From contig JAFXAD010000053.1 in assembly GCA_017522065.1 (NCBI GenBank), forward strand, positions 1-44,291: a stretch of DNA of 44,291 nucleotides, in the 5' to 3' direction. Below the pieces are notes generated by a model. That model had not been told where the DNA came from. It saw only the letters and a list, made by a program, of their open reading frames with translations, and ran no database searches. Source of the DNA: Bacteroidales bacterium (lineage in GTDB: Bacteria; Bacteroidota; Bacteroidia; Bacteroidales; P3). Of the stretch, positions 1 to 44,291 are shown one piece after another (the stretch's first letter is position 1; each line of letters starts with the position of its first letter). The translations under genes and the position numbers were made by a program.

Positions 1-61
1 GTTTTCGTTTTCGTTTTCGTCTTCGTTAAGGTTAAAGTTAAGTTTTAAAGATAAAGTTTTT
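1..61. repeat. AACGAAAACG / CTTAAC simple-repeat tract at the left edge
   Basis: Read on the minus strand this is a run of CTTAAC-type units followed by repeated CGAAAACGAAAA, the same two motifs found together near 3.27-3.39 kb and 13.02-13.13 kb. It lies just past the stop of the minus-strand MATE gene and runs off the window, so it could be the leader of a further minus-strand gene to the left. Confidence 0.75.
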
Positions 62-1414
62 TTATTGTTTTGTTTTAATAAGTTGCCAGATGCAAATCGT
101 TGCAGTTGTGAGTATTTCGGCCATTGGTATCGACAGCCAAAGTCCTTTTGTCCCGAACCATATCGGCAACAGGATGAAAGCCAGAACCACAAAGACGATA
201 CCTCGCAGCATAGTCAGTAGCACTGCTGCACCGGATCGTTCGATGCTTTGATAATAGCCCACCATACATATATTTATTGCCATAAAGACGAAGCCTGCAG
301 CATAGTAGGGGAGTCCTTCGCTTGCGAGAACCGCAGCCCTCTCGCCGCTGTCGAGGAATATACCGACAATGCTTTTTGAGAAAAGCACAAAAAGTATCGT
401 AATGACGAGTCCGAGGACAACGCTCACAAAGATGCCGAAAGTCAGCGTTTTGCCTACACGTCCCGTCTTGTTGGCTCCATGGTTGAAACTTATGATCGGC
501 TGAGCCGATTGCGCCACAGCGTTGTAGACCATATATACCAACGGGAAAAGATAGCATGCTATACTGTAGGCCGATACGCCGTCGGTACCCATGTATCGTT
601 TGAACATAAGGTTTCCGCTCAGCATCATAACCGACACCGCCAACTCCCCGACAAGACCCGATGCACCGAGACGTATCATGTAGCCAACGTTGCGTATCGA
701 CAGGCTAAGGCTCTTTCGTGTGGTTTTAAGACGGTATAGTTTCAGAGTCTTCGTGCGGAAAACCATGTAGTACGACACCATAATGACAGCGACAAGGCCA
801 CCTATGTCCGTCGCGAGCGAGGCGCCTTTCAGACCCATCTGGAGCGGGAAAATAAAGACATAGTCAAGCGCAATGTTGACAAGTGCCGGAACCATGTTCG
901 ACATCATGGCATAGCGCGGCGATCCATCGAGACGTATGATGAACAGACCGATAGTCTCTATCATCATAAGCAGGCACGTGGGGATGAACCAGATATAGTA
1001 TTCGTATGCAGCCTCGAACAGGCTTCCCTTTGCGCCGAGCAGTGTGAGAATCGGCGTGGGAAAACAATAGCACATTGTTCCGATCAGGAACGATGTGATT
1101 ATGCCGGCAATGTAAGCCTGAGTCGTGTTGATTCGTGCCGCTTTGACGTTGTCTTTGCTCAGGTGTATCGCCGCCACGACGCTTGCACCCATTCCGAACA
1201 TCATGCCCAGACCACTAATCAGCATCATGATAGGGCCGACCAGGTTGATTGCCGCCAACCCCTGTGGGCCAATACCGTGACCGACAAAGATGCCGTCGGT
1301 GAAAATGAATGCCATGCTGAAAAGCATCCCCAGGATGGTAGGAAAGAAAAAGCGTGAAAAAAGTTTTTTTATGTCGGAATTACCGAAGTCTATGTTGTCG
1401 CGATTGTCTCTCAT
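62..1414 (-). CDS. MATE family multidrug/cation exporter
   Basis: A 450-residue integral membrane protein with about 12 hydrophobic segments arranged as two similar halves, matching the MATE (multi antimicrobial extrusion) family in length and layout. The N-terminal half carries the typical early segment around FTDGIFVGHGIGPQGLAAIN and the second half restarts near residue 240 (GASGLVGELAVSVMMLSGN). Family members expel drugs or metabolites across the inner membrane in exchange for Na+ or H+; the substrate here cannot be read from sequence. The ATG at 1414 follows a minus-strand TAnnTTTG element (1511-1518) by about 96 nt. It is transcribed divergently from the leucyl aminopeptidase, with which it shares a 404-bp spacer. 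Confidence 0.9.
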   Translation of the reverse strand: MRDNRDNIDFGNSDIKKLFSRFFFPTILGMLFSMAFIFTDGIFVGHGIGPQGLAAINLVGPIMMLISGLGMMFGMGASVVAAIHLSKDNVKAARINTTQAYIAGIITSFLIGTMCYCFPTPILTLLGAKGSLFEAAYEYYIWFIPTCLLMMIETIGLFIIRLDGSPRYAMMSNMVPALVNIALDYVFIFPLQMGLKGASLATDIGGLVAVIMVSYYMVFRTKTLKLYRLKTTRKSLSLSIRNVGYMIRLGASGLVGELAVSVMMLSGNLMFKRYMGTDGVSAYSIACYLFPLVYMVYNAVAQSAQPIISFNHGANKTGRVGKTLTFGIFVSVVLGLVITILFVLFSKSIVGIFLDSGERAAVLASEGLPYYAAGFVFMAINICMVGYYQSIERSGAAVLLTMLRGIVFVVLAFILLPIWFGTKGLWLSIPMAEILTTATICIWQLIKTKQ

Positions 1415-1510
1415 AATGCGATTTCTGTATATAACAGCAAAAAAAATGTTATTATATAATGCACAGCGTCAGCAGATTCAGCCACTGGCAGCATGTTTCC
1501 AAACAAAATG

Positions 1511-1518
1511 CAAAAATA
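1511..1518 (-). promoter_or_regulatory. Candidate Bacteroidetes -7 element for the MATE gene
   Basis: The plus strand reads CAAAAATA, which is TATTTTTG on the minus strand and fits the TAnnTTTG -7 consensus of the Bacteroidetes primary sigma factor. No clear TTTG -33 box was seen. The rest of the 1415-1818 spacer is AT-rich, with no RNA gene or repeat that I recognise. Confidence 0.5.
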
Positions 1519-1791
1519 CTAAAAATATTTGAGAAGTATATATGGTTTCATTATTAGAATGTAAAATCGGGATGTGTCATCACTGAAGTTCAAATAAAGG
1601 CGCGAAATGGAAATTGTTGAAAGACCATGATTTTTTCGAAACTTTTTCGGGAGCAAAGAACTATATGTCTTGAAAAATGTGTATTTTTGCAGTTAAAACT
1701 TTTCAATGCCGTCTTGTGGTTTTCCGATACAAACGGTTAAAAATTAAGTTTTAATAACATTCTGTAATATTAAAATATTTGTCAACTTTAA

Positions 1792-1799
1792 TAATTTTG
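1792..1799 (+). promoter_or_regulatory. Candidate -7 element for the leucyl aminopeptidase gene
   Basis: TAATTTTG fits TAnnTTTG and ends 19 nt before the ATG at 1819, the same spacing as for the sulfatase, glycosyltransferase and dnaX genes in this window. A second match, TATTTTTG at 1682-1689, would give a longer leader. Neither has an obvious -33 box. Confidence 0.5.
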
Positions 1800-1818
1800 T
1801 GTCAAAAACATTATTCTT

Positions 1819-3261
1819 ATGAATATTTCACTTAATAAAATAGATTTCAATCACATAAATTCGTCTGTGGTTTTTCTGTATGGCAGCGAGGTGGCAGCAC
1901 GTTCGCTTCCTTTCAAAAAAGACGAACTTGCTTTCGTTCAGCAGCGCAGAGCTGTCGACGCATCCTCGCTTGTGGTCCTCAACAGGTTGCCATACAAGAT
2001 TTATGTTCAGAACTTTGACAGTGAGTTGCCCAATGCCGAATCGCTTGAAAAACTGCGTCGAGCAGCTGCCGGCATACAGTTGATTCTCGAAAAAGAGGAG
2101 GTGAAGGAGGTGGCTGTCACCGGCGAAGGCATTATACCGGAAGAGGCTGTGGCTTTTCTGGAAGGTCTGCACATGGCCAACTATCGCTTCGACAAATATA
2201 AAACAAAGAAAAGCACCCTGCTGACCGATGTCGTCCTTGATAGCCATATCCTCGACAGCGAGGCTCTCAGGGAGAATCTGAACCTGTGGCGCCGTATAGA
2301 CACCCTGCGCGACTGGGTTAATGAGCCAGTCATGTACCTCAATGCGCCCAAATTTGCAGAAATGTTGAAAAAAGAGTCTGAGAAGCTGGGCAATGTCGAC
2401 TGTACGGTAATGGGTCAGAAGAAGATTGAGACGCTGAAGATGGGTGGTCTGCTTGCCGTGAACCGCGGAAGCGAGGATGAAGCTCGTTTCGTTGTTCTTG
2501 AATACAAGCCATCGAATTTCATAAACAAGAGACCCGTTGCACTTGTCGGAAAAGGTATAATGTACGATACCGGTGGTCTGAATATCAAACCTGGAGACTA
2601 TATGGTTGAGATGAAGTCAGACATGGCAGGTGCGGCAACTATGGCTTCGACCCTCTTTGCTGCAGCCGAGAACCATCTGCCTGTTTGGTTGATGGCCTTC
2701 TTGCCACTGACTGACAACCGTCCCGGCAAAAACGCATACGCTGCCGACGATATCCTCACGATGTACGACGGCACTACGGTGGAGATAACAAATACCGACG
2801 CCGAAGGAAGACTTGTCCTTGCCGACGCCATCGCGTATGCCGACAAATGTGACCCCGAACTCATAATCGATGCCGCCACGCTGACAGGTGCTGCCGTCAG
2901 AGCCCTCGGCACATCGGTCATCGCCGCTATGCAGCAGGATGCAGAAGGCCCGATGAATCTGCTTGGCATAGTCGGACAGCAGGTGTATGAGCGCCTTGCG
3001 CCGCTTCCGTTCTGGAAGGAATACGACGAGTTGCTCAAATCGGAGGTGGCAGATATGATTAACTGCAATCTGCATGCCAATGCTGGGACGATTACGGCAG
3101 GACGCTTCCTCGCCCATTTCGCCCACCATCCGTATATCCACCTTGATATAGCAGGCGTCGCCTTCTATTCCAAGCGCGAGCACTTCTACGGTTGCGGAGC
3201 GTCCGGATTCGGACTGCGACTGCTCTACGCTTTCTTGCAGACGTATGATGCGTTGAAATAA
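1819..3261 (+). CDS. Leucyl aminopeptidase, peptidase family M17
   Basis: A cytosolic dinuclear-metal exopeptidase that removes N-terminal residues from peptides. The 480-residue length fits M17. The C-terminal catalytic domain has all metal and active-site landmarks: VGKG (K245), MYDTGG (D250), KSDMAG (D268) and the family signature NTDAEGRL (D327, E329, R331). The N-terminal ~160 residues are the less conserved macro-like domain that governs hexamer assembly in PepA. It is a single gene with a promoter-like element close upstream, and the downstream spacer is filled with repeats. Assignment to M17 is secure, but the substrate range (leucyl versus other residues) is inferred from the family. 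Confidence 0.95.
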   Translation: MNISLNKIDFNHINSSVVFLYGSEVAARSLPFKKDELAFVQQRRAVDASSLVVLNRLPYKIYVQNFDSELPNAESLEKLRRAAAGIQLILEKEEVKEVAVTGEGIIPEEAVAFLEGLHMANYRFDKYKTKKSTLLTDVVLDSHILDSEALRENLNLWRRIDTLRDWVNEPVMYLNAPKFAEMLKKESEKLGNVDCTVMGQKKIETLKMGGLLAVNRGSEDEARFVVLEYKPSNFINKRPVALVGKGIMYDTGGLNIKPGDYMVEMKSDMAGAATMASTLFAAAENHLPVWLMAFLPLTDNRPGKNAYAADDILTMYDGTTVEITNTDAEGRLVLADAIAYADKCDPELIIDAATLTGAAVRALGTSVIAAMQQDAEGPMNLLGIVGQQVYERLAPLPFWKEYDELLKSEVADMINCNLHANAGTITAGRFLAHFAHHPYIHLDIAGVAFYSKREHFYGCGASGFGLRLLYAFLQTYDALK

Positions 3262-3266
3262 CTTCG

Positions 3267-3540
3267 TACGAAAACGAAGACGAAAACGAAAAAAGCCTTC
3301 GGCACGAAAACGATAACGAAAACGAAATAAGCCTTCGGCACGAAAACGATAACGAAAACGAAAAAAACTTTAACTTTAACCTTAACCTTAACTTTTAGAT
3401 ACAAAACTATTGTCCCTTTCACTCCCCTTTCACTCCCCCTTCACTCCTCCTATAACCTTAAAACCCTATAACCCTTTAACCCTATAACCCTTTAACCTTT
3501 AACCTTTAACCTTTAACCTTTAACCTATAACCTTTAACTA
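3267..3540 (+). repeat. Composite simple-repeat block between pepA-like gene and pdxA
   Basis: Four repeat types lie in order. CGAAAACGAAAA-type units with two GCCTTCGGC hairpins span 3267-3367. CTTTAAC/CCTTAA units run to about 3391. The motif CTTTTAGATAC (3392-3402) is followed by CTATTGTCCC. Then come TTTCACTCCCC-like 11-mers (about 3416-3450) and CCTTTAA/CCCTATAA units to 3540. Positions 3267-3327 are identical to 13045-13105. No gene was found in this 292-bp spacer. Confidence 0.9.
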
Positions 3541-3553
3541 AATCATAATTCAC

Positions 3554-4591
3554 GTGACGAAAACAGAAACGAACAAGATAAAAGTCGCAATCACCCAAGG
3601 CGACATCAATGGTATCGGCTACGAAGTGATACTCAAGACTTTCTCGGATGCCAGAATGTTTGACCATTGCACACCTGTACTGTACGGTTCGACCAAGGTG
3701 GCTTCATACCACAAGAAGTTGCTCCCTATGCAGCAAGACCTGGTTTTTACGGCAATACCGAATGCTGAACAGGCGCAGGATAAGAGATTCAATGTAATCA
3801 ACCTGGTCCAAGACGAGATAAAAATCGAGATGGGCAAATCGACCGAGAATGCCGGATTGCTTAGCCGCATGGCTCTTGACAGGGCTTGCGAGGACCTCAA
3901 ACGCGGCGCTGTCGATGTACTTGTCACCGCTCCAATCAACAAGAAAAACATACAGTCGCCCGAGTTTGATTTCCCGGGTCATACCGAATACCTTTCGAAC
4001 AAATTCAACGGCAAATCGCTGATGATGATGGTATGCGACAGAATACGTATCGGGATTGTTACCAATCATTTGGCTCTCAGACAAGTTCCTGATGCCATCA
4101 CGATACCCCTTCTGCTCGAGAAAATCGAATTGATGCATAAGTCGCTGAAACGCGATTTCGGTATTCCAATGCCCAAAATCGCTGTTCTGGCACTCGACCC
4201 GCACGCTGGCGACAACGGTGTGATTGGCACTCAAGATGCCACGGTGGTGAAAGCCGCCATCGATGAATCGTATAACAATGGCATTCTTGCCTTCGGGCCA
4301 TTCCCGTCGGACGGATTCTTCGGCAGCAGCGAGTTCAACAAATTCGACGGTGTCCTTGCACTGTATCACGACCAAGGACTGATTCCGTTCAAACTGATGT
4401 CGTTCACAGAAGGCGTGAACTATACCGCCGGTCTTGACGTCATACGCACTTCGCCGGCGCACGGAACGGCATACGACATTGCTGGCAAGGGTAAAGCGAG
4501 CGAACAGTCGTTCCGTCATGCAGTGAACCTTGCATGCGACATTCTGCGTCACCGTCATGAATACGATATGCTGGCGGCAAATCCGCTATAA
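3554..4591 (+). CDS. pdxA: 4-hydroxythreonine-4-phosphate dehydrogenase
   Basis: Oxidises 4-phosphohydroxy-L-threonine with NAD(P)+ in the DXP-dependent pathway to pyridoxal 5'-phosphate, in the cytosol. The 345-residue length is close to the family norm. Diagnostic motifs are TQGDINGIGYE at the N-terminus, PGHTEYL (H143, T144, substrate), NHLALR (H172), DPHAGDNG (H217) and ALYHDQGL (H272); H172, H217 and H272 match the three metal ligands of E. coli PdxA. The start is GTG at 3554, because no ATG lies upstream in frame before the repeat tract. It is followed after 26 nt by polA. Confidence 0.95.
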   Translation: MTKTETNKIKVAITQGDINGIGYEVILKTFSDARMFDHCTPVLYGSTKVASYHKKLLPMQQDLVFTAIPNAEQAQDKRFNVINLVQDEIKIEMGKSTENAGLLSRMALDRACEDLKRGAVDVLVTAPINKKNIQSPEFDFPGHTEYLSNKFNGKSLMMMVCDRIRIGIVTNHLALRQVPDAITIPLLLEKIELMHKSLKRDFGIPMPKIAVLALDPHAGDNGVIGTQDATVVKAAIDESYNNGILAFGPFPSDGFFGSSEFNKFDGVLALYHDQGLIPFKLMSFTEGVNYTAGLDVIRTSPAHGTAYDIAGKGKASEQSFRHAVNLACDILRHRHEYDMLAANPL

Positions 4592-4617
4592 TCATAACTT
4601 TAACCTTATCATTGCTG

Positions 4618-7374
4618 ATGAAAAAACTGATGCTGATTGATGGAATGGCGATGGTGTATAGGGCCTACTACGCGCTGAACCGGAATCCAAGAATGAACAG
4701 CCATGGCATGAACACATCGGCTGTGCTCGGCTTCACGATGACCCTGTACGACTTGCTTAAACAACAGAAACCCACGCATTGTGCTGTCGCTTTCGACCTT
4801 TCGGAGCCCACATTCCGTCATCAGCAATACGGAGAATACAAGGCTAACCGCGACAAGATGCCTGAAGATATCCAGCAGGCAATGCCATACATACACAGCG
4901 TCATTACCGGTTTTACGATACCCATGGTTACGAAACAGGGATATGAGGCTGACGATATTATAGGTACTATGGCACGTCTGGCGGAAGAGGCTGGTTTTGA
5001 CGAGATTTTGATGGTGACTCCTGACAAGGATTTCGCACAACTGGTTACGGACCGCACACATCTCTATCGTTTTGGAAGGATGGGAAAGCCCGACACGGTC
5101 TACTATCCCGACGACGTGCGGCGCTCGTTCGATGTGGAAAGTCCTCTGCAGGTGGCTGATATTCTTGGTCTTTGGGGTGATGCCATCGACAATATTCCCG
5201 GCATTCCAGGCGTTGGAGAAAAGAAGGCCAAACAACTTGTGGCTCAGTTTGGAAGCGTCGAAAACTTGATTGCGAATAGTGATGAAGTGCGTAACGAGAA
5301 ACTTCGCAACCTTGTGAAGCGATATGCAGACCAAGCTCTTCTGTCAAAAAAACTTGCAACAATTTGTCGTGAAGTGCCGGTGGAATGGGACGAGACATCG
5401 CTAATGGTGGGAACACCCGACTACGAGAATCTGGCGGCACTCTTTGCCGAGTTGGAATTCAAGGCATTTGCGAAGAAGATGTATACTGATCTGAGTGTTT
5501 CGGATCCCGATTTGGCCATGAAACTCAACTTGAGAGTCAAAGGCGGCAAAGGTGGATCGGAAAGCGCGGAACGGAAAACAGAGATCGGAGAGCGAAGAGC
5601 GGGGAATGGAAGCAAGAAGCCAACAGACCCGCTGCAGGTTTCGCTTTTCGAGACCAAGGACACCCCAACCGACGAGCCACACACTCAGGCCACACTTCGA
5701 ATGGCAACAATCTCCATGTTGTCAGAATTGCAGAACAAAGATTTCGCCATTTTTCTCGACCAAGACTCGAAAACGGGCACCATACGCGGAATTTCGTTTG
5801 CTACGAGTGGCGACGAATCGGCCTATCTTAGCTTCAGCGGAGGTGACAACTATTCGTTTCTGCAATCTGCACTCGAAAACCGTAACACGTTGAAGGTGTG
5901 CTATGGAGTCAAGAACCTTAAACACATTCTGAAAGACCATGGAATCCGCTTGTCGGGCGAGATTTTCGATGTGGAACTGGCACATTATCTTATAGATCCT
6001 GAAGCCCGTCATTATTTGGATTTTATTGCATCGAGCATGTCGTCGACGGTATTGGACGAAAGTAGCGCCGACTATCCGTGCCAGGCTGCAACAACACTTT
6101 GGAGTCTCTATGAGCCTATGAAAAGCCGGCTGATAGAAAACGACATGTACGCCCTGTACAAAGAAGTGGAACTGCCACTTACTGACGTACTTGTCGATAT
6201 GGAAGACGAAGGAGTGCGTATTGATGTCGATGCATTGAAGCAATATTCGAACGACTTGTCGCTTCAACTGGCTGAAATCGAAAAGGAGATATATAATCTC
6301 GCTGGATGTGAATTCAATATCGCTTCGCCAAAACAATTAGGTGAAATACTTTATGACACCCTGAAAATCACAGACAAACCGCCACGTACAGCCACCAAAC
6401 AATACAGCACTGCCGAAGAGGTGCTGAAGAAACTTGAGGATCGACATCCAATAGTTCCACTGATACTTGAATACAGGTCTATCAACAAGCTGGTGTCGAC
6501 ATATTTGGATGTGTTCCCAAAACTGATAAACAGCCAGACCGGACGGTTGCATACGATATACAACCAGACGGTAACGGCAACCGGACGCCTCAGTTCATCC
6601 AATCCCAATCTGCAGAACATTCCAATCCGCACCGACCGTGGACGCGAAATCCGCAAGGCTTTCGTTGCCAGAAACGACGACTATACAATCCTTGCAGCCG
6701 ACTATTCGCAGATAGAGCTTCGCATCATTGCCTCGCTGTCGCACGACCAGCACATGATAGAATCATTTTCCAAACACCAAGATATTCATGCTGCTACTGC
6801 GGCGAAAATATATCATATCGATCTTGATTCGGTCAGCAAAGAGCAACGTCGCAATGCGAAGTCAGTCAATTTCGGCATCGTATACGGCATCAGTCCTTTC
6901 GGGCTTGCAGAACAACTTGACATTCCGAGAAAAGAAGCCGCCGCGCTTATAGAAGAGTATTTTGCTCAGTATCCGTCAATAAAGCAATACATCGACAGCA
7001 ATATAGAGTTTGCACGCGAACACGGATATGCACAGACCCTGCTTGGAAGGAGACGCTATCTCTATGACATCAACAGCCGTAACGCAGGATTGCGACAGTT
7101 TGCTGAGCGTAATGCCGTGAACATGCCCATACAAGGGACTTCGGCCGACATGATAAAGATTGCCATGATACGTATCCATCGGCAGTTGAACGAGTTGAAC
7201 ATGAAAACAAAAATGATTCTTCAGGTTCACGACGAACTTGTGTTCGATGTCTACAAACCCGAGCTGGAGCAGGTGAAAGAAATAGTGAAATACGAAATGG
7301 AACATGCCCTTCCGCTAAGTATACCTGTCGAAGTCGGAATAGATGTCGGAAACAACTGGCTCGAAGCGCACTAA
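4618..7374 (+). CDS. polA: DNA polymerase I
   Basis: Repair and Okazaki-fragment polymerase, 918 residues from the ATG at 4618; a TTG two codons earlier is a less likely start. Residues 1-290 are the 5'-3' exonuclease (YRAYYAL, YEADDIIG, TPDKD, IPGVGEKKA). The polymerase domain has motif A DYSQIELRI (from D695), motif B RRNAKSVNFGIVYG (from R744) and motif C QVHDELVFD (from Q869). The central proofreading-fold domain starts near residue 377 with FAIFLDQDS, where active enzymes have a D-x-E pair inside FDTET-like sequence, so 3'-5' exonuclease activity is doubtful. The linker at about residues 309-335 is Gly/Glu/Arg rich (ERKTEIGERR) and at DNA level resembles the GAGAAnn repeats elsewhere in the window. 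Confidence 0.96.
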   Translation: MKKLMLIDGMAMVYRAYYALNRNPRMNSHGMNTSAVLGFTMTLYDLLKQQKPTHCAVAFDLSEPTFRHQQYGEYKANRDKMPEDIQQAMPYIHSVITGFTIPMVTKQGYEADDIIGTMARLAEEAGFDEILMVTPDKDFAQLVTDRTHLYRFGRMGKPDTVYYPDDVRRSFDVESPLQVADILGLWGDAIDNIPGIPGVGEKKAKQLVAQFGSVENLIANSDEVRNEKLRNLVKRYADQALLSKKLATICREVPVEWDETSLMVGTPDYENLAALFAELEFKAFAKKMYTDLSVSDPDLAMKLNLRVKGGKGGSESAERKTEIGERRAGNGSKKPTDPLQVSLFETKDTPTDEPHTQATLRMATISMLSELQNKDFAIFLDQDSKTGTIRGISFATSGDESAYLSFSGGDNYSFLQSALENRNTLKVCYGVKNLKHILKDHGIRLSGEIFDVELAHYLIDPEARHYLDFIASSMSSTVLDESSADYPCQAATTLWSLYEPMKSRLIENDMYALYKEVELPLTDVLVDMEDEGVRIDVDALKQYSNDLSLQLAEIEKEIYNLAGCEFNIASPKQLGEILYDTLKITDKPPRTATKQYSTAEEVLKKLEDRHPIVPLILEYRSINKLVSTYLDVFPKLINSQTGRLHTIYNQTVTATGRLSSSNPNLQNIPIRTDRGREIRKAFVARNDDYTILAADYSQIELRIIASLSHDQHMIESFSKHQDIHAATAAKIYHIDLDSVSKEQRRNAKSVNFGIVYGISPFGLAEQLDIPRKEAAALIEEYFAQYPSIKQYIDSNIEFAREHGYAQTLLGRRRYLYDINSRNAGLRQFAERNAVNMPIQGTSADMIKIAMIRIHRQLNELNMKTKMILQVHDELVFDVYKPELEQVKEIVKYEMEHALPLSIPVEVGIDVGNNWLEAH

Positions 7375-7443
7375 CCTTATTTTTTGATATAAAATCCCAT
7401 CATTCACACCATCTAAAAAAACGATATCGAAAAGCCTCGCACA

Positions 7444-8040
7444 TTGGACACCGAAAAAATCATATTAGGAATAGACCCGGGTACACAGATTCTTGGATAT
7501 AGCCTACTTGAAATCAAGGATGGCAAGCCGTGTGTGTTGGCGTTGGATGTGCTTTATTTAAAGAAAATAGCAGATTTCAATTTGCGAATAAAAAAGATTT
7601 TCGACTCGACGTTACGCATCATCGACACGTTTCATCCCGACCACCTTGCAATCGAGGCCCCCTTTTTCGGAAAAAATGTTCAATCAATGCTTAAGTTAGG
7701 CAGAGCGCAGGGTGTGGCTATTGCTGCAGCAATGAGCCGCGAACTTTCTTTTTCAGAATATGAGCCGGCCACGATAAAGCAAACGGTGACAGGCAACGGA
7801 AATGCCGCAAAGGAACAGGTGGCGGCAATGCTAAGAAGTCTCTTTACCTTCCCGGAAGAGCCGCACTATCTCGATGCAACCGATGCATTGGCAGTTGCCT
7901 ATACTTGTTTCATAGAGCGTTCAAATCCTTATGCCGATGTACGTGAGCAACTTGTGAGTAAACCCAAACGTTCGAAAAAGTCAAGACGGAAATCGTGGTC
8001 GGAGTTTTTGACCAACAATCCTGACCTTATCAACACATAG
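7444..8040 (+). CDS. ruvC: Crossover junction endodeoxyribonuclease RuvC
   Basis: Holliday-junction resolvase that acts with RuvAB in recombination repair. The RNase H-like fold is evident: GIDPGT (D11), LAIEAPFFGKN (E71) and YLDATDALA (D144, D147) match the four acidic catalytic residues of E. coli RuvC. It is 198 residues long, somewhat longer than E. coli RuvC because of a basic C-terminal tail (KPKRSKKSRRKSW) that may add DNA contacts. The start is TTG at 7444; no ATG is available before the first beta strand. The gene ends with TAG, which shows that TAG works as a normal stop in this genome. It lies 69 nt after polA. Confidence 0.95.
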   Translation: MDTEKIILGIDPGTQILGYSLLEIKDGKPCVLALDVLYLKKIADFNLRIKKIFDSTLRIIDTFHPDHLAIEAPFFGKNVQSMLKLGRAQGVAIAAAMSRELSFSEYEPATIKQTVTGNGNAAKEQVAAMLRSLFTFPEEPHYLDATDALAVAYTCFIERSNPYADVREQLVSKPKRSKKSRRKSWSEFLTNNPDLINT

Positions 8041-8120
8041 CATGAGCGTGGGAAACGAAAGAGCTTTGAACGAAAACGAATTGAATTTACGAATTTTAAA
8101 AGAATACTATAATAAAATAA

Positions 8121-8243
8121 GGTGACCTCCAAAAAATCTTTTTTCTTGAACACGAATTTCACGAATAATACGAATAATTGTCTACAGCCCAACTAATTTG
8201 TTTTGCAAGCAAAACGCGAATTAAATGAATTTTAGAGGTTACC
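8121..8243. mobile_element. MITE-like palindromic element, copy 1
   Basis: About 123 bp bounded by imperfect inverted ends: GGTGACCTCCAAAA on the left, and TTTTAGAGGTTACC on the right, whose complement is GGTAACCTCTAAAA. Inside is a hairpin, GTTTTGC-AA-GCAAAAC. Its right half, read in reverse, matches the left half of the element at 24274-24389 over about 40 bp, including TTAATTCGCGTTTTG. There is no coding capacity. The remaining spacer between ruvC and the transporter (8041-8120, 8244-8290) shows nothing else I recognise. Confidence 0.65.
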
Positions 8244-8290
8244 ATAAAAGATTTTCTCATAAATCAATTATAAATTCAAAATAAACAACA

Positions 8291-9649
8291 ATGGCGACAA
8301 AAACCGGAGAAGGATTCAGCAGCTCGTTTGGAGCTATTATGGCCGCTGCAGGTTCGGCTGTAGGGCTTGGAAATATATGGCGATTCCCTTATATCTGTGG
8401 ACGATACGGGGGTGGCGCATTTCTGCTGGTGTATATATGTTTCGTGTTTTTCATTGGCATGATTCTCATGATGAGTGAGTTTGTTATCGGTCGCAGAACG
8501 GGCGAAGACCCCGTCAAGGCATATCCGAAACTGAAGCCCGAGCGTCCGGCATGGCGTTTTGTTGGACTTATAGGATTGATAACCTGCTTCTTGATACTTT
8601 CAATATATTTGGTCATCTCCGGCTGGACGCTGAACTATTTCTACGAGTCGGCTGTAGGCACTTTGGCGTCAATACAAGACAGTGACTTTGGTGTTCACTT
8701 CAACGAATTTGCATCGTCTGTTTGGCGTCCTGTATTGTTCATAGCTGTTTTTCTTGCCTTGACTGCTCTCGTGGTGATAGGCGGTGTTGAAAAAGGCGTT
8801 GAACGTGTATCCAAACTGCTCATGCCCATACTTGTAGTACTCATATTTCTGCTCTGCATCCGCTCGGTCACCCTTAAAGGTGCATCAGCTGGACTGACAT
8901 ACCTGTTTCATCCCGATTTCAGCAAACTGACCGGCGAAGGTATCCTGGCAGCACTCGGACAAGCCCTCTTCTCATTGTCTGTAGGTATGGGTGTCATGAT
9001 AGTGTATGGATCGTATCTGCCGAAAGATGAGAATATTCTGAAGACATCGATTTGGATCACGGTATGCGATTTCTTCATCGCTGTCTTGGCGGGTGTCGCC
9101 ATATTCCCAGCAGTGTTTGCTTGTGGTCAGGACCCGACAGGCGGCCCGGGACTTGTATATCAAGTGCTTCCGGTGGTTTTCAATTCAATGGGAACCATAG
9201 GAAGGGTGTTTTCGATAATATTTTTCCTTCTCTTGACACTTGCCGCATTGACTTCGGCTATCTCGCTGCTTGAGGCACTTACCCAATGGCTGTCGGGCGA
9301 GAAGATAAAACGCACCATGTCGGCAATCATTATGTCGCTGATAGTGTTTGTGTTGGCTGCCGCAGCTTCATTCTCTTTCGGAGATGGAATATGGAGCGGA
9401 TTCAAAATAAGTGGATTGCAGATATTCGACTTCCTCGACAAAGCTACAGGAACAATCCTGCCTCCTGTATGCGCACTGCTGACAATTATATTCTTCGGAT
9501 GGGTGATGAACAAAGAGGATATCATCGACGAACTGTCAAATCATGGTACCATAAAGGTCGGATATTTCAAGGTGTTCTATTACTTTCTGGCCCGATTTGT
9601 GGCACCGGTTGCATTGCTCGTTGTGCTCGTGGCGGGAATAAAGAACTGA
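8291..9649 (+). CDS. Sodium-dependent transporter, NSS/SNF family
   Basis: An inner-membrane Na+ symporter of the neurotransmitter:sodium symporter family; bacterial members usually carry amino acids. The hallmark TM1 sequence [14 protein letters not shown] sits at residues 21-34, followed by GGGAFLLVY. The 452-residue length and about 11 membrane segments fit bacterial NSS proteins (LeuT/MhsT type). The substrate cannot be assigned. The stop codon TGA (9647-9649) is part of the GAACTGAGAAGT unit that opens the repeat tract downstream, so the last codons run straight into the repeat. It is preceded by a MITE-like element whose right end lies 47 nt before the ATG. Confidence 0.93.
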
Positions 9650-9783
9650 GAAGTGAGAAGTGAGAAGTGAGAACGGAGAAGTGAGAAGTGAGAAGTGAGA
9701 ACGGAGAAGTGAGAACGGAGAAGTGAGAACGGAGAAGTGAGAACGGAGAAGTGAGAACGGAGAAGTGAGAACTGAGAACTGAA
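9642..9783 (+). repeat. GAGAAGT/GAGAACG heptamer tract 1
   Basis: About 20 consecutive 7-bp units, GAGAAGT, GAGAACG and GAGAACT, starting inside the last codons of the NSS transporter. The plus strand carries TGA in each frame within 21 nt; the minus strand has no stops, producing spurious Ser/Leu/Phe-rich reading frames. Confidence 0.9.
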
Positions 9784-9794
9784 AACTTTCAAAC

Positions 9795-9944
9795 CCTATA
9801 ACTCTTTAACCTTTAACCTTAACCTTAACCTTAACCTTAACTTTTAGATACAATTCATCAATGTTCGTTAACTTAATAATTCATGGCCATTTTTAACCTT
9901 AACTTTAACCTTAACTTTAACTTCAGATACAGATCTATTGTCCC
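9795..9944 (+). repeat. CCTTAA/CCTTTAA repeats with two AGATAC motifs
   Basis: Runs of CTTTAAC and CCTTAA units at 9800-9840 and 9893-9920, each capped by CTTTTAGATAC (9841-9851) or CTTCAGATAC (9921-9930). The second cap is followed by CTATTGTCCC and then directly by the ATG of the next gene. Between them is a short non-repetitive stretch (9852-9892). No gene was seen. Confidence 0.85.
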
Positions 9945-11228
9945 ATGGTACGAGGTTTTTCGTTTTCGTTCAAAATAAAGCGTTTCGTTCCGATTCTTGT
10001 CGGCACATTCTTGATGGTGTCCTGCGGAAGACTTGAAATCAAAAAGTCGATTGATCCAAAAAGCGTGTCGTTCGAAGCACGATACAACGAAGATTTCGAG
10101 GGTGTGCTGTACCCATCCATGCTGCTCGCGCTGGCAAACTACAGGGGCAACGACCCGATGCCACTCTTCAGCGTCACCGTTACAGCACCGCAAAACAATT
10201 CGGTACTCCGCATCGTCGCCGACTCGACAATATTGAACTATGTAAGCATAACGCAGGAAACGCTCCCTAAAAAAGGAACCACATACACCTTCGTTCCCGT
10301 AATAAAATGGAAGTTCGACAATATGTACCGGCTCCGTCAGCAGGGAAACATCGACTTGACATTCACATGCTATATTAATGACGAAGAGGTTGATGTGAAA
10401 AATATCAGGCTTAACTACCGCCCTGTCAACGAATGCCTTATGTCGCTGGTCGGACACGATGGCGTTTACCACGACTTCAGATGGCTTTTTGTGGCATACG
10501 TCAATGAAGACCACCCTAAAATTGACGGCATTTTGAGCGAAATACTCTCTCAAGGAATCGTAACAACATTTGATGGCTCGCGAAGTGAGAAAAAAGTTGA
10601 CACCCAGATGCGTGCTATATGGTACTATGCTCTCAGCAGAGGGCTTTCATACTCATCAATTTCGTGTACTTCGAATGGCTCGAAAAAAGCCAATTCGCAA
10701 CATATCAGGTTTTTTGATGATGTCTATAACAATCGTCAAGCCAACTGTATAGACGCCTGCGTATACTTCTCGTCGATAATGCGCAAAGTGGGTTTGCAGC
10801 CAATTATATTTGTGGAACCATGCCATGCCTATCTCGGCTACTATACTGACAAAACCCGCAAGAAAATAGCCCTTCTGGAAACAACAATAACCGGTTGGGT
10901 CAATCTGCCGGAACTCGACAACCATTACGACGAAGAGAAAGGCAAACTCGAGGAAAAATACTATAACAAAATATCCAAATACCTCAGCGACAAACAAAAG
11001 GCAGACTACGAAAAAGAAGGCATGCCACTCGAGGATTTGAAGAAAGATGTTTCGAACAACCTCTTCGACCGTGCAAGTGAATACCAGAAAGAGAACTACA
11101 ATAATAATAAAGACATGTATACCGATTCGGCACAAGCCATGTACCAAATGCTTGTTGTCGAGGAAATCAGGAAGCAGATTTCTCCCATTCCTGCCGTTGA
11201 AAACGGAGAAGTGAGAACTGAGAAGTGA
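9945..11228 (+). CDS. Transglutaminase-like lipoprotein of unknown role
   Basis: A predicted lipoprotein of 427 residues: a basic N-terminus and hydrophobic stretch end in the lipobox LMVSC, with C27 as the lipidated residue. Residues 215-315 look like a transglutaminase/papain-like core: [11 protein letters not shown] (C268), a following helix, then [10 protein letters not shown] (H294) and an acidic residue in LLETT (E312) that could complete a Cys-His-Asp/Glu triad. Whether it cross-links, cleaves or is inactive is unknown. The C-terminal 100 residues are charged and Asn/Lys rich. The first codons (VRGFSFSFK) lie in sequence resembling the GTTTTCGTTTTCG repeat, and the last (GEVRTEK) lie in the GAGAAnn repeat, so both ends of the gene are repeat-derived. 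Confidence 0.75.
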
Positions 11229-11326
11229 GAAGTGAGAACTGAGAAGTGAGAACTGAGAACTGAGAAGTGAGAAGTGAGAACTGAGAAATGAGAAGTGAGA
11301 AGTGAGAACTGAGAACTGAGAACTGG
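11204..11326 (+). repeat. GAGAAGT/GAGAACT heptamer tract 2
   Basis: About 17 units of the 7-bp repeat GAGAA(GT/CT/AT), starting within the final seven codons of the transglutaminase-like gene, supplying its TGA stop, and ending 27 nt before truA. Confidence 0.9.
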
Positions 11327-11352
11327 AAAAAAAATTTAAACCTCACAAAATA

Positions 11353-12102
11353 ATGCGCTACGCAATACATCTTGCCTATAACGGAGCCAACTATTGCGGT
11401 TGGCAGACGCAGCCCGGTTTGGCAACAGTGCAGAAAACACTTGAAGATGCACTCTCGACACTATTGCGCACATCTATCGCCATAGTCGGGTGTGGTCGTA
11501 CCGATACCGGCGTCCATGCATCCGACTTCTATGCTCATTTCGATTTGCAGACGAAAATTGATGAGAATCTTGTTTTTAAACTAAACAGTTACCTTCCACC
11601 TGACATCGCCATCTACGATATTTTCGAAGTGGCAGACAACTTCCATGCGCGGTTTTCAGCTCTAAGCCGTACCTACCAGTATCATGTGTCGAATGCAAGG
11701 CTTCCGTTTGAGCAAGGGCAGTATTGTCGCATTTATTTCAACCCCGACGTACAAGCCATGAACGATGCTGCTGCAGTTCTGATGCGATACACAGACTTCA
11801 CCAGTTTCGCGAAACTTCATACTGACAACAAAACAAACATTTGCTACCTCAGCGAAGCCCATTGGGATAGAGTGGGGGAGCAGATTGTATTCACAATCAA
11901 GGCAAACAGATTTCTGCGCAACATGGTACGTTCGGTCACTGGCACCCTCCTTGATGTGGGACGCGGAAAACTGGATATGGCTGGTTTACGCTCTATTATA
12001 GAACAAAAAAACCGTTGTGCCGCTGGTGTAAGCATGCCTGCGCAGGGACTCTTCCTGACAAATGTGGAATATGAATGGGGAGAACTGAGAACTGAGAAGT
12101 GA
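11353..12102 (+). CDS. truA: tRNA pseudouridine(38-40) synthase TruA
   Basis: Converts U38-U40 in the tRNA anticodon stem-loop to pseudouridine. The core motif GCGRTDTGVHA (residues 47-57) contains the catalytic aspartate D51, and MRYAIHLAYNGANYCGWQ is a typical TruA N-terminus. At 249 residues the length is normal. The last residues, GELRTEK, and the TGA stop are encoded by the GAGAACTGAGAAGTGA repeat, so the native C-terminus may have been replaced or extended by the tract. It lies 124 nt after the transglutaminase-like gene and 54 nt before prmA, all on one strand, with heptamer tracts in both gaps. Confidence 0.95.
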   Translation: MRYAIHLAYNGANYCGWQTQPGLATVQKTLEDALSTLLRTSIAIVGCGRTDTGVHASDFYAHFDLQTKIDENLVFKLNSYLPPDIAIYDIFEVADNFHARFSALSRTYQYHVSNARLPFEQGQYCRIYFNPDVQAMNDAAAVLMRYTDFTSFAKLHTDNKTNICYLSEAHWDRVGEQIVFTIKANRFLRNMVRSVTGTLLDVGRGKLDMAGLRSIIEQKNRCAAGVSMPAQGLFLTNVEYEWGELRTEK

Positions 12103-12130
12103 GAACTGAGAACTGAGAACTGAGAACTGG
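12079..12130 (+). repeat. GAGAACT/GAGAAGT heptamer tract 3
   Basis: About seven 7-bp units spanning the end of truA and the spacer before prmA. The sequence after it (GGAAAAAAAAATAAAAC then AACAAAACAATG) closely matches the sequence after tract 2 in front of truA. Confidence 0.88.
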
Positions 12131-12156
12131 AAAAAAAAATAAAACATAACAAAACA

Positions 12157-13011
12157 ATGAAATACACAGAAGTTGATATTGTCTTGTCCGAATGCGGGAT
12201 ATATCGCGACATGTTGATATACAGTCTTGGAGACGAAGGTCCCTACGACAGTTTTGAAGAAACTGCCAAAGGTCTGAAGGCTTATGTCCCAAGCGAACAA
12301 TATGACGAACGGTTCCTGGAACAATGTTTGGATGAGGTCAAAAAGTGCGCCCCTGCATTGGAGTACAAGTATACAGTCACCGAACCGGAGGACAAGGACT
12401 ACAACGAAGAATGGGAACGGAGTCATCAGGCTGTGCTGGTTGAAAATTTCTGCTGGGTTCGCGCCCCGTTCCATCCGCATCGCGACGATGTTGAATATGA
12501 GATAGAAATAGAGCCTAAAATGTCGTTTGGAACAGCACATCACGCTACAACCTACATGATGCTCTCTCTCTTGCAAAACAAGAATGTAGAAGGGCTGAAA
12601 GTTCTTGATATGGGAAGCGGCACCGGGGTGCTTGCTATCCTTGCAGCCAAAAAAAGAGCCTCGTATGTGGAGGCTATCGATGTTGACGAATGGGCTTACA
12701 AGAACGCTGTGGAAAATTTTGAACGTAACGGAGTGAAGGTGAATGCCCTGCTTGGCGACGCCTCGTTGCTTGCAGGCGAGAAGAAGTTCGACGTTATCAT
12801 GGCAAACATCAACCGAAACATACTTTTGCGCGACATGCCTGCGTACGCAGCTGTCTTGTCGGAGGGCGGTTCGCTGTTTGTTAGTGGATTCTATGAGCAT
12901 GACATTGATGCTATCAAGTCGAAGGCAGAGAGCCTTGGAATGCACCTCGAACGAAAACTCACTCGCAACGAGTGGGCATCGCTGGAGTTTGTGTTGACAC
13001 ATAAAGGATAA
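12157..13011 (+). CDS. prmA: Ribosomal protein L11 methyltransferase
   Basis: SAM-dependent methyltransferase that trimethylates ribosomal protein L11. It is 284 residues long, with an N-terminal substrate-recognition domain (about 1-110) and a Rossmann methyltransferase domain. Motif I is VLDMGSGTGVLAI (D151), the acidic residue after beta-2 is in EAIDVD, and motif IV is MANINRN, typical of PrmA. The preceding SFGTAHHATTYMML loop is also conserved in the family. Start ATG 12157. Downstream, a 231-bp repeat-rich spacer separates it from the zinc peptidase gene. Confidence 0.94.
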   Translation: MKYTEVDIVLSECGIYRDMLIYSLGDEGPYDSFEETAKGLKAYVPSEQYDERFLEQCLDEVKKCAPALEYKYTVTEPEDKDYNEEWERSHQAVLVENFCWVRAPFHPHRDDVEYEIEIEPKMSFGTAHHATTYMMLSLLQNKNVEGLKVLDMGSGTGVLAILAAKKRASYVEAIDVDEWAYKNAVENFERNGVKVNALLGDASLLAGEKKFDVIMANINRNILLRDMPAYAAVLSEGGSLFVSGFYEHDIDAIKSKAESLGMHLERKLTRNEWASLEFVLTHKG

Positions 13012-13021
13012 ATAAATTACA

Positions 13022-13220
13022 AAAACCTTAACCTTAACTTCAGATACGAAAACGAAGACGAAAACGAAAAAAGCCTTCGGCACGAAAACGATAACGAAAA
13101 CGAAAAAAACCTTAACCTTAACTTTATTTTAAACGGCGAATTACTCGAATTACGCGAAGGCTACGCAGGATATAATTACATGCTAATTACTCTAATAAAT
13201 AACCTTAACTTTAACTTTTA
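13022..13220 (+). repeat. Repeat-filled spacer: CCTTAA, AACGAAAACG block, GAATTACTCG segment
   Basis: It contains CCTTAAC units, CTTCAGATAC (13038-13047), a CGAAAACGAAGACG block whose first 61 bp (13045-13105) are identical to 3267-3327, more CCTTAAC units (13108-13127), a GAATTACTCGAATTACGCG segment resembling the interior of the MITE-like elements, and CTTTAAC units to about 13220. No gene was seen. Confidence 0.85.
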
Positions 13221-13242
13221 AACAATTTAAAACAATAAAACT

Positions 13243-14094
13243 ATGGATTTGTCAGGCAGAAGAAAAAGTACCAACGTAGAAGACCGTCGTAGTGGCAAAG
13301 GCGGCAAAATAGCAGGTGTAGGCATCGGAGGAGCGATAATTGCAGCTCTGATTGCCATCTTTATGGGCGGAGACCCGTCGGAAGTAATACAACAACTTGG
13401 AACACAGGGGGTGCAGACCACAGAATACACACCCACGGAACAGGAAGAACAACTGAAAGACTTTGCCGAAAAAATTCTGGCAAGCACTGAGGATGTTTGG
13501 AGTGCCCAATTCAAAAAGATGGGCAAAACCTACACACCTCCTACAATGGTCCTCTTCCACGGAAGTGTGCAGAGCGGCTGCGGCAGTGCCAGTTCAGCAA
13601 TGGGTCCTTTCTACTGTTCGGCAGACAAATGTGTATATCTTGACTTGGACTTCTTCAACGAAATGCCTAAATCGCTTGGCGCCGGAGGCGATTTCGCTTA
13701 TGCCTATGTCATTGCGCACGAAGTAGGACACCATGTAGAGAACCTGCTCGGAATTCTTGGTGACGCTCATAGCAAGATGGCTCGGGTTGGCGAAACCGAG
13801 AAGAACCAGATAAGCGTTCGTATCGAATTGCTTGCCGACTTCTATGCCGGTGTGTGGGGATACTATGAAAACAAGATGTTCGGTTCACTTGAAGACGGCG
13901 ACCTCGAAGAGGCCATCAATGCTGCACAGAAAATCGGTGACGACTATCTGCAAAAGAATGCGCGCGGTTATGCTTCGCCCGAATCATTCACACACGGCAC
14001 ATCAGCTCAGCGTGTAAAGTGGCTCAAAAAGGGACTCACCACAGGCGACATGAGCAAAGGCGACACATTCTCGCAAAACTACAACTCACTTTAA
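13243..14094 (+). CDS. Neutral zinc metallopeptidase, YpfJ family
   Basis: A 283-residue membrane-anchored protein of the YpfJ/KPN_02809 zinc peptidase family. Residues 24-41 form a single transmembrane segment after a basic, Gly-rich N-terminus. The catalytic motif is HEVGHH (H159, E160, H163), and the downstream ELLADFYAGVWG segment probably supplies the third metal ligand and the conserved family helix. The SGCGSASSAMGPFYC segment and the C-terminal GTSAQRVKWLKKG are also family landmarks. The physiological substrate is not known for the family. It has its own terminator (14115-14153), shared with the convergent thioredoxin-like gene. Confidence 0.92.
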   Translation: MDLSGRRKSTNVEDRRSGKGGKIAGVGIGGAIIAALIAIFMGGDPSEVIQQLGTQGVQTTEYTPTEQEEQLKDFAEKILASTEDVWSAQFKKMGKTYTPPTMVLFHGSVQSGCGSASSAMGPFYCSADKCVYLDLDFFNEMPKSLGAGGDFAYAYVIAHEVGHHVENLLGILGDAHSKMARVGETEKNQISVRIELLADFYAGVWGYYENKMFGSLEDGDLEEAINAAQKIGDDYLQKNARGYASPESFTHGTSAQRVKWLKKGLTTGDMSKGDTFSQNYNSL

Positions 14095-14114
14095 GAGCAA
14101 TACCTGCAAAAGAT

Positions 14115-14153
14115 AAACGGTCGACTTCCGACAAGTCGACCGTTTCTTTATTT
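14115..14153. terminator. Bidirectional intrinsic terminator
   Basis: Perfect stem AAACGGTCGACTT / AAGTCGACCGTTT with loop CCGAC, followed by CTTTATTT. It lies between two convergent genes and overlaps the end of the thioredoxin-like gene (stop at 14148-14150). Confidence 0.9.
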
Positions 14154-14621
14154 AAGTGTATTCACAGATTTTTTGGTCCAGAGCGTTAGGAATTTTTCCA
14201 CTTTTTTACGGCTGTAGCTTTTCCCTTCTTCCAACGATTCCGATTCCTGTATGTGTATCGGTTTACCGTTTTCGTCGAGCACAACAAAGACCGGGAATCC
14301 GAACCTGGCAGGATTGCCGAGATACTTCATAGCCTCGGTGTTCTTGTTGTTTTTCGAGTAGTTGATGTGCACGTACACATAGTTTTTCTCCAAAAGCGGT
14401 GCTATAATGCTGTCGGTTGTGGCGAAGTCTGCAAATCGGATGCACCATGGACACCAGTTGCCACCCACCTGACACAGCACATAGCGGCCGGTCTGCTGGG
14501 CCAGAGCTGTGGCTGTCCTGATCTGGTCCATACCGTCGACCTCTTCGTTATAGTATTTCGTTTGGGCCGAAATCTGACATGCAGATATGACTATTGCAAC
14601 AAATAAGAATATTCTTTTCAT
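14148..14621 (-). CDS. Exported thioredoxin-like protein
   Basis: A 157-residue protein with a signal peptide (MKRIFLFVAIVISACQISAQ) and a thioredoxin fold. The redox motif is WCPWC (C57, C60) in a segment (VGGNWCPWCIRFADF) like those of DUF255/thioredoxin_7-type proteins, with a later cis-proline-like FGFPVFVVLDENGK strand. It probably acts as a periplasmic disulfide reductase or isomerase; the partner is unknown. In its leader the minus strand reads CTTTAAACCCC-type units, the same TTTAACC theme as other leaders here. galE lies upstream on the same strand, 36 nt away, so co-transcription is possible. Confidence 0.88.
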   Translation of the reverse strand: MKRIFLFVAIVISACQISAQTKYYNEEVDGMDQIRTATALAQQTGRYVLCQVGGNWCPWCIRFADFATTDSIIAPLLEKNYVYVHINYSKNNKNTEAMKYLGNPARFGFPVFVVLDENGKPIHIQESESLEEGKSYSRKKVEKFLTLWTKKSVNTLK

Positions 14622-14657
14622 AAAAGGGTATAAAGGGGTTTAAAGATTTTTTTTTGG

Positions 14658-15680
14658 TTAGTTGCTACGGTAGCCGTTAGGGTTCTTGCGCTGCCAATTC
14701 CAGCTGTCTCGGCACATTTCTTCTATCCCGAATTCAGCCTTCCAACCGAGTTCTTTCTCTGCTTTCGACGGATCGCTGTAGCATGTGGCAATGTCGCCGG
14801 CTCTGCGGGGCTTGATGGAATACGGTATCGGAACATTGTTGGTTTTTTGGAAAGCATTGACGACATCAAGAACGCTGTATCCATGGCCTGTACCCAGATT
14901 ATAAATGGCAAGCCCGCATTTCCTCTCAATAGCCTTCAATGCAGCGACATGGCCACGAGCCAAATCGACAACGTGGATGTAGTCACGCACACCTGTGCCA
15001 TCATGCGTGTCGTAGTCATTGCCGAACACACCCAGTTCGGGCCGTTTTCCAATGGCCACTTGGGTTACGTAGGGCATAAGGTTGTTGGGTATGCCGTTAG
15101 GGTCTTCGCCCATTGTGCCGCTGGGATGTGCACCGATAGGGTTGAAATATCTGAGCAGCACAACATTCCATTCAGTATCAGCTTTCTGCATATCTGTCAT
15201 AATCTGTTCCAACATGCTTTTGGTCCAGCCGTAAGGATTTGTACATTGGCCTTTGGGGCATTGCTCTGTAATCGGAATTTCGGCGGGGTCTCCATAGACG
15301 GTGGCCGACGAGCTGAAAATGACATTCTTGCAATTGTGTTTGCGCAACACGTCGAGAAGCACGAGTGTGCCGCCTATGTTGTTTTCATAGTATTCCCAAG
15401 GTTTTTCAACCGATTCTCCAACAGCTTTGAGTCCAGCGAAATGGATGCAAGCATCACATGGATGTTCGGATAGGACGCGTTCCATTCCGGCCCGGTCGCG
15501 GATATCCATCTGGTAGAATGCCAGAGGGCGTCCGGTGATAGCCTTAACCCTGTTCAGCGATTCGGACGACGAGTTGCTCAGATTGTCCACAACCACAACG
15601 TCATAGCCTGATTGTTGAAGTTCAACTATAGTGTGTGAGCCGATAAATCCGGCTCCGCCTGTGACTAATATTGTTTTCAT
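14658..15680 (-). CDS. galE: UDP-glucose 4-epimerase
   Basis: Interconverts UDP-glucose and UDP-galactose using bound NAD+, feeding the Leloir pathway and surface glycan synthesis. I chose the ATG at 15680, giving 340 residues starting MKTILVTGGAGFIGSH, as in E. coli GalE (338 residues). The open frame extends further upstream but that part has no family similarity. The Rossmann motif GGAGFIG is at residues 8-14 and the catalytic S125, Y150 and K154 (SSSATVYG, NPYGWTK) are present. The C-terminal AGDIATCYSDPSKA segment is typical. The gene is divergent from dnaX with a 127-bp spacer. Confidence 0.95.
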   Translation of the reverse strand: MKTILVTGGAGFIGSHTIVELQQSGYDVVVVDNLSNSSSESLNRVKAITGRPLAFYQMDIRDRAGMERVLSEHPCDACIHFAGLKAVGESVEKPWEYYENNIGGTLVLLDVLRKHNCKNVIFSSSATVYGDPAEIPITEQCPKGQCTNPYGWTKSMLEQIMTDMQKADTEWNVVLLRYFNPIGAHPSGTMGEDPNGIPNNLMPYVTQVAIGKRPELGVFGNDYDTHDGTGVRDYIHVVDLARGHVAALKAIERKCGLAIYNLGTGHGYSVLDVVNAFQKTNNVPIPYSIKPRRAGDIATCYSDPSKAEKELGWKAEFGIEEMCRDSWNWQRKNPNGYRSN

Positions 15681-15773
15681 TGTCTTTGAATGATTTTTTA
15701 GCGTAGCACGATGGTATTTCCTTAATTTTAACGCATACATATATAAAAAAGTATATCTGTCAAAAAAAATGTG

Positions 15774-15781
15774 TAAATTTG
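15774..15781 (+). promoter_or_regulatory. Candidate -7 element for dnaX
   Basis: TAAATTTG matches TAnnTTTG and ends 26 nt before the dnaX ATG. A clear -33 TTTG was not found. Confidence 0.55.
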
Positions 15782-15807
15782 CACATTCAAAATGATGGAA
15801 TACAATT

Positions 15808-16926
15808 ATGGAAAACTTCATAGTATCAGCACGTAAATATCGTCCTACGACTTTCGAAAGTGTGGTCGGACAATCGCATATAACTACCACGCTGAAGAAT
15901 GCCATACGCACGGGGAAACTGGCGCAGGCTTTTCTTTTCTGTGGTCCGCGAGGTGTAGGCAAAACCACTTGTGCCCGCATTCTGGCAAAAACCATCAACT
16001 GCCAAAATCCCACTGCAGACATGGAGGCATGCAACGAGTGCGAATCATGCAAATCGTTTAACAACAACACTTCGATGAACATTTTCGAGCTCGATGCTGC
16101 ATCAAGCAATTCTGTCGACGGAATCAGGGCTTTGACCGAACAGGTAAGAATACCGCCGCAAGGCGGCAAATACAAGGTCTATATCATTGACGAGGTGCAC
16201 ATGCTGTCGACATCTGCATTCAACGCATTCCTGAAAACACTTGAGGAACCGCCGGCCTATGCGAAATTCATTCTCGCAACTACCGAAAAGCACAAAATCA
16301 TACCCACCATACTCTCACGATGCCAGATTTTTGACTTCAAACGTATTCAGACAGAAGACATTGTGCACCATTTGGAGTATGTTGCAACACAGGAAGGCGT
16401 AACTTTCGAACCCGAAGCATTACACATTATTGCCCAGAAAGCCGAAGGCGGATTGCGCGATGCTTTGTCCCTCTTCGACCAGTTGGTAAGCTTCACCCGC
16501 AGCAACCTGACCTACAAAGGATGTCTGGAAAACCTGAACATGCTCGACAGCGACTATTTCTTCCGCTTTGTCGACCTCTTCAGACAAGGCGATGTATCGT
16601 CCACACTGCTGCTGTATCAAGAGATTATCGACAAAGGTTTCGACGGGCAACATTTCATTACGGGTCTTACCGAACACCTGCGCAACCTTCTGGTCAGCAT
16701 AGATCCTGCTACCCATCGTCTGCTCGATGTAAGCGACACCTACCGCGCCAAATTCGGACAGCAGGCACACGATTGCGGTATTGCATTGCTTATGAAATAC
16801 CTTGAAATAGCATCCGACTACGAATATCGTTTTCGCGATGCCAACAACAAACGTCTTTTTGTTGAAATAGCTCTCATGAAGTTGGCGACTCTTGCAAAAA
16901 GCATGCAGCAACCGGCTGCAGGATAG
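15808..16926 (+). CDS. dnaX: DNA polymerase III subunit gamma/tau, clamp-loader core (ends at in-frame TAG)
   Basis: ATPase of the clamp loader that opens the beta sliding clamp. This 372-residue product has the full core: SARKYRPTTFESVVGQ, Walker A GPRGVGKTT (46-54), zinc module cysteines C65, C75, C78 and C81, Walker B/DEVH box IIDEVH (126-131), SRC motif (170-172), and a collar-like domain III reaching its expected end near residue 370. Bacteroidetes DnaX proteins are usually much longer, around 600 residues. Here codon 373 is TAG, and the reading frame then continues without another stop to 17538 with a tau-like C-terminal region. The protein as written would be a gamma-like minimal loader. 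Stop-codon readthrough, a nonsense mutation or a base error are all possible. Confidence 0.93.
   Translation: MENFIVSARKYRPTTFESVVGQSHITTTLKNAIRTGKLAQAFLFCGPRGVGKTTCARILAKTINCQNPTADMEACNECESCKSFNNNTSMNIFELDAASSNSVDGIRALTEQVRIPPQGGKYKVYIIDEVHMLSTSAFNAFLKTLEEPPAYAKFILATTEKHKIIPTILSRCQIFDFKRIQTEDIVHHLEYVATQEGVTFEPEALHIIAQKAEGGLRDALSLFDQLVSFTRSNLTYKGCLENLNMLDSDYFFRFVDLFRQGDVSSTLLLYQEIIDKGFDGQHFITGLTEHLRNLLVSIDPATHRLLDVSDTYRAKFGQQAHDCGIALLMKYLEIASDYEYRFRDANNKRLFVEIALMKLATLAKSMQQPAAG
16924..16926 (+). other. In-frame TAG dividing dnaX after the clamp-loader core
   Basis: The reading frame is GCA GGA TAG ATA GCA AGA. The frame upstream (15808) and downstream (to 17538) is the same, so only this codon separates the two parts. 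The whole frame has 576 codons, matching an ordinary full-length Bacteroidetes DnaX. TAG ends ruvC and the acyloxyacyl hydrolase gene in this window, so it is not generally recoded. Confidence 0.9.
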
Positions 16927-16977
16927 ATAGCAAGAACGCCACAAGCGGAACATATAACACAACCGACTCCTCCTGAT

Positions 16978-17538
16978 GTGTCCAGTAGCCACCAGACAGT
17001 GGCTGACGATAATCCTGTGCCGAAAACCGAAGACAGCATTCCCACGGAAAAGACGACCTTGCCTCCTGCGCAGCCGTCGAAAGCACATGTCGGATTGCCG
17101 ACTGCTCGTCTGACTTCCATATCAATATCCTCGCCTCATGACGTAAAGCCTGTTCTAAACACCGAGCCCGTCAAAGCTGAGCCCCTTACGCAAGAACGTC
17201 TCGAGACTTATTGGAAACAACTTCTCGAAAGTTGCAAAGGCGATGAGGAACTGTACGGACTTATCAACGACAAAGTGATTGAGCTGAAAGACGAAAACCT
17301 CTTCAATATCCAAGTGCCGAATTTGTACTACGATACACTTCTGCAACCATACCAACTGCGAATCCTCGATTTCCTGCGCAAAGCAAGTGGCGTAGAAATG
17401 CTGCAATACAGAGTGGTTGTGGCTTTTGAGAAAACCGAACGCAAGGCATACCTTCCCAGCGAGAAATTCGAGGAGATGGCCTCTCGCAACCCCTCGATGC
17501 TTTCGCTCCGAAAGCTGTTCCCGGATATTGACTTTTAA
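16978..17538 (+). CDS. DnaX (tau) C-terminal region, downstream of the in-frame TAG
   Basis: Same frame as dnaX, continuous from 16927. The first possible reinitiation codon is GTG at 16978, giving 186 residues; no ribosome-binding site is visible. Residues 1-60 form a Pro/Ser/Thr-rich linker, followed by a folded region (RLETYWKQLLESCKGDEELY, then VPNLYYDTLLQPYQLRILDF and ending SLRKLFPDIDF) like the C-terminal domain of Bacteroidetes DnaX, which would contact the polymerase or helicase in tau. There is no decay: no further stops or frame breaks. It is therefore either translated by readthrough as part of tau, made separately, or very recently cut off. Confidence 0.7.
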   Translation: MSSSHQTVADDNPVPKTEDSIPTEKTTLPPAQPSKAHVGLPTARLTSISISSPHDVKPVLNTEPVKAEPLTQERLETYWKQLLESCKGDEELYGLINDKVIELKDENLFNIQVPNLYYDTLLQPYQLRILDFLRKASGVEMLQYRVVVAFEKTERKAYLPSEKFEEMASRNPSMLSLRKLFPDIDF

Positions 17539-17608
17539 TCGATAAACAAGTGCAACAATAATATTACAAAACAAACGTTTTCATTAAACAAGCCGACTAA
17601 AGGAAGTC

Positions 17609-17709
17609 GAGAGATTTTTGAAAAATATTGAGCGGAGCGACCGAACCAAGCGAGCGGGGTGATGAAAGGTTTTCAAAACGATTTTTGAAAGATTTTGAGC
17701 GGAGCGACC
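17609..17709. repeat. GAGCGGAGCGACC interspersed repeat (two units)
   Basis: Two units of GATTTTTGAAA(A/G)AT-TTTGAGCGGAGCGACC. The second (17675-17709) matches the copy at 44189-44225 over 35 bp. This and 17539-17608 make up the 218-bp gap between the dnaX tail and the antiporter gene; nothing else was seen in it. Confidence 0.8.
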
Positions 17710-17756
17710 AAACCATTGTGAGAAAACGGCCTAATTGAATTGAACTTTTAATACAG

Positions 17757-19034
17757 ATGCAAGAAAAGGGACTTTGGATATATTTTATACTTCTTGGTGT
17801 GCTGATTTTCAGCGCACATCTGTTCGCTGCTTTTTTCCGTAAAAGCCGCGTCCCGGACGTCCTTTTTCTTGTCGGCATCGGCATCGTCATTGGTCCCGTT
17901 TTGGGTGTCGTCAACTCCGAAATGCTTGGCGATTTCGGCTCTTTGTTCGCGTCTGTCACTCTTGTTTTCATCCTGATCGACAGCGGAATCGACATGCACA
18001 TCAACGACCTGCGCAAATATTGGGTGGGTATGGTCCAGGTGATGCTCTATTCTTTTATCCTTTCAATGTCGACAGCTGCAATATTGGCCCATTACATTGC
18101 TGACATAGAATGGCTTTCTTCGTTCTTGCTTGGCTCGATGGTTGCCGGTACGGGTGCTTCGATAGTCATACCGATGATACGTCAGATGAAAGTCAGTGAC
18201 AAGACGCGCACGGTGTTGACTCTCGAGTCTGCCATTTCTGCAGTGCTTTGTATTGTTGTTGCTCTTGCCTTGATTGAAGGCTTCAAGATGGGGCAAATCC
18301 GCTTCGAGCGAATAATTGGCAACGTGTTGGCATCCTTCTTCATGGCCACACTGTTCGGCATCGTCGGAGGGATAATCTGGTCAAACCTTCTGATTCGCGT
18401 GCGCCGAATCCAGAACTCCATGTTCATGACACCTGCATTTGTATTTGTCATTTACGGTCTCACGGAGGCATTGGGATTCAGTGGTGCGATATCGGCCTTA
18501 GCCTTTGGAATAGTGCTTGGTAACGCGCCTTATTTCAATTTCAGCTTCATTCAGAAACTCTTCGGCAAACGGCGACCTCAAATGCAGACGCTTCAAGAGA
18601 ATGAGAAATCTTTCTTCAAGGAAATGGTCTTCATTTTCAAGACGTTTTTCTTTGTCTATATCGGCATAAGCATTCCGTTCACAGATCTTATCGCTCTTCT
18701 GTATGGCCTGATTATAGCCACTGCAATCTTTGTTGTCAGACTGATTCTTGTCTCGATTGTAGGTCGCAGCAACACAAGCATCGACCGCTGGATTGTGTCG
18801 ATCATGATGCCCAAAGGCCTTGTGTCTGCTGTCCTGGCTTCCTTGCCATGCCAAATCAACAAAGCTGCCGGCTATGTTCTTATACCTAATGCCGAAAGGA
18901 TTGAATGCATAGTCTATTCGGTCATATTCTTTTCCATTATCCTGTGCTCAATCCTTGTACTCATGTCGCGTCGCAAAATCATTGACGAGCAGTTTGTTCC
19001 AGAACAGATGATGGAAGTATACGACTACGAGTGA
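17757..19034 (+). CDS. Cation:proton antiporter, NhaP/CPA type
   Basis: A 425-residue inner-membrane protein with about 12 hydrophobic segments and the monovalent cation/proton antiporter organisation. Landmarks are SRVPDVLFLVGIGIVIGPVL near residue 30 (re-entrant/TM2 region), LIDSGIDMHINDLR (acidic core region, around residue 75), and GSMVAGTGASIVIPM around residue 125, where NhaP-type proteins have their conserved small-residue helix. It probably exchanges Na+ or K+ for H+; the ion cannot be read from sequence. The C-terminus is a short cytosolic tail. dapF starts 42 nt downstream on the same strand. Confidence 0.88.
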   Translation: MQEKGLWIYFILLGVLIFSAHLFAAFFRKSRVPDVLFLVGIGIVIGPVLGVVNSEMLGDFGSLFASVTLVFILIDSGIDMHINDLRKYWVGMVQVMLYSFILSMSTAAILAHYIADIEWLSSFLLGSMVAGTGASIVIPMIRQMKVSDKTRTVLTLESAISAVLCIVVALALIEGFKMGQIRFERIIGNVLASFFMATLFGIVGGIIWSNLLIRVRRIQNSMFMTPAFVFVIYGLTEALGFSGAISALAFGIVLGNAPYFNFSFIQKLFGKRRPQMQTLQENEKSFFKEMVFIFKTFFFVYIGISIPFTDLIALLYGLIIATAIFVVRLILVSIVGRSNTSIDRWIVSIMMPKGLVSAVLASLPCQINKAAGYVLIPNAERIECIVYSVIFFSIILCSILVLMSRRKIIDEQFVPEQMMEVYDYE

Positions 19035-19076
19035 CATGAAACAATTCTCTTTTTTCAATCTTCAATTTTCTTCGTG

Positions 19077-19862
19077 ATGAATTTTTGCAAATACGATGGT
19101 GCCGGAAACGATTTCGTATTGATTGATATCCGACAAAACGACCCAGAACTAACGACCGAGCAGATTGCCCATATATGTCATCGTCGATTTGGAATAGGTG
19201 CCGATGGTCTTATGACATTGGGGAATGCCAATCCGCCTTACGACTTCGAGATGCGCTACTACAACAGCGATGGCAAAATCGGCTCGATGTGTGGCAACGG
19301 AGGACGCTGCATTGCTGCGTTCGCATACACCCTTGGACTGGGACACAAAAGCGGGGAAGCCCAGAGCACACTGAATTTCATTGGCTACGATGGTCCTCAC
19401 AGTGCCGACATACTTTTATGGGAACCCGACGAGGGCAAAGGTGTGGTACGGCTTGGGATGCGCAATGTGGAATGCAAGGATATAAAGCGTTGTCTGGACG
19501 GATGGTTCCTCGATACGGGCTCGCCACACTACGTTCAGCGTGTCACCGATCTCGAGCATTTCGATGTCGTTGGTGAGGGACGGCGCATTCGTCACGATAA
19601 GATTTTTGCGGAAGGCACAAATGTCGATTTCATAGAGGACATGCCCGACGGAAGACTTTTTGTGCGCACTTACGAACGTGGCGTTGAAGACGAGACCTGG
19701 GCATGCGGCACTGGCGTCACTGCATGTGCACTGGTTAGTGGCAACACACAGATTACCACACGCGGTGGCGACTTCGCAGTTTCGTTCAACCATACCGGAA
19801 CAGCCTACGAGGACATCAAGCTCACCGGACCCGTTTCGTTCAATTTCCGTGGCCAAATAACC

Positions 19863-19868
<6 letters not shown>
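19077..19868 (+). CDS. dapF: Diaminopimelate epimerase
   Basis: PLP-independent racemase that turns LL- into meso-diaminopimelate for lysine and peptidoglycan. It is 263 residues from the ATG at 19077 (a GTG directly before it is also open). N-terminal motif FCKYDGAGNDF; the two catalytic cysteines are C72 in MCGNGGRC and C210 in WACGTGVTAC, the same spacing as E. coli C73/C217. The last two codons and the stop (ACC CTT TAA) are the first unit of the CCTTTAA repeat tract that fills the spacer to ligA, so the tract provides the stop codon. Confidence 0.95.
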
Positions 19869-23236
<3,368 letters not shown>

Positions 23237-23271
23237 CGCACGGCCCTGCCAATAGAAAGGGTGTTATGTAT

Positions 23272-24231
23272 TTAACGACCGACTGCGTTGGCGGTTGCCA
23301 TGCCGGATTTTGAGATCATTGTTTTCGGATTGCCACTGTAGGTCAGGTTGCTGCTGCCAGAGAGGTCCATTTTCAAGAGCTTTGAGCATTTCACCTCTGC
23401 GTTTGACATGCCCGACATGGAGCCTTCAATTTCAGCAATCTGGATACTGCTCATATTCAGACTGCTGCTACCCGAAAGATCGAAATCCATACGGTTGACT
23501 TTGCCGTTTGCTGCTAATTGTGACATACCACTTAGACCGGCCTCAATCTCATTCACATCCATATTGCACTTGACTGACGACGAGCCCGATAGGTTTATTT
23601 CGGCTTCATTGGCTTTCAAACTGCCTGTAACGGCAGTCATTCCGCTTAGACTCATATCGGCTTCGTTGCAATGCAGTTTTCCTTTGTAGGTACTACTGCC
23701 CGATAGCGAAAGTTTTGATTTTACAGCCGTCACGTTCGATTCGAACTCCGTCATCCCTGACATGTTCAGACTGAAGATCTTCACTGCAATCGGCAGTTTT
23801 GTTTTGAAACTTGAAGAGCCACTCATATAAAAAGAGCATAGTTTTACATTGTAAGGAATAGTGACGTATCCGCACGGGGTGCCGTCTGAGTTTATGTGCA
23901 ACGAACGGTCGAAACCGATTTTCAGCATCCCTTTGGTGTACTTGACCTCGAGAAATTTCTTCAGTTTGTCGTTGACACTTACAACAATCGAGTCGACAGT
24001 GTCGCACATTGTGACTTTGAAACTGCTGCTGATTGTCAGAGAGTAAAATTCCTCGGCAGTAAACTTGTAGGTCGACATCGGGTCGCCTCTTTTTATATCA
24101 ATATGCCGTCCTGTGCTTGCATAAGAAACAGAGTCCGATTCCGAAGGATAGCTGTCGGTTCTTTGTGTCAGAGAACATTGGTTTGAACAAAGCAAAGGAA
24201 TTAATGCGAATAATGCAAATGTTTTTTTCAT
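23272..24231 (-). CDS. GIN-domain (DUF2807) lipoprotein or exported protein
   Basis: A 319-residue exported protein starting at the ATG at 24231 (MKKTFALFALIPLLCSNQC); either cysteine could be a lipidation site. The C-terminal 220 residues are a right-handed beta-helix built from repeated SGSS/SGMS turns (LSGSSTYKG, LSGMTAVTG, LSGSSSVKC, LSGMSQLAA, LSGSSSLNM, MSGMSNAEV, LSGSSNLTY) in regular alternation, the hallmark of head-GIN-domain proteins of Bacteroidetes. Function is unknown; such proteins are often linked to anti-sigma and adhesin-like systems. It is the last gene of the sigma/anti-sigma/OMP cluster, separated from the OMP gene by 167 bp containing a MITE-like element. Confidence 0.85.
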   Translation of the reverse strand: MKKTFALFALIPLLCSNQCSLTQRTDSYPSESDSVSYASTGRHIDIKRGDPMSTYKFTAEEFYSLTISSSFKVTMCDTVDSIVVSVNDKLKKFLEVKYTKGMLKIGFDRSLHINSDGTPCGYVTIPYNVKLCSFYMSGSSSFKTKLPIAVKIFSLNMSGMTEFESNVTAVKSKLSLSGSSTYKGKLHCNEADMSLSGMTAVTGSLKANEAEINLSGSSSVKCNMDVNEIEAGLSGMSQLAANGKVNRMDFDLSGSSSLNMSSIQIAEIEGSMSGMSNAEVKCSKLLKMDLSGSSNLTYSGNPKTMISKSGMATANAVGR

Positions 24232-24273
24232 GACAGAATGGTTTTTATTCGATATCAATATTGTTAGATACTT

Positions 24274-24389
24274 AAGGTGGCCTCTAAAAATTCGTTTAAT
24301 TCGCGTTTTGTTTGCAAAACAAATTTCTAAATTTCAATTCGTTTAATTCGTACAATTAGCCGTTTTAAATAATTATTAGAGGTGATCTT
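24274..24389. mobile_element. MITE-like palindromic element, copy 2
   Basis: About 116 bp with inverted ends: AAGGTGGCCTCTAAAAA on the left, and a right end whose complement is AAGATCACCTCTAATAA. Its left half matches the reverse complement of the right half of the element at 8121-8243, including TTAATTCGCGTTTTG and TTGCAAAACAAATT. It sits 9 bp past the OMP stop and 42 bp upstream of the GIN-domain gene start, so it may carry that gene's promoter or a terminator. Confidence 0.65.
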
Positions 24390-24398
24390 AATTATGAT

Positions 24399-25769
24399 TT
24401 ATTTAGCAATTATAAGGCCGAATTTTATTGGATATGCATCCGGCGACTGCTTAAATGTTTGTATCGTCGATGTTTGGACAAACAAGCCTATGCTTTCAAA
24501 AAATCGGAAGTCAACCCGCAAATCCAACTTGTATGGGTTGACAAATTGCGAAATGTCGCGGACGTCCTGGTACTCTGTGCTTTTGCCGTCCAACCGATGT
24601 TTGAGCCCCGTATGGCGTGTGTTTATTGCCAATGCAGGAATGGCAGTGACAGATATCTTGAATCCATTGAACCTGAAGCCTAACGAGACGGGTATGCCGA
24701 TGTATCGTGTCACCACGCGGCTTGACCAGTCGTCTAAAGTAGTGCCTGTAAGGATTTGGTTCATAGTTGTATAGTCGGAGTAATCCTGATTGGGCAGTTG
24801 GTGTATTATGTCTTGGAAATTGCCATTGGCGTCCATTTCGACAAGCGGAGTGCTGAAATGGTATACATCTGATTCGTAGCCTATTCCAAGCGAGAGGTCA
24901 AAGTGGTCTGACATTAGCGCCGCATATCGGAACTCCAGCTGCCATGACGACAGCGTTGTGCGCAGATTGTATGCTCCATCCATTTTCCCGAATCCGTTAT
25001 ACCATTTGTCACCCCAATTGTGGAGCCCCCAAAGGAAAGCCCCGCCAATGCGGTCTTCCCAGTCATAATAATTTGAGGTTTCATTTGAAACGTACTCCAC
25101 CTCGATGATTTCGTTGTTATCCTGCAAATCTTCTTCGCCATCTTCGTATGCTATAACAGTTTCCTCGACAACAGAACCTGCAGGATATATTTTTTCTTCC
25201 TCACTTTCTGATGCCAGTTCGGCGGTCTGTCTCTGATTGTTGATTTTTTTGCGTTTTTCAGCTATCAACTGCTGTGTCGCAAGATTAGGGGTCGACAGAA
25301 CAACTTCGTTTGATGGATTGCTCACGGTATCTTTTTTAAGTTCTGCTATCAAGCCATAATCCTTGTCACGGGCATTTGTGAATGTGACTGATGCTTTGCC
25401 TTTTCGGTTGATATAGAGCAAATCCTGGCGTTTCAAATGAATCTCATATAGGACAATTCCTTCCGGGTCGTCGACAATCAGTGTGGACCCTTTTATCATT
25501 ATGCACTCGTCATCTATAGGATCGTCATATAGTGGGTCGTATATCACGTCGACATAATTTACTGTATCATACACTAACCGCACTACGCTTTTCCCTGCAG
25601 CTTGCAGGCGTTCAATAGGTCGGCTTATTGTCTGTCTGAGTGTCTCGACCGATTCGTTCACTTGTATGATACCGCTACGCGGTGTAGCCGGTTTGTCTGT
25701 TTGGGCTATGCAATTATCCACTTCCGTTAGAACGGCAAATAATGACATTATGCAAAATATTCGTTTCAT
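24399..25769 (-). CDS. Predicted outer-membrane beta-barrel protein of a sigma/anti-sigma cluster
   Basis: 456 residues from the ATG at 25769, with signal peptide MKRIFCIMSLFAVLTEVDNCIAQ. The N-terminal ~190 residues form a soluble, charged region; from about residue 200 on (YYDWEDRIGGAFLWGLHNW to the C-terminus) the alternating hydrophobic/aromatic strands and terminal FGLIIAK look like a small outer-membrane barrel. I do not recognise a named family. It is preceded by 19 nt and an anti-sigma-like gene, so it is probably the envelope target or sensor of that regulatory pair. Confidence 0.72.
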   Translation of the reverse strand: MKRIFCIMSLFAVLTEVDNCIAQTDKPATPRSGIIQVNESVETLRQTISRPIERLQAAGKSVVRLVYDTVNYVDVIYDPLYDDPIDDECIMIKGSTLIVDDPEGIVLYEIHLKRQDLLYINRKGKASVTFTNARDKDYGLIAELKKDTVSNPSNEVVLSTPNLATQQLIAEKRKKINNQRQTAELASESEEEKIYPAGSVVEETVIAYEDGEEDLQDNNEIIEVEYVSNETSNYYDWEDRIGGAFLWGLHNWGDKWYNGFGKMDGAYNLRTTLSSWQLEFRYAALMSDHFDLSLGIGYESDVYHFSTPLVEMDANGNFQDIIHQLPNQDYSDYTTMNQILTGTTLDDWSSRVVTRYIGIPVSLGFRFNGFKISVTAIPALAINTRHTGLKHRLDGKSTEYQDVRDISQFVNPYKLDLRVDFRFFESIGLFVQTSTIQTFKQSPDAYPIKFGLIIAK

Positions 25770-25788
25770 ATTGTTGACAATAAATGTT

Positions 25789-26535
25789 TTAATTTGAGAA
25801 TTTTTCAATTACTGAATTGTAATAATCTAAACTTGCAAGTTGTATGGTGTTTTTAATGTCTTCTACAATGTTGTTTATCTCATTGTTTTTTGGGGGTCGA
25901 CCAATCGATGTGTCATTTGTTTCGATATAGGTAATCAGTTTTTCGCTTACGATCACTTCAGCCTTTTTGTCATTTGTGTCATCAATATATTTTATAAGTT
26001 TATCAGTAATTATTATGTTCTCTTCTTTGGGTAAAATGGCCAACTCGTCATAATCGCATTCTTCCACGCAAGCATCAATAGGTGCTAAAGACTGCATTCT
26101 CTGTATGGTATCGTGTGTAAAACTGTTGTTTGTTTGTTCTTTTTCATCTAAATCGAAATGCGAACTTGCATCTGTCGAAGCTGTAATGGCAGGAGGAACC
26201 GATTGTGGATTCGGACCGCTTGATGCTATCAGTCTCAATCCGATTGCCAAAGCCACGACCACAGATGCTGCTATTGATATACCAATCCAAACTATTTTTC
26301 TTTTATTGTTTGTAATACTGGATGTTGAGGGTATCTTCTTCAATCTTTCCTTGAAAGGGTATGTCGTGTCCTCATATTCCGACAAACGCAAGTCCGGATC
26401 ATACATGTCGGCCATTTCTCGCCATGCCTGATTCTCATTGATTGCTTTTTCGACCATCATTTTTTCTTTGTCGTCGAGCAGTCCTTCTTTGTAACGGAAC
26501 AGATACAGTTCGTAATTATCGTGGTTTATATTCAT
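25789..26535 (-). CDS. Single-pass membrane protein, probable anti-sigma factor
   Basis: 248 residues: an N-terminal cytosolic part of about 85 residues (NYELYLFRYKEGLLDDKEK resembles the start of Bacteroidetes anti-sigma proteins), one transmembrane helix (VWIGISIAASVVVALAIGLR) and a periplasmic part rich in Asp, Glu and Asn with two similar segments (IITDKLIKYIDDTND and VSEKLITYIETNDTS). No HxxxCxxC zinc motif is visible. Its position 11 nt after an ECF sigma gene is the main reason for the anti-sigma call. Confidence 0.72.
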   Translation of the reverse strand: MNINHDNYELYLFRYKEGLLDDKEKMMVEKAINENQAWREMADMYDPDLRLSEYEDTTYPFKERLKKIPSTSSITNNKRKIVWIGISIAASVVVALAIGLRLIASSGPNPQSVPPAITASTDASSHFDLDEKEQTNNSFTHDTIQRMQSLAPIDACVEECDYDELAILPKEENIIITDKLIKYIDDTNDKKAEVIVSEKLITYIETNDTSIGRPPKNNEINNIVEDIKNTIQLASLDYYNSVIEKFSN

Positions 26536-26546
26536 TTATCTTATGT

Positions 26547-27092
26547 TTATCTTAATTTTAAAAGTATTTCCTTTAGTTTGATTCGCGCTCTGAATGCGTT
26601 GACTTGTACAAAACTGTAGTTTTTGCCTATTATCTTGGCGACTTCGGAATAATCATACCCTTCGATGTCGTGCAAGGTTAGTATAGTCCGTTGCATTTCT
26701 GTCAGATAACATAGTGCGCATCTTACAGTGTCTTTAAGTTCGTATTCTTTGTCGGGGCTTATTGTTCTTTCTTTACCGGTCGCCAAGTCGGTATGTTTTA
26801 CGGCGATTGTCTTCTCGTGCCTTAGTCTGTCTCGCAGACGGCGTTGCACGACGAGGAACAGAAAACCTTTGCATTCGCTCAATTCAATTTCCTTATGTTT
26901 CTGCCAAAGGGCGACAAAAGCATCCTGAACGGCATCGGCACACCAATCTCTGTCATCGCAGCAACTTGTTGCAAATCTGTACATATCGTCTGCCATGGTG
27001 TCGATGGCTTTATTGTATTCTGCTTGTGTCAAGGATTCAACTTTTTCGATTTCTTTACTATAATATCGTTTGAGGGGGTCAAAATAATACAA
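26547..27092 (-). CDS. ECF-type RNA polymerase sigma factor
   Basis: 181 residues with sigma region 2 (TMADDMYRFATSCCDDRDWCADAVQDAFVALWQKH) and region 4 (LTEMQRTILTLHDIEGYDYSEVAKIIGKNY). It should direct RNA polymerase to a small envelope regulon. The only in-frame start upstream of region 2 is TTG at 27092, three codons after an in-frame TAA run, so the N-terminus is unusual. The presumed recognition helix (GKNYSFVQVNAFRARIKL) deviates from the usual GxSxGTVKSRLxRAR pattern. It heads a minus-strand cluster with anti-sigma, OMP and GIN-domain genes and is divergent from the sulfatase gene with only 43 bp between starts. Confidence 0.87.
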   Translation of the reverse strand: MYYFDPLKRYYSKEIEKVESLTQAEYNKAIDTMADDMYRFATSCCDDRDWCADAVQDAFVALWQKHKEIELSECKGFLFLVVQRRLRDRLRHEKTIAVKHTDLATGKERTISPDKEYELKDTVRCALCYLTEMQRTILTLHDIEGYDYSEVAKIIGKNYSFVQVNAFRARIKLKEILLKLR

Positions 27093-27108
27093 GTCGGGAA
27101 AAAAATAT

Positions 27109-27116
27109 TAGTTTTG
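27109..27116 (+). promoter_or_regulatory. Candidate -7 element for the sulfatase gene
   Basis: TAGTTTTG matches TAnnTTTG and ends 19 nt before the ATG at 27136. It lies in the 43-bp gap shared with the divergent sigma factor gene. Confidence 0.55.
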
Positions 27117-27135
27117 CACTTTCTCTAAAGATATT

Positions 27136-28953
27136 ATGAAGTCACGTTTATTATTCATATTCAAATTATTAATGTTTTTTCTGCTGTTGTTTACGGTTCA
27201 GAAAACTTTTTTCATGTTGTTGAATGCGGGTCACTCGGAGGGTGCTCCGTTTACGGAATGCTTGCGGGTGCTGTGGTACGGATTGCGATTGGACGTGGTA
27301 ACGTCGAGCTATCTGATGATTGTGCCTGTTTTGACGGTTGTTGTCAGTTGTTTTTTCGACCGATTTGCGCTTCGCAGGATTTTGAGGCCTTACTATGTGG
27401 TTGTGGCTATTGTTGTGACGCTTATTTTCGTGGCGGACGCGGTGCTGTACTACTATTGGGGCGCGAAGATGGATGCTAACGATTTGATGTATGCTGCTAA
27501 TCCTAAGGATATGTTTGCGAGCGTGAGATGGTGGAGTGTCATAGTTGGAGGCCTGGTTGTGGTGGCATTGGTGTGGTTGACAGTGTGGTTGCTGTGCAGG
27601 GTGACGCCGCAGGTTGTGGAACCGGTGGGGAAGAGATGGTTGGCGTTGTGGTTTGTGCCTGTTGCGGGGTTGGTTTTTGTGGGCATGCGGGGTGGTGTGT
27701 CGGAGTCGACGGCAAATCCGTCGTATGCTTACTTTTCGCGGTATGGGTTCTGCAACCATGCTGCGCTGAACCCGTCGTTCAACATGATTCATTCGTTGTT
27801 CAAGTCGGAGGACTTGGTGGGTGTGTTTGACTTTATGCCGGAGGAGGAGGCCGAGAGACTGATTGCGCCGCTGTTCGTAAAGGATGGTAGGATAGAGGAC
27901 ACGCTGTTGTGGACTTCGCGTCCGGACATTGTGATGATTGTGTGGGAAGGTGGCGGATGGGATATGGTGATGAACGACAGTGTGGGGCCTAACTTAATGG
28001 CGCTGAGTGATGAGGGGGTGTTGTTCTGTAACTGCTATGCTAATAATTTCCGTACAGACCGCGGGCTGGTTTCGCTGTTGAGCGGATGGATGGGAATGCC
28101 GACGACATCGCTGATGAAGATGGCTGACAAGTGCCGCAAGTTGCCTTCGCTGGCGTCGTCGCTGAGGAATGTGGGCTACGTGTCGAGTTTCGTGTATGGT
28201 GGTGATGTTGACTTCACGAATATGCGTGGTTATCTGCATGAAACGGGTTTTGAGGATGTGAGTGGAAGCGAATCGTTCGCTGAGAGCCGTCGGTTGAGCA
28301 GCTGGGGCGCTCCTGATGCATATACATTGGTGCCGTCGTCGCTGTGGGACGGAGAGCGAAGGACGGAGAGCTCGAGGCGGTTTGATGTTATTTTGACGCT
28401 GAGCAGCCATGAGCCGTGGGTGGTGCCGATGCGCAGGCTTGCGGACGACCGGAAGAATTCGTTTGCCTATACGGACTCGTGCATCGGGGTATTTGTCGAC
28501 AGCTTACGAACCTCGCCGCGATGGGACAGCATGCTGGTTATCATCGTTCCTGACCACGGGGTTCCTCTGGAGGGGGGACAATCGACGAGTGACTATAGGG
28601 TTTCGCATATCCCTATGGTGTGGACGGGTGGCGCGGTCAAGGGAGGTCGTGTGGTTGAGGAGGTTATGATGCAGAGCGACTTGGCAGCGACGCTATTGGC
28701 GCAGATGGGACTGGGGTTTGATGACTTTGTTTTCAGCCGCAATGTGCTTGCACCGGGGTTCGGAAATGGGTATGGGTTTGCATTCCATGCTTTCAAAAAC
28801 GGGGGTAATCTGATTGACAGTTCGGGGGTGACACGATTCGAATGTGCCGATGGTTCGGCACGAACGGTCGCGGGCAATCCTGGGTCGGACCATGGGGTTT
28901 TTATAAGGGCACTTCTGCAATATGTGTACAGGACGACGGGGAGACTGGAGTGA
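27136..28953 (+). CDS. LTA synthase family sulfatase / phosphoglycerol transferase-like membrane protein
   Basis: 605 residues: about five N-terminal transmembrane helices (to residue 185) and a periplasmic alkaline-phosphatase-like domain. Metal and nucleophile residues match LtaS: E271 in VWEGGGW, T307 in NNFRTDRGLVS, H425 in SSHEPW, D473-H474 in VPDHG. Gram-negative members move phosphoglycerol or phosphoethanolamine onto glycans or lipids; the actual substrate is unknown. The coding strand is strikingly G+T rich compared with its neighbours. Residues 406-414 (GERRTESS) are encoded by GGAGAGCGAAGGACGGAGAG, which resembles the repeat-encoded C-termini of truA and the transglutaminase-like gene. 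Confidence 0.87.
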   Translation: MKSRLLFIFKLLMFFLLLFTVQKTFFMLLNAGHSEGAPFTECLRVLWYGLRLDVVTSSYLMIVPVLTVVVSCFFDRFALRRILRPYYVVVAIVVTLIFVADAVLYYYWGAKMDANDLMYAANPKDMFASVRWWSVIVGGLVVVALVWLTVWLLCRVTPQVVEPVGKRWLALWFVPVAGLVFVGMRGGVSESTANPSYAYFSRYGFCNHAALNPSFNMIHSLFKSEDLVGVFDFMPEEEAERLIAPLFVKDGRIEDTLLWTSRPDIVMIVWEGGGWDMVMNDSVGPNLMALSDEGVLFCNCYANNFRTDRGLVSLLSGWMGMPTTSLMKMADKCRKLPSLASSLRNVGYVSSFVYGGDVDFTNMRGYLHETGFEDVSGSESFAESRRLSSWGAPDAYTLVPSSLWDGERRTESSRRFDVILTLSSHEPWVVPMRRLADDRKNSFAYTDSCIGVFVDSLRTSPRWDSMLVIIVPDHGVPLEGGQSTSDYRVSHIPMVWTGGAVKGGRVVEEVMMQSDLAATLLAQMGLGFDDFVFSRNVLAPGFGNGYGFAFHAFKNGGNLIDSSGVTRFECADGSARTVAGNPGSDHGVFIRALLQYVYRTTGRLE

Positions 28954-28975
28954 TAGAAGGGTTTAAAAGTTATAG

Positions 28976-29075
28976 GGGGAGTGAGAGGGGAGTGAGAGGG
29001 GAGTGAGAGGGGAGTGAGAGGGGAGTGAGAGGGGAGTGAAGGGGACAATTGTTTTGTATCTAAAAGTTAACGTTA
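28976..29075 (-). repeat. GGGGAGTGAGA 11-mer tract with AGATAC junction, inverted orientation
   Basis: About six units of GGGGAGTGAGA (28976-29042), then GGGACAATTGTTTTGTATC, TAAAAGTTAACG. Read on the minus strand this is the same order as at 3392-3450: TTAAC, CTTTTAGATAC, a TTGTCCC segment, then TTTCACTCCCC-like units. The rest of the 28954-29169 spacer shows nothing recognisable. Confidence 0.85.
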
Positions 29076-29169
29076 AGGCTTTAAAGATTAAAGGGGGGTA
29101 GTTGGCTGCTGAAGAAAACGATAAAAAACAAAATCTAAAACAATAATAAAAACTAAAAACAGCATAATT

Positions 29170-29829
29170 ATGAAACATATTATTTATTTAGTCGCCGCAG
29201 CGCTCACCATTGCCGCCATTGCAACTTCATGCTGCAAAAACAACGAAAACACACAAAACACACAAAACAACAATGCCGCAGACCAAACATTCAGCACAAT
29301 CATGAATCGTAAGAGTGTCCGTTCCTACACCTCCGACACCATTCCTGCCGAAATGATGGACAAAATGCTGCACGCAGCTGTTGCTGCACCATCGGGTATG
29401 GATGTCCGTCCGTGGCATATTGTGGTTATGACTGACAAGAGCCAATACGACACGCTCTTTGCAGGCAATTTCAACATGGACAAGTTCAAACAGGCTGGAG
29501 CCGTCGTCATCTTCTGTGCCGACACTACCGTCACACGTCCTCCACGCGAAAACCCCGATGCTCCCGCCGTAACCAAGCCCAACCTGACATGGCGCGACGA
29601 CATGGGTGCTGCAACGGAGAATTTTCTCCTGGCTGCAGAAGCTCTGGGACTTGGCGCCGTCTGGACGGCCTGCTACCCGTATGGCGACCGGATGGATCCG
29701 ATTGCAAAGTTCTTGAATCTGCCGGGGAACGTGGTTCCCTACAGTGTCGTGCCTGTGGGATTCCCTGCTGGGGATGAACAGCCGAAGGACAAATGGGACG
29801 CGGGTCGTATCCACTACAACCGCTGGTAA
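29170..29829 (+). CDS. Nitroreductase family protein with a lipoprotein signal
   Basis: 219 residues. From residue 43 (TIMNRKSVRSYTSDTIPAEMMD) onward it is a typical FMN-dependent nitroreductase fold: AAVAAPSGMDVRPWHIVVM, the DDMGAATENFLLAAEALGLGAVW helix and the C-terminal PVGFPAGDEQPKDKW. Such enzymes reduce quinones, nitro compounds or flavin using NAD(P)H. The oddity is the N-terminus: MKHIIYLVAAALTIAAIATSCC is a lipoprotein signal with a CCKNN start and a Gln/Asn linker, so the protein would be exported and anchored, where NAD(P)H is not available. An intrinsic terminator follows. Confidence 0.88.
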   Translation: MKHIIYLVAAALTIAAIATSCCKNNENTQNTQNNNAADQTFSTIMNRKSVRSYTSDTIPAEMMDKMLHAAVAAPSGMDVRPWHIVVMTDKSQYDTLFAGNFNMDKFKQAGAVVIFCADTTVTRPPRENPDAPAVTKPNLTWRDDMGAATENFLLAAEALGLGAVWTACYPYGDRMDPIAKFLNLPGNVVPYSVVPVGFPAGDEQPKDKWDAGRIHYNRW

Positions 29830-29837
29830 AGAAAAAA

Positions 29838-29866
29838 GGAGCCGTTAATAAACGACTCCTTTTTTT
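29838..29866 (+). terminator. Intrinsic terminator after the nitroreductase gene
   Basis: Stem GGAGCCGTT / AACGACTCC with one mismatch and loop AATA, followed by seven T residues. Confidence 0.85.
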
Positions 29867-29901
29867 GATGTTTTAAAGGTTTGAATATTTAACAGGTAAA
29901 T

Positions 29902-29965
29902 GTATCTGAAGTTAAGATTTTTTTCGTCTTCGTTTTCGTACAAAGTCCTGTATCTGAAGTTAAAG
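29902..29965 (-). repeat. Two GTATCTGAAG motifs with CGTTTTCG segment
   Basis: GTATCTGAAG at 29902-29911 and 29950-29959, each followed by TTAA, with a CGTCTTCGTTTTCG piece between. These are the minus-strand orientation of the CTTCAGATAC junction and AACGAAAACG motifs, in the gap between convergent genes. Confidence 0.8.
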
Positions 29966-29966
29966 C

Positions 29967-30461
29967 TTAAAAAGGTATAAGTGTTTTAATGTCATTCCAA
30001 TGAAGCAATATGAGGGTGGCGAGTAGCGCAATTATCAGTATGGCCAGTATCCAGCGCCAAGGGTGTCGCTTGGGTGGGACGGGCTCGGTCTCGACGGTGT
30101 TGGGCTCTTCTGCCATGTCTGTGTTCGCAGCACCTGTGTTTTGACTGGACACGAGGGCAATATTCTCGGCTCTTTCGGATATTGTTCTCGAGATGGTCTT
30201 GCTATCTGTCCTGGCTGCAGCGGGAGGTTCCGGAGTGACAGCAGTGAATACGGCCGGCGACTCTTCCACTTCGGCAGCGGGAGGTTCCGGAGTGACAACA
30301 GTGGATACGGCCGGCGGCTCTTCCACTTCGGCAGCGGGCTCGACGTAGTCTATATTAGACGGCTGCTGCATGGGGGCATTGCTGTCCTGGCTGCAGTAAG
30401 GACATTGGTCGTTGTCGTTGTAGAAGGGTCTGCCGCATTTGGGGCATTTGATGAGCTTCAT
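29967..30461 (-). CDS. Zinc-ribbon, tail-anchored membrane protein
   Basis: 164 residues: an N-terminal zinc ribbon (KCPKCGRPF and QCPYCSQD, C6, C9, C21, C24), a low-complexity Pro/Glu/Val linker, and a C-terminal transmembrane helix (WRWILAILIIALLATLILLHW). The linker holds a tandem 19-residue repeat (TPEPPAAEVEE-PAV) encoded by an exact-register 57-bp duplication at 30217-30330. The function is unknown; the layout, with a ribbon in the cytosol and a tail anchor, resembles many uncharacterised zinc-ribbon membrane proteins. Its leader on the minus strand reads ATTTAACCTTTAACTCCA directly before the ATG. It is downstream of DPP5, 24 nt away. Confidence 0.75.
   Translation of the reverse strand: MKLIKCPKCGRPFYNDNDQCPYCSQDSNAPMQQPSNIDYVEPAAEVEEPPAVSTVVTPEPPAAEVEESPAVFTAVTPEPPAAARTDSKTISRTISERAENIALVSSQNTGAANTDMAEEPNTVETEPVPPKRHPWRWILAILIIALLATLILLHWNDIKTLIPF
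30217..30330 (-). repeat. 57-bp tandem duplication in the zinc-ribbon protein gene
   Basis: Two units (30217-30273 and 30274-30330) beginning GCAGCGGGAGGTTCCGGAGT, plus a partial third (GCAGCGGG, 30331-30338). The period is 19 codons, so the frame is kept. Confidence 0.85.
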
Positions 30462-30485
30462 TGGAGTTAAAGGTTAAATGAGTGA

Positions 30486-32591
30486 CTATTTGAGATACTT
30501 GTCGAACCAGTCGATGAAGTTGCGATGCCAGAGGAGGCTGTTCTGCGGCTTCAGCACCCAGTGGGTCTCGTCGGGGAAGTAGAGGTAGCGACTGGGGATG
30601 TGGCGCATCTGGGCTGCATTGTAGGCTGCCATTCCTTCGGAGGCAACGATGCGGAAGTCGAACTCGGAGTGGATGACGCAGATGGGGGTGTTCCACTTGT
30701 CGACGAAGAGGTGGGGCGAGTTGGCGTAGCTCTTCTTGATCTGCGGGTTGTTCCAGTCCCAGTAGGGGCCGCCGAGGTCCCAGTTGTCGAACCACATTTC
30801 TTCGGTCTCAAGGTACTGCTGCTCGAAGTTGAACATGCCGTTGTGGGCGAGGAAGGCTTTGAAGCGTCGTCCTTCGTTGTAGCCTTTGACGTCGTGGTTA
30901 TGTCCGGCGAGCCAGTAGATGCTGTAGCCGCCGAAGCTGGCGCCGCAGGCACCGATGCGCTCACGGTCGATCATGGGCAGCGAAGCAGCCCAGTCGGTAG
31001 CGGCCATATAATCCTGCATGCAGAGTCCACCGTAGTCGCCGCTGATTTCTTCAAGCCATTCCATGCCGAAGCCAGGGACACCGCGGCGGTTGGGGGCTAT
31101 GACGAAGTAGCCGGCTCCGCTCATGACTTCGAAATTCCAGCGGGTGCTCCAGAACTGGCTGACGGGGCTTTGCGGGCCGCCTTCGCAGAAGAGGAGGGCA
31201 GGGTAGGTCTTGGTGCTGTCGTAGTCGTAGGGATAGATGAGCCAGGTGAGCATATCTTTGCCGTCGACGGTCTTGACATAGCATTCTTCGACTTTGCCCA
31301 TACGCACCTGCGAGAGGACGTCGTCGTTGAAGGTGCTGAGTTTGGTGCCTTCAACCTTGCTGTCGCTGGTGTTGTAAGCATAGAGTGTGGCGGGATACTG
31401 TATGGATACCTGGGTGGCAATGATTTTGTCGCCATTCATCTGGATGCCGTTGACGTCGTGGTAGCCGTGGCTGAGCTGACGCACCTCTTTGCTGTCGCAG
31501 TTGAAGCCGAAAATCTCGCTCATTCCGCGATACGAAACCACTGCAAAAAGTTCCTTGTCGTCAGCGCTCCAGCAGAGGCTGCCCACGCTGTAATCGAAGT
31601 CGGCGGTGAGGTCGGTTTTCACGCCTGTTTCGAGGTCCATGACCATCAGGCGCAGTTTGTCGCTCTCGTAGCCGTCGCGCTCCATGCTTTCCCAAGCCAC
31701 CATCTTGCCGTTGTGGCTGAAGACGGGGTTCTGGTCGTAGCCCATAATGCCTTCGCTGATGTTGGTGGTCTTGCCGTCTTCTATGTTATAAAGGAAGATG
31801 TCGCTGTTGGTGGAGTGTGCATAGTCGTAGCCGGTTTTCTTGCGGCAGGTGTAGACGATGGTCTTGCTGTCGGGACTGTAGTTGTACTGCTCCGTGCCAC
31901 CCCAGGGACGCATAGGGCATTCGAAGGTGCTGTCGATGATGTTGACAACCTTGTCCATCTGTGCCTTACCGTTCTCGAAAGGAACATAGAATATCTGGGG
32001 AATCTCGTCTACCCAGTTGTCCCAATGGCGATACATAAGGTCTTCGTTGATGCGGCCCGTCGTCTTGTCAAGTCCGGCATAGAGTTTTTCGAGGTGCTCG
32101 GGACGCTTGACGGGGATGGTGCTGATGTAGACCAGTGATTTGTGGTCGGGAGCTATCTTGAAACCTTCAAAACCACGCTCGTGTTCGGCCACCACCGATT
32201 CGTTCTTGCTGCCAAGGTCCATCGAAAGGATCTGGGCACCGCGGCAAAACATAATCGTATTGTCGTCAAGCCAAGCGGGGTTGAATTCGCTCTGTGCCGT
32301 AATTGTCAGGCGTTCACCATCGCCGCCCTCGATGGGCATCAGGTAAAGTTCGGCATTGTTTTTGTTCTGCTCCATATCGGTGTAGCGCAGGGTGTAGAGC
32401 ACCTTGCTGCCGTCGGGGCTGATGGCATATTCGCTCATCACACCAAGGCTCCACATAACCTCGGGGGTAAAACGGCCGTCCTGGACGGCAACTTCGGGTT
32501 TTCCGATAACACTATCGTCATCGCCCGTACCGTTTTTTGCACACGATGCGACAAGTGCCATGGTCACAATTGGTAATAAAAATCTTTTCAT
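30486..32591 (-). CDS. dpp5: Dipeptidyl-peptidase 5 (S9 family), lipoprotein
   Basis: 701 residues with lipobox LVASC (C17). The N-terminal part is a WD40-like beta-propeller (repeated YSPDSKTIVYTCR, FSHNGKMVAWES, WSADDKELFAV blades) and the C-terminal part an alpha/beta hydrolase with S552 in GASFGGYSIYW, D645 in HSEFDFRI and H677 in DETHWV. From memory the sequence is close throughout to Porphyromonas gingivalis DPP5 (for example TGRINEDLMYRHWDNWV, GPQSPVSQFWSTRWN, APNRRGVPGFG), which removes dipeptides from peptide N-termini in the periplasm for amino-acid nutrition. It is preceded on its 5' side by an octamer repeat array, and the zinc-ribbon gene follows 24 nt downstream. Confidence 0.92.
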   Translation of the reverse strand: MKRFLLPIVTMALVASCAKNGTGDDDSVIGKPEVAVQDGRFTPEVMWSLGVMSEYAISPDGSKVLYTLRYTDMEQNKNNAELYLMPIEGGDGERLTITAQSEFNPAWLDDNTIMFCRGAQILSMDLGSKNESVVAEHERGFEGFKIAPDHKSLVYISTIPVKRPEHLEKLYAGLDKTTGRINEDLMYRHWDNWVDEIPQIFYVPFENGKAQMDKVVNIIDSTFECPMRPWGGTEQYNYSPDSKTIVYTCRKKTGYDYAHSTNSDIFLYNIEDGKTTNISEGIMGYDQNPVFSHNGKMVAWESMERDGYESDKLRLMVMDLETGVKTDLTADFDYSVGSLCWSADDKELFAVVSYRGMSEIFGFNCDSKEVRQLSHGYHDVNGIQMNGDKIIATQVSIQYPATLYAYNTSDSKVEGTKLSTFNDDVLSQVRMGKVEECYVKTVDGKDMLTWLIYPYDYDSTKTYPALLFCEGGPQSPVSQFWSTRWNFEVMSGAGYFVIAPNRRGVPGFGMEWLEEISGDYGGLCMQDYMAATDWAASLPMIDRERIGACGASFGGYSIYWLAGHNHDVKGYNEGRRFKAFLAHNGMFNFEQQYLETEEMWFDNWDLGGPYWDWNNPQIKKSYANSPHLFVDKWNTPICVIHSEFDFRIVASEGMAAYNAAQMRHIPSRYLYFPDETHWVLKPQNSLLWHRNFIDWFDKYLK

Positions 32592-32628
32592 TTTGGTCGA
32601 TTATTTAATGTTAAACATTTTTATATAT

Positions 32629-32709
32629 AAGGGTTTAAGGGTTTAAGGGTTTAAGGGTTTAAGGGTTTAAGGGTTTAAGGGTTTAAGGGTTTAAGGGTTT
32701 TAAGGGTTG
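32629..32709 (-). repeat. GGGTTTAA octamer tandem array (about 9-10 units)
   Basis: Nine perfect head-to-tail GGGTTTAA units from 32631, then one with an extra T (GGGTTTTAA). On the DPP5 coding strand it reads CCCTTAAA-type and lies 38-118 bp upstream of the ATG, between dpp5 and tgt. There is no coding capacity. Confidence 0.95.
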
Positions 32710-32736
32710 AAAGGTGTTGTACCAACGCCCACGGAA

Positions 32737-33867
32737 TCAGACTCTCCTCATCAGTTTGGGCAGAACCGACGCTTTCCACGCTGCGAAGTCGCCTTCAATA
32801 ATGTGCTTGCGGGCACACCCGACAAGCGTCAGGTAGAAATTGAGGTTGTGTATTGACGCTATCTGCAAACCGAGAAGTTCCTCTGATTTTATCAGATGGT
32901 GCAGATATGCGAAGGTATAAACGCGGTCGGCCTCAGCTGTCGAATTGGGTGATATGGGCTCGAAGCAGGTTTCCCATTTCTTGTTCTTTATGTTCACGGT
33001 TCCTTCCCAGGTGAAGAGCATGCCGTTGCGTCCGTTGCGTGTCGGCATGACGCAGTCGAACATGTCGACACCGCGCTCGATGGCTTCGAGCAGATTGGCC
33101 GGAGTTCCGACACCCATAAGATAGCGCGGACGGTCGGCTGGCAGAATGGCATTCACTACCTCTATCATCTGGTACATCACCTCGGTAGGTTCGCCTACAG
33201 CGAGGCCACCGATGGCATAGCCTATGGCATCGTGACTGGCTGCATGCTCGGCGCTTATTCTGCGCAAATCAGCGTACTTGCAACCCTGCACAATCGGGAA
33301 GAGCGCCTGTTGGTGACCATAGAGTGGCTGTGTTTCATGGAACCTTTTCATGCAGCGGTCCAACCATCGATGTGTCAACTCCATCGACTTCTTTGCGTAA
33401 GCGTAGGGCGACTCGCCTGGAGGACACTCGTCGAACGCCATCATTATGTCGCTTCCGATGCAACGCTCGATGTCAATCACCTTTTCGGGAGTGAAAATAT
33501 GTCGTGAGCCGTCGATATGGGATTTGAATGTACATCCTTCTTCAGTAATCTTGCGATTGTCGGCGAGCGAGAAGACCTGGAATCCGCCGCTGTCGGTCAG
33601 TATCGGCCTTTCCCAGCCCATGAAGCGATGCAGACCGCCAGCAGCCTGCAGGATGTCGACACCGGGACGCAGGTAAAGATGATAGGTGTTTCCCAATATG
33701 ATTTTTGCATCGATGTCGTGGCGCAATTCGTGCTGATGGACGGCCTTGACGCTGCCCACAGTGCCGACGGGCATGAATATTGGCGTTGGTATATCACCGT
33801 GGTCAGTATGGAGTATTCCGGCACGGGCGTGGGTCAGTCTGTCTGTTTTCTCAAGGTCAAAATGCAT
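32737..33867 (-). CDS. tgt: Queuine tRNA-ribosyltransferase
   Basis: Exchanges G34 for a queuine precursor in GUN tRNAs. The ATG at 33867 gives 376 residues (E. coli 375); the open frame continues upstream but without similarity. Landmarks: GILHTDHGDIPTPIFMPVGT, the catalytic acid in LTDSGGFQVFSL, the GGLAVGEP loop, and the nucleophile region MFDCVMPTRNGRNG. The usual zinc motif CxCxxC is absent; the corresponding segment reads PNSTAEADRVYTF, although the later IASIHNLNFY is kept. Some Bacteroidetes Tgt proteins appear to share this loss. Divergent from the glycosyltransferase gene with a 104-bp spacer holding two opposed -7 elements. Confidence 0.94.
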   Translation of the reverse strand: MHFDLEKTDRLTHARAGILHTDHGDIPTPIFMPVGTVGSVKAVHQHELRHDIDAKIILGNTYHLYLRPGVDILQAAGGLHRFMGWERPILTDSGGFQVFSLADNRKITEEGCTFKSHIDGSRHIFTPEKVIDIERCIGSDIMMAFDECPPGESPYAYAKKSMELTHRWLDRCMKRFHETQPLYGHQQALFPIVQGCKYADLRRISAEHAASHDAIGYAIGGLAVGEPTEVMYQMIEVVNAILPADRPRYLMGVGTPANLLEAIERGVDMFDCVMPTRNGRNGMLFTWEGTVNIKNKKWETCFEPISPNSTAEADRVYTFAYLHHLIKSEELLGLQIASIHNLNFYLTLVGCARKHIIEGDFAAWKASVLPKLMRRV

Positions 33868-33912
33868 GTGAACGTTTGTTCTATGTTGAAAAAATGTTTT
33901 TAAAAACAAATG

Positions 33913-33920
33913 CAAAAATA
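33913..33920 (-). promoter_or_regulatory. Candidate -7 element for tgt
   Basis: CAAAAATA on the plus strand is TATTTTTG on the minus strand, 45 nt before the tgt ATG. Confidence 0.5.
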
Positions 33921-33942
33921 CACATATTTTCCAAATTACAGC

Positions 33943-33950
33943 TACTTTTG
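33943..33950 (+). promoter_or_regulatory. Candidate -7 element for the glycosyltransferase gene
   Basis: TACTTTTG matches TAnnTTTG, ending 21 nt before the ATG at 33972. It points away from the tgt element 22 nt to its left. Confidence 0.55.
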
Positions 33951-33971
33951 TATTTTCAAAACATAAATGCA

Positions 33972-35123
33972 ATGTTTTTCATAAATATTATAAGCAACAC
34001 ATACACATTTACTTTGCTGATTGTTCTCGTTGTCTCACTGGTGGCTGTATGTCTCTATTATGGGCTGATATGGATGCGTGTGGGCCTTTACAAAAACAGC
34101 CGTATCCCCAAAACCGACGAGATAAAGCAAAACGAATACCCATCGGTTTCGGTCGTCATCGTCGCTCAAAACGATGCGGAAGACCTCAAGAAATCGCTCC
34201 CGTACCTGCTCGAGCAAGACTACCCGAACTACGAAGTCGTGGTGGTCGACTATCTGTCGCACAACGATATAGAAACAAAATATGTGCTCCGTATCTGCGC
34301 CGAAAACTATCCAAACCTCAAGCCGATAAGCTTCAACGAGGATGTCAACATGTTCCATGGAAAAAAATACCCCATCTCCATCGGAATCAAATCTGCCACC
34401 AAGAATGTCATATTGCTGACCGAACCCGATTGCATACCGCGGTCATTCAACTGGATAAAAGAAATGATGCGTGGCTATATGCGTGGTGCCGACATCGTGT
34501 TGGGCTATTGCAAACTCAAGACTCCCAACACCCTCCTCGGACTCCTTCAGCAATACGACAATATGGTTTTCAGCTCTTCCTATTTCGGAATGACAATTAT
34601 GGGCAACCCCTACGCCGCAACGGGGTGCAACTTGTCGTACAAACGCGGTTTCTTTTTCGACAGAGGCGCTTTCATCAGACATTACAGCATTCCCGACGGC
34701 GCTGACGACCTTTTTGTAAACCAAAACGCCAACCGTCGCAACACCGCCATAATCCTCGACTCCGACTCGTTCGTAGAACGTGCTGGCCGCGAAACCTTCC
34801 ATCAATGGCATAACGACCGCAAATCGCGACGTTCCACGCGATGCTATTACCCTCTAAAAGATCGACTTTTGCTGTCTTTATACCCCCTGACACTCATTCT
34901 TTTCTACCTCTCGCTTGCACTGTTCTGGATTGCACTGCCGAATATGTGGCAAATCCCTGTTGCAGTGCTTGCACTGAAAATTATTTGGCAAACAATATGC
35001 GGAATTTTTGCCGCTAAACGTTTCGATATCAAAATAGTACAATTTTTAACTCCATTTTTTGAGCTTTATTTTCTATTTGCAAATACTTTTTTGGCATTTA
35101 CTTCGTTACGTAGAAAAAAATAA
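33972..35123 (+). CDS. Membrane-associated family 2 glycosyltransferase
   Basis: 383 residues from the ATG at 33972; the open frame extends 64 codons upstream into tgt, but the promoter element and N-terminal helix favour this start. One N-terminal transmembrane helix (TFTLLIVLVVSLVAVCLYYG), a GT-A domain starting PSVSVVIVAQNDAEDLKKSL, and two to three C-terminal helices. The position where GT2 enzymes have DxD reads LTEPDCIP (EPD instead of DAD), and the later HQWHNDRKSRR contains a QxxRW-like basic patch. The sugar and acceptor are unknown; envelope glycan assembly is the likely role. The sigma factor gene begins 6 nt after its stop. Confidence 0.85.
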   Translation: MFFINIISNTYTFTLLIVLVVSLVAVCLYYGLIWMRVGLYKNSRIPKTDEIKQNEYPSVSVVIVAQNDAEDLKKSLPYLLEQDYPNYEVVVVDYLSHNDIETKYVLRICAENYPNLKPISFNEDVNMFHGKKYPISIGIKSATKNVILLTEPDCIPRSFNWIKEMMRGYMRGADIVLGYCKLKTPNTLLGLLQQYDNMVFSSSYFGMTIMGNPYAATGCNLSYKRGFFFDRGAFIRHYSIPDGADDLFVNQNANRRNTAIILDSDSFVERAGRETFHQWHNDRKSRRSTRCYYPLKDRLLLSLYPLTLILFYLSLALFWIALPNMWQIPVAVLALKIIWQTICGIFAAKRFDIKIVQFLTPFFELYFLFANTFLAFTSLRRKK

Positions 35124-35129
35124 ATCTTA

Positions 35130-35741
35130 ATGGAGTCTGCACCTCAGCTAACAACAGAAAAGGCCAAACGCGACTATCAACTCGTATGCCGCGCACGCGA
35201 ACAAGGCGACCAACGCGCCTATGCCGACCTTATGCGTATGTATAAAGAGCCTATCTATCTGATGCTGCTGAAAATGACCAACAACCCCACCGAGGCCGAC
35301 GACCTTACCATCGAGGCCTTCGGCAAAGCGTTCTCCTCACTTCATCTCTACACTCCTACACACGCCTTCAGCACCTGGCTCTTCTCAATAGCAACCAACA
35401 ACTGCGTTGATTTCATACGCAAGAAAAGACTTCAGACAATCTACCTTGACGATATCAAGACAAGCGTTGGCGACGATGCTTATGAATATCCTATCGCATC
35501 CGAAGCCCACAACCCCGAGGAGTCAATCATCCACGAACAACGCGTCCAAATGCTGCGCGAAGTGGTCAAACAACTCAAACCACGCTATCGTCGCCTCGTC
35601 GAATTGCGCTATTTCGAAGAACTCTCCTACGAAGAGATTGCAGAAGAACTCAATATGCCTATAGGTACTGTCAAAGTGCAGCTCTTCAGAGCTCGTGACC
35701 TACTATACAACATCCTCGTTTCCAAACGGGAACAACTATAA
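35130..35741 (+). CDS. Sigma-70 family RNA polymerase sigma factor
   Basis: 203 residues. Region 2 runs from about QRAYADLMRMYKEPIYLMLL to FSTWLFSIATNNCVDFIRKK; region 4 is LKPRYRRLVELRYFEELSY with the helix-turn-helix YEEIAEELNMPIGTVKVQLF. It is of ECF size, with an extra acidic linker (about 100-140). It is tightly coupled to the glycosyltransferase gene upstream (6 nt) and followed by an outer-membrane protein gene; no anti-sigma gene is visible next to it. Its regulon is unknown. Confidence 0.92.
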   Translation: MESAPQLTTEKAKRDYQLVCRAREQGDQRAYADLMRMYKEPIYLMLLKMTNNPTEADDLTIEAFGKAFSSLHLYTPTHAFSTWLFSIATNNCVDFIRKKRLQTIYLDDIKTSVGDDAYEYPIASEAHNPEESIIHEQRVQMLREVVKQLKPRYRRLVELRYFEELSYEEIAEELNMPIGTVKVQLFRARDLLYNILVSKREQL

Positions 35742-35916
35742 CTCAAAACCATTCAACTATTCTTTACAAACCGCAAGAACTTAACCCTAAAATACTACCC
35801 ACACCTTGAACGATAACGATCGAGACCGAAGTGGCGACGGTGCCGGACCTGAAACCCACGACCCAAAAGAATCAGTAAAGCAATATACCGTCGCACACAA
35901 TAAACTAAACTCCACA

Positions 35917-36810
35917 ATGAGAATGCTTTGCAGTATCATGTTACTGCAAGCCATTTTGTTTTTTTCTTTTCATGGAGTTAAAGCACAGCACAGCCAAACC
36001 GGACAACTCAAAGGACTGTCGCTCATTGTCGACGTCGGCATGTTCGTGCCGAACAACACTCATGCCAACTTCTACAACGGCAACCCCGACAATGTCAACA
36101 CCCTCAATCGCATACTGCATAGCGAAACATACGGCAACAGGATTTGGAACAACCTGACAGAACAAGACCTTATAGGCAGTGCCATAGGCAACTACAATCA
36201 ACTGACTGTGGCCGAATACGGTGACATGTATTACCGACTCGCATTCCAACTCGGTATGGGATTCCGCTACGATTTGGACAACAACCACTTGGCCTGGATC
36301 GCACGTTTCGACTATGCCAAACTCCATGCAACAGGTGCCGTCCTCATCAATAGCGGACACAACATGTCGTATCTTTCCAACCAAAACGAATATGTCGTAT
36401 GTCCAACTTCCGGCGTTGAAGAACGTATATATATAGACCTTGGACTTCTGAAAAAATTCAAGACGACTAAAGGCCTCGACATCGAAATCGGAGCCGGCGG
36501 AAATATCAACAACACCAAAGTCGAAAGCAGCGACATCAGCATTGCCGGCGTAACCTACAGCATCCTCGACATCTGGGGCGGACAGTCGCCTTCGTCGTTC
36601 GTCGCCAGCTACGAATACATCAACCAAGGCGGCATTGGCTTTGGAGCTTTTGTGTCGGCTGGAGTAGGCTACACTCTACCAATCGGAACGTCAATCTCTA
36701 TCAACTACACATTCCACTACAACAAAGTGAACCTTGACCGATACACCTCCTTCGCACCTCACCACGCAATCAAACTAACCGTAGCACTCAACAACTTCAG
36801 TTTCTTTTAA
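35917..36810 (+). CDS. Predicted outer-membrane beta-barrel protein
   Basis: 297 residues from the ATG at 35917, which gives a clean signal peptide (MRMLCSIMLLQAILFFSFHGVKAQ). A TTG at 35806 in the same frame would add 37 hydrophilic residues (NDNDRDRSGDGAGPETHDP) before the signal and is less likely. The mature part has alternating hydrophobic residues and ends in LTVALNNFSFF, with a terminal aromatic residue as in Bam-inserted barrels. No named family was recognised. It follows the sigma factor gene by 175 nt (35742-35916), in which I see nothing definite. Confidence 0.7.
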   Translation: MRMLCSIMLLQAILFFSFHGVKAQHSQTGQLKGLSLIVDVGMFVPNNTHANFYNGNPDNVNTLNRILHSETYGNRIWNNLTEQDLIGSAIGNYNQLTVAEYGDMYYRLAFQLGMGFRYDLDNNHLAWIARFDYAKLHATGAVLINSGHNMSYLSNQNEYVVCPTSGVEERIYIDLGLLKKFKTTKGLDIEIGAGGNINNTKVESSDISIAGVTYSILDIWGGQSPSSFVASYEYINQGGIGFGAFVSAGVGYTLPIGTSISINYTFHYNKVNLDRYTSFAPHHAIKLTVALNNFSFF

Positions 36811-36814
36811 TCCC

Positions 36815-36860
36815 GAAAAAAAACAATTCCGTAATAACGTAATCCCGTAATACCGAAAAA
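36815..36860. repeat. Short CGTAATA/CCGTAAT repeat
   Basis: CCGTAATAACGTAATCCCG followed by TAATACCG: three to four imperfect units in the leader of the GNAT gene, a further small simple-sequence family. Confidence 0.55.
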
Positions 36861-36874
36861 AATAAAATAATAAT

Positions 36875-37408
36875 ATGATAGATTTCGAACCATTGTCTGA
36901 AAGCAGACACTCACATTTTGCCAAAGAGCTCTTCGAATCGGCCTTCCCCGAGGAAGAGCGCCCTCCGTTTAGATGCCTCGAAGACCGCGACGACAGATTC
37001 CATTTCTTGGTCGCCACTCTTGACGACGAACCTCTTGGAATACTAACCTATTGGATCTTCGAGGATTTTGCATACATCGAGCATTTCGCTATCGACAAAG
37101 AATTCCGCAACCGGGGACTCGGCAAAGCTACAATGCTCAGCTTCATGTCGCAGCACCCGGACCAGATTGTACTCGAAACAGAGATGCCGTCAACAGAGCA
37201 AGCAGACCACCGGCTGGAGTTCTACACCGACCTCGGCTTCACTCGCAACCCCCAGGAATACTGGCAGCCCTCTTATCACGGCAAAAACGACATCACCCTT
37301 CAAATGATTGTGATGTCAAAATATGAACTCGATGACGGCGAATTTGACGAAATTCGCGACATACTATACCGCGAAGTGTACCACTATAACGGCCGCAAAA
37401 CAAAATAA
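36875..37408 (+). CDS. GNAT family N-acetyltransferase
   Basis: 177 residues with the GNAT fold: beta strands around FLVATLDDEPLGILTYW and FAYIEHFAIDKEFRNRGLG, where RNRGLGKA is the acetyl-CoA pyrophosphate-binding loop (RxxGxG/A), then LEFYTDLGFTRNPQEYW near the C-terminus. The substrate cannot be predicted. It is 64 nt downstream of the OMP gene. Confidence 0.9.
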   Translation: MIDFEPLSESRHSHFAKELFESAFPEEERPPFRCLEDRDDRFHFLVATLDDEPLGILTYWIFEDFAYIEHFAIDKEFRNRGLGKATMLSFMSQHPDQIVLETEMPSTEQADHRLEFYTDLGFTRNPQEYWQPSYHGKNDITLQMIVMSKYELDDGEFDEIRDILYREVYHYNGRKTK

Positions 37409-37476
37409 ATTTTTGTTGTTTCAAACATTAAATCAATATTATAAAGATTTGCTTTGAAAAAAAACAAAAAAAAATT

Positions 37477-37506
37477 TTGTCAGTATCTGAAAAGTGTGTA
37501 CTTTTG
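37477..37506 (+). promoter_or_regulatory. Bacteroidetes-type promoter of the tRNA gene
   Basis: TTG (37477-37479, within TTTTG) and TACTTTTG (37499-37506) are separated by 19 nt, a full -33/-7 promoter. It is the best promoter in the window and lies 27 nt before the tRNA. Confidence 0.8.
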
Positions 37507-37533
37507 CAACCGATTTCGAGAGAACGAAACAAT

Positions 37534-37607
37534 GGCTCCTTAGCTCAACTGAATAGAGCATCTGACTACGGATCAGAAGGTTGCAGGTTTGAATCCTGCA
37601 GGAGTCA
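37534..37607 (+). tRNA. tRNA-Arg (anticodon ACG)
   Basis: Full cloverleaf of 74 nt: acceptor GGCTCCT / AGGAGTC with discriminator A, D-arm GCTC...GAGC, anticodon stem TCTGA / TCAGA with loop CTACGGA (anticodon ACG), and T-arm GCAGG-TTTGAAT-CCTGC. CCA is not encoded. It reads CGN arginine codons, with A34 probably deaminated to inosine by TadA. Confidence 0.96.
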
Positions 37608-37612
37608 CACGG

Positions 37613-37646
37613 AAAAAGAGGAATGAAAATTCCTCTTTTTTTATTC
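37613..37646 (+). terminator. Intrinsic terminator of the tRNA gene
   Basis: Perfect 12-bp stem AAAAAGAGGAAT / ATTCCTCTTTTT with loop GAAA, extended by T residues, 5 nt after the tRNA. The remaining gap to the next gene (37647-37767) shows no feature. Confidence 0.92.
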
Positions 37647-37767
37647 ACATGCAAAATGGATTTCGACAAAAGAAATTATCGAAACAAGTGTACTGACTCG
37701 TTTTATTTCCAACTCTGTTCTATACAATTTTTTCCTTTCATTATCGTTTTTATATAAAAACAATCTT

Positions 37768-40700
37768 ATGAAAAGGACTTTTCTGTTATTTATTGCCATT
37801 GCAACCGTCGTGGTTGCAGCTGCTCAGAACGATACATTCAAATGGAATTCGGTCGACAGCTTGATTATGAAACAGTATTATTCGCAGGCTTACGAGCAGG
37901 CCGATTCCAATTTCAACAAAGCTATTGCCGACAACGACTCTCGGCAAATCCTCGTTTCGGCACTCTATCTCGCACAGATTGGCGCCGAATTTAAGGAAGA
38001 CAATAATGATTCGTCGCTGGCCAGATATAAGAATATCATGCCCCGACTAAATAATGTCGACCAATCCGTTTGCCGTATAATGCTCGCCGACTTTTATGCC
38101 CAAAACCGTTGGAATCGGAACAGCGAGTCGGACGAAAAAGATCTCGACTACAAACTTTGGTCGTTCAATCGCCTACGAGATACGGTGACTTCGCTGTTGT
38201 ACGAGGCCTTGCGCGATGAAAAAACGCTCCAACAGACAGCCTCCGGATCTTTGGGCAAACTTGTATCTGTCAGAGAAGGAACCGATGGCGACCTGACGCC
38301 AACCCTCTACGACATGCTGGTACGAAAAGCCTTGGATATCCTCTCTCTGATGGACTATCCACGGCTTATGCCTGGCGATATCGGCAATGCTGAACTGCTC
38401 TTTGCCGAAAGCGAACGCTTCATAGAAGTCCCCATCGAATGTTCTGACCCATCAAGAAACATGGCTCGTTTTGCTTTGAAAGCATTGCAGAATCTTGAAC
38501 GTTTCCATCTCAGCCGCGGCGAAAGCGAAGGTTTAATGATTGAGTTGTATGATATGCGTTCTAAAAATATTGCTTCATTAGTGAATATCCCGGATGAGCA
38601 GATGATGGATTTCCAGCTTGAACAGCTGCCTCGGGTCATTGCGCACTACCGCCAAAAGCCTGATAGCCACATAACTCTGCTCTACCATTCGCTTGCAACT
38701 ATACTCTGCAGTCGTGAACGCTATGTTGAAGCAATGACGGCCATCGACACTGCGTTGGCCCTTTACCCCGACAGCCCCGGCGGCGTCAGCTGCCACAACC
38801 TGCGCTGCCGCATAAAGAAAAAGAATATCTTGCTGGATTTGGACCGGATCGGCGTCTCTTCGCAGTCGCAGCTGGCCGTGGTTCACTCGACCAATGTCGA
38901 ACATCTGTATTTCCGAGTAATCAAGTATGTTGACTGTTATGACAGGTACGGAGATAAGGAAGTGCGCGCCAAACTGCTGCATCAGAAGGTGCTGGAGCAG
39001 TGGGACCAGCCTGTCGCGCTGCGTGGTGACTACAAGCAGCAGGAATCGTACTCCGTTGTTCCACCACTGCCGCAGGGCGACTACCTGCTGCTTGTTTCGG
39101 ACGTGCCGGGTTTCGACACCAGTGGCATCGCAACACTGCACTTCAAGGTCGAGGACATCGTGTTTGTTGCCGATCGTAACTACGGCGCAATCCAGCGCGG
39201 TTTCGTCATCGAGCGCGCCACGGGACGCCCTGTCGCCAACCTCAGCGTGACGCTGAAGGGCCGCAGGGACTACAACAGCGCATTGCTCACATTGGCCACA
39301 ACAAGCACCGACAAGGATGGATACTATGATTTCTCGCCTTACGTCAAGGCCGACTGGAAGTCGATGCGGAGGATGGAGGACACGCGCGTTTTCGCGACAT
39401 ACAACGGCTACGAGATTAGCAGCGTATATGGTGGGCTGGACAGGGATTCGCTTGCACCTTCGCCGATGGCGCAGAGTGCGCATTTCTTTTTCGACAGGCC
39501 TGTCTATAAGCCCGGCGACACCGTGTCGTTTGCGTACCTGACCTATCGCGACAACCGCACGTCCGGGTTCACAGTCCCCGACCGCGACTTGGAGTTCATT
39601 CTCAAGGATATAAACAGCAAGTCCATCGACACCCTGACGCTCGTTTCGGACGAATACGGACTGTGCGAGGGACGCTTCGTCCTGCCTGCCGACGCCACTC
39701 CGGGCCAGTGGTCGATACGGACTGGCCAATATGGTGGCGAATCGAAATATTTCATCGTCGAAGCATACAAGCAGCCCAAGTTCACCGTCACCCTTTCGGC
39801 TCCAGCCAAGGCTAACGCTTTTGGACAGACAGCTCGTTTCGAGGGTGTTGCCGCCTCCTACAGCGCTGTGCCCATAAGTGGCGCCAAGGTGAGCTACACC
39901 GTTGACCGCAACGAGATGCACCCCTGGTGGCGGCGTGGATGGGACCGCTGGTGGCATCCCGCTGAAACAAAAACGGTGGCCAGCGGCGAGGTGGTTACGG
40001 CCGACGACGGCACCTTCAATATCGACTTCGTCCCGATGCCCGACTCGAATGCCGACTTTGGCCGCAAACCCTGCTTCACATATACCGTCAAAGTCGATGT
40101 GACCGACATCAACGGCGAGACGCACAGCGCGCAGGCCTCGATAAATGTCGGCTTTGTCAACAGCTTTGCCTATATCGACGAGGATGACGAAAACCGCGAC
40201 GATGTGTCGCTCGCCCTTGTCTGCCGCAACCTTGACGGGCAAGCTCTCGACGGCACTGCCAGCATCGAGGTGGTGCGACTGGCGAAGCCCAGCAAGCCAC
40301 GGATGCGCTACGATATGATGGACTATGACGACAGTACAATCGCTATGCCTTTGGACCGTAGCGAGTTCGAACGGCTGTTTCCGTATTATGACTATGACGG
40401 CTCGGCATCCGACATCGAGCGGTGGCCTGCCGAGAAATCTGTCTTTTCGACCCAGGTGCGCTTTTCTGCCGACAGTCCTTATCGCTACAGCCTCAAGGGT
40501 TTGGCTGCTGGAGCCTATCGTCTGCGTGCCACGGTGCGCACCGCGAGTGGCGACACGATGACGACGACGAAGGATATCGTCTACGAGCCGTCGGGTGCCC
40601 GTCGCCCTGTCGGTTCCGCACTGCTGTCGGCATCGGTCGACAAAGCGGAGTGCGAGGTGGGCGACAGCCTGACCCTGCGCCTCGGAAGCCGATACGACGA

Positions 40701-43700
40701 CGTTACTTTCTATGTCCTTATACATAAACACAATGTCTGCTACCGCCACCTGCTGCGCACCGTCAGCAATGGCTTTGTAGAAGTCGCGGTTCCCGTCGGC
40801 GAGGAGATGCTCGGCGGATTCAAAATAGAAGTCGCTGCCGTTAAAGCCAACATTATGGAACGCAGCAGTTTCGATATCGGGGTACCATACTCTGACAAGC
40901 GGCTTGACGTCAGCTTTGAGACTTTCCGCGACAAGCTCGAACCCGGCAGCAACGAACGCTGGACGCTGCGCATCAAAGACCGCAAAAGCGGCAAGCCGAT
41001 AGCTGCCAATCTGCTGATGACGATGTACGACCACGCCTTGGACACTTACGGCAGCCTGAACTGGCATCTCAGACCTTGGAGCCAGAGCTCATATTCCACT
41101 ATTTTTGGCAGTATAAACTATAAGACATCAGGGAGTTATGGATTTACTCCAAACTTGCCATTCCGAACCAATGCCTACTATCGCTATCGCATCACAACGT
41201 TGAAGGAGGGCTTTTTCGAGCGGCAATATGCTTCAAACCGTATGTACAAGACGGCAACGGCCCGTGGCGAAAGTGGCTTTGTGGTTATGGCCGAAAAAGT
41301 GCCGGTTATCGAAATCGGCGCTCCAGAGTCTGGTGCTCGTCTCTCGTCTGAGGATATCGGACGTATGCCGTCCAACTCTGTCGACGGAATCGTCGCTGCC
41401 GTTGCCGGTGTGGGATACGAAGCTGCCGACGAAGCCGCTGTGACGGAAGAAGAGATTTTGACTACCGCCGAAGACGGTGGCAGCGATGATGTCCAGATAC
41501 GCCAGAACCTCAACACGCTGGCCTTCTTCCGTCCGACGCTGCGCAGTGGCGACGACGGACTTGTCGAGCTTTCGTTCACGGCTCCTGAACTGCTCACCGA
41601 ATGGAGCATCAGCGGCTTGGCGTGGACCAAAGACCTCAAGGTGGGCAGCGTCAGCGCAAAAGCTATCACTCAGAAGCGCCTGATGGTGGTGCCCAACGTG
41701 CCGCGCTTCCTCCGCCACGGCGACACCTGCCTTTTCTCGGTCAAGGTCAGCAACCTCAGTGGCAAAGACCAGACAGTCGACGTCTCGTTCGAAATGTTCG
41801 ACGCCGTCAGCAACGAGCCGCTACCGATGATCGTGGGTGGCGACACGCGTCAGATTGCCATAAAGGACGGCGCCAGTGGTGAGGTAAGCTTCCTCCTCGC
41901 AGCTCCAAGAGCTCCCGTATTTATGGCCAACTACAGGGTCATTGCCCGCGGCGACGGCGTCAGCGATGGCGAGCAGGCAGCCATACCGCTGTTGCCCAGT
42001 CGACAGCTCGTCACCGAATCCATGGCATTCTACATCAATGGGGCAGGGGAGAAGCACTACGAAATGAAACACCTTGTCGAAAACGGCAACAAAACCTCTG
42101 ACTCTCAAAATTTCACACTCTCCAACCATAGCCTCACTGTCGACCTCACGCCAAATCCTCTCTGGCTGGCCATCCAGTCGCTCCCATACGTGGCTCGGCA
42201 GGATAACCCTTCCAACATCTTCCTTGTCAATTCTATCTATGCTAATAGTCTATCTTTTAGTATTGTAAATAATAATCCTGATATAGAAAAACTTTTCCGC
42301 CTCTGGGAGAAAGAAAAACAAGACGTTTTCCAGTCTGAGCTGGACCGCAATACCGACCTCAAGCAGACTGTTATGGAAGAGACTCCTTGGCTGCAGGAGG
42401 CCATCAGCGAAGAACAGCGTCACCGCGATGTGGCACGCTTCTTTAACCGTACAACACTGAGCCGGCAGCTGCAGAAAGACCTCGACCGGCTCCTCGATGC
42501 CCAACGCGCCGATGGCGGATGGAGCTGGATAGACGGCGGACGCTACTCGAGCCTCTATACCACACAATACATTCTGAAAACTCTTGGACTGCTCCAGCAG
42601 CAAGGTGTCGAACTCGACAACCGCACTCGCCGTGCTCTCGACAAAGCCCTCGACTATGTCGATCAGGAAACATATACTTATTATAAGAAATATGTTAAAG
42701 GCACCAACTTCGAACCGGTCAACCTCGACTATCTCTACGTTCGCAGCTACTACCCGGACAACAAAATGACAAAGCAACAAAAAGAGGCCTACGACTTCTT
42801 CTACAGCAACGCCAAGAAGTACAACAAATCCTATCGCTCTCTCTATTCGCAGGCCGTGCTTGCAATGGTGTTCAACCGCGGTGGCGACAAGTCGCTGGCT
42901 CGCGAAATGACTGTACGTATCCGCGAGAAGGCTCTCCGCAGCGACGAGATGGGCATGTACTGGCGCGACAACACCAGCGGATGGAGCTGGAGCGAACGTC
43001 CCATCGAAACCCAAGCTATGCTGATTCGCACTTTCGCCGAAGTGCTCGCCGACAAAGAAAGTACAGCCCTCATGCAACAATGGCTGCTCAAGCAGAAGCA
43101 GACAACCAACTGGAGCACTGATGTGGCAACAGTCAATGCCATACAGGCCCTCATGCTCAATTTGCCAACCGACTCCAAAAAGCAAAACAGCTCCCACCAA
43201 TCCATCCTGACTCCATCGTCCATAAGCCTCTCTTTCGGCAACCACAATTTGACGTCCGACTCGACAAAACATCCTATTCACGTCAGCCAACGTCTCAAAG
43301 GCAGCGAGATAACACCCTCCGACGGAAAACTCACAATCCGCAAAAACGACGACGGCATAGCCTGGGGTGCCATGTATTGGCAATATTTCGAAAACGTCGA
43401 AAAGATTCCTGCCAGCTCCATGGGCGTGTCCGTCAATCGGACATTCTATAAAATTGAGGGCGACAAACTCTCGAGACTCGACTCCGCCACCTCCATCCGC
43501 GTTGGCGACAAGATCCGCGTACGCATCGAAATAACCACCGACCGCAATCTCGAATACCTCGAGCTCAAAGACCCACGTTGCGCAGCCCTCGAACCTGTCA
43601 GCACACGGAGCGGATGGCACTGGAACGGTGGACTTTCATACTACTGCGCTGTAACCAATGCCGCACAGACACTTTACATCGACCGGCTCAACAAGGGTTC

Positions 43701-43833
43701 CTACCTCGTCGAATACGACCTCTACGTCAACAACGCAGGAACCTTCGTCACTGCTCCCGCCACAATCCAAAGCCTCTACGCACCAGAGTTCCGCGCCCTC
43801 TCGCCTGCAAAAACAATTAAAATCACCAAATAA
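37768..43833 (+). CDS. Large alpha-2-macroglobulin family protein (no thioester)
   Basis: 2021 residues with signal peptide (MKRTFLLFIAIATVVVAAAQ). The first ~450 residues are a helical, repeat-like region. From residue about 460 the macroglobulin domains begin (VADRNYGAIQRGFVIERATG; FFFDRPVYKPGDTVSFAYLT near 575). The A2M core (FFRPTLRSGDDGLVELSFTAPELLTEW) is at about 1250, and an alpha/alpha toroid (ADGGWSWIDGGRYSSLYTTQY) near 1580. Where thioester members have CGEQ or CAEQ, this one reads RQDNPSNIFLVNSIYANSL (about 1475-1493) with no Cys or Gln pair, so it cannot bind targets covalently. Bacterial A2Ms are thought to trap attacking proteases in the envelope. The usual partner pbpC is not adjacent; the gene stands alone behind a tRNA. 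Confidence 0.93.
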   Translation: MKRTFLLFIAIATVVVAAAQNDTFKWNSVDSLIMKQYYSQAYEQADSNFNKAIADNDSRQILVSALYLAQIGAEFKEDNNDSSLARYKNIMPRLNNVDQSVCRIMLADFYAQNRWNRNSESDEKDLDYKLWSFNRLRDTVTSLLYEALRDEKTLQQTASGSLGKLVSVREGTDGDLTPTLYDMLVRKALDILSLMDYPRLMPGDIGNAELLFAESERFIEVPIECSDPSRNMARFALKALQNLERFHLSRGESEGLMIELYDMRSKNIASLVNIPDEQMMDFQLEQLPRVIAHYRQKPDSHITLLYHSLATILCSRERYVEAMTAIDTALALYPDSPGGVSCHNLRCRIKKKNILLDLDRIGVSSQSQLAVVHSTNVEHLYFRVIKYVDCYDRYGDKEVRAKLLHQKVLEQWDQPVALRGDYKQQESYSVVPPLPQGDYLLLVSDVPGFDTSGIATLHFKVEDIVFVADRNYGAIQRGFVIERATGRPVANLSVTLKGRRDYNSALLTLATTSTDKDGYYDFSPYVKADWKSMRRMEDTRVFATYNGYEISSVYGGLDRDSLAPSPMAQSAHFFFDRPVYKPGDTVSFAYLTYRDNRTSGFTVPDRDLEFILKDINSKSIDTLTLVSDEYGLCEGRFVLPADATPGQWSIRTGQYGGESKYFIVEAYKQPKFTVTLSAPAKANAFGQTARFEGVAASYSAVPISGAKVSYTVDRNEMHPWWRRGWDRWWHPAETKTVASGEVVTADDGTFNIDFVPMPDSNADFGRKPCFTYTVKVDVTDINGETHSAQASINVGFVNSFAYIDEDDENRDDVSLALVCRNLDGQALDGTASIEVVRLAKPSKPRMRYDMMDYDDSTIAMPLDRSEFERLFPYYDYDGSASDIERWPAEKSVFSTQVRFSADSPYRYSLKGLAAGAYRLRATVRTASGDTMTTTKDIVYEPSGARRPVGSALLSASVDKAECEVGDSLTLRLGSRYDDVTFYVLIHKHNVCYRHLLRTVSNGFVEVAVPVGEEMLGGFKIEVAAVKANIMERSSFDIGVPYSDKRLDVSFETFRDKLEPGSNERWTLRIKDRKSGKPIAANLLMTMYDHALDTYGSLNWHLRPWSQSSYSTIFGSINYKTSGSYGFTPNLPFRTNAYYRYRITTLKEGFFERQYASNRMYKTATARGESGFVVMAEKVPVIEIGAPESGARLSSEDIGRMPSNSVDGIVAAVAGVGYEAADEAAVTEEEILTTAEDGGSDDVQIRQNLNTLAFFRPTLRSGDDGLVELSFTAPELLTEWSISGLAWTKDLKVGSVSAKAITQKRLMVVPNVPRFLRHGDTCLFSVKVSNLSGKDQTVDVSFEMFDAVSNEPLPMIVGGDTRQIAIKDGASGEVSFLLAAPRAPVFMANYRVIARGDGVSDGEQAAIPLLPSRQLVTESMAFYINGAGEKHYEMKHLVENGNKTSDSQNFTLSNHSLTVDLTPNPLWLAIQSLPYVARQDNPSNIFLVNSIYANSLSFSIVNNNPDIEKLFRLWEKEKQDVFQSELDRNTDLKQTVMEETPWLQEAISEEQRHRDVARFFNRTTLSRQLQKDLDRLLDAQRADGGWSWIDGGRYSSLYTTQYILKTLGLLQQQGVELDNRTRRALDKALDYVDQETYTYYKKYVKGTNFEPVNLDYLYVRSYYPDNKMTKQQKEAYDFFYSNAKKYNKSYRSLYSQAVLAMVFNRGGDKSLAREMTVRIREKALRSDEMGMYWRDNTSGWSWSERPIETQAMLIRTFAEVLADKESTALMQQWLLKQKQTTNWSTDVATVNAIQALMLNLPTDSKKQNSSHQSILTPSSISLSFGNHNLTSDSTKHPIHVSQRLKGSEITPSDGKLTIRKNDDGIAWGAMYWQYFENVEKIPASSMGVSVNRTFYKIEGDKLSRLDSATSIRVGDKIRVRIEITTDRNLEYLELKDPRCAALEPVSTRSGWHWNGGLSYYCAVTNAAQTLYIDRLNKGSYLVEYDLYVNNAGTFVTAPATIQSLYAPEFRALSPAKTIKITK

Positions 43834-43944
43834 ATCTCATATTTCTAAACTTTTTTTTGAAAAATTTTGAACTAAGCGACCAAGCCACTATAAAATCATC
43901 AAATAAAACACATGATTAGAAATCTCATAATGGAATGGGTAATT

Positions 43945-43985
43945 GTATCTGAAGTTAAGGTTAAGGTTAAGGTTAAGGTTAAAGA
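43945..43985 (-). repeat. GTATCTGAAG junction with TTAAGG hexamer run
   Basis: GTATCTGAAG (43945-43954) followed by five GTTAAG units, the minus-strand orientation of the CCTTAA/CTTCAGATAC composite. Here it sits after a plus-strand gene. Confidence 0.85.
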
Positions 43986-44291
43986 ATGAAAGATTTTTAA
44001 AATGATTTTTGAAAGATTTTGAGCGGAGCGACCCCAAAAAGAAATTTGTAAAATTTGAAATTAATTCTGAAGAATTTCTGCGCGTAGCGCATCCCTCCAA
44101 GCATGGGCAGTGAAAGATTTTTAAAATGATTTTTGAAAGATTTTGAGCGGAGCGACCAAAACCAAGCGAACATGGGAATGAAAGATTTTTAAAACGATTT
44201 TTGAAAGATTTTGAGCGGAGCGACCCCAAAAGAAATTTGTAAAATTTGAAGTTAATTCTGAAGAATTTCTGCGCGTAGCGCATCCCTCCAA
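43985..44291. repeat. GAGCGGAGCGACC / GCGCGTAGCGC interspersed repeat array, cut by the window end
   Basis: Unit A (AAAGATTTTTAAAA(T/C)GATTT then TTGAAAGATTTTGAGCGGAG, CGACC) occurs at 43985-44033, 44110-44157 and 44178-44225. Unit B (AGAAATTTGTAAAATTTGAA, AATTCTGAAGAATT hairpin, TGCGC-GTA-GCGCA hairpin, ATCCCTCCAA) occurs at 44032-44100 and 44223-44291. The order is A-B-A-A-B. Reverse-strand reading frames across it are repeat artefacts. A degenerate copy lies at 43850-43890. No gene was seen from 43834 to the end. Confidence 0.85.

Follow-up and report, generated by a model that had tools for sequence, protein, structure and literature searches.

The window, meaning the whole stretch of 44,291 nucleotides analysed here, stems from an assembly of 2.62 Mb in 62 contigs rated 90.8% complete (G000), and carries on its forward strand a dnaX gene consisting of two parts in one reading frame. 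The first part (15808–16926) comprises 372 codons and a TAG stop and codes for the AAA+ clamp-loader domains of gamma, as judged from matches to the Pfam families DNA_pol3_delta2, DNAX_ATPase_lid, and DNA_pol3_gamma3, to the gamma/tau model NF011531 (positions 1–366 of 614, E 6.2e-206), and to TIGR02397. The original prediction had recognized codon 373, which lies at the gamma/tau boundary, as TAG and had noted that its frame stays open for 203 more codons. Both statements hold: the TAG at 16924–16926 ends the frame starting at 15808, and no further stop is encountered until the TAA at 17536–17538. The extension (16927–17538) consists of a linker and the tau C-terminal region, including a C-terminal domain with a predicted alpha/beta fold (17191–17535). 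Directly 3' of the TAG lie the codons ATA GCA AGA (16927–16935), followed by a small hairpin, CGC(CACAA)GCG (16937–16947), whose first stem base is nucleotide 11 past the stop, and by a tail, GAACATATAA (16948–16957), which mostly reads RRCAYR in an alignment of 102 distinct elements from the genus. The hairpin of the window's own genome is weak, with 3 bp and −2.7 kcal/mol as calculated by RNAfold. Three other observations on the window may be recorded: the gap 3' of dnaX (17600–17730) contains, as seen by eye, short repeats with GAGCGGAGCGACC; a TAG-terminated gene for a protein of 403 amino acids with a PagL (lipid A 3-O-deacylase) domain is located at 22025–23236 and is perhaps the one initially described as an acyloxyacyl hydrolase gene; and a frame of 2021 codons is open at 37768–43833.

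The tau-like nature assigned to the downstream part is borne out by a match to NF011531 at positions 421–609 of 614 (E 1.5e-10); no Pfam family matched this part. An AlphaFold2 model over 17086–17535 (150 residues), calculated from an input alignment of 32 sequences, reached a mean pLDDT of 88 and a pTM of 0.63. For the C-terminal domain, Foldseek returned just one match with E < 0.001 (9.3e-4), to a chain of the SirA–DnaA domain I structure 4tps; going by its length, this chain is presumably the DnaA part. The match to 5fku_E, from the E. coli Pol III complex, was weaker (E 0.027) and stood amid unrelated hits of similar strength, and a sequence search of the PDB with the tau C-terminal domain gave nothing significant. 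The dN/dS analysis proposed at the outset for the region past the TAG yielded values of 0.26, 0.25, 0.09, and 0.26 for the four closest pairs of sequences, which indicates that the extension is under purifying selection. Among the 76 pairs with dS < 1, the tau part showed a median of 0.52 and a maximum of 1.34; the values of distant pairs are higher and noisy, the linker evolves fast, and such pairs align badly.

A view on the genus of the window shows how widely this arrangement is distributed. When 120 genomes, one per species, were searched with the read-through protein and the respective loci were fetched, the gamma/tau boundary was present in 113 of them, with a TAG followed by tau in the same frame in 107 cases and a TAG with tau in the +1 frame in six. 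The TAG is the first stop in all 107 same-frame genes, and the second frame extends over 166–259 codons in the 105 of them that are closed (two others run off the fetched stretch). Conservation across species thus covers both the in-frame stop and the long open frame behind it, and such recurrence excludes chance. The second frame of the closed genes ends with TGA in 60, TAA in 23, and TAG in 22 cases. The comparison of related genomes, which had been named beforehand as a refuting test, revealed no sense codon in place of the stop, and thus no open frame at the boundary, in any of the 113 genes retained. Not counted were L060, L118 (an N-terminal fragment of G103), and a second N-terminal fragment in G018. 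L060, an open dnaX without TAG, occurs in G004 next to a TAG-type copy and is 67% identical; since the tree places it outside the genus, it was treated as contamination. Seven genomes (G013, G035, G043, G045, G055, G062, and G093) gave no dnaX match across the boundary; among these, G035 is rated 97% complete, and the missing match is perhaps due to an assembly gap.

The nucleotides following the stop show constraint. The base right after the UAG is A in 107 of 107 genes, and +4U has been reported to reduce read-through (PMC5289835). Counted from this A onward, the bases AT.GC.AG are invariant in the 107 genes, corresponding to a consensus of ATW GCA AGR in the genus. The codons 5' of the TAG are variable, the one directly preceding it being GGA in 38, GGT and CCA in 14 each, ACA in 13, and AGT in nine of the 107 genes, with A or T as last base in 104. 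If codon usage in the gamma parts of the same genes is taken as background, the choice of codons after the stop is unusual: the first (Ile) is ATT in 62 and ATA in 45 genes and never ATC, which accounts for 59% of Ile codons in the gamma parts; the second (Ala) is GCA in 100 of 107, compared to 15% of Ala codons in the background; and at the third (Arg), AGA and AGG together make up 106 of 107 cases, compared to 6.6% of Arg codons. Note that the codon entropies of the Ile column (0.98) and the Arg column (0.89) are within the ranges of eight conserved Ile columns (0.42–1.48) and ten conserved Arg columns (0.72–2.03), respectively, and that the Ala column (0.45) lies below all 15 conserved Ala columns (0.80–1.95). 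The oddity of the codons past the stop is therefore the retention of rare codons rather than low entropy as such, since the conserved low-entropy Ile and Arg columns listed elsewhere in the genes keep the common codon.

The second conserved feature is the hairpin, which is short throughout the genus (3–5 bp). A stem of at least 3 bp can be formed in 76 of 77 distinct elements, the exception being that of gene L059, compared to a mean of 41 and a maximum of 54 in shuffled sequences; with a stricter score, 73 of 77 form strong hairpins, shuffled sequences reaching 26 on average and 35 at most. At the lax cut-off, ten windows taken elsewhere in the genes gave between 39 and 61 of 77. The stem starts at nucleotide 10 or 11 past the stop in 72 of the 77 elements. 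Its recurring forms are CGCC and GGCG around a loop of 3 nt, GCC and GGC around a loop of 4 nt (GNRA in several cases), and GTCCC-GAAA-GGGC; as these set the stem in different codon registers, the encoded peptide changes and the RNA shape stays. Covariation in the stem is modest, most pairs being invariant and C-G being replaced by U-A in two and by U-G in nine cells at two inner pair positions. Conservation of the stop context and of a 3' RNA structure is thus apparent from the frozen codons and the nearly constant presence of a hairpin, with little contribution from covariation. When 25 genus genomes were searched with a profile of the element, 23 gave a single match each in dnaX (of the other two, one lacks a dnaX match and one is of the +1 type). 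There were two weak extra matches (E 0.04 and 0.08), and 16 genomes of other families gave none; at most 150 candidates were scored per genome in this search, and further copies may be missed. No Rfam family matched at E up to 1 within 16600–17300, and a scan of viral contigs for one type of the element found nothing.

With respect to decoding, RF1 is encoded, and the suppressor tRNA with a CUA anticodon whose presence was to be checked is found neither among the 43 tRNAs of G000, a set from which tRNAs for Phe and Trp, among others, are missing, nor among the 45 tRNAs of the relative G095, whose assembly is rated 100% complete. A pattern scan for CUA tRNAs in 119 genus genomes showed no excess over the reversed control among the matches listed, and the tRNA-like matches recurring among these, which come from about 23 of the genomes, were, as judged by eye, portions of the tRNAs for Glu, Arg(TCT), and Tyr. 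TAG serves as ordinary terminal stop in 22 of 105 genus dnaX genes and in three of 28 selected long open reading frames of the window. A genome-wide reassignment of TAG (as in code 15), already considered unlikely in the original prediction, is rejected on these grounds. The combination of a stop-reading tRNA with a known RNA element, as expected for selenocysteine or pyrrolysine insertion, was not observed either, given the lack of a CUA tRNA in the sets examined and of an Rfam match in the region.

The boundary looks different outside the genus. Of 77 named loci from other Bacteroidota among the matches listed, 64 show a run of at least eight A there, and this pattern has been tied to slippage (PMC3711429). 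Inside the genus, 112 of 113 genes are devoid of A or T runs of at least eight between −60 and +300 of the stop, the sole exception being an A8 at +31 in L013; a slippery-run mechanism was therefore rejected for the window and for these 112 genes. Other genera of the family differ as well, as judged from the loci fetched: several have an A-run and one has a T-run. Among 393 genomes surveyed at the order level, at least two TAG-bearing dnaX genes outside the genus were recorded among the matches listed (G426 and G331), both with the TAG located 1–4 codons past an A-run. The six relatives of the +1 type within the genus (L074–L079) contain the sequence NNY AGG C, a TAG two codons on, and then the hairpin; the codon before AGG is GTT in three, CAT in two, and GTC in one, and +1 reading from GGC leads to an intact tau end. 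On the tree, which was calculated with FastTree only (151 rows) and shows two of the six +1 rows as long branches, these members are likely to be nested inside the TAG group, with the number of origins being unsure. From this nesting, +1 frameshifting in the genus has probably been derived from readthrough. Further boundary arrangements were noted in other genera. A T-run, possibly a slippage site, directly follows the clamp-loader domains in four of four fetched genes of genus g12 (L128–L130 and L147). In seven of ten fetched genes of genus g10 of the same family (L131, L134, and L141–L145), the conserved sequence CCC AGG CAA AGC (T/A)TA GA lies in an open tau frame with a TAG in the +1 frame, a reverse layout which could possibly represent a +1 frameshift producing gamma. 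Finally, an inverted repeat GTTGTCTCC...GGAGACAAC is seen by eye at the dnaX boundary of genus g3 (L138 and L151–L153).

The idea put forward initially, namely that stop-codon readthrough yields gamma and tau from one gene, is supported by these comparative data, and it is very probable that dnaX of the window's genus employs programmed UAG readthrough to make tau and termination to make gamma. According to this proposal, a part of the ribosomes would stop at the UAG and release gamma via RF1 as the default product, and in others an ordinary near-cognate aminoacyl-tRNA would be accepted at the UAG, so that translation continues in frame to produce tau. The signal would be composed of the UAG, the fixed 3' context AUW-GCA-AGR, and the short hairpin with its stem starting at nucleotide 10–11. 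Termination would be inefficient at a UAG with A and this context on its 3' side, and once a ribosome has paused with the UAG in its A site, the hairpin would come to lie close to where the mRNA enters. What the computation shows is the conservation of the stop and of the tau frame, the constraint at the nucleotide level, the recurring hairpin, and that no CUA tRNA turned up in two genomes; readthrough itself, any level of it, any residue it would insert, and the action of the hairpin are inferred.

The strongest rival is termination followed by reinitiation, or internal initiation, in which ribosomes would terminate at the UAG and begin anew at the AUU/AUA codon or a nearby start, making the tau C-terminus a separate protein. 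AUU is indeed a rare bacterial start codon, and the codon past the UAG is only AUU or AUA and never AUC; moreover, an in-frame start codon is found within 30 nt on either side of the TAG in 76 of 107 genes, and some ATG, GTG, or TTG precedes the C-terminal domain in 104 of 105 linkers. However, ATG is lacking altogether between the TAG and the C-terminal domain in 49 of 105 genes, and 71 of 105 have no ATG, GTG, or TTG within the first 20 codons past the TAG. The six +1 relatives also argue against this explanation, as their C-terminal frame reads GGC NTA GCT AGN by the stop, without a usual start codon, and still the hairpin is kept. Reinitiation would furthermore leave the frozen GCA-AGR and the hairpin unexplained, and a separate C-terminus would be without the N-terminal AAA+ part through which tau joins the clamp loader. 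It is therefore regarded as improbable.

A hidden decoding factor guided by the element, be it an unrecognized UAG-reading tRNA, an insertion system like those for pyrrolysine or selenocysteine, or editing of the UAG in the RNA, seems quite improbable. A stop with a downstream hairpin resembles the layout of bacterial SECIS elements, and the assemblies that supplied the tRNA sets are rated 90.8% and 100% complete, the set of G000 being visibly incomplete. Yet neither set contains a CUA anticodon, the region from 16600 to 17300 has no Rfam match at E up to 1, and the element is found once per genome, in dnaX. A GGA-to-GGA bypass as in T4 gene 60, prompted by the sequence GGA-TAG, was also considered and dropped, as the next GGA is not in frame and the codon preceding the stop is variable. 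In-frame stop hopping, in which the peptidyl-tRNA would skip the UAG and re-pair downstream, is mentioned in the review PMC5009743 as something that might mimic readthrough, although no case of it is known. This would require a matching landing codon; since the codon preceding the stop varies and the next one is fixed as ATW, hopping was rejected and appears extremely doubtful. A pseudogene, a recent nonsense mutation, or an assembly error, the latter two of which the original prediction had left possible and any of which may occur in a single genome or an assembly of 62 contigs, has a virtually negligible probability and is refuted by the recurrence of TAG and 3' context in 107 species, with an intact downstream frame and a hairpin in 76 of 77 distinct elements.

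Programmed readthrough being preferred over these alternatives, a broader evolutionary reading is somewhat favored: the poly-A slippage common in dnaX of the phylum may have been replaced by a dedicated UAG readthrough signal, which has been kept across a genus of more than 100 species, and derived members may reuse the same hairpin for +1 frameshifting at AGG C. If this replacement is true, the hairpin would be a general recoding stimulator, allowing ordinary tRNAs to compete with RF1 at a fixed ratio.

The dnaX gene is a textbook case of one gene coding for two proteins through recoding, and the routes reported for its two products are frameshifting, slippage, and, in Caulobacter, proteolysis (PMC5009743). 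A dnaX gene using readthrough was not found in the open-licence papers searched; readthrough itself is known, and its use in dnaX and the present element are new as far as these papers show. The regulatory frameshifting of RF2 and antizyme has not been found to be replaced by readthrough (PMC5009743). If true, readthrough would be one more way, independent of the others, of obtaining both products, and would lend weight to the idea that gamma is important; a cellular bacterial gene would, in addition, carry a readthrough signal that is both compact and highly conserved.

In E. coli, gamma is made by a −1 shift at A_AAA_AAG (PMC3711429, PMC5009743). This system resembles the proposed one in deriving gamma and tau from one gene, with a recoding site at about the same boundary and a 3' hairpin. 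It differs in that the window has no slippery run and would make gamma as the default product without a frame change: A_AAA_AAG is absent from the boundary in the window, and the frame is the same before and after the TAG. Slippage of the Thermus type and the two-ORF dnaX genes with poly-A runs detected by GeneTack affect the same boundary and yield the same two products (PMC3711429), whereas an A or T run of about nine is not present at the boundary in the window. A parallel may be drawn to gag-pol readthrough of retroviruses such as MuLV, where a UAG is likewise read through without a change of frame and is stimulated by an RNA structure on its 3' side (PMC5009743); in contrast, the present case concerns a housekeeping gene on a bacterial chromosome, with a tiny hairpin instead of a pseudoknot and an unrelated sequence. 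The yeast element Ty1, in turn, undergoes +1 frameshifting at CUU AGG C (PMC5009743), which is mirrored by the NNY AGG C and the +1 codon GGC of the six +1 relatives, though not by the window; the window's own genome contains one gene for tRNA-Arg(CCT) and two for tRNA-Gly(GCC). Unlike in Ty1, the codon before AGG is never CTT in these six relatives and a 3' hairpin is present. The +1 relatives may offer a view on how one mode of recoding turns into another.
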